Source of the DNA: Myxococcales bacterium
GTDB taxonomy: Bacteria; Myxococcota_A; UBA9160; UBA4427
Length of the DNA stretch: 40,232 nt
NCBI GenBank assembly: GCA_022563535.1
Contig: JADFNE010000039.1
Location: 1-40,232 of the forward strand
Direction: 5' to 3'
In this document: positions 1 through 40,232 of the stretch, in pieces
How the letters are laid out: each line of letters opens with the position of its first letter
Position numbering within the stretch: the stretch's first letter is position 1
The notes under the pieces: generated by a model
What the model was told of the DNA's origin: nothing
The model's database searches: none
What the model saw: the letters and a program-made list of their open reading frames with translations, nothing else
Translations under genes and position numbers: made by a program

Positions 1-30
1 TTCTTGTTCATTGCCTTACGTTTCGGCGGC

Positions 31-60
31 AACCGGAGCCGGAAATTTCCGGCTGCGGTT
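31..60 (-). terminator. Inverted repeat just after the cohesin-domain gene
   Basis: Two 15-base arms pair with a single mismatch; the inner 18 bases form a perfect palindrome centred on AAATTT. It begins 3 bases beyond the stop of the minus-strand cohesin-type gene, where a transcription terminator would lie. There is no run of T on its far side, so an intrinsic terminator is only likely, not certain. Confidence 0.4.
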
Positions 61-62
61 AC

Positions 63-566
63 TCAGGGCACGAAGAATGACAGCTCCCCTTGTTGCAGGA
101 TGTCCTCTTCCGGCACCAACGCTAGGTTCTCGTCCACAATTTGGACCGAGCGGAACTTGAAAGTAGTCAGGGCGCCGGGTGTGGCACTCGGCGGCACCTC
201 CACCTGGACCAGGACCAGGGTGACGCCTAGGGGGGACATGGAGCTGGGACCGGCACGGGCCATGGCCAACCTGATGACGCCATTCTGATCATCTATCGTT
301 TGTATCGCGACGAGCGGATTCCCCCCCAAAAGGGAACCGAGCAGTGTGGCGGTCACTTGGACCACTTCGGGATCGTAGGTTATCTCCAGGTCCACGGCGC
401 TCAAACCGCGGCCCGCCGGCACAACCACCACCCGGAATTCCGCAGTTTCGCCGGGGAATACGTCTAAAAAGGGCGGTTCGAAGGCCAGGCTGTAACCGGA
501 ACCGGCGGCGATGACCAGGGTCTCCACGTCCCCCTGGCCCACCGCATCCAATGCTGCCATCGTCAC
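63..566 (-). CDS. Secreted PKD/cohesin-domain protein, 3' fragment
   Basis: The frame encodes a cohesin-like beta-sandwich domain of roughly 120 residues: a segment rich in Val and Gly with FLDVFPGETAEF near the start and DLEITYDPEVVQV in the middle, followed by an alternating hydrophobic strand pattern. Such domains in this kind of bacterium usually occur in large secreted or surface proteins beside PKD repeats. The GTG at 566 is only the first available start. The same frame is open further upstream to about 605 and reads AASFTYTNTGTFIVTM, the typical last strands of a PKD domain. The real gene was therefore longer, and what is left is its C-terminal end. Upstream it meets the M16 protease gene in another frame, so this is a truncated gene or an assembly join. 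The family assignment is by recognition of the fold pattern, not by search. Confidence 0.6.
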   Translation of the reverse strand: MTMAALDAVGQGDVETLVIAAGSGYSLAFEPPFLDVFPGETAEFRVVVVPAGRGLSAVDLEITYDPEVVQVTATLLGSLLGGNPLVAIQTIDDQNGVIRLAMARAGPSSMSPLGVTLVLVQVEVPPSATPGALTTFKFRSVQIVDENLALVPEEDILQQGELSFFVP

Positions 567-3207
567 TATAAATGTCCCCGTGTTGGTGTAGGTGAAGGAC
601 GCTGCGGGCAGCCTCGGCCACCTCTTCGTCGCTGAGGCTCAGAATGCTCTCGGGATAGAGGTTCCAGAAGTCGTCGGCGAAATTGAAGCGCACCAGTTGT
701 GAAATGGAATCTGAGATCGCGTTGGCTGTTTCCCACTTTCCGGGCAGGGAAAGGGTGCGCATGTTTTTGGCTCGTTCGATTTCGTCTGGGGTCGGCGGGC
801 GGGTTGTGATGATTTCGCGCAGTTCGCGATCGATCTCTCTCATCGCAGGGGCGGTCTTGTCGGTCTGTACTTCCGAATACACCAAGAAGGGTCGTTGGCC
901 CCGGGCTCCGATAAACACGCTGTGCGCCCCGTACGTCCAGTGTTTTTCTTCGCGTAAGTTCCTGTTGATGCGGGAATTGAAGCCGCTGCCGAGAATCTCG
1001 TTCATGATCTCGAGCGCCGGTTCGAGTTTGTTGTCCTTGGCTGGGGCGATGTGTCCGGCAAACACCATCGACTGAATCGATCTGGGTCGGTCGATCAAGT
1101 AGATCGCAGATTGGCTTTGTAGTGCCGTGTGTTCGATGTTCTTGTTCGGCACATCTTGGGGCTTCCATTTCTTGAACAATCTTTCGAGTTTGGGAACAAT
1201 CTCGAGAGCCGTCGTGTCTCCGACTACCACGAGCGTCGAAGCGTTGGGTCTGAACCAACGTTCGTGAAATTTGCGCAAGTCGGCTTCACTGAGCCCGCCC
1301 ACCGATGTCGCGGTGCCCGAACCTGTGAAGGGCAGCCCATAAGCGTGCTTCGCTCCATAGAGCAATTGGGGGAAAACTCGCAGCGCAATTTTCATGGGTG
1401 TCACTTTTTCGTTCTCGATGTCCGAGAGCTGCATCGCTCTTTGACGCTCGAATTCGTCTGCAGCAAAGGTCGGGTTGAGAATGACGTCGGCGAATATGTC
1501 GAGCGCCGGGTCGAGTTGTTCCCGCATGGCAGAGAGTTCGACGATCGACTGGTCGAGATTTGCGCTGGTGGAAAGCTCGGCGCCGAGGTCGGCCAACTGG
1601 TCGCTGATCTCGAGTGCGGTTCGCCGCTTCGTGCCCAGGGACATCATGTTGGTCGAGAGTTTCGAGGTTCCCGGCGCGATACCGTGGTCGGCTGAATAGC
1701 CGGCGTCGACCAGAAGCTTGACGGACACGGTGGGCACCGCGTGCCGCTCGACGATGATGATCTCGAGTCCGTTGGTAAGGGTCGCGCGTTCGAGTGGGGG
1801 AAACGAGACCAACGGCTGCGGTCCGACCGCCGGAAGTCGTGAGCGGTCGACCTGGCTCGTGTGCGTCTCGCCCTGGAACTGGGGATGAATTTCCAGAACA
1901 AAGACACCGTCATGAAGCCAACGCTTGAGGGATTGCTTTATGTCGCTCCGAGACGCCCGGGCGATCCGATCGAGGCTTTCGAGGTAGGCATCAGGGCTTC
2001 CGAAATAGACTTCGCTCTGGGCCAGGATGTCGGCTTTTCCACCGAACCCGCCAATCGACTCGATGCCCCGGATGAAGTCAGAGTGAATTTGAGTCTTGCT
2101 GCGTTCCAGTTCACTGCGCGTCGGCCCGTCTTTGATGAATGCTGCGAGTACCTCGTCGAGGATTGTTTCGACCTGCCTTGGATCCGCGCCGGGGGCTACT
2201 GTGGCCCCGACCGCGAACAGGCTGCCGAGTTCTCGTTCCCAAATGAACGCGGATACATCGGTTGCAATCTGGTCTTCATACACGAGCCGTTTGTAGAGGC
2301 GTGACGATCTGCCATCGCTCAAGATGGTGCTCGCGAGGTCGAGATAGTCCGCGGTGGCAGTGCCAATTTGCGGGACGTTCCAAACCTTGATGATGCGAGA
2401 CTGGGGAACCCGGTCGAAGATCTCGAGTCGTTTCTCTTCGTGCCGCTCAGCGATCCATTGGTGGTGCTGATTGACCGGCGGGCCGGGCTCGATGTCGCCA
2501 AAATATTTCTTGACCAACTGGTGGACAGCGTTTGTGTCTACGTCTCCCGCGATCGTGAGCACCGTATTGGCCGCACCGTAATAGTCCCGAAACCATTGAT
2601 GAACGTCATCGAGGCTCGCGGCTTCGAGGTCTTCCATGGACCCGATGACTGGCCACCAATACGGATGTTCCTTTGGATACGCGTTCTTTCCCAGAAGTTC
2701 GATGACCGAACCGTAGGGTTGGTTCATGCGCTGGCGTTTTTCGTTTTGCACCACTCCACGTTGTTCGTCGAGCCGTTCCTGACTGATGGCGCCCAGCAGG
2801 TGCCCCATCCGGTCGGACTCCATCCAGAGCGCCAGTTCGAGGGCGTTCTTTGGCACGTTCTCGAAGTAGTTGGTGCGGTCGTTGCTGGTCGTGGCGTTCT
2901 GTTCGGTAGCTCCCACTCGATCGAAGGGAATTGTGAATTCGTCGTCGTAGTGCTCGCTGCCTTCGAACATCAAGTGTTCAAACAGGTGGGCGAACCCCGT
3001 CTTGCCCGGGAGTTCGTTCTTTGATCCCACGTGGTACCAGAGGTTGACTGCGACGATCGGGGCCTTGTGGTCTTCGTGGACGATGAGCGTGAGGCCGTTG
3101 TCCAGAACGAACTTCTGATACGCGATCTGCCGCGCATCGGTTGCGGTTGCCGAGGTTGCAGCGAGGCAGAGCGCAGTGAAGCAGGAAAGTGCGGGGATTC
3201 GACTCAT
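289..3207 (-). CDS. Periplasmic M16 zinc metallopeptidase (insulinase family), C-terminus disrupted
   Basis: A zinc protease of the pitrilysin/insulinase class with two M16 halves. The N-terminus is a signal peptide (hydrophobic LSCFTALCLAATSATA). The inverted zinc motif HLFEH lies at residues 74-78 and the third ligand is E156 in QNEKRQ, the usual spacing. The second half (from about residue 440) is the non-catalytic repeat. The ATG at 3207 is preferred to a TTG 18 bases upstream because GGAG lies 12 bases before the ATG and inside the TTG version. M16 similarity stops near residue 872 at EEVAEAARSVLH (about position 590). The last 100 residues are Gly/Arg-rich out-of-frame translation of the cohesin-type gene. 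Family members continue some 40-60 residues further, so the real C-terminus is lost. It lies divergent to the MshEN gene. Confidence 0.85.
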   Translation of the reverse strand: MSRIPALSCFTALCLAATSATATDARQIAYQKFVLDNGLTLIVHEDHKAPIVAVNLWYHVGSKNELPGKTGFAHLFEHLMFEGSEHYDDEFTIPFDRVGATEQNATTSNDRTNYFENVPKNALELALWMESDRMGHLLGAISQERLDEQRGVVQNEKRQRMNQPYGSVIELLGKNAYPKEHPYWWPVIGSMEDLEAASLDDVHQWFRDYYGAANTVLTIAGDVDTNAVHQLVKKYFGDIEPGPPVNQHHQWIAERHEEKRLEIFDRVPQSRIIKVWNVPQIGTATADYLDLASTILSDGRSSRLYKRLVYEDQIATDVSAFIWERELGSLFAVGATVAPGADPRQVETILDEVLAAFIKDGPTRSELERSKTQIHSDFIRGIESIGGFGGKADILAQSEVYFGSPDAYLESLDRIARASRSDIKQSLKRWLHDGVFVLEIHPQFQGETHTSQVDRSRLPAVGPQPLVSFPPLERATLTNGLEIIIVERHAVPTVSVKLLVDAGYSADHGIAPGTSKLSTNMMSLGTKRRTALEISDQLADLGAELSTSANLDQSIVELSAMREQLDPALDIFADVILNPTFAADEFERQRAMQLSDIENEKVTPMKIALRVFPQLLYGAKHAYGLPFTGSGTATSVGGLSEADLRKFHERWFRPNASTLVVVGDTTALEIVPKLERLFKKWKPQDVPNKNIEHTALQSQSAIYLIDRPRSIQSMVFAGHIAPAKDNKLEPALEIMNEILGSGFNSRINRNLREEKHWTYGAHSVFIGARGQRPFLVYSEVQTDKTAPAMREIDRELREIITTRPPTPDEIERAKNMRTLSLPGKWETANAISDSISQLVRFNFADDFWNLYPESILSLSDEEVAEAARSVLHLHQHGDIYSDDGSIGCGGPGGRGDPGHRRRFRLQPGLRTALFRRIPRRNCGIPGGGCAGGPRFERRGPGDNLRSRSGPSDRHTARFPFGGESARRDTNDR

Positions 3208-3490
3208 GATCGATCGGGTCTCCAATTCAAGCGCCGCCAGCTGGAGTGTTCCAGGAATTGCAGGCTGAAAGCCGCCATAGGGCAGTGGTGAGGGTTAGGG
3301 GCCGCAATTGTAGTGAGACTGTGGGGGCTCTTCAAAAGCTTCAGGCTTCGAGGCAGCCACCGCGCCGCTTACTCTCGGGCGACGTGTCCTGAGCGCATTC
3401 GTCGTTTTTCACGTCCTATTCGGGCCAAACCAAGTCAAGCCAGCTGTGTTTCCCGACGATGAGGATCGCGCGAGGGAGGGAACCCATTTA

Positions 3491-4279
3491 GTGAGTCAGC
3501 GCTTGAAACTAGGCGAGATTGTGCTCCGTGCTGGAGTGATCGACCAACTCCAGCTTCAGAGTGCGCTCGGCGAACAAGAGAAGTGGGGGGGCCGCCTCGG
3601 GGTGGTCCTGATCAAGCTGGGCTACGTGACCGAGCAAGAACTGGTCAACGCGGTCGCGGGCCAACTCGGTCTGCCCGTAGCCACGCTGGATGGGAAGCAG
3701 ATTCCACGCCGGATACTCGACCTGATTCCCTACGACTATGCGGACGACCACACCTGCCTGCCGCTCTTCCTCAAAGACGAGGAGGGGACGGAAACGCTCT
3801 ACGTCGGCATGGACGATCCGAGCAATCTAGAAGTGTTGGATGACCTGGCCTTCCGCACTGGAATGTGCGTCAAGCCAGTGGTCGTAGCCGCCTCAGAAAT
3901 TTGCGAGGGGATCGACAGGTTCTACCGTGATCTCGAACGGGACTCGACGCCGGATGAAGTCGAGACGACACAGCCGGAAGTTGAAAATGTGTTGGCAGCC
4001 GCATCCCGGGACACCAGTCCTTTCGAAACTGAAAAACCTGTGTGTTTCGAACCCGCAGAGGAAACGCTCCATCTCGAGGACGAAGCTGTCGAGGCTCCGA
4101 AACGTTCCGCCGACGACGCGGGGGATGAGAAAGGTGTCGAGAACAACGACCATCTTTCAACACAAATGCTCCTGCAAGCACTGACCCAGGTTTTGATCGA
4201 GAAGGGCGTGGTGACGCGGGAAGAATTCCACGAGCGAGTGCTCGCCCTGAGTGGTGAAGGCGGGCCCGAGAAAGACTAA
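3491..4279 (+). CDS. Free-standing MshEN (GspE/PilB N-terminal) domain protein
   Basis: Residues 4-60 hold two tandem copies of the short motif that defines MshEN domains, RLG-x-x-L followed by L-x-x-A-L-x-x-Q (KLGEIVLRAG...LQSALGEQ, then RLGVVLIKLG...LVNAVAGQ). In MshE and related ATPases this motif binds cyclic di-GMP. The rest of the T2SSE N-domain follows to about residue 150. The AAA ATPase domain is absent: the remainder is an acidic, probably disordered linker and a final 40-residue helix (MLLQALTQVLIEKGVVTREEF). The GTG at 3491 was chosen because a purine-rich GAGGGAGG lies 11 bases before it; the frame is also open from a GTG at 3446. A role as a c-di-GMP sensor or adaptor is inferred. 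Confidence 0.7.
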   Translation: MSQRLKLGEIVLRAGVIDQLQLQSALGEQEKWGGRLGVVLIKLGYVTEQELVNAVAGQLGLPVATLDGKQIPRRILDLIPYDYADDHTCLPLFLKDEEGTETLYVGMDDPSNLEVLDDLAFRTGMCVKPVVVAASEICEGIDRFYRDLERDSTPDEVETTQPEVENVLAAASRDTSPFETEKPVCFEPAEETLHLEDEAVEAPKRSADDAGDEKGVENNDHLSTQMLLQALTQVLIEKGVVTREEFHERVLALSGEGGPEKD

Positions 4280-4391
4280 TCGATCGATATGAATAACCAT
4301 GTGTCCAGCACCCGATCGTGAAGCGCGGTGTCTTGACACAGGACTGGCTTGCCGCCACTCTGCCGCCCATTGTGTCAACCAGGAGGATCGG

Positions 4392-4706
4392 ATGCGTCTA
4401 GAATTCAAACTACCACTCGAAAAGATCGAAGTACCGCGGTTCTCCGTCGAAGCGGTCGAGGGGATCGGCAAGGTCTTTACCCTCGCGACCCTGGTTCTCA
4501 ATGTGCTGGAAACCCACAACAGCGTCGAGATCGTCTTTCACGGGCTGAACCCCGAGGATCCCAGTCGCAAGATCGAAGGCTTCAAAGAGATCATTGGGAG
4601 TTCGCCGACGTCCAAGTCGTTTGACTACACGGTTGGCGACTGCACTCGCGTCTCAGGCTCCTCGAGTTACTACCAGTGGCTGACGATCAGCTACGGTGCT
4701 GACTGA
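4392..4706 (+). CDS. Hypothetical protein, 104 aa
   Basis: Not recognised. The start is well supported by AGGAGGATCGG directly before the ATG at 4392. The protein is soluble, with no signal peptide or membrane segment. It has a helix-like middle (VEGIGKVFTLATLVLNVL) and a Ser/Tyr-rich C-terminus (SGSSSYYQWL). It follows the MshEN gene on the same strand after a gap of about 110 bases and could share its transcript. Its 3' end overlaps the end of the convergent kinase gene by 20 bases. Confidence 0.6.
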   Translation: MRLEFKLPLEKIEVPRFSVEAVEGIGKVFTLATLVLNVLETHNSVEIVFHGLNPEDPSRKIEGFKEIIGSSPTSKSFDYTVGDCTRVSGSSSYYQWLTISYGAD

Positions 4707-6273
4707 GGTCGCAGTCCTTGCCCTGCCAGCGTTGATTCCGCCCCAGGCTGCGTTGCACGATTGCTTTGCGCGCGCGCTCGTTTCCCAGATCGAACGGCAG
4801 ATTGCGCACATATTGTTTGAACAACCGGGTGCGCACCTCGGCGCTGATGAGATCGTCGTCCAGGGTCGCGTTGACTTGGGACAACATCTGAATGCGCTGT
4901 CGATCGTGCAACCGTCCCGGGAAGCGAACCCCTTCGAGATCGATGAGGGTGAGTTCGGTTTCTTCGCCGCGCTTTACCAGGTAGATGTGCATGGATTGTA
5001 GATCGCTGTGGAGTGTCCCGGTGGCATGCAGCCGAGTCGCCAGCCGGAGCAGCTGTTTGGGGAGGAGCTGGGCCTCCGGGTCGCCCGGTCCCACGTCGGC
5101 ACAACAGATCGCCCCGGAGACGTCTTCGAGCACAATCAACGAAGTGATCGGCACTCCCCAGCGTTTTCTTTCCAGGTAGGCGAGGGGCGTGGCGGCCGCA
5201 ATGCCGCGAAGCTGCAACCCGTGACCCCCGACCCAGGCCCGCCGCCCGGCAGAACCGCGAAAGACATCGGCCAAACGCTTGCGCGCGCTGGTCCTCAGGA
5301 CTTCCTTGACAACGACCCTGTGTCCCGAGGCGCTCACCGTGCTCACCCGCGCGCGATGATCATTTTTGATCAGGCCGGGGCCCCGGGTATCACATTGAAT
5401 CTTATGCCCGGCCAGCGCGGAAAGCAGGGCCACTTCGGAGAACTCTGCCCGCCGCAAACCCGACTGGTCTCCACAGGTCACGGAAACGAATTCCTCACCG
5501 GGGCGCAGGGTACGCCGGGTCCGTCCCCGGTAGTAGTCGAGCGATCGCGCTTGACTGGCGCGGCCGATCTCGCGCAGCCTCTCCCGCTCGCTCGCCACCC
5601 GAAAGTGACCGTGGTCCGCTGCTGCGATGCGAAAGCGCAGACGATTGGATCGGGTGACACCCAGCTGGTACAGCGAAAAGTCGAGAAACGCGATGTCGCG
5701 AATGTGGTCGGCAATGGACCGGGTCGCGCGAACTCGTTGCAGGTCGATCAGCACGGGGCCCTTTTCCCCGACCAGGATATTGCCGGCATGCAAATCTCCG
5801 TGGACAAAGCCTTCTTCGTGTAGCCGGAAGATCAGCTCGCCCACCCCGCGCATGATTCTGCGCTTTTCGAAGCCATAGCCGTCGAGGGACTGGTCGAGGG
5901 TTCTGGCGCCTGCGACGTACGGGGTCACGATCAAGCTGGCGCCGCCGGCTCGCCGGGCGTAGGCAAGGGGCTCGGGAACGGAGATTCCGGCTCGATGAAG
6001 GCGTTGCAGCCCCACCCATTCGCGCTCCGCTGGGCTTCGCCCGGCGAGTCGCCGCAGGCCCGCCAGCGCCCGGCTGGCGGCGGTGCGTCTCACACGATCG
6101 GGAAAGAACTCCTTGACCACGATCGGATACGGGGCCGCCTCGAGTTCGACGCGGATGACCCGGCGATACGCGGAACGCGCGAGAATCTCGCCGCCGTGTC
6201 GGCTTGGATCTTCGATACAGCGATCGATTGCGGCCCCGAGATCGGCGTCGCCCGAGATCCAATTCGACTTCAT
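4687..6273 (-). CDS. Tandem lipopolysaccharide kinase (two Kdo/WaaP-type kinase domains)
   Basis: Two protein-kinase-like domains of the LPS kinase (KdkA/WaaP/InaA) type in one 528-residue chain. Domain 1 (about residues 25-255) has the ATP Lys in PIVVKEFF, the catalytic loop HGDLHAGNI and the metal-binding VLIDLQRVR. Domain 2 (about 275-500) has the Lys in RVVVKEV, the loop HSDLQSMHIYLV, closer to WaaP/InaA enzymes, and LTLIDLEGVRF. Both have the family's segment between N-lobe and loop (REWVGLQRLHRAGI; RRAWVGGHGLQLRGI). These enzymes phosphorylate Kdo or heptose of the LPS inner core on the cytoplasmic face. It is downstream of a WaaG-like glycosyltransferase (40-base gap), which fits LPS core assembly. 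Substrates of the two domains cannot be told apart from sequence. Confidence 0.8.
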   Translation of the reverse strand: MKSNWISGDADLGAAIDRCIEDPSRHGGEILARSAYRRVIRVELEAAPYPIVVKEFFPDRVRRTAASRALAGLRRLAGRSPAEREWVGLQRLHRAGISVPEPLAYARRAGGASLIVTPYVAGARTLDQSLDGYGFEKRRIMRGVGELIFRLHEEGFVHGDLHAGNILVGEKGPVLIDLQRVRATRSIADHIRDIAFLDFSLYQLGVTRSNRLRFRIAAADHGHFRVASERERLREIGRASQARSLDYYRGRTRRTLRPGEEFVSVTCGDQSGLRRAEFSEVALLSALAGHKIQCDTRGPGLIKNDHRARVSTVSASGHRVVVKEVLRTSARKRLADVFRGSAGRRAWVGGHGLQLRGIAAATPLAYLERKRWGVPITSLIVLEDVSGAICCADVGPGDPEAQLLPKQLLRLATRLHATGTLHSDLQSMHIYLVKRGEETELTLIDLEGVRFPGRLHDRQRIQMLSQVNATLDDDLISAEVRTRLFKQYVRNLPFDLGNERARKAIVQRSLGRNQRWQGKDCDLSQHRS

Positions 6274-6313
6274 GGCTGCTTCACCGTTTCTTCACCGCCT
6301 GATCTCTGTATCG

Positions 6314-7420
6314 TCAGCGCGAAACACTTTGGTAGAGAGCCCGCAATCTGGCCACGTGTTGGCCCCAATCGTGTTGGCGCGCCATGGCCAGCGCCCTGGC
6401 CCCCAGTTCCGCCCGCTTATCCGGGCGGGCGAGGTCGTTCATGACCCGGACATAGGCCATCGCGTCTTCTGAAGCATGGACCACCTCGCCGCAGGATTCG
6501 AATAGTTCGGCGGCGCCTGCATTCTTGCTCGTCACCACCGGCAGTCCGGCGGCGGCAGCTTCCAGACAAACCAGACCGAATGCATCGTATCGGGTAGGCA
6601 GCAAGAATCCGTCGGCCGCCGCGTAGTAGCGTTCGAGATCGGAGCGCTCGCCCAGGAACCGCGTGCGATTCTCGACCCCATGATGCGCGGCCAACGCACG
6701 CCAACGCCTGGGGTCGTCTTTGCCGGCAACCCAGAGCTGTGTGTTCGGGTCTGCTACCCCGGCCAACGCTTCGATCGCGATGTCGAGCCCCTTGCGCTGC
6801 CAACCCGATCCGGCGAACAGCCACACGGTCGCATCTCCGACACCGAATATTGAGCGAATCGTGTCCCGGTCACTCGCGTGACGTTCCGGCGCAAAGCGTT
6901 CGAGGTCGACGCCGCAATAAATTACGGGCAGTCGTACTTCGGGAACGCCGTAGCGAGTGGCGATCTCTCGTTGAACCATTTTTGACACGCACTGAGCGAT
7001 GAGTTTTGGGTCTTCGAAGATTCGACGTTCTAGCGAGAGCAGCGTTCGGTGACGGGGTGAAAACCAGCGAAGCTTCGAGCCTCGGCTCCCGTAGGTCTTC
7101 TGCATGTAGTCCGCGTGACTGCCGCCTCCTGCGTGGAAGATGTCTTGGGTGAGTGTGCGACTGAAGGAGTGGACGACGTCAAAGTTGCCGCGCCCGAGGG
7201 CCCGGCGCACGTTGCGGTCGAAGGCGCGGACCCGCAGGGGCTGCCAAAAGTTCGGCGTCGCAAGTCGCTCGACCGTGAGCCCCGGGGCGTCGTCTCCGCG
7301 TCGGCACAACACATGCACATCGTCGCCGGCCCGCACCAGTTCGCGGGCGACGTTCCAGGCAACCCGCTCACCACCCCCACCCGTTGCCTCGAAGCGCTCC
7401 ACGATCAGGGCTACACGCAT
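6314..7420 (-). CDS. Glycosyltransferase family 4, WaaG-like (LPS core)
   Basis: A GT-B retaining glycosyltransferase. The N-terminal half begins VALIVERFEATGGGGERVAW, the glycine-rich acceptor-side loop of GT4 enzymes. A central HAGGGSHADYMQ resembles the WaaG group. The C-terminal half carries GSGWQRKGLDIAIEAL and the sugar-nucleotide site FGLVCLEAAAAGLPVV. WaaG adds the first glucose to the LPS heptose region. The ATG at 7420 is preferred over an in-frame TTG at 7441 because the family begins at this point; neither has a clear ribosome site. It is transcribed with the tandem LPS kinase gene. The precise sugar is unknown. Confidence 0.8.
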   Translation of the reverse strand: MRVALIVERFEATGGGGERVAWNVARELVRAGDDVHVLCRRGDDAPGLTVERLATPNFWQPLRVRAFDRNVRRALGRGNFDVVHSFSRTLTQDIFHAGGGSHADYMQKTYGSRGSKLRWFSPRHRTLLSLERRIFEDPKLIAQCVSKMVQREIATRYGVPEVRLPVIYCGVDLERFAPERHASDRDTIRSIFGVGDATVWLFAGSGWQRKGLDIAIEALAGVADPNTQLWVAGKDDPRRWRALAAHHGVENRTRFLGERSDLERYYAAADGFLLPTRYDAFGLVCLEAAAAGLPVVTSKNAGAAELFESCGEVVHASEDAMAYVRVMNDLARPDKRAELGARALAMARQHDWGQHVARLRALYQSVSR

Positions 7421-7453
7421 GCTGTGGCTACCCGCAGTCAAGGGTCGGTTGAA

Positions 7454-7780
7454 TTAGCCGGCTCGGCGACGGTAGATCCAGGCGCCGCCGAACGCCGCCA
7501 GGCCAAACGAAGCGACATGAGCAAATGAGCTGGGTTGCGCTGCCTTGCAGGCTGAAGTGGTGCACATACGACCTCGCCAGTAGGCGGCTTGAATTTTTTG
7601 GGACAGGGTCCGGCCATCGATTGCAGCCGCCACTACGGATGCTCGAGCGGTTGAGCCCGCTTCCGCCGGGGGAGGGGGCGCAGCTCCCATTGCGAGCAAT
7701 AGTGCCGTCAGCGAAGCGAGGGCAAGCGCCCTGGGGCGCCAATGCGCCGAACGATCGCAGTGGGTCGTGTTTTCTTTCAT
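7454..7780 (-). CDS. Small exported or membrane-anchored hypothetical protein
   Basis: A 108-residue protein of unknown function. AGAGGAG lies 10 bases before the ATG at 7780. It has a signal-like segment (ALALASLTALLLAMGAA followed by a Pro/Ala stretch and AEAG). A second hydrophobic segment sits near the C-terminus (FAHVASFGLAAFGGAWIY) with an Arg-Arg-Arg tail. That tail layout resembles C-terminal sorting signals, but no PEP or Myxo-CTERM motif is present. The middle has two Cys (MCTTSACKAA) that could form a disulfide. It lies just upstream of the glycosyltransferase gene and may share its transcript. Confidence 0.55.
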   Translation of the reverse strand: MKENTTHCDRSAHWRPRALALASLTALLLAMGAAPPPPAEAGSTARASVVAAAIDGRTLSQKIQAAYWRGRMCTTSACKAAQPSSFAHVASFGLAAFGGAWIYRRRAG

Positions 7781-8054
7781 TCGCGCTGAACTCCTCTGCA
7801 CAGCATATCATCTATTCGGTCAAAATTGATCGAATGCTGAACGTGGACACGCGATTGGGAGGGTATCGCGCAGCTAGAACGCAGTGCCGGCGAAGTGGCA
7901 GATCTCGCCGGAACTCGCGGCGATAGCGAGAAATACCGGAATCGAAGTAGCGACTTCCGCGAAGTTGTCGTTATGCTTCGGCGCCCAGAATGTTGCGCGT
8001 TGATCCATGAGTCATCGCTTCTGGTCTGGAGCCAGGTGTCGGAGGAATATTCAG

Positions 8055-8840
8055 TTGTCAGCCATTGAGGCGCGGAACCTTTCGAAACGCTATGGCGATG
8101 TCGAAGCCGTGTCGGATCTCTCGTTTACGATCAACAAAGGCGAAATTGTTGGCTTTCTGGGGCCCAATGGTGCCGGCAAGACGACGACGATGCGCATGCT
8201 CACGGGGTTTCTCCCGGCGACTGACGGCACCGCGTATATCGCGGGACACGAGATTTTCGCCGAACCCCTCGCTGCCAGACTTGCCGTCGGCTACTTGCCA
8301 GAAAATCCGCCGCTGTACCCGGAAATGACCGTACTCGGCTACCTCCGCTTTGTTGCAAAGATCAAGGACGTGCCCCGGAGCGAGAGCAAAGACGCGGTGG
8401 ACCGCGCTCTTTTGCGCTGCGGTCTGGGCGAAGTCCGTAAACGCGTCATCGGCGACTTGTCCAAGGGCTTTCGCCAGCGAGTCGGTCTCGCCCAGGCGAT
8501 CGTTCACAATCCGCCGGTGTTGATTCTCGACGAGCCCACCGTGGGCCTCGACCCGATTCAGATTCGAGAGATTCGCGGCCTGATTTCCGATCTCGCCTCC
8601 CCCGAGCGGGGCGAGGCGCGCCACACCGTGATTCTCTCGACGCACATTTTGAACGAAGTCGAGGCGATTTGTGAGCGCATCATTTTGATCAATGAAGGCC
8701 GCAAAGTGGTGGATCAACCGCTTGCAGAAATCATCGGCGCCGGTCAGAGCCTCGAAGAAGTATTCGCCCGGGTGACTTCGCGCGACGAGGTCGCGGGCGA
8801 TGCAGCAGCCGAGCCGGTGAGTGGAGAGGCCGCCATATGA
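8055..8840 (+). CDS. ABC transporter ATP-binding protein, GldA-like
   Basis: The ATPase of an ABC-2 type transport system. Walker A is GPNGAGKT at residues 36-43, the signature is LSKGFRQR near 135, Walker B is VLILDEP near 157, and the switch His follows in ILSTH. The TTG at 8055 is chosen because GGAGGA lies 8 bases before it and the conserved domain starts directly after; the frame is open from an ATG at 8007, which lacks a ribosome site. The stop overlaps the permease start (ATGA). With the next three genes it forms the GldA-GldF-GldG-like cassette with DUF4340 found in many non-gliding bacteria. The exported substrate is not known. Confidence 0.9.
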   Translation: MSAIEARNLSKRYGDVEAVSDLSFTINKGEIVGFLGPNGAGKTTTMRMLTGFLPATDGTAYIAGHEIFAEPLAARLAVGYLPENPPLYPEMTVLGYLRFVAKIKDVPRSESKDAVDRALLRCGLGEVRKRVIGDLSKGFRQRVGLAQAIVHNPPVLILDEPTVGLDPIQIREIRGLISDLASPERGEARHTVILSTHILNEVEAICERIILINEGRKVVDQPLAEIIGAGQSLEEVFARVTSRDEVAGDAAAEPVSGEAAI

Positions 8841-9637
8841 GGCATGTACTCGCCATTGCCCAGCGGGAGTTGGGTTCGCTCTTTGTTTCGCCGGTCGCGT
8901 ATGTGGTATTGACGTTGTGGTCGGTACTCGCGGGAACTTTCTTCCTTTCGAGCCTGATCGGTTTCGATCAACAACTCGAGCAGGCGAGTCGCTACGGCTC
9001 CGAAGGGTTTCTGGCGCAATCGAATCTCAACGACCATCTCATCATGCCGTTCTACGGTTCGATGTGGATCGTTCTGCTGTTTCTCGTTCCCGCGGTCAGC
9101 ATGGGACTCTTCGCCAACGAAAAGGCAAACGGCACCGACGAGCTTCTCTACACCTCTCCGATTCGGATCTGGGAGATCGTGGTCGGGAAGTTTTTGGCGG
9201 GTTTCGCCTTCGTCTTTCTCATGACCGCCATCGTCGGTTTCTTCCCGGGGATCCTCTTCGTCTACGGCGAACCCGAGGTTGGCAAGACCCTCACGGGCCT
9301 GCTTGGACTGTTGCTCGTGAGCTTTACCTACGTGGCGGTGGGGGCGCTGGCTTCGTCGCTGACCAAGAACCAACTCATTGCCTTCGTCATGACCATGGTT
9401 GCGCTGCTCGTCATCGGCTTGATGCTTCCGTTCATCGTGGAGGTCGGCATTGGCGGGGACTCTGGGGGCGGGGGCATCGGGATCGGTCCCACGGTCCGCT
9501 ACATCTCGACCGGGCCCCACTTCGAAGCGCTGATGACCGGTGTCATCGACACGGTTGATCTCGCCTACTTCGCCGTCGTGATTGCAATTTGCATGGTGAT
9601 GTCGAAGGCGGCGCTCGAAAGTGTGAGGTGGCGCTGA
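8837..9637 (+). CDS. ABC-2 type permease, GldF-like
   Basis: An integral membrane protein of 266 residues with about six hydrophobic segments, the first at 15-38 (VSPVAYVVLTLWSVLAGTFF). Family hallmarks include the ALASSLTKNQ stretch after the fourth segment and the cytoplasmic ANEKANGTDELLYTSPI loop, typical of ABC-2 permeases that pair with GldA-like ATPases. Its ATG overlaps the ATPase stop by 4 bases, so the two are translationally coupled. A Gly-rich loop (GGDSGGGGIGIG) sits before the last segment. It would form the membrane channel with the neighbouring ATPase. Confidence 0.88.
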   Translation: MRHVLAIAQRELGSLFVSPVAYVVLTLWSVLAGTFFLSSLIGFDQQLEQASRYGSEGFLAQSNLNDHLIMPFYGSMWIVLLFLVPAVSMGLFANEKANGTDELLYTSPIRIWEIVVGKFLAGFAFVFLMTAIVGFFPGILFVYGEPEVGKTLTGLLGLLLVSFTYVAVGALASSLTKNQLIAFVMTMVALLVIGLMLPFIVEVGIGGDSGGGGIGIGPTVRYISTGPHFEALMTGVIDTVDLAYFAVVIAICMVMSKAALESVRWR

Positions 9638-9638
9638 G

Positions 9639-11225
9639 ATGACGGGTTGGCCTGCATTGCTCGGTGCCCTCGGCGGAGTTGCCCTGTGCTTTGGCCTCTT
9701 GAGCGCGATCTTGGCGCTGTTTCAGCCAGTCACTGATTTCACATGGGTGCTGGCGAATCTGGTCATTGGTGTGATTTTGCTCGGGAGCGCCGTGGCATCG
9801 AGCCTCGACGCGTTGCGCGAGCGCATGGCTTCGGGGGAAGCGCGCCGGGTGGGAAGGTACGGTGTCAGTGCGCTGCTCGGGACAGCACTTACCCTGGCGA
9901 TTCTCTGCATGCTGGCCTTCGTGTCTACTCGCTACTCGAAGCGCTTTGATTGGACCGAACAGAAGATCAACACCCTTTCCGAACAGTCTCTCGAACTGCT
10001 GGAACGGCTCGAGCAAGACGTGCAGATCACGGCCTTCTTCAACGCCGGGGATGCGCCGCCCGTGCGAAATCTGCTCGATCGATACGCCCACGAGAGCGAC
10101 AAGATCCAACTCGAGTTTGCCGATCCAAACCGCCGGCCGGACCTCGTCCAGGCGTTCGGGATCGAACCCGAAGCTTTGACCCGCGGCCTGGTGCGCCTCG
10201 CGATCGGCGCTGCGCATCTCGATCTCGACACTTTCAGCGAATCCGAAATCACCAACGGGTTGCTCAAGCTGAGCCGGGGAGAGGGGCGAAAGATCTACTT
10301 CCTCGAGAACCACAACGAGCGTCCCATCGAAGGCGAGGGCGCAGGGGAGGGGCCGGGATATGGACAGGCGGTGGCGGCCCTGCAGAACGAAACCTACACC
10401 GTCGAGTCGCTGTTCCTGGCTTCGGTTGGCGCTGTTCCCGAAGACGCGGATCTGGTTGTCGTCGCCGGACCCACTCGCCCGCTGCTCGACCCGGAGCACG
10501 AGGCGCTCACGGCCTACATAAATCGCGGCGGCTCCGTCATGGTCTTGCTCGATCCGCGGGCCAATACCGACCTTGCAGAAGATCTTCGGGTCCTCGGTGT
10601 GGAGGTCGGAGAGGACGTCGTGTTCGATGCGCGCCTGGCGCTCTTCGGACAGGCGACTTCGCCTTTCGCCGGTCGCTTCGCCAATCACCCCATCACTGCA
10701 AAGATGCGCGACACCGTAATCTTCCACCTGGCGCGAAGCGTAGGGGTCGTCGACGGCGCGACGGAGTTCGAAGCCATCGTCTTTACCGGCGAGGAGTCCT
10801 GGGCCGAAACCGATCTCGAATCCTGGACACAGACGGGCAAGGCACAATATGATGCGGGAGATACTGTCGGTCCCATTTCCGTCATGGTGGCCGGCGAAAT
10901 TGCAGTCGAGGGGAGCGAGCCAGGGCAGGACGGGGACGCGCCGGCCCGGGCGCGGATTGTCGTCGTTGGCGACAGTGACTTCGCCAGCAACGAACTGATT
11001 GGCAACTATCAGAACCGCGACCTCTTCGTCAACGCGGTCAACTGGTTGGTGGACGATTCGGACCAGATCGCGATTCGCCCACCCATCTCCCGCGCTTCCC
11101 GCTTTCGCATGACCAGTGGATCATTCCTGCGGATTCAACTTCTCTCCCTGTTCGTCATTCCCGAACTGATCGCCGTTGCGGGCGTGTTGTCCTGGTGGAT
11201 GCGACGCAAGCGCCCGGCGAGTTGA
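9639..11225 (+). CDS. GldG-like ABC-system auxiliary protein
   Basis: A 528-residue protein of the GldG/ABC_transp_aux family. About three membrane segments lie in the first 105 residues, followed by the family's entry motif (RFDWTEQKINTLSEQS), where a large extracytoplasmic domain begins. That domain resembles the class 1 glutamine amidotransferase fold seen in this family (VVVAGPTRPLLDPE, GGSVMVLLDPRA, RIVVVGDSDFASN). A final membrane helix near the C-terminus is followed by MRRKR. The start lies one base after the permease stop. It works with the ABC ATPase and permease; in gliding Bacteroidetes this complex is needed for motility, but outside them its role is open. Confidence 0.85.
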   Translation: MTGWPALLGALGGVALCFGLLSAILALFQPVTDFTWVLANLVIGVILLGSAVASSLDALRERMASGEARRVGRYGVSALLGTALTLAILCMLAFVSTRYSKRFDWTEQKINTLSEQSLELLERLEQDVQITAFFNAGDAPPVRNLLDRYAHESDKIQLEFADPNRRPDLVQAFGIEPEALTRGLVRLAIGAAHLDLDTFSESEITNGLLKLSRGEGRKIYFLENHNERPIEGEGAGEGPGYGQAVAALQNETYTVESLFLASVGAVPEDADLVVVAGPTRPLLDPEHEALTAYINRGGSVMVLLDPRANTDLAEDLRVLGVEVGEDVVFDARLALFGQATSPFAGRFANHPITAKMRDTVIFHLARSVGVVDGATEFEAIVFTGEESWAETDLESWTQTGKAQYDAGDTVGPISVMVAGEIAVEGSEPGQDGDAPARARIVVVGDSDFASNELIGNYQNRDLFVNAVNWLVDDSDQIAIRPPISRASRFRMTSGSFLRIQLLSLFVIPELIAVAGVLSWWMRRKRPAS

Positions 11226-11229
11226 CCCG

Positions 11230-12699
11230 ATGCAGCCGCGGACTACCGCGATCCTGTTCGTCGTCGCTGTCCTGCTGGGGGCCTTCGTCTACCTCTACGA
11301 GATCAAGGGCGAAGCCGGGCGTGAAGACGCTGCGGCCGAGAGTCGGCGGATCTTTCCCGACGTCGTCGCCGGGGAGATCGATACCCTCGAATTCCGCACC
11401 CAGGACGATCGCCCCTTCCGGAGCGTTCGCGCGAGTGACGGCTGGCTCATCCAAAGGCCGGTCAATTTTCCCGGTGATGACGTCAACCTGGACGCCATCG
11501 CGAGTACCCTGGCGAACCTCAAGAGTGAATCTGAAATCGAGGCCGCCGGTGCCCCCGAAATCTACGGACTCGGCAGATCCGCCAAGCGAATTCAGTTTTG
11601 GGTAGGCGAGCAAAGCTACACCCTCGAGATCGGTGCAGACACGCCCGTGGGTGGCAACGTCTACGTTGCACGAGGCGGCGACCCCGACACGGTGTACAGC
11701 GTCGCTTTGTTCCGGGTGGGCTCTTTCGCCCGGGATCTCGATTCCCTGCGCGATCGGCGTGTCTTGCGCTTTGATCGCGCTCGGGTCAATCGTGTCGTCG
11801 CGGGGTGGCCCGGAGGGAGTGTGACGCTGCGCAAATCCGAAGCGGGTTGGGAGATTGTAAATCCGACGGGGATCTCGGGACCCGCGGACGCAAAGACGGT
11901 GGACGACCTGCTTTCCGATGTCGCCTTCTTGAGGGCGGAGGGTTTCGTCGATCATGACGTCGATCATGATGTCGAGGAAGATAGAGCCGCCGAGCCGTAC
12001 TACACCCTGCGTCTAGGTCTCGACGAAGAAGGTCTCGACGAAGAAACGCCCTCGGAAACCGAAGGACATTCGCTCGAAGTGGGGTTCCTGGTGCTGGGCG
12101 ATCCCGACGGCGCTGACTACCTCGTGCGCGCTGGGTATCCGGGGGTGCTCTACAGCGTGCCTCGCTCGCGCATCGACGGATTTCCCCGAGAGCTGTTTTC
12201 GTTTCGCTTCAAGGAACTCTCCAACTTCGAAACCCTGGACGTGCAGTCGTTCGAGTTGATCTTCAACGTTCAAGTCGAATCGAATTCATCGCAAATGGAG
12301 AGCGTGCAGGTCGATCGCGTTGCGACGGGTTGGCAGGCTGTGGGAGACGAGTGGGTTGCGGGCGCCGCCGCCGGTTTGATTGCCGAGTTTGCCCGGCTCG
12401 AGGCGGTTTCGGTGGTGGCGGACAACGCAAGTGACGATGCGCTCGCAGCGTTCGGGCTTTTCCCGGCACAAGTCACGCTCCGGGCCTACGATGCGTCGCG
12501 CGAACTGCTTGCCGAAGTGAGCCTGGGCACACTCGACCCCGACGCTGGCATCCTCGCAAAGGCGCTGGGGCAAGCTGTGGTCTATCGACTCGACGCCGCC
12601 CTCGCCGAACAGATCCCCATCTCCCTCGACGCCCTTCGAGCCCGCTTCCTGGTGCCCGCGGTCGAGGCAGCGGCAGTCGAAGAACCCGCAGTCGAGTAA
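11230..12699 (+). CDS. DUF4340 domain protein of the Gld-like cassette
   Basis: A 489-residue protein with an N-terminal membrane anchor (AILFVVAVLLGAFVYLYEI) and repeated beta-rich modules outside the membrane, the pattern of DUF4340 proteins that follow gldG-like genes. Recurrent blocks such as RSVRASDGWLIQRPVN and VTLRKSEAGWEIVNPTG mark the modules. The ATG at 11230 is four bases after the preceding stop. Two short in-frame duplications add acidic residues in the middle (12 bases at 11947-11970, 15 bases at 12016-12045). It is likely anchored beside the transporter; no catalytic motif is visible. Confidence 0.82.
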   Translation: MQPRTTAILFVVAVLLGAFVYLYEIKGEAGREDAAAESRRIFPDVVAGEIDTLEFRTQDDRPFRSVRASDGWLIQRPVNFPGDDVNLDAIASTLANLKSESEIEAAGAPEIYGLGRSAKRIQFWVGEQSYTLEIGADTPVGGNVYVARGGDPDTVYSVALFRVGSFARDLDSLRDRRVLRFDRARVNRVVAGWPGGSVTLRKSEAGWEIVNPTGISGPADAKTVDDLLSDVAFLRAEGFVDHDVDHDVEEDRAAEPYYTLRLGLDEEGLDEETPSETEGHSLEVGFLVLGDPDGADYLVRAGYPGVLYSVPRSRIDGFPRELFSFRFKELSNFETLDVQSFELIFNVQVESNSSQMESVQVDRVATGWQAVGDEWVAGAAAGLIAEFARLEAVSVVADNASDDALAAFGLFPAQVTLRAYDASRELLAEVSLGTLDPDAGILAKALGQAVVYRLDAALAEQIPISLDALRARFLVPAVEAAAVEEPAVE

Positions 12700-12759
12700 G
12701 ACCCGTGCTCGGGGCCGTCACCGATTCCAAATTGAGCTGGGCGTCGGCCTTGAACTTCT

Positions 12760-13599
12760 TCAAGCAGACAACAGGCTGAGAAACTCGTCGTGAACCGCAC
12801 CGTTGCTGGCCACGACTTCCACTCCCGAACTCGGCACAGGTGCTCCGGCCAGGTCCGTCACTTTTCCGCCGGCTTCCTCGACGATCAAGAAGCCCGCGGC
12901 CACATCCCACGGATGCAACTTGAACTCCCAGTAGGCGTCCAGTCTGCCCGCCGCCACATAACAGAGGTCCAGCGCCGCACTCCCGTCGCGCCGGATCCCC
13001 CGCGCGGCCTTGAGCATGCGAGCGAAATGTTGGAGGTTGTCGGCGCCGCTGCGGTGTACGTCGTAGGCGAAGCCCGTGGCGACCAGCGACTCTCCGATCG
13101 TGTTTGCGTTCGATATCCGCAGCCTTCGCGGGCCGAGGAATGCGCCCTGGCCGCGCACGGCTCGGTAGCACTCGTCGAGTAGCGGGTCGTAGACCACGGC
13201 GACCTGGCGCCGGCCCCGGTATTCGATGCCGATCGAGACGCAGAAGCGAGGAAAACCGTGGGCGAAGTTCACGGTGCCATCCAATGGATCGACGATCCAG
13301 CGCCAATCCGCCGAGACTTGTTCCCGAGACCCGCCTTCTTCGGCGAGGATGGCATCTTCCGGCCGCTCACTTCGGATCCCGGAGACGATCAACGCTTCGC
13401 ATTGTCGATCGACTTCGGTAACGAGATCGATCGCCGCGCTCTTGGTTTGAATTTCGAGTTCGCTTTCGTAGCGATCCCGTTGAATCGCACCGGCTTCCCG
13501 GGCCAGGCGTTCGGCCAATGCCAGCAGTGCGTCCGAGGTCTCTGGGGAGGCGTCGCCACCGGCACTGCCCTGGTTGGAGGGTTCTTTGCCCTCGGTCAC
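12760..13599 (-). CDS. suhB: Inositol monophosphatase family protein
   Basis: A Mg-dependent phosphatase of the IMPase/SuhB family, 279 residues. Metal-binding motifs appear in order: ILAEEGGS, then WIVDPLDGTVNFAHGFP, then the C-terminal WDVAAGFLIVEEAGGKVTD. The likely substrate is myo-inositol-1-phosphate or a related sugar phosphate; SuhB also has an RNA-polymerase-linked role in E. coli, which cannot be inferred here. The GTG start at 13599 overlaps the tatD stop (GTGA), so it is coupled to tatD. It has an acidic N-terminal extension of some 20 residues. The symbol is by family only. Confidence 0.85.
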   Translation of the reverse strand: MTEGKEPSNQGSAGGDASPETSDALLALAERLAREAGAIQRDRYESELEIQTKSAAIDLVTEVDRQCEALIVSGIRSERPEDAILAEEGGSREQVSADWRWIVDPLDGTVNFAHGFPRFCVSIGIEYRGRRQVAVVYDPLLDECYRAVRGQGAFLGPRRLRISNANTIGESLVATGFAYDVHRSGADNLQHFARMLKAARGIRRDGSAALDLCYVAAGRLDAYWEFKLHPWDVAAGFLIVEEAGGKVTDLAGAPVPSSGVEVVASNGAVHDEFLSLLSA

Positions 13600-14399
13600 G
13601 CTTGCGATCCCTTCGCTTCGAGGCGAAAGAACTCGCGCGCATTGCGGCTGGTCGTTCGCGCGATCTCGTCCACCGCGACCTCGTGAAGCGAGGCGAGAGT
13701 TTCACCGACCCGGGCGACCCAAGCGGGTTCGTTGCGTCGCCCGCGGTGTCCTTCAGGCGCGAGGAAGGGCGCGTCGGTTTCGACCATCAAGCGGTCCAGC
13801 GGCAGCCCCGCCGCGACCTCGCGCAAGGCTGCACTGGCTTTGAAGGTGACGATGCCGGAAAACGAGACGTAGAAGCCGTGCTCGATGGCGCGCTTCGCGA
13901 AGGGCAGGGTGCCGGTGTAGCAGTGGAGCACACCGGACAGCTCTCCCTCTCCCAACTCGATCCAGATCTCGAGCAGTTCGTCGTAGGCGTTGGGCTCGTC
14001 GCCGCGCACGTGAATGACGACAGGCAGGTTCAATTCGCGAGCCAGGGAAATCTGCTCGCGGAAGACGGCGAGCTGGGTCTTCCGGGGCGAATTCATGTAG
14101 TGGTAGTCGAGGCCGCATTCGCCGAGGGCCATGACCTTGGGGTGTGCGAGCCAGCCGCGAATCGCCGTGCGGTTGTCGTCGTCGAGTTCGTGGGCCTCGT
14201 GCGGGTGCACCCCGACCGCGGCAAATACGTTGGCACAGCGTTCGGCCAACGCGACTGCGGCCGCGTTGCCCGCGATGCCGTAACCCGATCCGATTGCGAT
14301 GAGGGTGTCGACACCGGCCTGCTCGGCGCGGCAGAGGACATCGTCGCGATCTTCGTCGAACTTGCTCGCGGCGACGTGGCAGTGACTATCGAACCACAT
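13596..14399 (-). CDS. tatD: TatD-family metal-dependent hydrolase (DNase)
   Basis: A 267-residue TIM-barrel amidohydrolase. The first metal site is FDSHCHV at residues 3-9. The bridging Glu is in GECGLDYHY, further His in VVIHVRGDE and HCYTG, and the last Asp in VETDAPFLAPEGHRG. TatD enzymes are 3'-5' exonucleases or endonucleases acting in DNA repair. The ATG at 14399 lies two bases after the holB stop, and the next gene overlaps its own stop by four bases. The holB-tatD pairing is common in bacteria. Confidence 0.92.
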   Translation of the reverse strand: MWFDSHCHVAASKFDEDRDDVLCRAEQAGVDTLIAIGSGYGIAGNAAAVALAERCANVFAAVGVHPHEAHELDDDNRTAIRGWLAHPKVMALGECGLDYHYMNSPRKTQLAVFREQISLARELNLPVVIHVRGDEPNAYDELLEIWIELGEGELSGVLHCYTGTLPFAKRAIEHGFYVSFSGIVTFKASAALREVAAGLPLDRLMVETDAPFLAPEGHRGRRNEPAWVARVGETLASLHEVAVDEIARTTSRNAREFFRLEAKGSQA

Positions 14400-14401
14400 G
14401 G

Positions 14402-15301
14402 CTACGTCACGCTCTTGCGCACGGCCAAAAGCGCTCTTTCCGCCACCATCTGGGGGTTGGCATTGCGCTGGACCAGATCTTTGCGGCACTTGGCAAGCGC
14501 CTTGTAGGCATCGAGCTGGACGCGCAGGTCCCGGCGTCCCACATCGATTGCGTTGCGAGTCTGTTCGTTGAGCCAGCCCGAACCGATCTCGAGCAAGACT
14601 TCGACGTCTTCGGCCGCCCGGGCGCGATTGCCGCGATACTCTTCGGCCCAATCGAGCAGATCGGGAAGACCCGACTCCCGGATGCGATCGAAGCGGCCGA
14701 GTACTCGGGCGCGGTCTTCGGAGAGTTCGCCCCCGCGCAAGTCTCTGCTGTGGTCGTCGGGAAAGCGCACTTTCTGGCAGCGCGAGCGAATGGTGGCGGC
14801 AAGCGGCGCGGTGCTCGTGCTTGCAAGGATCAGGCAAGTGCGATCCGGCGGTTCTTCGAGCAGCTTCAACAGGCTGTTTTGGGCTTCCTGGTTCAGCCAC
14901 TCCGCGTCGGCGATCACGGCGACGCGATATCCCCCTTCATTGGAACCCAGGCGCAACGCGTGCTGGGTTGCGCGGATTTGTCCGATCCGCACCCGGGTTC
15001 CCTCAGCTCCCTTGTCTATCCAATACAAATCGGGGTGATCGCCGATATGACGGAAGAGCGGCCCCTTCTTGCCGCTGCCGTCGAGTTCCACGGGATCTTC
15101 GGCCTCGCTGGATCGCCGGCACTCGGAGCAACTTTCACACGGCCGCGCTTCGTCTCCCCGACAGACCAGGGCCCGGGCAAACCGAAGTGCTGCGCCCCGG
15201 ACAATGCCCGAGGGTCCAGACAGGAGATACGCGGAGTGAATTCGACCACTTGCGATGGCGCGGTCGAGCAAGATCTGGGCTTGCGCCGGGGAATCGGCCA
15301 T
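14402..15301 (-). CDS. holB: DNA polymerase III subunit delta' (clamp loader)
   Basis: A 299-residue protein of the delta-prime family, which loads the sliding clamp with gamma/tau and delta. The P-loop is degenerate (SGPSGIVRGAAL), as expected for delta', which does not hydrolyse ATP. A zinc-binding Cys cluster follows (CRGDEARPCESCSEC), and the AAA sensor stretch is NSLLKLLEEPP. An SRC-like arginine-finger motif is present as IRSRCQ. It is the first gene of the holB-tatD-suhB set and is read divergently from the bactofilin gene. Confidence 0.9.
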   Translation of the reverse strand: MADSPAQAQILLDRAIASGRIHSAYLLSGPSGIVRGAALRFARALVCRGDEARPCESCSECRRSSEAEDPVELDGSGKKGPLFRHIGDHPDLYWIDKGAEGTRVRIGQIRATQHALRLGSNEGGYRVAVIADAEWLNQEAQNSLLKLLEEPPDRTCLILASTSTAPLAATIRSRCQKVRFPDDHSRDLRGGELSEDRARVLGRFDRIRESGLPDLLDWAEEYRGNRARAAEDVEVLLEIGSGWLNEQTRNAIDVGRRDLRVQLDAYKALAKCRKDLVQRNANPQMVAERALLAVRKSVT

Positions 15302-15454
15302 GGGCCGCGCAATGTAGCACTTCGCCCTGCGGCCTCACGCCAGCGCAGATTTCAACTCAAATACCCCATTTGTAAAGGTTTCCGCAATTTTGGGCTCAAG
15401 CTTGCCGGCTCCCGACCCGAATCAGATTGCATCTACCACCAAAGAGGGGACCCC

Positions 15455-15919
15455 ATGGCAATCAGTGGATTCGGTCGATCGAAAGAAGAGGAAAATGTGT
15501 CAGGATCGAATAGCGGCGGCGGATCGGCCAACCTTTCGGCGTTCATCGACCAGGGGTCCGTCTTTGAAGGAAAGCTCAGCTTCAAGGACACGGTGCGTAT
15601 CGACGGCGGATTCAAGGGGGAGATCTCGAGTGAGAATACCCTGGTTATCGGCGAGAGTGGCACGATCGAGGCGATCATCCACTCGCCCACTGTGATCGTG
15701 AGTGGCACCGTCACGGGCAATATCCACGCCACTGAGAATGTCATCCTGCACAAGAGTGCCCAGGTGGATGGCGATATTGAATCGCCATCGATCGTGATCG
15801 AAAAGGGCGCGATCTTCAACGGTTCGCTGACCATGGGCAAGGCCGGTGCCCGAGCCAACAGCAATCTGAAAGCGATTCCCAACCCGCAGCCGAACCCGAG
15901 CCCACAGACGAATTCATAG
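15455..15919 (+). CDS. Bactofilin family cytoskeletal protein
   Basis: A 154-residue bactofilin (DUF583). The central part (about residues 30-128) is the repetitive right-handed beta-helix, with short turns of Val/Ile/Gly such as SVFEGKLSFKDTVRIDGGF, TVTGNIHATENVILH and AQVDGDIESPSIVIEKGA. The flanks are disordered: an acidic Ser/Gly N-terminus and a Pro/Asn-rich C-terminus (NPQPNPSPQTNS). AGAGGGGA lies just before the ATG at 15455. Bactofilins polymerise without nucleotide and act in cell shape, stalks or chromosome organisation. It is a single gene, divergent to holB and convergent with the next. Confidence 0.92.
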   Translation: MAISGFGRSKEEENVSGSNSGGGSANLSAFIDQGSVFEGKLSFKDTVRIDGGFKGEISSENTLVIGESGTIEAIIHSPTVIVSGTVTGNIHATENVILHKSAQVDGDIESPSIVIEKGAIFNGSLTMGKAGARANSNLKAIPNPQPNPSPQTNS

Positions 15920-15927
15920 CGCCTCGG

Positions 15928-16440
15928 TCACTCCGACAGCAGAAAGACCCCGTCGTTCTCGCGGACGGTTCTGGTGAGCCGAATGCCTACACTTTGTCCG
16001 GCGCGCGCGGCATCGACCGTGCGATCGTCGACCTTCAACTCTTCGACTCGTTCGTAGAAATCCGTCGTATGTCCACGGATGTGGATCGCGTCCCCCACAT
16101 GGAGTGCGCCGCTGTCGAGCCGCACGATCGCTGCCTGCGATTGGGCGTAGTAGTGGGACACGGTGCCGATTCGTTTCGGGAAGAGTCTCATGACCGAAAT
16201 GGGGCGCTTGTCTCGCGAGACCGGCGCGCTCTTTTTCCGTGCTGAGGCCTTGGCCCTGGTCTTCGCAGTCGACTTCCGGGTCGACTTCTTCTTGGTTGCT
16301 TTCTTTGTCGCCTGCTTTTTCGCCGTCTTTTTCAGCTTCTTTTTCAGTTTTTTGGCGACCTTCTTTTTCGCGGCTTTCTTGCTGGCTTTCTTCTTTGCCC
16401 GGGTCTTGCTCCCTCGCTTGCTTTCCGAGCGCATGGCCAT
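15928..16440 (-). CDS. Lys-rich (histone H1-like) tail fused to EF-Tu domain-2-like protein
   Basis: A 170-residue two-part protein. Residues 5-75 are almost only Lys, Ala, Arg, Thr and Ser in AKKK/ATKK-type repeats, like bacterial histone H1-like tails. Residues 80-170 form a beta-barrel resembling domain 2 of EF-Tu and the small translation-factor-like proteins (RIGTVSHYYAQSQAAIVRL, GDAIHIRGHTTDFYERVEEL, GQSVGIRL, VRENDGVFLL). There is no GTPase domain. GGAGG lies 7 bases before the ATG at 16440. The domain alone is widespread and of unknown function; the tail could bind nucleic acid. It ends 9 bases from the convergent bactofilin gene. Confidence 0.75.
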   Translation of the reverse strand: MAMRSESKRGSKTRAKKKASKKAAKKKVAKKLKKKLKKTAKKQATKKATKKKSTRKSTAKTRAKASARKKSAPVSRDKRPISVMRLFPKRIGTVSHYYAQSQAAIVRLDSGALHVGDAIHIRGHTTDFYERVEELKVDDRTVDAARAGQSVGIRLTRTVRENDGVFLLSE

Positions 16441-16557
16441 GGGGATCCTCCGAAACAATTGCGCGGTCGGGGGCGTGCCCCCCGCGGCGAGAGGATTCTG
16501 GAGTCCGAAGCGCCGTGCAACCCCAGTGGGCTCTCTGGGGAATCCGGTTCTGATATA

Positions 16558-16803
16558 TTAGACGGGGATGACCGCCGAAATCCCTGGCAAGGCTTTGCGC
16601 AGGGGTTCTTCGAGGCCGACGCGCAGGGTGCTGGTCTGGGCCGGACATTGGGCGCACGCGCCCTGCATCGAGACTCGCACCGTACCATCTGCTTCGACTC
16701 CGATTAGTTCTACATTGCCCCCATCGGCAATGAGTCCGGGACGCAGGCGGTCCAGCACTGCCTCGACTTGCTTGAGCGTGATCCGACGGGTCTGGAGTTC
16801 CAT
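16558..16803 (-). CDS. NifU C-terminal-like iron-sulfur scaffold protein
   Basis: An 81-residue NifU/Nfu-type domain. A helix-rich entry (VEAVLDRLRPGLIADGGNVEL) is followed by the cluster-binding motif GACAQCP, with Cys50 and Cys53, and a C-terminal helix. Nfu proteins carry [4Fe-4S] clusters to apo-enzymes as dimers through this CxxC. The ATG at 16803 gives the usual length of stand-alone Nfu domains; the frame is open back to an ATG at 16878, which would overlap the divergent moaD-moaE start. It shares the short region with the molybdopterin genes, whose MoaA enzyme (not in the window) needs Fe-S clusters. Confidence 0.78.
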   Translation of the reverse strand: MELQTRRITLKQVEAVLDRLRPGLIADGGNVELIGVEADGTVRVSMQGACAQCPAQTSTLRVGLEEPLRKALPGISAVIPV

Positions 16804-16871
16804 CTGGATTGAATCGGCTAATCGGCCGAGTGCGTTGAGGCAAATCCGGGTCAGCGGTAGCTTATAGGGCC

Positions 16872-17570
16872 ATGACAAAATCGATTGAAAACCCCGGAAA
16901 AATCGGAATCATCGTGAAGCTGTTCGGCTCCCTGCGCGAGGAGGTCGGCGCAAAGCAGCTCGATTTCGAACTTGCCGAGGGCACCCGGGTTTCGGCGTTG
17001 CGAACCCAACTGGCCGAGCGCTACCCCAGCTTCGAACGCCTGGGAGACCGTCTCGCCGTATCGCTCAACCTTGAAATTTGCAGCGATGATGCAGCGCTCG
17101 GCGACGGTGATGTGGTGGCCTTTCTACCGCCGGTTTCCGGAGGCGCCGAAGCGCCGAAGCGGTGCACGATCTCCGAGCTTCCGCTGGACGAGGCCGAGGT
17201 GGTGGCGCGAGTCGCCGGGCCCGACGCGGGAGGCGTGGTGAGTTTTGTGGGCAACGTGCGCAATCACGCCCGCGGGCGATCCATTCAGTACCTCGAATAC
17301 GAGGCCTATCCCGAGATGGCCGAACTCGAAATGGAAAAGATCGTCGCCCAGGCCGCAGAGAAATGGCCGGGCAGTCGAGTCGCCATCGCGCATCGCACCG
17401 GACACCTGGAAATTGGTGAGGCGGCGGTCGTCGTCGTCGCTGTCGCTCCCCACCGCGGGGAAGCTTTCGAAGCCTGTCGCTTTGCGATCGATACACTCAA
17501 GGTAACGGTCCCGATCTGGAAGAAGGAAGTGGCGACCGACGGAGAATATTGGGTGGACGATCACGCATGA
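16872..17570 (+). CDS. MoaD-MoaE fusion (molybdopterin synthase)
   Basis: Both subunits of molybdopterin synthase are in one 232-residue chain. Residues 10-91 form a ubiquitin-like MoaD domain ending in the Gly-Gly (residues 90-91, PPVSGG) that carries the thiocarboxylate. A short linker leads to MoaE (98-232), with FVGNVRNHARG, LEYEAYPEMAE, AHRTGHLEIGE and the active-site Lys pair in PIWKKEV. The enzyme turns cyclic pyranopterin monophosphate into molybdopterin. As MoaD works through a free C-terminal Gly-Gly, the fusion implies cleavage after residue 91, as reported for MoaX of mycobacteria. Its stop overlaps the moaB start (ATGA). Confidence 0.9.
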   Translation: MTKSIENPGKIGIIVKLFGSLREEVGAKQLDFELAEGTRVSALRTQLAERYPSFERLGDRLAVSLNLEICSDDAALGDGDVVAFLPPVSGGAEAPKRCTISELPLDEAEVVARVAGPDAGGVVSFVGNVRNHARGRSIQYLEYEAYPEMAELEMEKIVAQAAEKWPGSRVAIAHRTGHLEIGEAAVVVVAVAPHRGEAFEACRFAIDTLKVTVPIWKKEVATDGEYWVDDHA

Positions 17571-18142
17571 GTCACAAGCATGCGCACGACGGCACAGAAG
17601 ACGGCACAGAAGCAGGGGAAGTCGCGCCTTCATCCGCGAAGCATCACCATCGCGCAGCGGCCTCGGTCTCGGTGCAAGTCGTCGTGATTACGGTGAGCGA
17701 CACCCGCACCCTTGAAACCGATACAGGTGGAGCTTTGGTAGCCGAGATGCTGGAAAAGCTGGATCACAAGGTGAGCGCCCGGGAAATCGTGCGGGACGAG
17801 CCCGAGGCCATCGCGGCTGGGGTTCGCGGGGCGCTCGAGCGTGCGGGGGTTGGCGCCGTCATCTTGACTGGGGGAACTGGCGTGGCGCCCCGCGACGTTA
17901 CACCCGAGAGCGTCGAACCCCTGCTCGAGCGGATCATCCCCGGCTTTGGGGAACTCTTCCGGCAACTCTCGTACGAGGACATCGGTTCGGCCGCGCTGCT
18001 CTCCCGGGCGATCGCCGGGCTGGCCAAGGGCAGGGTGGTCTTCGTGATCCCGGGCTCCCGAGGGGCAGTAAGACTCGCCATGGAGAAGCTGATCCTGCCC
18101 GAACTTGGGCATCTCGCCGCAGAGGCCGTCAAGACTCGCTGA
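17567..18142 (+). CDS. moaB: MoaB/MogA family molybdopterin biosynthesis protein
   Basis: A 191-residue MoaB/MogA-type protein. After a His-rich, probably flexible 30-residue N-terminus ([16 protein letters not shown]), the domain begins [18 protein letters not shown]. The substrate-binding motif is [16 protein letters not shown], and the family end [21 protein letters not shown] is present in pieces. MogA-type enzymes adenylate molybdopterin before metal insertion. Its start overlaps the moaD-moaE stop, so the two genes are translated together. The His-rich N-terminus is unusual and could bind metal, but this is a guess. Confidence 0.88.
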
Positions 18143-18226
18143 GGCGCCGCCGAAACGTTCTAGATGGGCAGCTTCTCGCAGGTCATGGCGTTCTCCTTCC
18201 CCTGCGATCCGCGGGTCCGGGCGAGC

Positions 18227-19522
18227 ATGGCTCAGCACCGGGGGCTTGGCGCGGATCGAGTTCTGATCCTGTTTCTCCTGGCAGTGTTCGCGGGCCTCGC
18301 CTCACCGGTTTCGGCGGAAACATTCATCTGGATCGACGCCGCCGGGGTCACGCATCTGACCGACAATTCGGCGGGCGTCCCAGAGGCGCAGCGGAATTCA
18401 ACGAGCGACGAAATCGATTCACTGCGCGGCTTGTGGAAGGACGATATTCTCGGCCCCGCGACGTCGACGCCGCCGGGGCACTCCGGGCGAGAAAGCGATC
18501 GCGTCGCGCGACTGCTCCGGGGTGCGACCCAGGACGTGCGCCGGGGGGAAACAGCGCGGGCGACCGCGACCCTGCGCAGCCTGCAGCGGATGGCTCCGCA
18601 GCGGCCCGAAACCTATTGGTACCTGGCATCCCTCGATCGCCAGCGCGGGCGCTACGGGAGCGCCCAAGAAAATCTCGTTCGCTTTCTCGAATTGGCGGGA
18701 GACGATCTCGAGATCTGGAAAGAGCGAGCCCGCCGACGTCTGGTCGAACTCGGGGACGAACGCCAGTTGGTCGACCCCGACATCGAGCGCGATCCACTCG
18801 AATTCGTTCGCATCAAGACGGCGAACTTCAGACTCGAACTCGATTCCGAGCTCGGCACCCTCGATCGCAAGTACGCGGAGACCGTGCTGCGCTATCTCGA
18901 ACAGGCGCGATCAGACGTCTCGGACCAGATCGGGGTGACGCCGCTCGAACCCCTCGGCGTAGTGCTGTACGGCAAAGCCGCCTACCTCCAGGCTCATCGC
19001 CATCGCTTTTCGTTCCAGACGGTGGGCTTCTTCGACGGCAGAATTCACGTCACATCCCCCGCGCATCCCTCCGGTGCCATGCGCTCGCTTTTGTATCACG
19101 AGTACACCCATGCGGTGTATCGGGAGCAGACCGGCGGAGATCGCCCCTATTGGCTCAACGAAGGCCTGGCCGAACGCATGGAGCGTCGCTCGCGCAGCTT
19201 TGAAGCCTCGACTCGCAGCGAGCGCATCTCGTTGCGCACCAGAATAGAAGAGGGCAACTGGATTCCCCTACGCTCAATCGCACCGAGTTTCTCGGGGCTT
19301 TCCGACGAAGATGCTCGCGCGGCGTATCTCGAGTCCGTCATTGCCATTGCGTACATCGACGACCACACCACCAAGCTGCAGCGGGCGCGGATGCTTTCGC
19401 GGATCGGGGACGGGTTCTCGGTAGATCAGGCGCTACACGAAGCGATCGGAATGGATACCGATGAGTTGGATGAACAGATTCGACAATCGATCCTCGACGA
19501 ATTTCCGGCGATCGGATCCTGA
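18227..19522 (+). CDS. Exported DUF4124/TPR protein with gluzincin (peptidase MA) domain
   Basis: A 431-residue exported protein. A signal peptide (ILFLLAVFAGLASPVSA) is followed by a DUF4124-like motif (FIWIDAAGVTHLTDN). A TPR-type helical part of about residues 90-180 comes next (ETYWYLASLDRQRGRYGSAQ). The C-terminal half is a zinc protease domain of the peptidase MA class: HEYTH at 291-295 and the third ligand Glu312 in LNEGLAE. The ATG at 18227 is chosen because the signal peptide starts there; the frame is open to 18164. Its substrate is unknown. It lies 84 bases after moaB and is convergent with the FHA gene. Confidence 0.78.
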   Translation: MAQHRGLGADRVLILFLLAVFAGLASPVSAETFIWIDAAGVTHLTDNSAGVPEAQRNSTSDEIDSLRGLWKDDILGPATSTPPGHSGRESDRVARLLRGATQDVRRGETARATATLRSLQRMAPQRPETYWYLASLDRQRGRYGSAQENLVRFLELAGDDLEIWKERARRRLVELGDERQLVDPDIERDPLEFVRIKTANFRLELDSELGTLDRKYAETVLRYLEQARSDVSDQIGVTPLEPLGVVLYGKAAYLQAHRHRFSFQTVGFFDGRIHVTSPAHPSGAMRSLLYHEYTHAVYREQTGGDRPYWLNEGLAERMERRSRSFEASTRSERISLRTRIEEGNWIPLRSIAPSFSGLSDEDARAAYLESVIAIAYIDDHTTKLQRARMLSRIGDGFSVDQALHEAIGMDTDELDEQIRQSILDEFPAIGS

Positions 19523-19562
19523 TCTCGCCACGGTCTCGGGTGCGCGGGTTACTCGCCGAGGG

Positions 19563-20246
19563 CTAGGCGCGCGCTTCGTCGAGCAGGCGGCAGCCTTCCA
19601 TCAAGAGTTCGGTGACCGAGCACGCGATGGTGGCATCAATGCTCACGCTCTGTGCTTCGAATCGAAAGTGGCCTGTTTCGAGATTGACGATGCTGAGGGC
19701 CGCGTCGAACCCGGATTGTCTTTCGGACTCGGCGTGGATCGGCATGCCATCGTGGAACCAGAGCTTGCACGAGTGTTCTTCGGCATCAATTTCGAGGATG
19801 CCGCTCTTGCGTCCCATCTCGAGGACTTGAAGCACCGCAGAGGGTGGGATCTGGGAGAGATCGCCGGCGAGTGTTTCGTTGACCATGGAGCGATCCGCGA
19901 TGATCGTCTGGGCCGGGTCGACAGGCTGTGGCGCGTCGAGAATATCGGCGTCCAACTCGCAGAAGGTGACGATCCGCGAGCCCATTTCAATTCTGTCCCC
20001 GGGTGAAAGCGTCGACGGGGTGGTGATCTCTTTGCCGTTCAAGAAGGTCCCGTTGGTGCTGCCGAGATCGCGCAACACGTAGTGTCCATTCTCGTAACTC
20101 ACTTCAGCATGCCGCCGGGAAACATCGCTGTGCTTGAGTGAGAGATCGCAGTCGGCCTGGCGACCGATGATGATCGGGTGATCCTGGCTTAGCGCGATCG
20201 GGGGCAAAGGCGGTGAGAAGAGCATGATTCTGCGTGGACTCTGCAT
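19563..20246 (-). CDS. FHA domain protein with DUF4388
   Basis: A 227-residue two-domain signalling protein. The FHA domain (about residues 15-95) has the phosphothreonine-binding pattern IIIGRQADCDL, SRRHAEVSY and DLGSTNGTFLNG. Residues 120-225 match a DUF4388 (PATAN-like) domain, with LAGDLSQIPPSAVLQVLEM near its start and SGILEIDAEEHSCKLWFHDG. This pairing is frequent in Deltaproteobacteria and Myxococcota and is thought to link Ser/Thr kinase signalling to other regulators. The frame can also start at an ATG at 20225; neither has a clear ribosome site. It may be transcribed with the DUF192 and rpoH-like genes upstream. Confidence 0.85.
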   Translation of the reverse strand: MQSPRRIMLFSPPLPPIALSQDHPIIIGRQADCDLSLKHSDVSRRHAEVSYENGHYVLRDLGSTNGTFLNGKEITTPSTLSPGDRIEMGSRIVTFCELDADILDAPQPVDPAQTIIADRSMVNETLAGDLSQIPPSAVLQVLEMGRKSGILEIDAEEHSCKLWFHDGMPIHAESERQSGFDAALSIVNLETGHFRFEAQSVSIDATIACSVTELLMEGCRLLDEARA

Positions 20247-20302
20247 GCGGATCCGATCGGACGATCCGCAGCGGGGCTTGACCGAAGCCCGCTCGAATTC
20301 GC

Positions 20303-20809
20303 TCAGGGCGCAGAACTCGGCACCCCGGGCGCGACACCTGACAGCGTCACCCGGTCGCCCAGGCGCCAGCGGTGGGCCTGTGCGAAGCCTGCAGGGACTT
20401 CCAGGACGGTATCCACCAACTCGCGAGGCCGAATGGTGGGGCCCGGTCCCTCGGGGAAGTGTTTGACCCGATGGGAAATATCCACAATCCGAAAATCTCG
20501 GATCCAGACAATGTCGATATCGAAGCGCATGTCCTTCATCCAGAACCGCGGAAACCCCGGCGCGGAATACTCGAAGAGCATGCCCTGGCCCCAGTCGAGA
20601 CGATCTCGGTCGCCGAGGCCCTTGGCTTTTTCAGCCTCGGTGCGGGCAATTTCGAGTTGGACCCACTGGTCGCGGATGGTGATCGAAGGAGCCAGCGGGG
20701 CAGTCTGTCCCGCTTCGCAGGCGATGGCGGTGATCAGCACCGCGCTGCATGCGAGCCAGTGACGTGTTCGAACACCCCATTCGCGTCGCTGCCTGGGCTT
20801 CGGTCTCAC
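20303..20809 (-). CDS. DUF192 family protein, exported
   Basis: A 168-residue DUF192 protein. An N-terminal hydrophobic segment (WLACSAVLITAIACEAG) acts as a signal, possibly with a lipidated Cys although the lipobox is weak. The domain follows: WVQLEIARTEAEKAKGL, GQGMLFEYSAPGFPRFWMKD, DIDIVWIRDFRIVDISH and the PRELVDTVLEVPAGFA end. DUF192 proteins are small beta-barrels of unknown biochemical role. The GTG start overlaps the stop of the sigma-factor gene (GTGA), so expression is coupled to rpoH-like translation. Confidence 0.85.
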   Translation of the reverse strand: MRPKPRQRREWGVRTRHWLACSAVLITAIACEAGQTAPLAPSITIRDQWVQLEIARTEAEKAKGLGDRDRLDWGQGMLFEYSAPGFPRFWMKDMRFDIDIVWIRDFRIVDISHRVKHFPEGPGPTIRPRELVDTVLEVPAGFAQAHRWRLGDRVTLSGVAPGVPSSAP

Positions 20810-22014
20810 TCGTCGGATTCGGCGGCGTAGAGCTCGAAGTCCACCAGCTCTTCCTTCATGAACTCTCGCAGGGAGTTCACGATGCGGGCTTCGAGTTGTC
20901 GCACGCGCTCGCGCGAGATTTTAAATTCCACTCCCATATCGGCGAGGGTGCGGGGCTCGTCCGCGAGGATGCGCTCGGTGAGGATTTGCAGGTCGCGCTC
21001 GCCGAGCGAACCGCTGAATTTGTCGATGGCTTTGCGGAACACCACGCGCATTTCCCTGCGCCCAACCTCTTCTTCGGCACCGACGCCCGGGCCCGAGATC
21101 GAATCGCCGAAGGTTTCGCGGCCGGAGTCGTCGAAGCGCGGCGCGTCCAGCGATAGATCGGGGCGCGCGAGTTGCGCTTCCATCGCGACCACGTCGTCTT
21201 CGTGGACATCGAGTCGTTCCGCCAATAGCTTGGGGGTGACATCAAAGCCTTCGAGCTCGAGGGCGCGTTTTTCCTTGTTGAGGCGAAAGAACAGTTTTCG
21301 TCCTGCGCGGGTCGTTCCGAGCCGCACGCTGCGCATGTTGTCGAGGATGTATTTGAGGATGTAGGCGCGGATCCAATAGACCGCATACGAGGAGAGCTTC
21401 ACCCCTTGATAGGGGTCGTAGCGTTGTACGGCCTCCAACAGCCCGACGTTGCCCTCTTGAATCAGATCGAGGGTATTGGTCCAGGCGCGCCGGTACTCCA
21501 TGGCGATCTTCACGACCAGGCGCAGATTCGAGAGCACCATCTGGCGCGCGGCATCGACGTCGCCTTCCTCGACCCAGCGCACAGCCAGGACGTGCTCTTC
21601 TTCCCGGGTGATCGGCGCGTGGTTGGCGAGCTGGTTCATGTAGGCGTTGAGGGCCGATACCGGCTCGAGGGCAGAACTCGTGGAGGTGCGGGGCGGAGGT
21701 GTCGCGGAGCCCCGGGCGGGTGGCGTCAGCGGGTCTGTGCCTGCGTCCTGGGCGGAGAGTGGGGCCGGCGTGTCGTGCTGGAGGTCGTCTGCATCGCCCG
21801 TCTTGTCGGGCAGGCCCTCCGCCTCGTCCAATGGGGAGAATTCTGCGTCGTCGATCTCGCCGCTTTCGACGTCGATGGTGGTGCCGCTGTCCCGCTTGGC
21901 GGTTTGGGGGGGCGGTTCGAGAGAGTCGAGGACTTCGACCCCACTGGGTGGCGTAGACGGATCGGTCTTCGACGAATCGGTCTTCGAAGCCTTCGGAGAA
22001 ATTTTGCCGCTCAC
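20806..22014 (-). CDS. rpoH: RpoH-type (sigma-32-like) RNA polymerase sigma factor
   Basis: A 402-residue sigma-70 family protein. Region 1.2/2 covers about residues 115-220 (YMNQLANHAPITREEE, then NLRLVVKIAMEYRR, DLIQEGNVGLLEAVQRYDP and SSYAVYWIRAYILKYI). The RpoH box follows as TTRAGRKLFFRLN. Region 4 at the C-terminus has RDLQILTERILAD and the helix-turn-helix MGVEFKISRERVRQLEARI. The RpoH box points to a heat-shock type sigma factor. The first 115 residues are an acidic, Pro/Ser/Thr-rich extension that E. coli RpoH lacks. A strong terminator of the preceding minus-strand transcript lies 22 bases upstream of its start codon on the other side, so it has its own promoter. Confidence 0.88.
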   Translation of the reverse strand: MSGKISPKASKTDSSKTDPSTPPSGVEVLDSLEPPPQTAKRDSGTTIDVESGEIDDAEFSPLDEAEGLPDKTGDADDLQHDTPAPLSAQDAGTDPLTPPARGSATPPPRTSTSSALEPVSALNAYMNQLANHAPITREEEHVLAVRWVEEGDVDAARQMVLSNLRLVVKIAMEYRRAWTNTLDLIQEGNVGLLEAVQRYDPYQGVKLSSYAVYWIRAYILKYILDNMRSVRLGTTRAGRKLFFRLNKEKRALELEGFDVTPKLLAERLDVHEDDVVAMEAQLARPDLSLDAPRFDDSGRETFGDSISGPGVGAEEEVGRREMRVVFRKAIDKFSGSLGERDLQILTERILADEPRTLADMGVEFKISRERVRQLEARIVNSLREFMKEELVDFELYAAESDE

Positions 22015-22035
22015 AATTCGAGCATAGCAGAGAGC

Positions 22036-22069
22036 AAAAAGCGGGATCGGCGCTGTGTCCGATCCCGCT
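22036..22069 (-). terminator. Intrinsic terminator after the cytochrome c gene
   Basis: A perfect 11-base-pair stem (GCGGGATCGG plus one A-T pair) with an 8-base loop. Read on the minus strand the stem is followed by TTTTT. It begins 25 bases after the stop of the cytochrome c gene, so it ends that transcript and separates it from the rpoH-like gene, which starts at 22014 on the same strand. Confidence 0.88.
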
Positions 22070-22093
22070 TATCGATCCTGTGCGGCGTAGATT

Positions 22094-22471
22094 CTACTTC
22101 GACAGTGTGCGGATGTACGCGATCACATTGGCGATGTCGGAGTCGGCCAGTGCGGGCCACGGTGCCATCAGCGGAGACCCCCCGAACGCCATTGCGCCCT
22201 GGGTAATCACGTTCTTCAGATCGACATCGGTGCCGGCTTTACCGTCACCATCGGTATCAAACTTGAATTCACCGCTCGAAAGATCTCTCGGCTTGGGGTT
22301 GAGCGCTGCCGAAAGCACTCCGTCGCCCTTGCCCAGCATGCCGTGGCAAGTCGTGCAGTTGATGTCGAAGATGGTCTTGCCCGCCGCGGCATCGCCAGCG
22401 CTCGCGGCCGCCGGAACGAAGATCGCGATGGCCGCAGTCAAAAACAGGATTCGAGTGATATTGGCAAGCAT
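22094..22471 (-). CDS. Periplasmic mono-haem c-type cytochrome
   Basis: A 125-residue class I cytochrome c. A signal peptide (ILFLTAAIAIFVPAAASA) precedes the haem motif CTTCH (Cys39, Cys42, His43), and Met102 in GGSPLMAPWP is the likely sixth haem ligand. A loop DTDGDGKAG at 72-80 resembles a calcium-binding EF-hand-like or dockerin-like turn. The ATG at 22471 has AAAGGAG 10 bases before it. It would carry electrons in the periplasm. No oxidase or reductase partner lies nearby; it is a single transcription unit ended by the terminator at 22036-22069. Confidence 0.87.
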   Translation of the reverse strand: MLANITRILFLTAAIAIFVPAAASAGDAAAGKTIFDINCTTCHGMLGKGDGVLSAALNPKPRDLSSGEFKFDTDGDGKAGTDVDLKNVITQGAMAFGGSPLMAPWPALADSDIANVIAYIRTLSK

Positions 22472-22801
22472 GTTTGTTCTGCTCCTTTGGTGCACATGTG
22501 GCCCGTCTTGTCGGCCGGTTGCGATTCTTTATCAAGTCTTGTTCGAATCAGACGAGATCGGAGCCTGCGTCATTCAGTCGTTCTCGACTTTGATTCTCCA
22601 CTTGCAAGCGCATCTCTCCGCATCTCTCCGTATCTCTGCGCATCACTATGCAGATGATTCGCATGAAACTCCCGAATCGCGCGTCTCTTGATGCGATTGG
22701 CAACGGCGGGAGGCCAGGCGGCCGGAGAGTAGGCGCGCCTACAGTGAGCGGCAAGTTGTGAGATTGCAACAAATTGTTGACAATGACTTGGCCCGGCAGT
22801 C
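22472..22801. other. Intergenic region between pepA and the cytochrome c gene
   Basis: About 330 bases without a supported gene. They hold the ribosome site and presumably the promoter of the cytochrome c gene (near 22472-22560), the short tandem repeat at 22611-22640, and the sequence after pepA. A TTGACA at about 22778 on the plus strand lacks a matching -10 element. No coding signal or clear terminator for pepA was seen. Confidence 0.5.
22611..22640. repeat. Short 10-base tandem repeat
   Basis: The unit CATCTCTCCG occurs twice exactly and a third time as TATCTCTGCG, followed by CATCAC. On the minus strand it reads as GCGGAGAGAT-type units. Such purine-rich 'GCAGAGA' repeats occur between genes in several environmental bacterial groups. 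No function can be stated. Confidence 0.6.
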
Positions 22802-24358
22802 CTACGAAACTGGCTCCCAGTGCTCGAGGAAATCGAGCAGGAGTCTCACGCCCACGCCTGTTGCACCCCGGCCCTGATAGGCTCCGACCCTCGAAGTCCA
22901 CCCGGTCCCGGCGATGTCCATGTGAACCCATGGGGTTTTGTTCACAAAGGCAGCGAGGAACCCCGCGGCCATGGACGCTCCCGCCTGTCGACTGCCCGCA
23001 TTGACGAGATCGGAGACGGTGCCGCGCATCAGCTTCTTGTGATCTTCGAACAACGGCAGGGGCCACGCGCATTCGCCGGTTCGATCGCCGGCCTTTCGCA
23101 CCTGGTCGATCAAGTCTTGATTTGTCCCCATCAATCCCGTGGCCCAGTCGCCCAGTGCCACCATGCAGGCTCCGGTCAGGGTCGCGAGATCGATCATTGC
23201 GACCGGCGAATAAGTCTTTTCCGCATAGGCGAGGGCATCGGCCAGCACGAGCCGTCCTTCGGCGTCGGTGTTGATGATCTCCACGGTCTTGCCCGAATAC
23301 ATCGTGATGATGTCGCCCGGTCGATAGGCGGTAGACGAGGGCAGGTTCTCCGCCGTCGCCACAATGCCGACAATCCGGTGGGGCAGGCCCAGCAACTTGA
23401 CCGCTCGCAACAAGCCGATCACGGTGGCCGCGCCACTCATGTCGTGTTTCATCTCGTGCATGTTCGTCGCCCCTTTGATCGAGATGCCTCCCGAGTCGAA
23501 GGTGATTCCCTTGCCGATAATGCAGATGGTGGGTGGCTTGGCTTTTGCCCTTCCCTTGGCTTTGGTTCCGGCTTTCGAAGCGGAGCGCGGATTGTGCTCG
23601 ATGATCACCAACCGCGGAGGGTTGCTGCTGCCCTGGCCCACGGCGAGAATCCCGCCCATCTTGTGACGCTTGAGTTCGGGCACTTCCATCACGCGGATCC
23701 GCAGCCCGACCTCGCGAGACATCTTCTGGGCAGCCTTTGCCAGGGCGTTTGGGGTCATGACGTTGCCGGGTTCGTTGGATAGATCCCGGGCGAGATTCTG
23801 GGATTCTGCCAAGACGATGCCGCGCTTTACACTGGCTCGCGCCGCCGCGGGCTTTGTCAACCGCGCATACAGCAGGGAAAGAGAGGGGACGGGTCTTGCA
23901 GGTTTCTTCTTGCCGTCCTTGGTGAGATAGGAATCGAACCGGTAGCTCCCGAGAAGGGCGCCTTCTGCGAGGGCCTGACACGCCTGGTCCAGGGGCACGC
24001 CCTTGGCGCTCGGTGCGATCAAGGCGATTTTCTTTGCGTGTTTCGTCCGGGCGCCCTGGATGCACCGGGCCGCAACCGCGCGCAGGCCATCGACATCGAA
24101 TTTCTCGACCTCGCCCATACCGAGAAGCAGGATGCGCTTGGCGTTGCCGGGCTTGGCCGGGTAGATGATCTGCGATTCTCCCTGGGTGCCGCGAAAGTCT
24201 CCCTGGGAAACCACCAGGGAGAGCGACCCGCCGGTGCTTTTGTCCAGGCTGGCAAGGGAACCGGGCAGCTTCTTCTTGCTGTCGATTTTAAATACCGGAA
24301 CCGCGAGCAGATCGACCTTCGCCTCGCGGGGTGTTCCGGTAGATACCTTGATCTGCAT
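22802..24358 (-). CDS. pepA: Leucyl aminopeptidase (M17)
   Basis: A 518-residue cytosolic M17 aminopeptidase. The C-terminal catalytic domain has the metal/Lys motif GKGITFDSGGISIKG and the signature NTDAEGRLVLAD at 363-374, whose Asp and Glu bind two zinc ions. Other family stretches are MHEMKHDMSGAATVI and WVHMDIAGTGW. The N-terminal half is the variable domain (from KVDLLAVPVFKID). GAGGAGAAG sits directly before the ATG. It removes N-terminal residues from peptides, and homologues such as E. coli PepA also bind DNA. It is divergent to the tol operon. Length is close to the usual 500. Confidence 0.93.
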   Translation of the reverse strand: MQIKVSTGTPREAKVDLLAVPVFKIDSKKKLPGSLASLDKSTGGSLSLVVSQGDFRGTQGESQIIYPAKPGNAKRILLLGMGEVEKFDVDGLRAVAARCIQGARTKHAKKIALIAPSAKGVPLDQACQALAEGALLGSYRFDSYLTKDGKKKPARPVPSLSLLYARLTKPAAARASVKRGIVLAESQNLARDLSNEPGNVMTPNALAKAAQKMSREVGLRIRVMEVPELKRHKMGGILAVGQGSSNPPRLVIIEHNPRSASKAGTKAKGRAKAKPPTICIIGKGITFDSGGISIKGATNMHEMKHDMSGAATVIGLLRAVKLLGLPHRIVGIVATAENLPSSTAYRPGDIITMYSGKTVEIINTDAEGRLVLADALAYAEKTYSPVAMIDLATLTGACMVALGDWATGLMGTNQDLIDQVRKAGDRTGECAWPLPLFEDHKKLMRGTVSDLVNAGSRQAGASMAAGFLAAFVNKTPWVHMDIAGTGWTSRVGAYQGRGATGVGVRLLLDFLEHWEPVS

Positions 24359-24445
24359 GTCTTCTCCTCGTGGCGAGTCGTCCTGCCTCGTTGAACCGTT
24401 GTGGTCGGGCCGTTGCTTGAATCGCCGCAGGCCCTTCTATAGAAT

Positions 24446-24477
24446 TCCCTGGCCACCTCGAAAGAGGTTGCCAGGGA
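24446..24477 (+). promoter_or_regulatory. GAAA-tetraloop hairpin in the tolQ leader / pepA upstream region
   Basis: A 14-pair stem with one C-T mismatch closed by a GAAA tetraloop (24460-24463), flanked by AAT and TTA. It lies about 70 bases before the tolQ start and 88 bases upstream of pepA. A smaller hairpin (CTGCG...CGCAG, 24491-24510) follows. It may be a leader structure or a terminator-like element without a T run; its role is not known. Confidence 0.45.
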
Positions 24478-24544
24478 TTAATCCGGGGGTCTGCGAGTTT
24501 TGAAACGCAGTCCCTGCTCTTAAGAGTCTCGGGGGGGGCTTCAC

Positions 24545-25243
24545 GTGAGCTTCGACGTCTTCGGCTTGATTTTCCAAGCCGGTCCAATCGTCAAGCTCGT
24601 TCTCTTCATCTTGTTCGCGTTCTCCTTGGTTTCCTGGGCGATCATTTTGTCCAAGTGGAAGGAAGTTCGCGGGGCCACCCAGGATAGCGAGGCTTTCCTG
24701 GAGATCTATCACGAAAGGCCATTCAATGAAGCGTACGAGGCTGCCAAGGAACTCGATCGAAGCCCGGTAGCGACGGTCTTTGTGTCGGTCTGCGATGAGA
24801 TGGGCCGCCTGGCGCGGCGCAGCGGAGGCTCATCGATTCACGATCTCGATGCGACCCAGACGCGCTGGGTTCACAAACAACTCGCATGGGCCGCGACCCG
24901 GGAAGCACAGCTGCTGGAGCGCGGCTTGTCGTTTTTGGCGACCACGGGCAGTTCGGCGGTGTACATCGGGTTGTTCGGGACCGTCATCGGAATCATCCAG
25001 GCATTTCAGGGGATCGCGCAAACGGGCAACGCGAGCCTGGCCGTGGTCGCGCCGGGAATCGCCGAGGCGCTGATCGCGACGGCGGTCGGTCTGTTCGCCG
25101 CGATCCCGGCGAACATCTTCTACAACCATTTCTCGGCGGGGATCGACAAGATCGTCCAGTTGATGGAGCACTTCGCAAGCGAGTTCGAAGAAGACATCAA
25201 ATTTCTGACGCGCGCGGCGAGTGCCGAGCGAGAAAGGTCATAG
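24545..25243 (+). CDS. tolQ: TolQ/ExbB-type proton channel protein
   Basis: A 232-residue inner-membrane protein of the MotA/TolQ/ExbB family. Membrane segments lie at about 12-35 (PIVKLVLFILFAFSLVSWAI), 130-155 (GSSAVYIGLFGTVIGIIQAF) and 172-195 (ALIATAVGLFAAIPANIFYN), with the family's conserved GLFGTV and PGIAEALIATA stretches. It forms the proton-driven motor with TolR that energises TolA for outer-membrane constriction in division. The start is GTG at 24545. It opens the tolQRAB-cpoB operon. Confidence 0.93.
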   Translation: MSFDVFGLIFQAGPIVKLVLFILFAFSLVSWAIILSKWKEVRGATQDSEAFLEIYHERPFNEAYEAAKELDRSPVATVFVSVCDEMGRLARRSGGSSIHDLDATQTRWVHKQLAWAATREAQLLERGLSFLATTGSSAVYIGLFGTVIGIIQAFQGIAQTGNASLAVVAPGIAEALIATAVGLFAAIPANIFYNHFSAGIDKIVQLMEHFASEFEEDIKFLTRAASAERERS

Positions 25244-25245
25244 CC

Positions 25246-25656
25246 GTGGCTTTCGTGAACAGCACGCGCTCGCGTCGGGCCAGTGCCGAGATCAACATCA
25301 CACCGTTTGTCGACGTCATGCTGGTGCTGTTGATCATCTTCATGGTTGCGGCGCCGCTGATGCAGCAGGGAATTGACGTCGATCTGCCCGAGACCACGAC
25401 CCAGGCCCTGCGGGTGCAGGACAATCCATTGATCCTCTCGGTCAAGCAGGACGGCAAGTATTTTCTCGGGGAAAGTGAGATCAAGCTCGAGAATCTGGTG
25501 TCCAAGCTCAAGGCGATCTTCGAGGCGCGGGCTTCGAAGGAGATCTACCTGAGAGCCGATCGTCTGGCGCCCTACGGCACGGTCGTAAAGGCGATGGCTG
25601 CGGCGCAGAACGCGGGTTCGAAGCAACTTGGAATCATCACCGAGCCCGAGACGTAA
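25246..25656 (+). CDS. tolR: TolR/ExbD-type motor protein
   Basis: A 136-residue biopolymer-transport protein. It has the N-terminal cytoplasmic stretch and a single membrane helix beginning INITPFVDVMLVLLIIFMV, whose Asp is the proton-carrying residue. It is followed by a periplasmic domain ending YLRADRLAPYGTVVKAMAAAQ. GTG at 25246 is two bases after the tolQ stop, with AGAAAGG before it. It works with TolQ. Confidence 0.93.
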   Translation: MAFVNSTRSRRASAEINITPFVDVMLVLLIIFMVAAPLMQQGIDVDLPETTTQALRVQDNPLILSVKQDGKYFLGESEIKLENLVSKLKAIFEARASKEIYLRADRLAPYGTVVKAMAAAQNAGSKQLGIITEPET

Positions 25657-25768
25657 CCGAGCCCGAGAAGTAGGCGAACAGAGAACAGCTGCCAAAGCGA
25701 AGAACAGGAAGCACGACGCGTGTCGCGGTCCCCCCTCCGCGTGGCTCGGCAAGGGAGTGAATTCGGGG

Positions 25769-26548
25769 GTGTCAGTCTCGAACACCGATTCATGGTTTGA
25801 AGCCCAGGACATCGTCCAGCAGCGCACCTTTGTGCGCTCGCTCGCGATTTCTTTTGCGCTTCACCTGGGCGTGGCGCTCTTGTTCGTGATCGCACCCGAA
25901 CCCAAGCCGGTGTACTCGCCCTCGGTGATTACTGTGCGCATGGTGTCTATGCCGAGTGCGCCGAGTGCGCCTGTTTCGCCTACCCGAAGCAAGGCGGCGC
26001 CCACAAAGGCGCCGGCACCCGTGCCGGTTCCCGCTCAATCGAAGCCGGCGCCGGTCTCCAAAAAGGTGATCCTGCCCAAACGAGCCGCACCGGTGTCGAA
26101 GCAAGCAAAGCCGAAGCCCAAACCCCTCGCCTACGACGACGCCTTGGCGGCATTGCGCGAGGAATTGGGCGAGGAGATCCCCGCGCCCGTGGCGTCAACG
26201 CAGCCGCAAGAGATCGCGCAGACCGAGGTTGCAGAAAACAACGCCGCGGCTTCGCCGGGCGTCAAGGAAGATCCTGTGATTCTGGCTTGGAAGATCGCGA
26301 CCCTGCGGCATATCCGTCAGTACTTACGCGTACCCCAGGACTTCATGAATCGATCGCTATCGACGGAATTGATCGTGACCCTGAGCAGCACTGGCGACGT
26401 GCTCGGAAGGCCCGAGATCACTCGCTCATCCACCGATCCCTATTGGGACGACAACGTTCTTCGCTCCCTGATTCGCTCGAGTCCACTGCCGCCCCCCCCC
26501 AAACCCGGAGACTGGCCGTTCCGCTTTACACCCGAAGAAGGAAACTGA
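25769..26548 (+). CDS. tolA: TolA-like protein with TonB-type C-terminus
   Basis: A 259-residue protein. A membrane anchor lies at residues 24-41 (SLAISFALHLGVALLFVI), then a long Ala/Pro/Lys-rich spacer (for example APTKAPAPVPVPAQSKPAP and KPKPKPLA), then a C-terminal domain of about 85 residues with the TonB/TolA pattern LSTELIVTLSSTGDVLG and DDNVLRSLIRSSPLPPPP. TolA spans the periplasm and contacts outer-membrane Pal or TolB. The exact start is uncertain: GTG at 25769 or 25757 fit, since GGGAG lies just upstream. Its stop overlaps the tolB start. Confidence 0.85.
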   Translation: MSVSNTDSWFEAQDIVQQRTFVRSLAISFALHLGVALLFVIAPEPKPVYSPSVITVRMVSMPSAPSAPVSPTRSKAAPTKAPAPVPVPAQSKPAPVSKKVILPKRAAPVSKQAKPKPKPLAYDDALAALREELGEEIPAPVASTQPQEIAQTEVAENNAAASPGVKEDPVILAWKIATLRHIRQYLRVPQDFMNRSLSTELIVTLSSTGDVLGRPEITRSSTDPYWDDNVLRSLIRSSPLPPPPKPGDWPFRFTPEEGN

Positions 26549-27906
26549 TGTTGCTCGCGCTCCAATTGCAAATGAAGACAATCGTGTTGTTGGTGATCAC
26601 AATGGGAATGGGCTTCGCGCTCTCACCGAAGCTCTCTGCTGCACAAACCCAGAACCCGCTGATCGAGATCTCCCCGGGTCGCGCCACGGCGTTTCGCGTG
26701 GCGCTGCAACGCTTTCGCGATCTCGCGCTGCCAGCCAACGCGTTGCGGGCCGACGATCTGCGCGGAGTGATCGGCGAAGCGCTCGAGTTTACCGGCGTTC
26801 TTTTGCCGCTGGATCACGCGGCCTTTCTCGGTCCCGAAAACAGTGCCCCGCTCAGCAACCGCGGACGCACCGATTGCGGGGATTGGGCTCAGGGCGGGGC
26901 GGACGCCCTGGTCGAAGGCGAGATTCGCTCGAACGGCGGCATGCTGGAAGTCGAGTTCGCAGTTTGGGACACCGCACGCTGCACGCGTTTGATGTCCAAG
27001 ACCGTTTCGCGGGTGCGCCCGGAAGCGGCGCGACTGGCCCGCACCGTTGCAGATCTGATCGTCGAGGCGTTTACCGGGACACCGGGCTGCGCGGCCACCG
27101 AGATTGCAATGATTTCCAGCCGCACTGGCCAGCGCGAGGTCTATGTGATGGACGCCGACGGTCGCCACGCACGGGCTGCGACCAGGAGCCCTTCGCTCAA
27201 GTCTTTCCCCTCTTGGCTGCCGGACGCCGGCGGGATCCTCTACACGTCGTACACCAAGGAAGGTCCCGCCGGACTCTTCATGACATCACGGGGAAAGGTG
27301 CGCGCGGGACGGCTGTTTCCAGAACTGTTGCCGGGGTTTGCAAAGTTTCGAGGCGTGTTCGATCGCAGCGGAGACTACCTGGCGATCGTGGCCAGTATTC
27401 GGGGTGTGAGCGATATCTACACCGTGCACCGGGCCACGGGCAAACTCAAACGTCTGACCAAAAGTCCCGCAATCGAGGTGGGGCCGAGTTGGTCGCCCGA
27501 CGGTGAACGACTGGCATTTGTATCGGACCGCTCGGGCTCCCCGCAGATCTACACGATGAATCGCCACGGCGGCGACGTCAAACGCATCACCTACAACGGC
27601 AGCTACAACACCTCTCCCGCATGGTCCCCCGACGGGCAGTGGATCGCGTACGAAACCCGGGTCGAGGGACAATTCGACATCTGGTTGGTCGATCCAAGCG
27701 GAACCACGAGTGTTCCGTTGATCACCCATCGACGCAGCGACGAATCTCCCAGTTGGTCACCCGACGGACGCAAGCTCGCCTTCAGCTCGACCCGCCGAGG
27801 CCCGGCGGACATCTACTTGATCGACAGGAACGGTGAAAATTTGCAGCGCCTGACGCGAAATTCGGGAGACAACTTGAGCCCCGCATGGGGTCCATTTCCG
27901 CGTTAG
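26548..27906 (+). CDS. tolB: Tol-Pal system beta-propeller protein TolB
   Basis: A 452-residue periplasmic protein. A signal peptide (IVLLVITMGMGFALSPKLSAA) precedes an N-terminal alpha/beta domain to about residue 180 and a C-terminal propeller of repeated PD40/WD40-like blades: VGPSWSPDGERLAFVSDRSG, NTSPAWSPDGQWIAYET, SPSWSPDGRKLAFSSTRRG and LSPAWGPF. TolB links TolA to Pal. The ATG at 26548 shares two bases with the tolA stop (TGATG) and AAGGAAA lies before it. A perfect hairpin overlaps its stop codon. Confidence 0.93.
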   Translation: MLLALQLQMKTIVLLVITMGMGFALSPKLSAAQTQNPLIEISPGRATAFRVALQRFRDLALPANALRADDLRGVIGEALEFTGVLLPLDHAAFLGPENSAPLSNRGRTDCGDWAQGGADALVEGEIRSNGGMLEVEFAVWDTARCTRLMSKTVSRVRPEAARLARTVADLIVEAFTGTPGCAATEIAMISSRTGQREVYVMDADGRHARAATRSPSLKSFPSWLPDAGGILYTSYTKEGPAGLFMTSRGKVRAGRLFPELLPGFAKFRGVFDRSGDYLAIVASIRGVSDIYTVHRATGKLKRLTKSPAIEVGPSWSPDGERLAFVSDRSGSPQIYTMNRHGGDVKRITYNGSYNTSPAWSPDGQWIAYETRVEGQFDIWLVDPSGTTSVPLITHRRSDESPSWSPDGRKLAFSSTRRGPADIYLIDRNGENLQRLTRNSGDNLSPAWGPFPR

Positions 27907-27912
27907 CGGAAA
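27895..27912 (+). other. Hairpin spanning the tolB stop codon
   Basis: Seven perfect base pairs (TTTCCGC with GCGGAAA) close a GTTA loop that contains part of the TAG stop (27904-27906). No run of T follows, so it is not a classical terminator. It may slow ribosomes, protect upstream mRNA or lower downstream expression of cpoB. Confidence 0.4.
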
Positions 27913-27987
27913 ATCCGGGTTAAGCTCCGGCGATCGAATTTCAGCAGCAAGGCAGCAAGGGATCGAGGGATGCAAGGGGGGAGTCAG

Positions 27988-28869
27988 ATGCGGAATCAAG
28001 CAGAGTTCTTGGACAGGTTGACGAGTTGGCGCGTGGTCGCCGCCTTGCTGGTTGTACTCCTCGTGTCGAGTTTGGGTTGCGTGACGGTGGCCGAACTTCG
28101 CAAAGTCGAAAACCGGGTGGCCGACATGGAGAGCGGCCAGCCCGGGGGCCACGGGTTGCGAGAACAGATCGCAGATTACGTGGCGGACATCGACGGCCTT
28201 CGCGACGAGCTCCGAACGCTGGAAGGGCGTCTCGAAGTCGCCGAAAAGGCCGCGGCCGATGCCCTCGCAGACTCTCGCCGGGCGCGCATGGATCTGGCCC
28301 AGATCAAGTCGCGCAGCCAGCGTGAAGGCGCTTCCGAAGCCGGAAGCCCGGCTGCAACCTCAGCGGCGAGTGAGACAACGCCTGCGCCGGTCGCCGCCTC
28401 GATGGGCGGCAAGGCGGCGAATTCGGCACTGTCGACAGGGTCGGCGGGCGCCGGTAAAAATGCGCCACCGCCCGAAGATCTATCGGCGGAAATTCAGGCC
28501 TACCGCACCGCGCACGCCGCCTGGCAAGATGACGACACCGGAACCTGTGTGGAACGGTTTCGCGAATTCCTCCAGACCTATCCGGCTTCGCCCTACGCCG
28601 ACGACGCCGCCTTCTGGATGGCCGACTGCTACTACAAACAGGCGGAATATAAGAAGGCTGTTTTGCGCTTCGACGAGGTGGTTCGCAATTACCCTGCGGG
28701 AAACAAGGCCTCGGACGCTCTTTATCGCCAGGGTGAGTCGCTGTTGAAGCTCGGGCCCGGCTTTCGAGAAGCCGCCAAGCGGGCCTTCGAGCGGGTCATC
28801 AAGGAATACCCGGATTCTGCTCGGTCGTCCGAGGCCAAAAGGCAATTGGAGCTCTACACCTCGGGCTAG
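27988..28869 (+). CDS. cpoB: Tol-Pal system protein CpoB (YbgF), lipoprotein form
   Basis: A 293-residue protein. The signal peptide LLVVLLVSSLGC ends in a lipobox, so Cys31 is probably lipidated; E. coli CpoB is soluble. A coiled-coil part (about 35-120) and an Ala/Ser/Pro linker lead to three TPR units (FREFLQTYPASPYADDAAFW, then VVRNYPAGNKASDALYRQGE, then VIKEYPDSARSSEAKRQLE). CpoB coordinates peptidoglycan synthesis with outer-membrane constriction. AGGGGGGAG precedes the ATG at 27988; an ATG at 27970 is less well placed. Normally pal lies between tolB and this gene, but here only 81 bases separate them. Confidence 0.85.
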   Translation: MRNQAEFLDRLTSWRVVAALLVVLLVSSLGCVTVAELRKVENRVADMESGQPGGHGLREQIADYVADIDGLRDELRTLEGRLEVAEKAAADALADSRRARMDLAQIKSRSQREGASEAGSPAATSAASETTPAPVAASMGGKAANSALSTGSAGAGKNAPPPEDLSAEIQAYRTAHAAWQDDDTGTCVERFREFLQTYPASPYADDAAFWMADCYYKQAEYKKAVLRFDEVVRNYPAGNKASDALYRQGESLLKLGPGFREAAKRAFERVIKEYPDSARSSEAKRQLELYTSG

Positions 28870-28952
28870 CAGCCCTTTTCGGCGTATCCGAGTGCCCCCA
28901 GGGCCAATGGGAATTCCGATCTTCGCGCAAATTTCGCACTAGATCCGGATGC

Positions 28953-28985
28953 CTTTCCAGCGAATGTGCTGGAAGGTCTTTCCTT
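28953..28985 (+). terminator. Possible terminator after cpoB
   Basis: A 9-pair stem (CTTTCCAGC with GCTGGAAGG, one G-T pair) and a 6-base loop are followed by TCTTTCCTT. It lies 84 bases after the cpoB stop and before dksA, so it may end the tol operon. The pyrimidine tail is interrupted by C. Confidence 0.45.
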
Positions 28986-29049
28986 CGGTGCCCATCAACC
29001 GATATAGTGCGAGCCCGTCGAAATCTACCCGCTACAGGAAGGTAATCCG

Positions 29050-29412
29050 TTGAAGAAACGCGAGATGCAGAAGTTTCGGAAGGCCCTTGAGGAACAGCGG
29101 AACGAGATCCTCGAGAACGCGCGCAAGACGTTGTCCGGTGAGATCCATTTGGATCCGGACGACTTCCCGGATGAAATCGACACTGCTTCCTCAGAGATGA
29201 ATTTGGCCTTTCAGGGGCGCCTGCGCGAACGCGAGCGCGGTCTTCTGGCGAAAATCAATCGGGCGCTCGATCGGATCGAACAGGGTATCTTCGGCGAGTG
29301 TGAGAGCTGCGGCGAAGATATCAGCACCAAGCGCATCCAGGCGCGTCCCATGGCCCAGCTCTGCATCGACTGCAAAGCCGAGCAAGAGCAACAGGAACGC
29401 CGCGACGACTGA
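29050..29412 (+). CDS. dksA: DksA/TraR family RNA-polymerase-binding regulator
   Basis: A 120-residue DksA-type protein. The N-terminal helix and long coiled coil carry the acidic tip motif D41-E-I-D44-T-A46, the DxxDxA motif of DksA that reaches the RNA polymerase active site. A four-Cys zinc finger follows (Cys84, Cys87, Cys105, Cys108; FGECESCGEDI and LCIDC). DksA acts with ppGpp in the stringent response. The start is TTG at 29050, supported by AGGAAGG 8 bases before it and by the family's N-terminus. tsaD follows on the same strand. Confidence 0.93.
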   Translation: MKKREMQKFRKALEEQRNEILENARKTLSGEIHLDPDDFPDEIDTASSEMNLAFQGRLRERERGLLAKINRALDRIEQGIFGECESCGEDISTKRIQARPMAQLCIDCKAEQEQQERRDD

Positions 29413-29501
29413 GCTGTGTGTGCAGCGCCTCGAACCGGCCGATCGGTTTTGGGGTTCCGTGCGCACGTTCTCGGCGTAGACTCCCAGTCCGGATTCCCGC
29501 C

Positions 29502-30581
29502 ATGGCAGATCAGCGCGCAACTTCAATGGTTCTCGGCATCGAGAGCTCCTGTGACGAGATGGCCGCCGCCATTGTCCGTGGCGAGCGCGAGATCGTTTCG
29601 AGTCTGGTCCACGGCCAGGATGATGTACACCGACCCTATGGCGGGGTCGTCCCCGAACTCGCTTCCCGCGACCATGTGCTCGCAGTTTCCGATGTCGTCG
29701 ATCTGACCCTCGAACGCGCGGGTGTCAAGCTGAGTGATCTCACCGGTGTCGCGGTTACGGCAGGGCCGGGTCTGGTCGGATCGCTGCTCGTTGGCCTTTC
29801 CTTTGGCAAGGCGCTGGCGTACCGCCTGGGGATTCCGGTGGTGGGTGTGCATCATTTGCTGGGGCATCTGACTGCCGCAGAACTCTGCGCACCCGAACTT
29901 ACGCGTCCCTATCTCGGGCTGGTCGTGAGTGGGGGACACACGGCGCTGTACCGGGTTGAAGCCGAGGGTGCGCCGGCGCTCCTGGGAGAAACCCTCGACG
30001 ACGCCGCGGGCGAGGCCTTTGACAAAGTCGCCAAGTTGTTGGGCCTGGGCTTTCCGGGCGGGCCAGCGGTTGCTGCCGCCGCCGTCCAGGGTGATCCCAA
30101 GGCGGTGGACTTTCCCAGGCCCATGTCGAAAAGGCCAGGACTCGGCTTTTCGTACAGCGGTCTCAAGACAGCCGTCGCAATCGAAGTGGAAAGACGCGGA
30201 GGGCAGGGCGCGCTCAGCGAGGGAGAGATTGCCGATCTCGCCGCTTCGTTTGAAGCTGCGGCCACCGACATTCTGGTGCTGAAGGCCAGGCGCGCGATTG
30301 CGGCCGAAGGACTTGCGAGTCTTGCGGTGGTCGGGGGCGTGGCGGCCAATCGGCGACTGCGAGACCAGATGGAACGCGCGGGCAAGAAAGATGATTTCGA
30401 TGTTGTCTTTCCGCCCAGGGAGTTGTGCACCGACAACGCGGCGATGATTGCGGCCGCGGGAGCGCGCTTGTTGGCAGAGGGCTACCACGACGGCATCGAC
30501 CTCAACGCATTTTCCCGGGTTCCACTGGGAGAGACTCCCTGGCGCAGCGCCATTGCAGATGCGGTGAGCGAAACCACATGA
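29502..30581 (+). CDS. tsaD: tRNA N6-adenosine threonylcarbamoyltransferase
   Basis: A 359-residue TsaD/Kae1 protein of the ASKHA fold. It begins VLGIESSCDEMAAAIV, has the metal site HHLLGH at 117-122, the nucleotide-binding SGGHTALY, and the C-terminal GGVAANRRLRDQ and DNAAMIAAAG. TsaD transfers threonylcarbamoyl to A37 of tRNAs that read ANN codons, with TsaB, TsaE and TsaC (none in the window). The ATG at 29502 could be replaced by an ATG at 29526. The stop overlaps the rsmA start (ATGA). Confidence 0.95.
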   Translation: MADQRATSMVLGIESSCDEMAAAIVRGEREIVSSLVHGQDDVHRPYGGVVPELASRDHVLAVSDVVDLTLERAGVKLSDLTGVAVTAGPGLVGSLLVGLSFGKALAYRLGIPVVGVHHLLGHLTAAELCAPELTRPYLGLVVSGGHTALYRVEAEGAPALLGETLDDAAGEAFDKVAKLLGLGFPGGPAVAAAAVQGDPKAVDFPRPMSKRPGLGFSYSGLKTAVAIEVERRGGQGALSEGEIADLAASFEAAATDILVLKARRAIAAEGLASLAVVGGVAANRRLRDQMERAGKKDDFDVVFPPRELCTDNAAMIAAAGARLLAEGYHDGIDLNAFSRVPLGETPWRSAIADAVSETT

Positions 30582-31450
30582 GCAGCTCCGAACTCCGAGC
30601 GTTGCTGTCCCAGCACGGGCTGCACCTGCGCCGGGAGTTGGGCCAGAACTTCATCGTCGAGACGCAGGTTGCCGAACGCCTGGCCGAGCGAGCCGGCATA
30701 GAAGCGGGGGACAGTGTCATCGAAGTCGGTACGGGTCTCGGCATGTTGACCCGCGCCCTGGCCAAACGCGCCAAGTTTGTGCTCAGCCTCGAGATCGATT
30801 CGGGTCTCGCCCGGGTGGTACAGGAAGAGGGGCTGCTGCCAGAGAACGTAAGACTGCTTCACGCGGATGTACTCAAGCAGGATCTGGGCGCGCTGATTTC
30901 ACAGCTCGAACAAGAGCAAGGCGGCCCCGTCCGACTTGTCGCCAACCTGCCGTTTTCATCCGCTACGCCCCTGATGCGGCGCTTGCTCGACCACCGACAC
31001 GCATTGATCGACTGGTCGGTGATGTTGCAAATGGAAGTCGCGGACCGGTTGTTCGCACCGGTGGGTTCGCGCGACTACGGTTCGTTCGCGGTACTCCACC
31101 ACTTGTGTGTCGAGCTCGAAGGCCGACTCGAACTCGTCGCCAAGAGCTTCTTTCCGGTGCCGCGGGTAGATTCCGCATTCGTATGTGTGCGCGCCAACAC
31201 TCGATTGAATCTGGCCCCGGGTGAGCTGCGCAAGGTCGAACGCGTCGTGCGGGCGGCGTTTGGCAAGCGACGCAAGACCCTGGAGAACGCCCTGCGCGGC
31301 GGTGGCCTGGGTGTCGAGCGCGACGAATTGCGCGCCGTGCTCGAGCGCCTCGCAATCGATCCGCGCGCTCGCGCCGAGACGATTCACCCCGAAGCATTTC
31401 TCGCGTTGGCGAAGGGGCTGTGGCCGGGAGCTATGAATGGAGTCGAGTGA
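30578..31450 (+). CDS. rsmA: 16S rRNA dimethyladenosine methyltransferase
   Basis: A 290-residue KsgA/RsmA enzyme. It has the N-terminal RRELGQNFI, the SAM motif VIEVGTGLGMLT, the acidic LEIDSG, the catalytic NLPFSSATPL, and the C-terminal SFFPVPRVDSAFV. It dimethylates A1518/A1519 of 16S rRNA during small-subunit maturation. The ATG overlaps the tsaD stop. The last 14 bases overlap the next small gene. Confidence 0.95.
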   Translation: MSSSELRALLSQHGLHLRRELGQNFIVETQVAERLAERAGIEAGDSVIEVGTGLGMLTRALAKRAKFVLSLEIDSGLARVVQEEGLLPENVRLLHADVLKQDLGALISQLEQEQGGPVRLVANLPFSSATPLMRRLLDHRHALIDWSVMLQMEVADRLFAPVGSRDYGSFAVLHHLCVELEGRLELVAKSFFPVPRVDSAFVCVRANTRLNLAPGELRKVERVVRAAFGKRRKTLENALRGGGLGVERDELRAVLERLAIDPRARAETIHPEAFLALAKGLWPGAMNGVE

Positions 31451-31709
31451 AGTCCTGGTAGCCCTGTTGGAACTGGCCGGCGAGGTGAATCTCGAGGTGC
31501 GGATCTTGCGCGGCCTGAACTCTGCAGACACCGAATTCCCTCCCACCAGCTCCTGCTGTCGCGTGAAGGGAAAAGTTTGGGTCGTGCTTTCCCCAAACGA
31601 TCCCGTGGCTTTTCACATCGAGGTGCTGAGCCAGGCGCTGAGAAGCGAAGCCGGGACAGTGCTTGCGGATCGCTACTTGCCGCCCGCAATTCGTCAACTC
31701 CTGGACTGA
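31437..31709 (+). CDS. Small hypothetical protein downstream of rsmA
   Basis: A 90-residue protein of unknown function. It starts inside the rsmA gene (14-base overlap, different frame), so it is likely translated by coupling. The composition is ordinary for this genome: VLVALLELAGEVNLEVRIL, a CCRVKGKVWVV strand with two adjacent Cys, and a C-terminal helix. No signal peptide or membrane helix. It could be an rRNA-related partner, but there is no evidence beyond position. Confidence 0.6.
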   Translation: MESSEVLVALLELAGEVNLEVRILRGLNSADTEFPPTSSCCRVKGKVWVVLSPNDPVAFHIEVLSQALRSEAGTVLADRYLPPAIRQLLD

Positions 31710-32216
31710 GTTAGCCGCCGGGCTCCATCTTTTCTTGACCTGCACAGCCGGGTCCGTAAAGCTCCCTGAGCCGAGGGGAAACGTCCTGGACGAACCGCAT
31801 CGGCGCCCAGCACGACCGAACGAGAAACGAACCCGGGGCCGCAACGAACCGAACCACGCGACCCCAAAGAGACAAGTCAAGAGGTCCTACATTTCGGACC
31901 GGGCGTTACGCACCCGGACCAAGAGAACGACGACGCCTCGACATCGCCCGCTCACGGGGACTACGCCATTCGCATCATCAGCGCGATAGGCGAAGAATCC
32001 CCAAAGAGATGCTTGGATCCAGCAATGGACCGAGACGGGGGTGAGAAGAGGAGGGATCGGAAGCCTCGTTCCCCCTTTATCTGCGCCTCCGGACTGTGCA
32101 TCTGCATCTGACAGTCACCGGTAGGCGTTTTTTGTTTTCTGGAGCCTCGACCCGAGCGAATGTCGCATGGGCGGGGACTGGTGCGAAGCGTCCGCCAAGA
32201 GCGGAGGCAACCCATA
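31710..32216 (+). other. Structured non-coding stretch before panB
   Basis: About 500 bases with no supported coding gene. A promoter-like pair TTGACC (31735) and TAAAGC (31757) is spaced by 16 bases. Several hairpins follow (GGGGCCGC with GCGACCCC at 31835-31865; GGTCC/GGACC at 31883-31900; CCGGG/CCCGG at 31899-31917; GGGGA/TCCCC around 31957-32001). The stretch closes with the strong terminator at 32084-32138. CGAACC occurs four times (31791, 31828, 31845, 31850). It may encode a small RNA of about 370 bases or be a long trailer of the rsmA transcript. Confidence 0.45.
32084..32138 (+). terminator. Intrinsic terminator upstream of panB
   Basis: Three stacked stems (CGCCT/AGGCG, CCGG/CCGG, ACTGT/ACAGT with small bulges) and a 13-base loop are followed by TTTTTTG. 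It is a textbook intrinsic terminator on the plus strand, 80 bases before the panB start. It ends whatever is transcribed from 31.4-32.1 kb, so panB must have its own promoter or rely on readthrough. Confidence 0.8.
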
Positions 32217-33047
32217 GTGTCCACCGTAACGACTGCGTCAGCAAAGCGAGAGCATCGTATTACCGTCCGTTCCCTGGCCGCGCGCAAGCGCCGCGGGGAG
32301 CCCATCTCGATGCTCACCGCATACGACTTCACTTTTGCCCGAATCTTCGATGGCGCCGATATCGACCTGTTGCTCGTGGGAGACTCCCTGGGCAACGTGA
32401 TTCAGGGAGCGGATACGACGCTTCCGGTGACCATGGACGAGGTCATCTACCACACCCGGCTGGTGGTTCGCGGGACGAACCGCGCCCTGGTGATCGGTGA
32501 CATGCCCTTCGGCAGCTTTCAGGTCTCTCCCGAAGACGCGGTGCGCAACGCGATTCGCCTGGTGAAAGAAGGCGGGGCCGGGGCGGTCAAGCTCGAAGGT
32601 GGGGCCAAGATGGCCGAGACCATCGAGCGCATCGTCAACGCGGAGATTCCGGTGATGGGACACGTGGGTCTCACGCCTCAAGCGGTTCACCGCATGGGTG
32701 GCTACCGAGTGCAGGGCCGCGGCGAAGCCGGGCGTCTACAAGTGCTCGACGATGCACGCGCGGTGCAAGAAGCGGGGGCCTTTGCGGTGGTGCTCGAAGG
32801 CATCCCGGCGGATCTCGCAAAGGAAGTGACGGCCGAGCTGATGATTCCGACGATCGGGATCGGTGCCGGCAGCGACTGCGACGGCCAGGTGCTCGTGATG
32901 CACGACATGCTCGGTCTCAACGATTGGTCGCCAAGCTTCGCAAAGCAGTACGCGAATCTCGGTGCGCTGGCATCAACGGCCGCGCGGGCGTATATCGACG
33001 AGGTCACGAATCGCAAGTTCCCCGACAAAGAACACTCGTACGAGTAG
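32217..33047 (+). CDS. panB: 3-methyl-2-oxobutanoate hydroxymethyltransferase
   Basis: A 276-residue PanB, the first committed enzyme of pantothenate synthesis (adds a hydroxymethyl group from methylene-THF to ketoisovalerate). Motifs present: [53 protein letters not shown] and [15 protein letters not shown] with a following HDMLGL. The GTG at 32217 is chosen because GGAGG lies 9 bases before it; the frame is open to 32160. panC follows after 45 bases. Confidence 0.95.
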
Positions 33048-33092
33048 ACGAAACAACTAGACGGCATCTCTGGTACCGGACGAGCATTCTTC

Positions 33093-33989
33093 ATGGACAT
33101 TATCCGCACAACGCGCGAGTTACAGGAACGTTCGGATCGCGATCGGGCCCGAGGCCAGACGATCGCGTTGGTGCCGACCATGGGCGCGCTTCATCGTGGC
33201 CACCTTTCGCTGATCGCTTGTGGGCGAGAGCGGGCCGACCAGGTTTGGGTTTCGATTTTCGTGAACCCGACGCAATTCAATCTCAGTGAAGATTTTGAGA
33301 GTTATCCGCGCAACTTCGAAGCCGACGTCGAGAGTTGTCGGGCGGCGGGGGTGGACGTGATCTTCGCCCCGACGCCCGACCAGCTCTATCCCGAAGGCGC
33401 CGAGACCTGGGTCGAGGTGGGGAAGATCGCCGAGCCGCTCTGTGGCGCGACCCGACCGGGACATTTCCGCGGGGTCGCCACCGTGGTTTCGAGGCTCTTC
33501 CTCGCCGCCAAACCCCAGTACGCTGTGTTTGGCGAAAAAGATTACCAGCAGGTCGCCGTGATCCGGCGCATGACCCGGGATATGGGCTTCGATGTCGAGA
33601 TCGTAGCCGCCCCGATTCTGCGGGAAAAAGACGGCCTGGCGATGTCGAGCCGCAACGTGCGGCTGGGGCCGAAGGCGCGCACACAGGCGTGCGTGCTCAT
33701 CCGCGCAATCCGCGGCGCGCAGCGCGCGGTCGCAGCGGGGGAGCGAAACGCCGCAGCCGTAATCGAAGGGGTGAAGAAGACCATCAACGAGGCGCCCCAG
33801 GCCACTCTCGAATACGCCGAGTTGCGAGATTCAGAATCGCTTGCCGAAGCACCCGACCAACTTCTGGGGCCGTGCTTGCTGGCCATTGCCGTTCATTTTG
33901 CGCCCGACCCCGATGGTCGCGGAGCTGAAGTACGGCTGATCGACAACCGCGTGCTGCATCCGCCACGCCAGACCCCCGAATCGTCGTGA
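33093..33989 (+). CDS. panC: Pantothenate synthetase
   Basis: A 298-residue PanC that joins pantoate and beta-alanine using ATP. It has the nucleotide-binding VPTMGALHRGHLSLI (HxGH-type), the FVNPTQFN stretch, GATRPGHFRGVATVV, FGEKDYQQ and the KMSKS-like MSSRN. Slightly longer than the usual 280. It is transcribed with panB; panD (aspartate decarboxylase) is not in the window. Confidence 0.95.
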   Translation: MDIIRTTRELQERSDRDRARGQTIALVPTMGALHRGHLSLIACGRERADQVWVSIFVNPTQFNLSEDFESYPRNFEADVESCRAAGVDVIFAPTPDQLYPEGAETWVEVGKIAEPLCGATRPGHFRGVATVVSRLFLAAKPQYAVFGEKDYQQVAVIRRMTRDMGFDVEIVAAPILREKDGLAMSSRNVRLGPKARTQACVLIRAIRGAQRAVAAGERNAAAVIEGVKKTINEAPQATLEYAELRDSESLAEAPDQLLGPCLLAIAVHFAPDPDGRGAEVRLIDNRVLHPPRQTPESS

Positions 33990-34080
33990 CCTCGTCTATC
34001 TAGTCCAGTAAGTAGGCCAGGTGATGGGAATGGGGGCCGCCCGGGGCGCTCGGTCCGCGACGGGCTACCCTCGGCGCGTC

Positions 34081-34584
34081 ATGGCCAACAAGAAGAAATC
34101 AGACAAGAAAAATGCCGACGGCAGGCGAGTGATCGCAACCAACCGTCGCGCGCGCTTCGAGTATGAAATTGTCGATCACTTCGAGTTTGGCATCGTGCTC
34201 GAGGGGCCCGAAGTGAAATCCCTCCGCGAAGGGCGCGCGAACCTCGGCGATGCCTACGGGATCGTGCGACGGGGCGAACTCTATCTCGAGAAGCTGCACA
34301 TCAGTCCCTATGAACCGGCGACCCGGGCCAACGGTGACCCCCAGCGCGAACGCAAGCTGTTGGCGCACCGCCGAGAGATCAAGCGCTTGTACGGAAAGGT
34401 TCGGGAGCGCGGCCTGACGCTGGTCCCACTGAGCTTGTATTTCAACGCAGAGGGTCGAGTCAAAGTCGACCTCGCACTCGCTCGCGGCAAACACACCTAC
34501 GACAAGCGCGAGACCATCAAACAGCGAGACGCCGACCGGGAGGCCCAGCGCAGTCGGCGCCGAGGCGGATCCCAGCGGAGGTAG
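34081..34584 (+). CDS. smpB: SsrA-binding protein SmpB
   Basis: A 167-residue SmpB with the OB-fold core NRRARFEYEIVDHFEFGIVL, the GPEVKSLREGRANLGDAY stretch, the ISPYEPAT turn, and the basic C-terminal tail that enters the ribosome. It binds tmRNA and carries it to stalled ribosomes. The N-terminus has a Lys-rich extension (ANKKKSDKKNADGRR). The ssrA gene lies 2.7 kb downstream on the same strand. An ATG at 34081 was preferred over upstream starts because the conserved domain begins shortly after. Confidence 0.95.
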   Translation: MANKKKSDKKNADGRRVIATNRRARFEYEIVDHFEFGIVLEGPEVKSLREGRANLGDAYGIVRRGELYLEKLHISPYEPATRANGDPQRERKLLAHRREIKRLYGKVRERGLTLVPLSLYFNAEGRVKVDLALARGKHTYDKRETIKQRDADREAQRSRRRGGSQRR

Positions 34585-34719
34585 GGGCGCCGGAGTCGTA
34601 GTTGCCGGTTGCTGAACCGCTGTCATTCGCAGTTCACTGGGCGGCCTTCACCCTCATCCCAAAACGGGACTGCTCACTCCGGGCTTTGCCTCAGCGCGAG
34701 TTTTGCCGATGTGGGTTAG

Positions 34720-36414
34720 ATGCCGGTTTCCGACAAATTGCGCTGCGCCTCACGCATCGCCGCGGGGCTTCTCGATGCGCTTTCCGCCACCGGGGACGTC
34801 GCCGGAATGGGTCGGGTGCGCCGGGTCTACAGCAACGACTGCGTGAACGTTCGAGCCGAAGCAAGCTGGATTTCTCGTCGCACGATCGACCAGGCGTTTC
34901 GCACCCTGGGATCCGATCGCAATTTTGCTCGGCGGGTGGGGTACGCCCTGGTCACCACTGAGCGAATCGGTTTTTTTCTCTTTACCGAAGGTGTGGCGAC
35001 GATCGAGAAGGCGTATCGCCGCTGCGAACCCCTGCTCGCCCGAGAAGACCGCGAAGGTCGCTTCCATACGCTCGAGGTTGGCGATGGTCGCGCGCGCATC
35101 GCCTACTACCCGGGGCAGGGCGCGGCTGCGGGAGCAGGTGAAACCGATCAACCTCCCTGGAATTCGAGCTTTTGTGGCGTGCGAGAGGGCATGCTCGAAG
35201 CCCTCCCGCTGAGCTTCGGGTTGCTGCCCGCCAAGGTCGAGGAGAGCCAGTGCGTTGGGGAGGGTGCCGCACACTGCTGCTTCGAAGTTCGCTTTGAAGG
35301 GAAGTCGAACCAAGGTGCGCTGTTCGGTCTGGCCGCGGGCGCTGCAGCGGCCATTGGCCTGTGTGCATGGGGTCTTCCCGGCACTGCGTACTGGATTCAA
35401 GGCATCGTCGGCGGGATCATCACGCTGTTGAGCGCGGCTGCCGGGCACAGCTACGACCTGGTCGCACAGCTTGGCGCTGTCGCGGGGGCGCGCCGCGGGC
35501 ACCTCGCGCTGCTCGAACAGGCAGACATCGCCCTCGCTGAAAAAATGGACCAACTCGCAAAGGTCGGAGAGCATCTCGAAAGTGCGCGCGGGGAGAGCAC
35601 CGACCGCCTGCGGGCGATTCTGGAAGAACGCAGCCTCGCTGCCAGCGGGACCGCCGATTCCGATGACGACACAGAACAAGTCCGCGCCGCAGCAGACCAG
35701 CCGCGGGCTGCCAGTGGAGGTGGAGACACAGAAAGCAGTGTTCGGGCGGCTCGGGAAATCTATGCCGCCCTGGGTCCCCTCCAGCGCGGACTCGAGCAGA
35801 TGCACCGCGTGTTGCGCGACCGAGAACTCGAACCCGAGGACATGAAAACCTGTGCGCTCGACACCCTGCGGCTGTGTGTCGACGAGACACGGCGCCTTCA
35901 ATCGGTCGGAGCCGCCCTCGCAACTTCCGATCGAAAGAGCGAAAACGCGCATCGCCCCATTCAACTCGCGGAGATCCTGACCCGTGCTGCCGACTGCGTG
36001 CGACCGCAGCTGCAGGGCGATCAGGAGCTCATTCTCGACATCGAACGCGATCTTCCCCTGGTGCGGTGCGAGCCCTTCCAGATGGAGCAGGTGGCCTACC
36101 AGTTGTTGAAAAACGCCGCCGACGCGAGTCCGCCGGACGGTGTGGTCCGGGCAGGGCTCCGCAGGACGCCGGAAGGGATCGAACTCACCGTCGAAGATCG
36201 CGGCGACGGCATACCCGAAGAAATTCTCGATCAGGTGTTCGACCCGTTCGCCATCGAAGGCGCGGTGGGAAACGACAGCGGGCTCGGGTTGGCGATTTGC
36301 TACCGCATCGTGGTGGAACACGGAGGCGAGATGCGGCTGGCGAGCCCCACCTGCGAGGGAACTTGCGTAACCGTAGTCTTGCCACCGGACTTGCAGGGTA
36401 CGGAGCCGGGGTAG
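34720..36414 (+). CDS. V4R-like sensor with histidine-kinase-type ATPase, phospho-acceptor His missing
   Basis: A 564-residue signalling protein. The N-terminal 195 residues look like a V4R-type ligand domain, closing with VEESQCVGEGAAHCCFEV. Two hydrophobic stretches lie at about 200-245, then a coiled coil to about 300 and a disordered acidic linker. Residues 340-405 align with a HisKA dimerisation helix pair, but the H-box reads AREIYAALGPL, with Arg345 where His is expected. The HATPase domain is intact: N box NAADAS (465-470), G1 DRGDGIPEE, G2 GLGLAICYRIVVEHGGE. It is unlikely to autophosphorylate in the usual way. It lies between smpB and a BamE-like gene, with no response regulator nearby. 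Confidence 0.75.
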   Translation: MPVSDKLRCASRIAAGLLDALSATGDVAGMGRVRRVYSNDCVNVRAEASWISRRTIDQAFRTLGSDRNFARRVGYALVTTERIGFFLFTEGVATIEKAYRRCEPLLAREDREGRFHTLEVGDGRARIAYYPGQGAAAGAGETDQPPWNSSFCGVREGMLEALPLSFGLLPAKVEESQCVGEGAAHCCFEVRFEGKSNQGALFGLAAGAAAAIGLCAWGLPGTAYWIQGIVGGIITLLSAAAGHSYDLVAQLGAVAGARRGHLALLEQADIALAEKMDQLAKVGEHLESARGESTDRLRAILEERSLAASGTADSDDDTEQVRAAADQPRAASGGGDTESSVRAAREIYAALGPLQRGLEQMHRVLRDRELEPEDMKTCALDTLRLCVDETRRLQSVGAALATSDRKSENAHRPIQLAEILTRAADCVRPQLQGDQELILDIERDLPLVRCEPFQMEQVAYQLLKNAADASPPDGVVRAGLRRTPEGIELTVEDRGDGIPEEILDQVFDPFAIEGAVGNDSGLGLAICYRIVVEHGGEMRLASPTCEGTCVTVVLPPDLQGTEPG

Positions 36415-36530
36415 AAGGCTTGATGTCCGCCCTGCAACAAAATCCGGATACCCGTTCTTGATTGCGAGCCGTACCTTTCACCCACACTCCCTCCCGATCG
36501 TTACAGACGTGCCATCGAGGGGAGAGTTCC

Positions 36531-37232
36531 GTGCTGAAGTTGCGACGCAGCCTTGTGTCCGTATCCATTGCGCTGGGTATCGCGTTCGGTATTGCGGCTG
36601 GGCCTCTGGCCTGTGCAAAGACACAATCCCTGCTGGGATTGCGAGAAGCCCAAGAAGCAGAACAAGGACCCGTCGCTCCGGGGGAACCGGGCTTCGACGT
36701 CGCGATGATCGACAAGATCATTCCCGGCATTACGCCCCCCGATCAGATCCGCGGCTGGTTCGGTGAGCCAGACAAACGAATCTTGCGCAGCGACGGGACT
36801 TCCGAGTGGATCTACAACAAAGCGCGACTGCGCCGAGAAGACCCACAGCAACTCGCCCAGCGCCGACGTGAAGAAGAGCGAGCCCGCGCCGCCGAGGCGC
36901 AAAAGTTGCGCGAAGAAGTCGCGGCCCTGATCAAGGCCGGTCGTAGGCAGATCGGCCGCTTCGCCCACTGGTTGGATACCAACTTGTTCTATCCGCCGAG
37001 ACCCAAGCGGCCCTATGGCAAGGTTGACAAGGTCGCGGCCGAACCCCCGCCCCCCGAAGTTGCTGCTCCCGTGCCCGTTCTCAGGGACCCAGCACACTCC
37101 GAGTTGATACCGAACGCGAATGACGACAAGAAACCCGTCACGCTCTACGACCTCACGCTGACCTTCACCCGGGACGGAGTGGTCGATGAATTCCACTATC
37201 AGCGGACAGTGGGCCGAGAATTCATTCCCTGA
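36531..37232 (+). CDS. BamE/SmpA-like envelope protein
   Basis: A 233-residue exported protein. The signal peptide (SLVSVSIALGIAFGIAAGPLAC) could be a weak lipoprotein signal. The domain resembles the BamE/OmlA fold: IIPGITPPDQIRGWFGEPD then SEWIYNKARL, and near the C-terminus LTLTFTRDGVVDEFHY. A charged coiled coil (about residues 105-140) separates the two halves, an insertion not found in E. coli BamE. GAGGGGAGAG precedes the GTG at 36531. BamE helps outer-membrane protein assembly, but this larger protein may have a different role. Confidence 0.6.
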   Translation: MLKLRRSLVSVSIALGIAFGIAAGPLACAKTQSLLGLREAQEAEQGPVAPGEPGFDVAMIDKIIPGITPPDQIRGWFGEPDKRILRSDGTSEWIYNKARLRREDPQQLAQRRREEERARAAEAQKLREEVAALIKAGRRQIGRFAHWLDTNLFYPPRPKRPYGKVDKVAAEPPPPEVAAPVPVLRDPAHSELIPNANDDKKPVTLYDLTLTFTRDGVVDEFHYQRTVGREFIP

Positions 37233-37255
37233 GCACCCGCCCAGTTCGGGCCACC

Positions 37256-37284
37256 TTGTTTCACAGGCCCGGCGCTTCTATCCT
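37256..37284 (+). promoter_or_regulatory. Predicted ssrA promoter
   Basis: A -35 element TTGTTT (37256-37261) and a -10 element TATCCT (37279-37284) are separated by 17 bases. Transcription would start near 37291, just before the mature tmRNA 5' end at 37294. This fits a short leader removed by RNase P. Confidence 0.55.
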
Positions 37285-37293
37285 CAAGCGAGT

Positions 37294-37660
37294 GGGGGCG
37301 ATCGGCTTCGACGGGTGGTCGAAGGTGAGCGCTGCGTGTCGACGTTGTACCACCGTCGTTAAAGAAGGTTCAAATGTTGGTAGCATTTTATCTGCCGACG
37401 ATAACTACGCTCTCGCTGCCTAGCAGAAACTAGGTTAGCGGGCTCTCGTCCGTGACGTCTCCTAGCGGGTCGCGAGAGTCATCAGGAGACTGGCTTCCGA
37501 GCGCTGCTAGACCGTATCCGGAAGCGAGACCCATGTGTAGCTAGGTTGCACTTGCTCCGTCTTTGCGGCCGGTGCAACCGAAACTAAGCAAAGACTACAC
37601 ACGTAGACGCGTTCTCTGGGCGCCATGCGGACGCGGGTTCGATTCCCGCCGCCTCCACCA
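37294..37660 (+). ncRNA. ssrA: Transfer-messenger RNA (tmRNA)
   Basis: The 367-base RNA begins GGGGGCG (37294-37300), which pairs with CGCCTCC before the terminal ACCA (37657-37660), making the 7-pair acceptor stem of the tRNA-like part. The T arm GGACGCGGGTTCGATTCCCGC is present in pieces at its 3' end. The short tag frame ends at TAG (37421-37423) and encodes ADDNYALAA, a proteobacterial type of degradation tag. tmRNA with SmpB rescues ribosomes stalled on broken mRNAs. Its last 38 bases and one base beyond recur at 38368-38406. Confidence 0.95.
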
Positions 37661-37661
37661 C
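37623..37661. repeat. 39-bp direct repeat, copy 1 (attL-like, ssrA 3' end)
   Basis: From CCATGCGG to CCACCAC, including the T arm and the CCA of tmRNA. Identical to 38368-38406 and in the same direction, with 706 bases between the copies. The flanking bases differ on both sides. The 3' end of ssrA is a known target of tyrosine-type integrases. Confidence 0.9.
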
Positions 37662-37682
37662 TTGAGTTTAGGATACAGATTT

Positions 37683-37883
37683 ATGGCCGATTCCAATCCA
37701 AAGAAGGACGTGTATTCGCGCCGAGTGGATCCGGTTGTCAAGGTGTTTCGCGCCGACGTCGACGTGAGTTTGTTGGAAAGAAATTTGCGACTCAGCGTCG
37801 AAGAGCGGTTTCTCCAACTGATGGAGCTTCAGCGCTTTGCCAACGAGTTGAGCGCCGCCGGACGTAAGGCAACACGCGGGTGA
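37683..37883 (+). CDS. Small protein paired with a nucleotidyltransferase, 66 aa
   Basis: A 66-residue protein with a helical C-terminal half: DVDVSLLERNLRLSVEERFL and LQLMELQRFANELSAAGR. Proteins with this L-x-x-N-L-x-L-x-x-E-E-R pattern are often encoded just upstream of AbiEii/MNT-type nucleotidyltransferases. The ATG lies 22 bases after the tmRNA CCA. Its stop overlaps the start of the next gene (GTGA), so the pair is coupled. An antitoxin or accessory role is inferred from this arrangement, not from any direct motif. Confidence 0.75.
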   Translation: MADSNPKKDVYSRRVDPVVKVFRADVDVSLLERNLRLSVEERFLQLMELQRFANELSAAGRKATRG

Positions 37884-38365
37884 TCGATTTCGCAGCGGTA
37901 CTTCGAGTGTTGTCTGAAGCCGGTGTGAAGTTCATCATCGTGGGCGGGGCCGCCGCCACCGCACACGGAGCTGCCCGACTCACCCAAGATCTCGATGTCG
38001 TCTATCGCCGCGATGCGGACAATCTGCGTCGCCTCGCACAAGCACTCCAACCCCAGGAGCCCTATCTCCGAGGTGTACAACCCGGGCTTCCCTTTGTTCT
38101 CGACGAAGAAACCCTGCGCACCGGTCTCAACTTCACGTTGGTTTCAAAGTTGGGTGACCTCGACTTACTCGGCGAGATTACCGGTGGTGGAGGCTTCGAC
38201 GACTTGCTCGAGCATTCAATCGAGATCGAGCTCTTTGGCACTCGTTGTCATTGTCTAGGTCTGAGGAAGTTGATCGAAGTCAAGCGTGCCGCCGGACGTC
38301 CGAAGGATCTCGAGGCATTGGCGGAGTTGGAAGAGCTGTTGAGCCGAGCGGCGGATTCGGAGTAA
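37880..38365 (+). CDS. MNT/AbiEii-type nucleotidyltransferase
   Basis: A 161-residue protein with a polymerase-beta-like nucleotidyltransferase core: IIVGGAAATAHGAARLTQDLDVVY, listed here in pieces as VGGAAATAHG (21-30) and RLTQDLDVVY (33-42). The Gly-Gly pair and Asp37/Asp39 are the expected nucleotide and metal residues. The C-terminal half is helical (LRKLIEVKRAAGRPKDLEAL). Related enzymes act as toxins that add nucleotides to tRNA ends, or as antitoxins that nucleotidylate a HEPN partner. GTG overlaps the stop of the 66-residue protein. The gene ends two bases before the second copy of the ssrA 3' repeat. Confidence 0.82.
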   Translation: MIDFAAVLRVLSEAGVKFIIVGGAAATAHGAARLTQDLDVVYRRDADNLRRLAQALQPQEPYLRGVQPGLPFVLDEETLRTGLNFTLVSKLGDLDLLGEITGGGGFDDLLEHSIEIELFGTRCHCLGLRKLIEVKRAAGRPKDLEALAELEELLSRAADSE

Positions 38366-38367
38366 GC

Positions 38368-38406
38368 CCATGCGGACGCGGGTTCGATTCCCGCCGCCTC
38401 CACCAC
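38368..38406. repeat. 39-bp direct repeat, copy 2 (attR-like)
   Basis: An orphan copy of the tmRNA T arm and CCA end with no 5' part, identical to 37623-37661. It begins two bases after the nucleotidyltransferase stop. It marks the far boundary of the islet, probably the original 3' end of ssrA before insertion. Confidence 0.9.
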
Positions 38407-38460
38407 GACATCATCACGTACCTATGGTTAAGAACCGGATTTAGGCCCTAGACTTGACCG

Positions 38461-38766
38461 GTCATCATGCACTCGGATCAAGGTTCGCAGTACGGCAGCG
38501 ATGACTGGATCCGCTTCTGTAAGGCACACAGGCTAGACCCCAGTATGAGCCGCCGAGGGAACTGTTGGGACAACGAGGTCGTTGAATCGTTCTTCAGCAG
38601 CTTGAAAAAAGAGAAGATCAGACGGCAGGTCTACCGAACGCGCGATCTCGCGAAGACAGATGTCTTCGAGTACATCGAAATGTTTTACAATCGTCCCCGA
38701 GGCCATAGCCATCTTGGCGGCGTCAGTCCCGAGGTGTTTGAAACCGCCTCAAACCGCGGCCTCTAA
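38461..38766 (+). pseudogene. IS3-family transposase remnant (C-terminal part of OrfB)
   Basis: About 100 residues of the DDE integrase core: MHSDQGSQY with the second Asp, then NCWDNEVVESFFSSLKKEKI with the catalytic Glu, then YIEMFYNRPRGHSHLGG. A TGA stands in frame at 38455, and OrfA, the first Asp region and the left end are absent. The frame is intact from 38467 to the stop at 38764-38766. It cannot encode a working transposase. It lies 55 bases beyond the attR-like repeat. Confidence 0.88.
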
Positions 38767-38820
38767 ATGTCCACTAGACTGGGGAAGTCCAGCCTTGGAC
38801 TTCCCCCAAAACAGTGGACA
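38461..38820 (+). mobile_element. IS3-family insertion sequence remnant
   Basis: The 3' third of an IS3-type element: the transposase fragment plus a palindrome at 38768-38820. The outer arms are TGTCCACT and AGTGGACA. The inner arms are GGGGAAGTCCA and TGGACTTCCCC around a 4-base loop. The right end is taken as 38820 because IS3 elements end in CA. No left end or target duplication was found. Confidence 0.65.
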
Positions 38821-39099
38821 CTTCGGAGGCTAGCATTGAGCCAGCCATAGGGTCCGCGCCTTGTGCGATAACATTGGAGATTCTTCCCCCCATCCGTTCC
38901 GCTGGTTTCCTCCGCGAACCCCTTCCTTTGCCTACGCCCCTCCCCTGGATCCCACCAGGCACCCCAATCGGTATAAAACCGGACTAGAGGCATAAAGAAG
39001 CGATGAACACGCCCGATGAGATAGGAGCAGAGAAGAACTGGAGTGGAAGCTGGAACCAGATCTATCTGGGGGCGAATTCGAGCGGGAGAGACTCAGCGG
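38821..39099. other. Region between the IS remnant and the membrane protein gene
   Basis: With the palindrome, about 330 bases after the transposase stop hold no supported gene. The part from 38880 to 38960 is C-rich on the plus strand. GGTATAAAACC at about 38970 is AT-rich and could be part of a promoter for the gene at 39100, but no -35 element is convincing. Confidence 0.35.
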
Positions 39100-39708
39100 A
39101 TGGAAGAGATACTGCCTTGGACCGGCGATGTGCTTTCCATGATCTTATATGGGGCTGTGGGCCTGAAACTCTGGTATCTCAGCAATCGAACCGGGGAGTT
39201 TGCGGAAAGGATTCTGGGGTTCGCGATTCTTTGCTGGGGGCTGAGTTTCGCCGTCTACGACATCCCCTACCTGTTGCTTGCAGGGGATGAGCGCTTCGTG
39301 CCGATCATCTCACTGGTTTCATTCATCGTCGCAGACTTTGGCAACTTCGCCTTCGCAATTTTCACGTGGGTGGTGTTCCGCCGCGGCGAACCTTGGGCCC
39401 TCGGGCTCCTGGTACTGATCGCCGCTGCGATAGTCCTCGGCTGGGTCGGGTCCGCGCTGATGGGCGATTTGGAATTTCTCGGCATCAATGGAAACCCGTT
39501 CCACTGGTTCGAGCGCACGGGCGTTTTTCTCACCAGTGTCTGGATGGCGTTCGAGGCCACGAAGGAAGGAACCCGCGCGCAGCTCACGCTGAGGCTACAG
39601 CAGCAACAGCTGAACCAGTGGCTTCAGGGAGTGCGCGACCGAGCGGACGTGCGTGATCTCCGGGATCGTCTCGTCACTCAGACCAACTCGCCGTTCGGTA
39701 CATCCTAG
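39100..39708 (+). CDS. Multi-pass membrane protein of unknown function
   Basis: A 202-residue protein with about five membrane segments: GDVLSMILYGAVGLKLWYL, then RILGFAILCWGLSFAVY, then IISLVSFIVADFGNFAFAIF, then LGLLVLIAAAIVLGWVG, and a last segment near residues 145-160. A charged, Gln-rich cytoplasmic helix follows (QQQQLNQWLQGVRDRADV). GGGAGAG lies 9 bases before the ATG at 39100. No family was recognised; the layout resembles short sensor-type membrane proteins. Confidence 0.65.
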   Translation: MEEILPWTGDVLSMILYGAVGLKLWYLSNRTGEFAERILGFAILCWGLSFAVYDIPYLLLAGDERFVPIISLVSFIVADFGNFAFAIFTWVVFRRGEPWALGLLVLIAAAIVLGWVGSALMGDLEFLGINGNPFHWFERTGVFLTSVWMAFEATKEGTRAQLTLRLQQQQLNQWLQGVRDRADVRDLRDRLVTQTNSPFGTS

Positions 39709-39764
39709 GGAGCGGCTCGGTACATCCTAGAAGGCTGCCAGCAGCCTGCCCTCCAGCCGGGCTC

Positions 39765-39974
39765 TCAGCTCTTGGGCTCATCCTCCTTGTCGTTCCCCTC
39801 GCCGCTCGAGATCTCGCGGCCGGCTCCACCCTCGACCTCTAGCACGGAATCCTTGAACTCGCGGATGCCCTTGCCGAGCGAGCTACCGATCTCCGGGAGG
39901 CGCTTGGCACCGAAGAGGAGCAGGATTACGAAGAAGATGATAAGGAGCTCCCACATCCCGAGTCCACCGAACAT
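39765..39974 (-). CDS. tatA: Sec-independent (Tat) translocase protein TatA/E
   Basis: A 69-residue TatA-type protein. A short periplasmic start (FGGLGMWELL) leads into one membrane helix (LLIIFFVILLLFG), then the amphipathic helix with the family motif FGAKRLPEIGSSLGKGI, then an acidic tail. TatA oligomers form the channel for folded proteins. GGAG lies 7 bases before the ATG at 39974; the frame is also open to 40031. tatB and tatC are not in the window. Another minus-strand gene ends 32 bases upstream. Confidence 0.9.
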   Translation of the reverse strand: MFGGLGMWELLIIFFVILLLFGAKRLPEIGSSLGKGIREFKDSVLEVEGGAGREISSGEGNDKEDEPKS

Positions 39975-40006
39975 GATGCTACTCCATCGAGAGAAGCTTC
40001 GCTTCG

Positions 40007-40232
40007 TTACAGAAGCGACCTGGCGAACCACGCGATCAGTAATATCCCGATCACGCTAAGAATGTTCAACCGCAGGATGAGGGGCCCGAGCGTCAGCGCA
40101 AGAACGTGCAGGTCAATGGAGAGCGGACCGAGGCTGGCCGAGCACCCGCCTTGCTCCCCTCCTTCCCCCTCCCCACCTTGCCTGACGCGCAGATTGTGAT
40201 GGAGGGGCGGACGAAGTTGGGTCGCAGTTAAC
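40007..40232 (-). CDS. DUF4321-like membrane protein, partial at the window edge
   Basis: An open minus-strand frame runs from the window edge to TAA at 40007-40009. Its last 42 residues read as a family-like pattern: LGPLSIDLHVLALTLGP, then LILRLNILSVIGILLIAWF. DUF4321 proteins end in this way with a membrane helix. The more upstream part is Gly/Glu-rich and low in complexity. No start codon is visible in the window. It precedes tatA. Confidence 0.5.
   Translation of the reverse strand, partial: LTATQLRPPLHHNLRVRQGGEGEGGEQGGCSASLGPLSIDLHVLALTLGPLILRLNILSVIGILLIAWFARSLL

Follow-up and report, generated by a model that had tools for sequence, protein, structure and literature searches.

The intergenic stretch 31710-32138 of a Myxococcales contig (JADFNE010000039.1, assembly GCA_022563535.1, whose 40,232 analysed nucleotides are here denoted the window) is very probably the cis-regulatory 5' leader of the vitamin B5 gene panB and of panC, a diverged pan RNA with a long spacer that is joined to a transcription terminator. 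The stretch fills the gap between the stop codon of a 90-codon ORF (31437-31709) and panB, whose start, a GTG at 32217, is conserved among relatives. The upstream genes, ksgA and the 90-codon ORF downstream of it, are read in the same direction as panB. The elements of the locus are as follows.

31735..31762, plus strand: candidate promoter, TTGACC (31735-31740) and TAAAGC (31757-31762, a weak -10) separated by 16 nt
31770..31804, plus strand: H1, the 5' hairpin, with the outer stem GCCGA/UCGGC and the bulged A before UCGGC kept and the inner part degenerate in the genus
31898..31917, plus strand: second hairpin, CCGGGCG-UUACG-CACCCGG, by eye the counterpart of the CCCGG..CCGGG hairpin of relatives
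31926..31949, plus strand: conserved linker AACGACGACGCCUCGACAUCGCCC, from alignment A1 (see below), whose CGCCC (31945-31949) would form the 5' strand of a proposed stem, P1
32010..32037, plus strand: pan hairpin, positions 61-87 of the RF01749 model, with both diagnostic bulged A's and covarying in relatives
32037..32043, plus strand: G-rich tail GGGGGUG, the proposed switch strand (P1, antiterminator or mid hairpin)
32037..32075, plus strand: mid hairpin GGGGG..CCCCC, from the fold, which occupies the tail too; CCCCC at 32071-32075
32084..32138, plus strand: intrinsic terminator CGCCUCCGG...CCGGUAGGCG-UUUUUUGUUUU, -20.2 kcal/mol, with a 5' arm (32084-32092) complementary to the tail
32203..32213, plus strand: panB ribosome-binding site GGAGGCAACCC, read from the sequence
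32217..33047, plus strand: panB, GTG start (TIGR00222 panB, 331.9 bits; PF02548)
33093..33989, plus strand: panC (TIGR00018 panC, 293 bits), the next gene of a presumed operon with panB

The sequence-only reading had described this stretch as about 370 non-coding bases upstream of panB, and had proposed for it a possible small RNA gene. Its non-coding character was confirmed. The longest same-strand ORF inside the leader (31663-31989) is not a conserved protein, as it aligns to relatives of the genus only with stops, gaps and breaks, and similarity in the other tested frames traces to overlaps with orf90 or panB; a protein-coding leader was accordingly rejected. The claimed structured RNA was borne out as well, since 31765-32138 folds better than its shuffles (-141.6 kcal/mol, z -3.15), with 1 of 100 shuffles equally good, and the claimed strong U-tract terminator is present as a hairpin followed by a U-tract at 32084-32138; a simple terminator scanner missed this hairpin, probably owing to its long loop. 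Four copies of CGAACC (31791, 31828, 31845, 31850) and one CGAACG (31817), to which the same reading had drawn attention, do exist but are not remarkable. For this hexamer, chosen afterwards, P = 0.0004, whereas some hexamer attains four copies in 15% of simulated leaders. The repeat therefore has no hexamer-wide significance and, by eye, it is not conserved in relatives; we rejected it as a functional element. The 90-amino-acid ORF at 31437-31709 is without a Pfam match; most of the relatives examined have it conserved in this place, after ksgA and ahead of the panB leader. Where relatives of this panB carry a name, they are MAGs of Myxococcota and Deltaproteobacteria, for example DUBZ01000026.1 and JASMLK010000102.1.

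The promoter-like element fared less evenly. It is weak in the window, where TTGACC/TAAAGC is only suggestive and a promoter scanner run over the stretch found none, but its position is conserved in relatives: of 73 aligned leaders, 53 carry TTGACN-N15-18-YANNNT there, where shuffles would give 0.08, and the window is not one of the 53. This position bears on whether the terminator is an ordinary one belonging to the upstream ksgA-orf90 genes, with panB read from an unregulated promoter behind it and the conserved hairpins incidental. The upstream genes do run in the same direction and the terminator could end their transcripts; however, the conserved promoter position lies upstream of H1, which places the terminator inside the panB transcript, a scan between the terminator and panB showed no promoter-like site, and the hairpins covary. 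We consider this arrangement extremely unlikely.

At the gathering threshold, Rfam matched nothing in the stretch 31710-32138 and reported only a tmRNA at 37294-37660 (tag ADDNYALAA), about 2.7 kb from an smpB-like ORF (34021-34584, smpB recognised by eye). With a lax threshold, the pan motif, RF01749, matched at 32010-32037 with 20.3 bits (gathering score 36.2; E 1.9 in 2 kb). The stretch had been said to resemble no RNA family, a statement that this sub-threshold match does not bear out; an Rfam match had also been named as evidence against a new small RNA gene, and it was found in this sub-threshold form. Taken alone, the match in the window would be at chance level, and it is the context that decides. 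Two further sub-threshold matches were discarded as chance: P4 lies on the minus strand (31933-32002), opposite to the leader, and its 17.6 bits are far below the cut-off of 37 (E 0.024 with 491 bases searched), and mir-483 is a microRNA family.

The pan motif was described as a stem that carries two bulged A's and precedes panB, panC or panD, most members having two hairpins per RNA (Weinberg et al. 2010, PMC2864571). A search of 97 genomes with RF01749 gave matches in 35 at E<=10, none of them over the cut-off, and tblastn located panB just downstream in nearly all fetched loci, those without it being L010, which has panD instead, L016 and L020. Across the phylum the gathering cut-off was reached in 0 of 377 genomes; Bacillus subtilis, searched as a control, scored over it. 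Both bulged A's of the pan hairpin, present in the window, are kept in relatives, one in 70 of 70 rows and the other in 69 of 70. Regular expressions for this hairpin at first failed on most leaders, and it was finally located by model placement. A tandem pan-like RNA of 28.9 bits in a genome of the same phylum (L010, minus strand 725-827, G090) precedes panD (TIGR00223).

Such a diverged match might instead mean that the leader RNA is of a new class and shares a short hairpin with pan by chance. One hairpin only matches Rfam, below threshold, and the long conserved parts, linker and terminator, are absent from the RF01749 model. This reading is very improbable given the pan gene context, the two bulged A's and a second hairpin of the same geometry, and given intermediates that match the full RF01749 model at 28.9-30.3 bits, namely L010 (before panD), L011 and L198 (both before panB).

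The leader recurs in relatives. Alignment A1 comprises 19 compact leaders, all outside the window's genus and drawn from 26 in which both hairpins had been located, and a covariance model made from it (R1) scores the window at 34.4 bits (E 3.9e-4 across the genome to which it belongs), the next matches having E 3 or worse. These 34.4 bits come mainly from the pan half; R1 placed the 5' part wrongly, at 31916, and we rejected this placement of the 5' hairpin as an artefact of a long insert. In the class, 77 of 90 genomes matched R1 at E<=1, and in the phylum 72 of 377 matched at E<=0.01, 70 of them among the order's 79 genomes and 2 among the remaining 298. Two members of the genus (G001 and G003) were missed by R1 at E<=0.01, and their leader is present by DNA similarity. 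The only two matches outside the order (L198/L229 in G151 and L228 in G232; E about 0.005-0.007) both lie before panB. Among the fetched R1 loci, panB is downstream in 65 of 75; two of the other ten run off contigs and eight have E 0.06-0.97. Leaving out rows with a misplaced pan segment (L182, L186, L187) and a second, opposite-strand match of L033 gave a set of 69 leaders.

These counts bear on a trans-acting small RNA gene that would sit upstream of panB by happenstance. An own promoter-like element and a strong terminator do bound a structured non-coding RNA, as such a gene would have them. Against it, among the class's 71 R1 matches at E<=0.01, panB follows directly on the same strand in 69, and the remaining two reach a contig end; the G-rich tail is complementary to the terminator arm; and in G151 the start codon of panB comes just after this tail. 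A trans-acting gene thus appears very unlikely, and a separate gene is the part of the earlier claim that falls, since the element precedes panB. What stands is a discrete structured RNA spanning roughly 31766-32133, well supported by the conserved promoter position, the hairpins and the terminator. As a by-product of the cis-regulatory leader, its prematurely terminated form could act in trans.

H1 is the counterpart of the first pan hairpin and is strongly supported in relatives, where tandem hairpins of the pan geometry are found. H1 and the pan hairpin share a 5' bulge followed by UC..GA, five base pairs, and a bulged A on the 3' side; of 70 rows of H1 in relatives, 67 have A as the 3' bulge, and 51 have A and 19 have C as the 5' bulge. 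The window's H1 is weak and its spacer much longer. A model of H1 (R2) puts its 43 positions at 31766-31808 with just 10.5 bits, E 0.75 over the window, for which reason H1 is assigned there mainly by position and outer stem. In this genus, and also in L005, extra sequence with its own hairpin (31954-32003 in the window) separates the linker from the pan hairpin; this insert makes the spacer longer and keeps the model from recognising H1.

An alignment of relatives, proposed in the sequence-only reading as a check for covariation, demonstrated that the two hairpins covary beyond shuffles. In the structure-fitted alignment of the relatives' hairpins, covariation was 0.271 against 0.146 in shuffles (0/500) and 0.036-0.085 with slid partners, and 15 of 23 pairs had changes on both sides. 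MAFFT alignments gave 0.224 against 0.134, and 0.281 against 0.162 for H1 alone. By eye, C-runs resembling that of the mid hairpin were seen in relatives of the same genus.

The G-rich tail lies directly 3' of the pan hairpin and reads GGGGGYG in most leaders. The same terminator was recognised in 58 of the 69 leaders and none in 11; two or more of the 58 are doubtful (L173, L178), and the pattern overlooked at least one genuine terminator (L003). In 50 of the 58, pairing of the tail with the terminator 5' arm ranked in the top 5% of nearby windows. Covariation between tail and terminator is modest: permuted tails lose energy, and 39 of 2000 permutations were as good. The pairing is kept with other bases in the sister order, GAAGGCGC with GCGCCUUC in L026 and similarly in L023. 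The leaders thereby combine, on the evidence of sequence, a terminator with a mutually exclusive antiterminator pairing, the arrangement of a transcription attenuator, and a terminator/antiterminator switch is likely.

Besides the terminator arm, the tail may have a further partner in the proposed stem P1, formed with CGCCC, which is unproven. A column test of the tail against RCCC upstream of the pan hairpin gave 28 G-C, 8 G-U, 16 A-U and 0 A-C of 52, a count that ignores kinship; it used the 52 of 60 matched rows with C or T at the tail position, and the motif was picked as the N(A/G)CC(C/A) nearest upstream of the hairpin, a choice that may be mistaken in some rows. An energy permutation test of P1 was negative (512 of 2000 as good). 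The PanB tree yielded only three independent changes on supported branches, none contrary, with p at best 0.25. In the fold of the window, the tail is also bound in the mid hairpin with CCCCC 32071-32075.

The strand that follows the pan hairpin has another setting in other lineages. In G151 the hairpin is followed by GGAGGUGUACCAUGG, and the tail, GGAGGUG, lies just before the panB ATG, where it appears to be the Shine-Dalgarno sequence of panB. In L179 and L181, 22-28 nt separate the end of the hairpin from the panB match, and a search for a terminator found none. Among Clostridia, 28 of 79 genomes scored over the RF01749 cut-off, and in L220 and L224 a purine-rich ribosome-binding site was seen by eye directly after the hairpin. 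Because one strand serves two types of output, these leaders point to the tail as their controlled part. The pan RNAs L220 (46.1 bits) and L224 (40.1 bits), both over the cut-off, stand directly before the S component of an ECF transporter (PF12822), and their 3' tail extends into its ribosome-binding site. PanT is a possible candidate for this component.

We propose that transcription starts just before H1, that H1 and the pan hairpin, having the same geometry, would form the sensing part, and that the tail would be the output strand. A free tail would pair with the terminator 5' arm as an antiterminator, and panB-panC would be read. A signal that holds the pan hairpins would keep the tail in a stem with the upstream CGCCC or, in this genus, in the mid hairpin; with the tail sequestered, the terminator would form and transcription would stop near 32133. 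At full length the antiterminator would disrupt the pan hairpin at its base, consistent with binding and antitermination being alternatives. That the pairing favoured by the signal is the repressing one seems a reasonably good bet. Its most likely form would be feedback, in which a product of the pantothenate/CoA pathway represses the genes and is sensed by the RNA itself or via a dimeric RNA-binding protein. We infer that the leaders terminate transcription in cells and that the signal is a protein or a metabolite.

Binding sites of a dimeric protein were suggested for the pan motif by Weinberg et al. (PMC2864571). The variable distance between H1 and the pan hairpin speaks for two sites of such a protein over one compact pocket, although a metabolite could still be the signal. 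A more specific version, which we hold to be rather unlikely, would make the Myxococcota pan RNA a metabolite-sensing riboswitch for a compound of the pantothenate/CoA pathway, its two bulged-A hairpins binding cooperatively and the shared G-rich strand acting as antiterminator in one lineage and as Shine-Dalgarno sequence in others. CoA was named as a notably absent riboswitch ligand in a 2022 review (PMC9971707), a gap that would be filled if the RNA directly binds a CoA-pathway metabolite.

RNA-seq studies of Bacillus methanolicus (PMC4342826) and Paenibacillus riograndensis (PMC5670726) list pan elements in 5' UTRs of panB operons. A literature search, made mostly in papers outside subscription, found no study of the mechanism or signal of pan RNA. 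Dozens of leaders in the order have an explicit expression platform, a feature absent from the excerpted text of the original pan description (PMC2864571), and so provide a concrete, testable switch. At its cut-off, Rfam misses this whole group of leaders.

Transcription-attenuating riboswitches and protein-controlled leaders consist of a sensor part, a strand for alternative pairing and an intrinsic terminator, with a biosynthetic gene downstream. The panB leader, as read here, has all of these parts, and its proposed switch strand seems to be a Shine-Dalgarno sequence in another lineage. Like the pan motif, it has a bulged-A hairpin, which in the window aligns to positions 61-87 of the RF01749 model, with panB-panC downstream (NCBIfam). 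The conserved linker and the terminator that pairs with the 3' tail are additions of the Myxococcota leaders, absent from the pan motif description as excerpted (PMC2864571). These leaders also differ from RF01749 in scoring below its cut-off in all 377 genomes of the phylum, in a diverged first hairpin (5' bulge A or C) and in the spacer, which by model placement is about 58-140 nt in most leaders and about 205 nt in the window, against 31 in the RF01749 model. Two similar hairpins at a very variable distance make the panB leader less like one compact aptamer.

Follow-up and report, generated by a model that had tools for sequence, protein, structure and literature searches.

How did a gene pair that brings no integrase come to lie between two identical copies of the 3' end of ssrA, the tmRNA gene? 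The question is raised by an islet in a Myxococcales genome (G000), found in the window, that is, the whole stretch of 40,232 nucleotides analysed here, which constitutes the entire contig C39 of a 147-contig assembly. An earlier inspection of the letters alone, hereafter the sequence-only reading, had taken the islet to be either the remnant of a larger element or a tiny cassette mobilised in trans by a tyrosine integrase that recognises tmRNA ends. All of the data used here come from drafts or metagenome assemblies, in which repeat arrays assemble badly. The features of the locus are collected in Table 1.

Table 1. Features of the islet behind ssrA, with positions in the window.
Feature	Positions	Strand	Evidence
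ssrA (tmRNA gene), intact 3' end	37294..37660	+	ARAGORN, tag ADDNYALAA*; RF00023, E 7.6e-66
First 39-bp direct repeat copy: functional ssrA 3' end plus one C	37623..37661	+	Repeat search, 100%
66-aa protein, putative MenA1-like antitoxin	37683..37883	+	ATG start; upstream partner of the nucleotidyltransferase, conserved in many phyla
161-aa nucleotidyltransferase, MenT1-like putative toxin	37880..38365	+	GTG start; DUF2204, predicted fold, invariant residues
Second 39-bp direct repeat copy: displaced or duplicated ssrA tail	38368..38406	+	Repeat search and sequence

The repeat comprises the last 38 bases of ssrA followed by one C (CCATGCGGACGCGGGTTCGATTCCCGCCGCCTCCACCAC), and its two copies are 100% identical. 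They form the single 39-nt repeat family that the search returned at this locus, and the probability that a perfect repeat of this length arose by chance is negligible. The 706 bp between the copies are filled by two open reading frames that overlap by 4 bp, with the start codon of the 66-aa gene lying 22 bp past the first repeat and the second repeat beginning 2 bp beyond the stop codon of the 161-aa gene. The GC content of this interval is 56.5%, against 61% for the window. Neither frame encodes an integrase, and the 13 PF00589 matches in the genome are all located on contigs other than that of the window. Measured from repeat to repeat, the islet spans 745 bp and is the shortest of 26 tail-to-tail intervals identified in this genome and its relatives; the other 25 range from 782 bp, for the same pair in the relative G322, to about 10 kb. 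The sequence-only reading had described identical repeats made of the ssrA end and one further base, two coupled genes without an integrase, and a size below that of typical ssrA-borne islands, and the repeat search, the ARAGORN call of the tmRNA gene, the gene content and the interval lengths bear out this description. It had also proposed a search for orphan copies of the repeat; no further ssrA tail was found in the genome at up to three mismatches, nor was a second copy of the islet.

Several other signals at the locus deserve mention. The tRNA-Arg that ARAGORN places at 38312-38401 is spurious, an artefact built on the displaced tmRNA tail. A C-terminal fragment of an IS3 transposase occupies positions 38467-38766, 60 bp past the second repeat, and contigs C14, C2 and C92 of this genome also carry, at 91-85%, the sequence just behind it (38791-38855), which is probably an IS end. 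Minus-strand open reading frames that run over the tail (38248-38417 in the window, and at many tail loci) translate as MVEAAGIEP or RRRESNPRPHG, and are a likely source of spurious annotated proteins.

The 161-aa protein exceeds the Pfam cut-off for DUF2204 nucleotidyltransferases. Its AlphaFold model, obtained with 25 homologues, has a pLDDT of 94, and the best PDB structure matches of the model are two MenT1 entries, 8rr5 and 8an4 (VIA Z of 14.2 and 13.8, respectively, over 137-143 residues). Foldseek pairs the model with MenT1 of Mycobacterium tuberculosis at an E-value of 1.1e-6, and MenT1 is also the top PDB sequence match of the protein, though a weak one, with an identity of about 25%. 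Residues T35, D37, D39, K135 and D143 are invariant in the 25 homologues. The catalytic residues T39, D41, K137 and D152 of MenT1, which were mutated in PMC11375011, have their equivalents in T35, D37, K135 and D143; the phmmer alignment sets T35 and D37 onto T39 and D41, and K135 and D143 were equated with K137 and D152 by motif inspection rather than by the alignment. MenT1 acts by modifying the acceptor ends of tRNA, and the 68-aa protein MenA1 blocks it (PMC10435456).

The 66-aa protein has no match in Pfam, NCBIfam or PADLOC. A partner of this kind is located upstream of the nucleotidyltransferase in most homologues. The size and the position of the protein fit a MenA1 role; a profile of 21 such partners retrieves no MenA1 chain. 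Where dN/dS could be computed (the window, G322 and the locus L091 described below), it amounts to about 0.1-0.26, synonymous sites being saturated or nearly so. Purifying selection acts on the two genes, neither of which is disrupted. The likeliest reading of these comparisons is that the two genes constitute a toxin-antitoxin pair of the MenAT1 type, with the nucleotidyltransferase as the putative toxin. The pair resembles MenAT1 of M. tuberculosis (Rv0078B-Rv0078A; PMC10435456, PMC11375011) in its small upstream protein, of 66 aa here and 68 aa there, and in the fold and the matching T, D, K and D residues of the nucleotidyltransferase; the differences are an identity of only about 25%, a small partner for which no match to MenA1 was detected, and a toxicity that is putative here. 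A scan for promoters of the sigma-70 type and for terminators, from ssrA to the pair and across the islet, returned no sigma-70-like promoter and no plus-strand terminator-like site. Because, in addition, only 22 bp separate ssrA from the pair, the two genes are probably expressed by read-through from ssrA.

The distribution of the pair is patchy. In a sample of the order that comprises 80 genomes, including G000, all of them apparently covered by the search, a close version (>60% identity) is present in one of the other 79, G322, which belongs to another family and in which the pair again lies between ssrA tails; the two proteins are 70% and 59% identical between G000 and G322. Acidobacteriota, Planctomycetota, Latescibacterota, Rokubacteria, SAR324 and other groups have homologues at 50-70% identity. 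The G322 pair comes after a tail core at position 2740 of contig C250. Directly behind the TAG of the pair stands TGCGGACGAGGGTTCG, and an insertion of about 60 bp separates this from CCGCCGCCTCCACCA. At L091, on a contig from a Bipolaricaulota bin, the sequence after the TAG is CGGACGCGGGTTCGATT; this tail is shortened to about 17-18 bp and does not lie beside the ssrA of that genome, which is found on another contig and reads CGGACGCGGGTTCGACTCC. The tail in the window is identical to the ssrA end at 39 of 39 positions, and that of G322 is decayed. Since the nucleotidyltransferases of the window, G322 and L091 form one clade (support 98/86, recovered in all 200 bootstrap trees), the tail was probably gained once by the pair. 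The L091 contig has a GC content of 65%, compared with 57-62% at other loci of its genome, and may be misbinned.

The claim that the islet is a discrete acquired unit stands, given its scarcity among the 79 other genomes and the ssrA loci of relatives without it. The search for empty ssrA sites, likewise proposed in the sequence-only reading, returned relatives that have ssrA loci without the islet, including G001, whose upstream genes match those of the window; none of the relatives fetched shares the downstream flank of the window, and for this reason a strict empty site at ssrA itself could not be shown. Two vehicles for the islet were considered and rejected: a phage, with no phage match and one remote viral contig at 21%, and a plasmid, with two weak matches only, at 33-35%.

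The ssrA gene is a site of repeated integration in this order. The 25-base core of the tail occurs in 61 of the 80 genomes, a count in which some matches are tRNA-like, with one mismatch, or ssrA itself, and tails are arrayed in G322, G060, G328, G039 and others. The elements between tails measure 1.1-10 kb, most are devoid of an integrase, and their cargo, assigned by eye, includes genes for a cyclase-like regulator, a carboxylesterase, a gamma-glutamyltransferase, a dioxygenase and a peptidase. Directly oriented arm repeats (p<0.05) are clear at the two ends in G039, G253 and G344, and in G328 for a single interval; no attP-type arm repeats were detected in the islet (p 0.75) or in the G322 pair by this test, a weak one that gives a clear result in only 4 of the 26 intervals. 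Tyrosine integrases or their C-terminal pieces adjoin tails in G001, G019, G049, G032, G039, G034, G344, G056, G322 and G060, while PF00589 matches inside tail-bounded intervals are confined to G039 and a broken copy in G344. As PF00589 alone misses diverged integrases, that of G019 for example, a tblastn search was added alongside it. The tail core shared by the other elements is roughly 26 bp long, and the 39-bp repeat of the islet reaches further upstream.

No ssrA-tail integrase was found in the genome of the window. Its only related integrase (L014; G000:C5, 115826-117070) is located behind a tRNA-Leu and is 58% identical to the ssrA-adjacent integrase of G001, in the same subfamily. Distant nucleotidyltransferase genes lie beside ssrA tails at L118 (G003:C115), L184 (G060:C402) and L128 (G055:C72), and those of G003 and G060 are paired with a small helix-turn-helix-like partner; nucleotidyltransferase pairs thus recur at the hotspot. 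The loci L172, L173, L182, L183 and L184, in G322 and G060, are arrays of tail-bounded elements that have a common left arm, CCGGTTAGTTGATTGCGGGTGATCG, single cargo genes and no integrase.

Comparable arrangements have been described elsewhere. The ssrA islands of Dehalococcoides (PMC3146451) similarly show direct repeats of the ssrA 3' end and tandem islands downstream, and about half of them (15 of 31) have no integration module. They are, however, larger (about 12 kb, vcr type) and use serine recombinases, whereas the islet has two genes in 0.7 kb. The tDNA islands with tyrosine integrases in the Islander database (PMC4383910) are likewise delimited by an intact tDNA copy and a displaced 3' fragment, from which the islet differs in having neither an integrase nor recognisable attP arms.

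Long direct repeats also surround other members of the nucleotidyltransferase family. Flanking repeats at the module ends with an alignment score of at least 40 were found at 5 of 125 family loci, compared with 2 of 1369 geometry-matched controls drawn from the same loci (Fisher p 7e-5, or 6e-4 without the window). These figures derive from a search with tight limits and with mismatched-pair and same-locus controls, which superseded an initial one with loose limits. A perfect repeat of 82 bp covers the ends of the convergent genes plsC and fabH in G142, one of 21 bp lies at the end of maf in G114, and a Pedosphaera locus has 87 perfect bp within a repeat of 138 bp (127/138) at the 3' end of pnp; the repeat in G185 matches at 29 of 33 positions. 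The names of the repeat-bearing neighbour genes, with the exception of ssrA, were assigned by eye. The repeats, of 21, 39, 82 and 87-138 bp, are unrelated in sequence and, outside ssrA, are not tDNA. Like ssrA beside its 39-bp repeat, the genes next to these duplications remain intact. One tRNA gene was found beside the other family members, a tRNA-Arg immediately past the stop codon in L086, with no repeat on the opposite side.

At two of these loci, congeners have the locus uninterrupted. When the two flanks of G142 are joined, they align as a single block in G396, G320 and G397 (73-81% identity); the repeat is present once in two of the three, and a search for the nucleotidyltransferase gave no real match. 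The joined flanks of G114 also align as one piece, in the congener G399; this case rests on the flanks, since the 21-bp target is not recognisably conserved in G399.

The explanation that we favour, with a probability of roughly one half, is that a bare toxin-antitoxin unit arrived behind ssrA through insertion with long target duplication, in preference to mobilisation in trans by an ssrA integrase. The islet would then be a bare MenAT1-type operon whose putative toxin probably acts on tRNA 3' ends. Its insertion just behind ssrA would have duplicated the last 38-39 bp of the target, by which route ssrA would have stayed intact. Such a unit would bring no integrase, transposase or recognisable attP arms, and its ends would essentially be those of the operon. 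Either template switching or single-crossover integration of a circle bearing a copy of the target would give the duplication. Other family members appear to insert in the same manner at the 3' ends of protein genes, with repeats that differ in length and sequence. Once flanked by a copy of the highly conserved ssrA tail, the pair and its tail would have persisted as one clade, in two families of the order and on the Bipolaricaulota contig, perhaps re-entering ssrA through recombination at that tail. Against target duplication it must be said that the clearest examples outside ssrA involve members only 35-56% identical to that of the islet, and that a repeat is present at only 5 of 125 loci.

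The prior for a site-specific route is high, given that ssrA has proved to be a hotspot of tandem elements in the order. By this account the pair is an integrase-less ssrA element that enters, and may leave, by recombination between tails, catalysed in cis or in trans by the tyrosine integrase of another ssrA element at a site of tandem accretion. Tails in 61 of the 80 genomes, some of them arrayed, integrases or C-terminal pieces beside tails in ten genomes with most tail-bounded intervals lacking PF00589, and the 15 of 31 Dehalococcoides islands without an integration module (PMC3146451) all agree with it. The hotspot, together with the position of the G322 pair between tails inside a tail array, leaves this account a substantial share of the probability, as the leading alternative to target duplication. 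Yet neither the islet nor the G322 pair shows arm repeats in the weak arm test (clear in 4 of 26), the related integrase of the genome is at tRNA-Leu and none was found for the ssrA tail, and the shared tail starts right at the stop codon and covers 39 bp instead of the core of roughly 26 bp seen elsewhere. Moreover, the tail of about 17-18 bp at L091 lies away from the ssrA of its genome, and the family inserts at unrelated sequences, which are not tDNA, at other loci. The mobilisation in trans put forward in the sequence-only reading is therefore a credible second choice rather than our preferred one. A single old insertion behind ssrA in the ancestor of the order, inherited vertically and mostly lost, with the repeat of the window kept perfect by gene conversion with ssrA, appears improbable. 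It would account for a pair identity between G000 and G322 (70% and 59%) that, by eye, is not above that of SmpB, for synonymous sites near saturation, and for the tail-bounded elements on both sides of the G322 pair, as later accretion would give. Only 2 of the 80 genomes retain the pair, however, the tail is preserved at 39 of 39 positions in the window while that of G322 has decayed, and the clade takes in a contig binned in another phylum, though possibly as contamination. The evidence separates target duplication, the ssrA integrase and vertical descent incompletely. The least probable origin, and the other one suggested from the letters alone, is a larger ssrA island that lost its integrase and arms by deletion. 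In its favour, the IS3 fragment 60 bp past the second repeat is a sign of local rearrangement. Against it stand the two perfect repeats, the two intact, constrained genes, which leave free only 22 bp behind ssrA and 2 bp ahead of the second repeat, and the bare pair of G322, which likewise ends at a tmRNA tail; a deletion is unlikely to yield the same ends twice.

Insertion with long target duplication has been described for restriction-modification genes (Nobusato et al. 2000, as cited in PMC1643837 and PMC3031569), and the parts of this literature available to us tie it to such genes. As far as these sources describe them, those insertions resemble what we propose here in comprising a bare toxic unit, long repeats copied from the target and variable in length, relatives with an uninterrupted locus (here at two family loci other than ssrA), and no transposase or integrase inside. 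They differ in that the unit of the islet is a nucleotidyltransferase toxin-antitoxin pair and that one target is a tmRNA gene. A wider and more doubtful extension would make the pairs of the whole family minimal mobile units, able to cross phyla with no recombinase of their own and to insert at the 3' ends of genes while duplicating 20-140 bp of target. A single lineage would have captured the tmRNA tail, a near-universal sequence, as portable landing homology, and would thereby have become a cassette addressed to ssrA and served by the ssrA promoter.

The mechanism of insertion is open to testing, as the repeats at the loci of this family span 21 to 138 bp, two of the loci have uninterrupted congeners, and one lies behind the tmRNA gene. 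The islet also calls for caution, in that long direct repeats of a tDNA end do not by themselves prove integrase attachment sites. That relatives of the pair lie between unrelated long repeats at other gene ends suggests that it spreads bare, duplicating the site where it lands and bringing no integrase, and the family bears on how chromosomal toxin-antitoxin pairs move without transposases.
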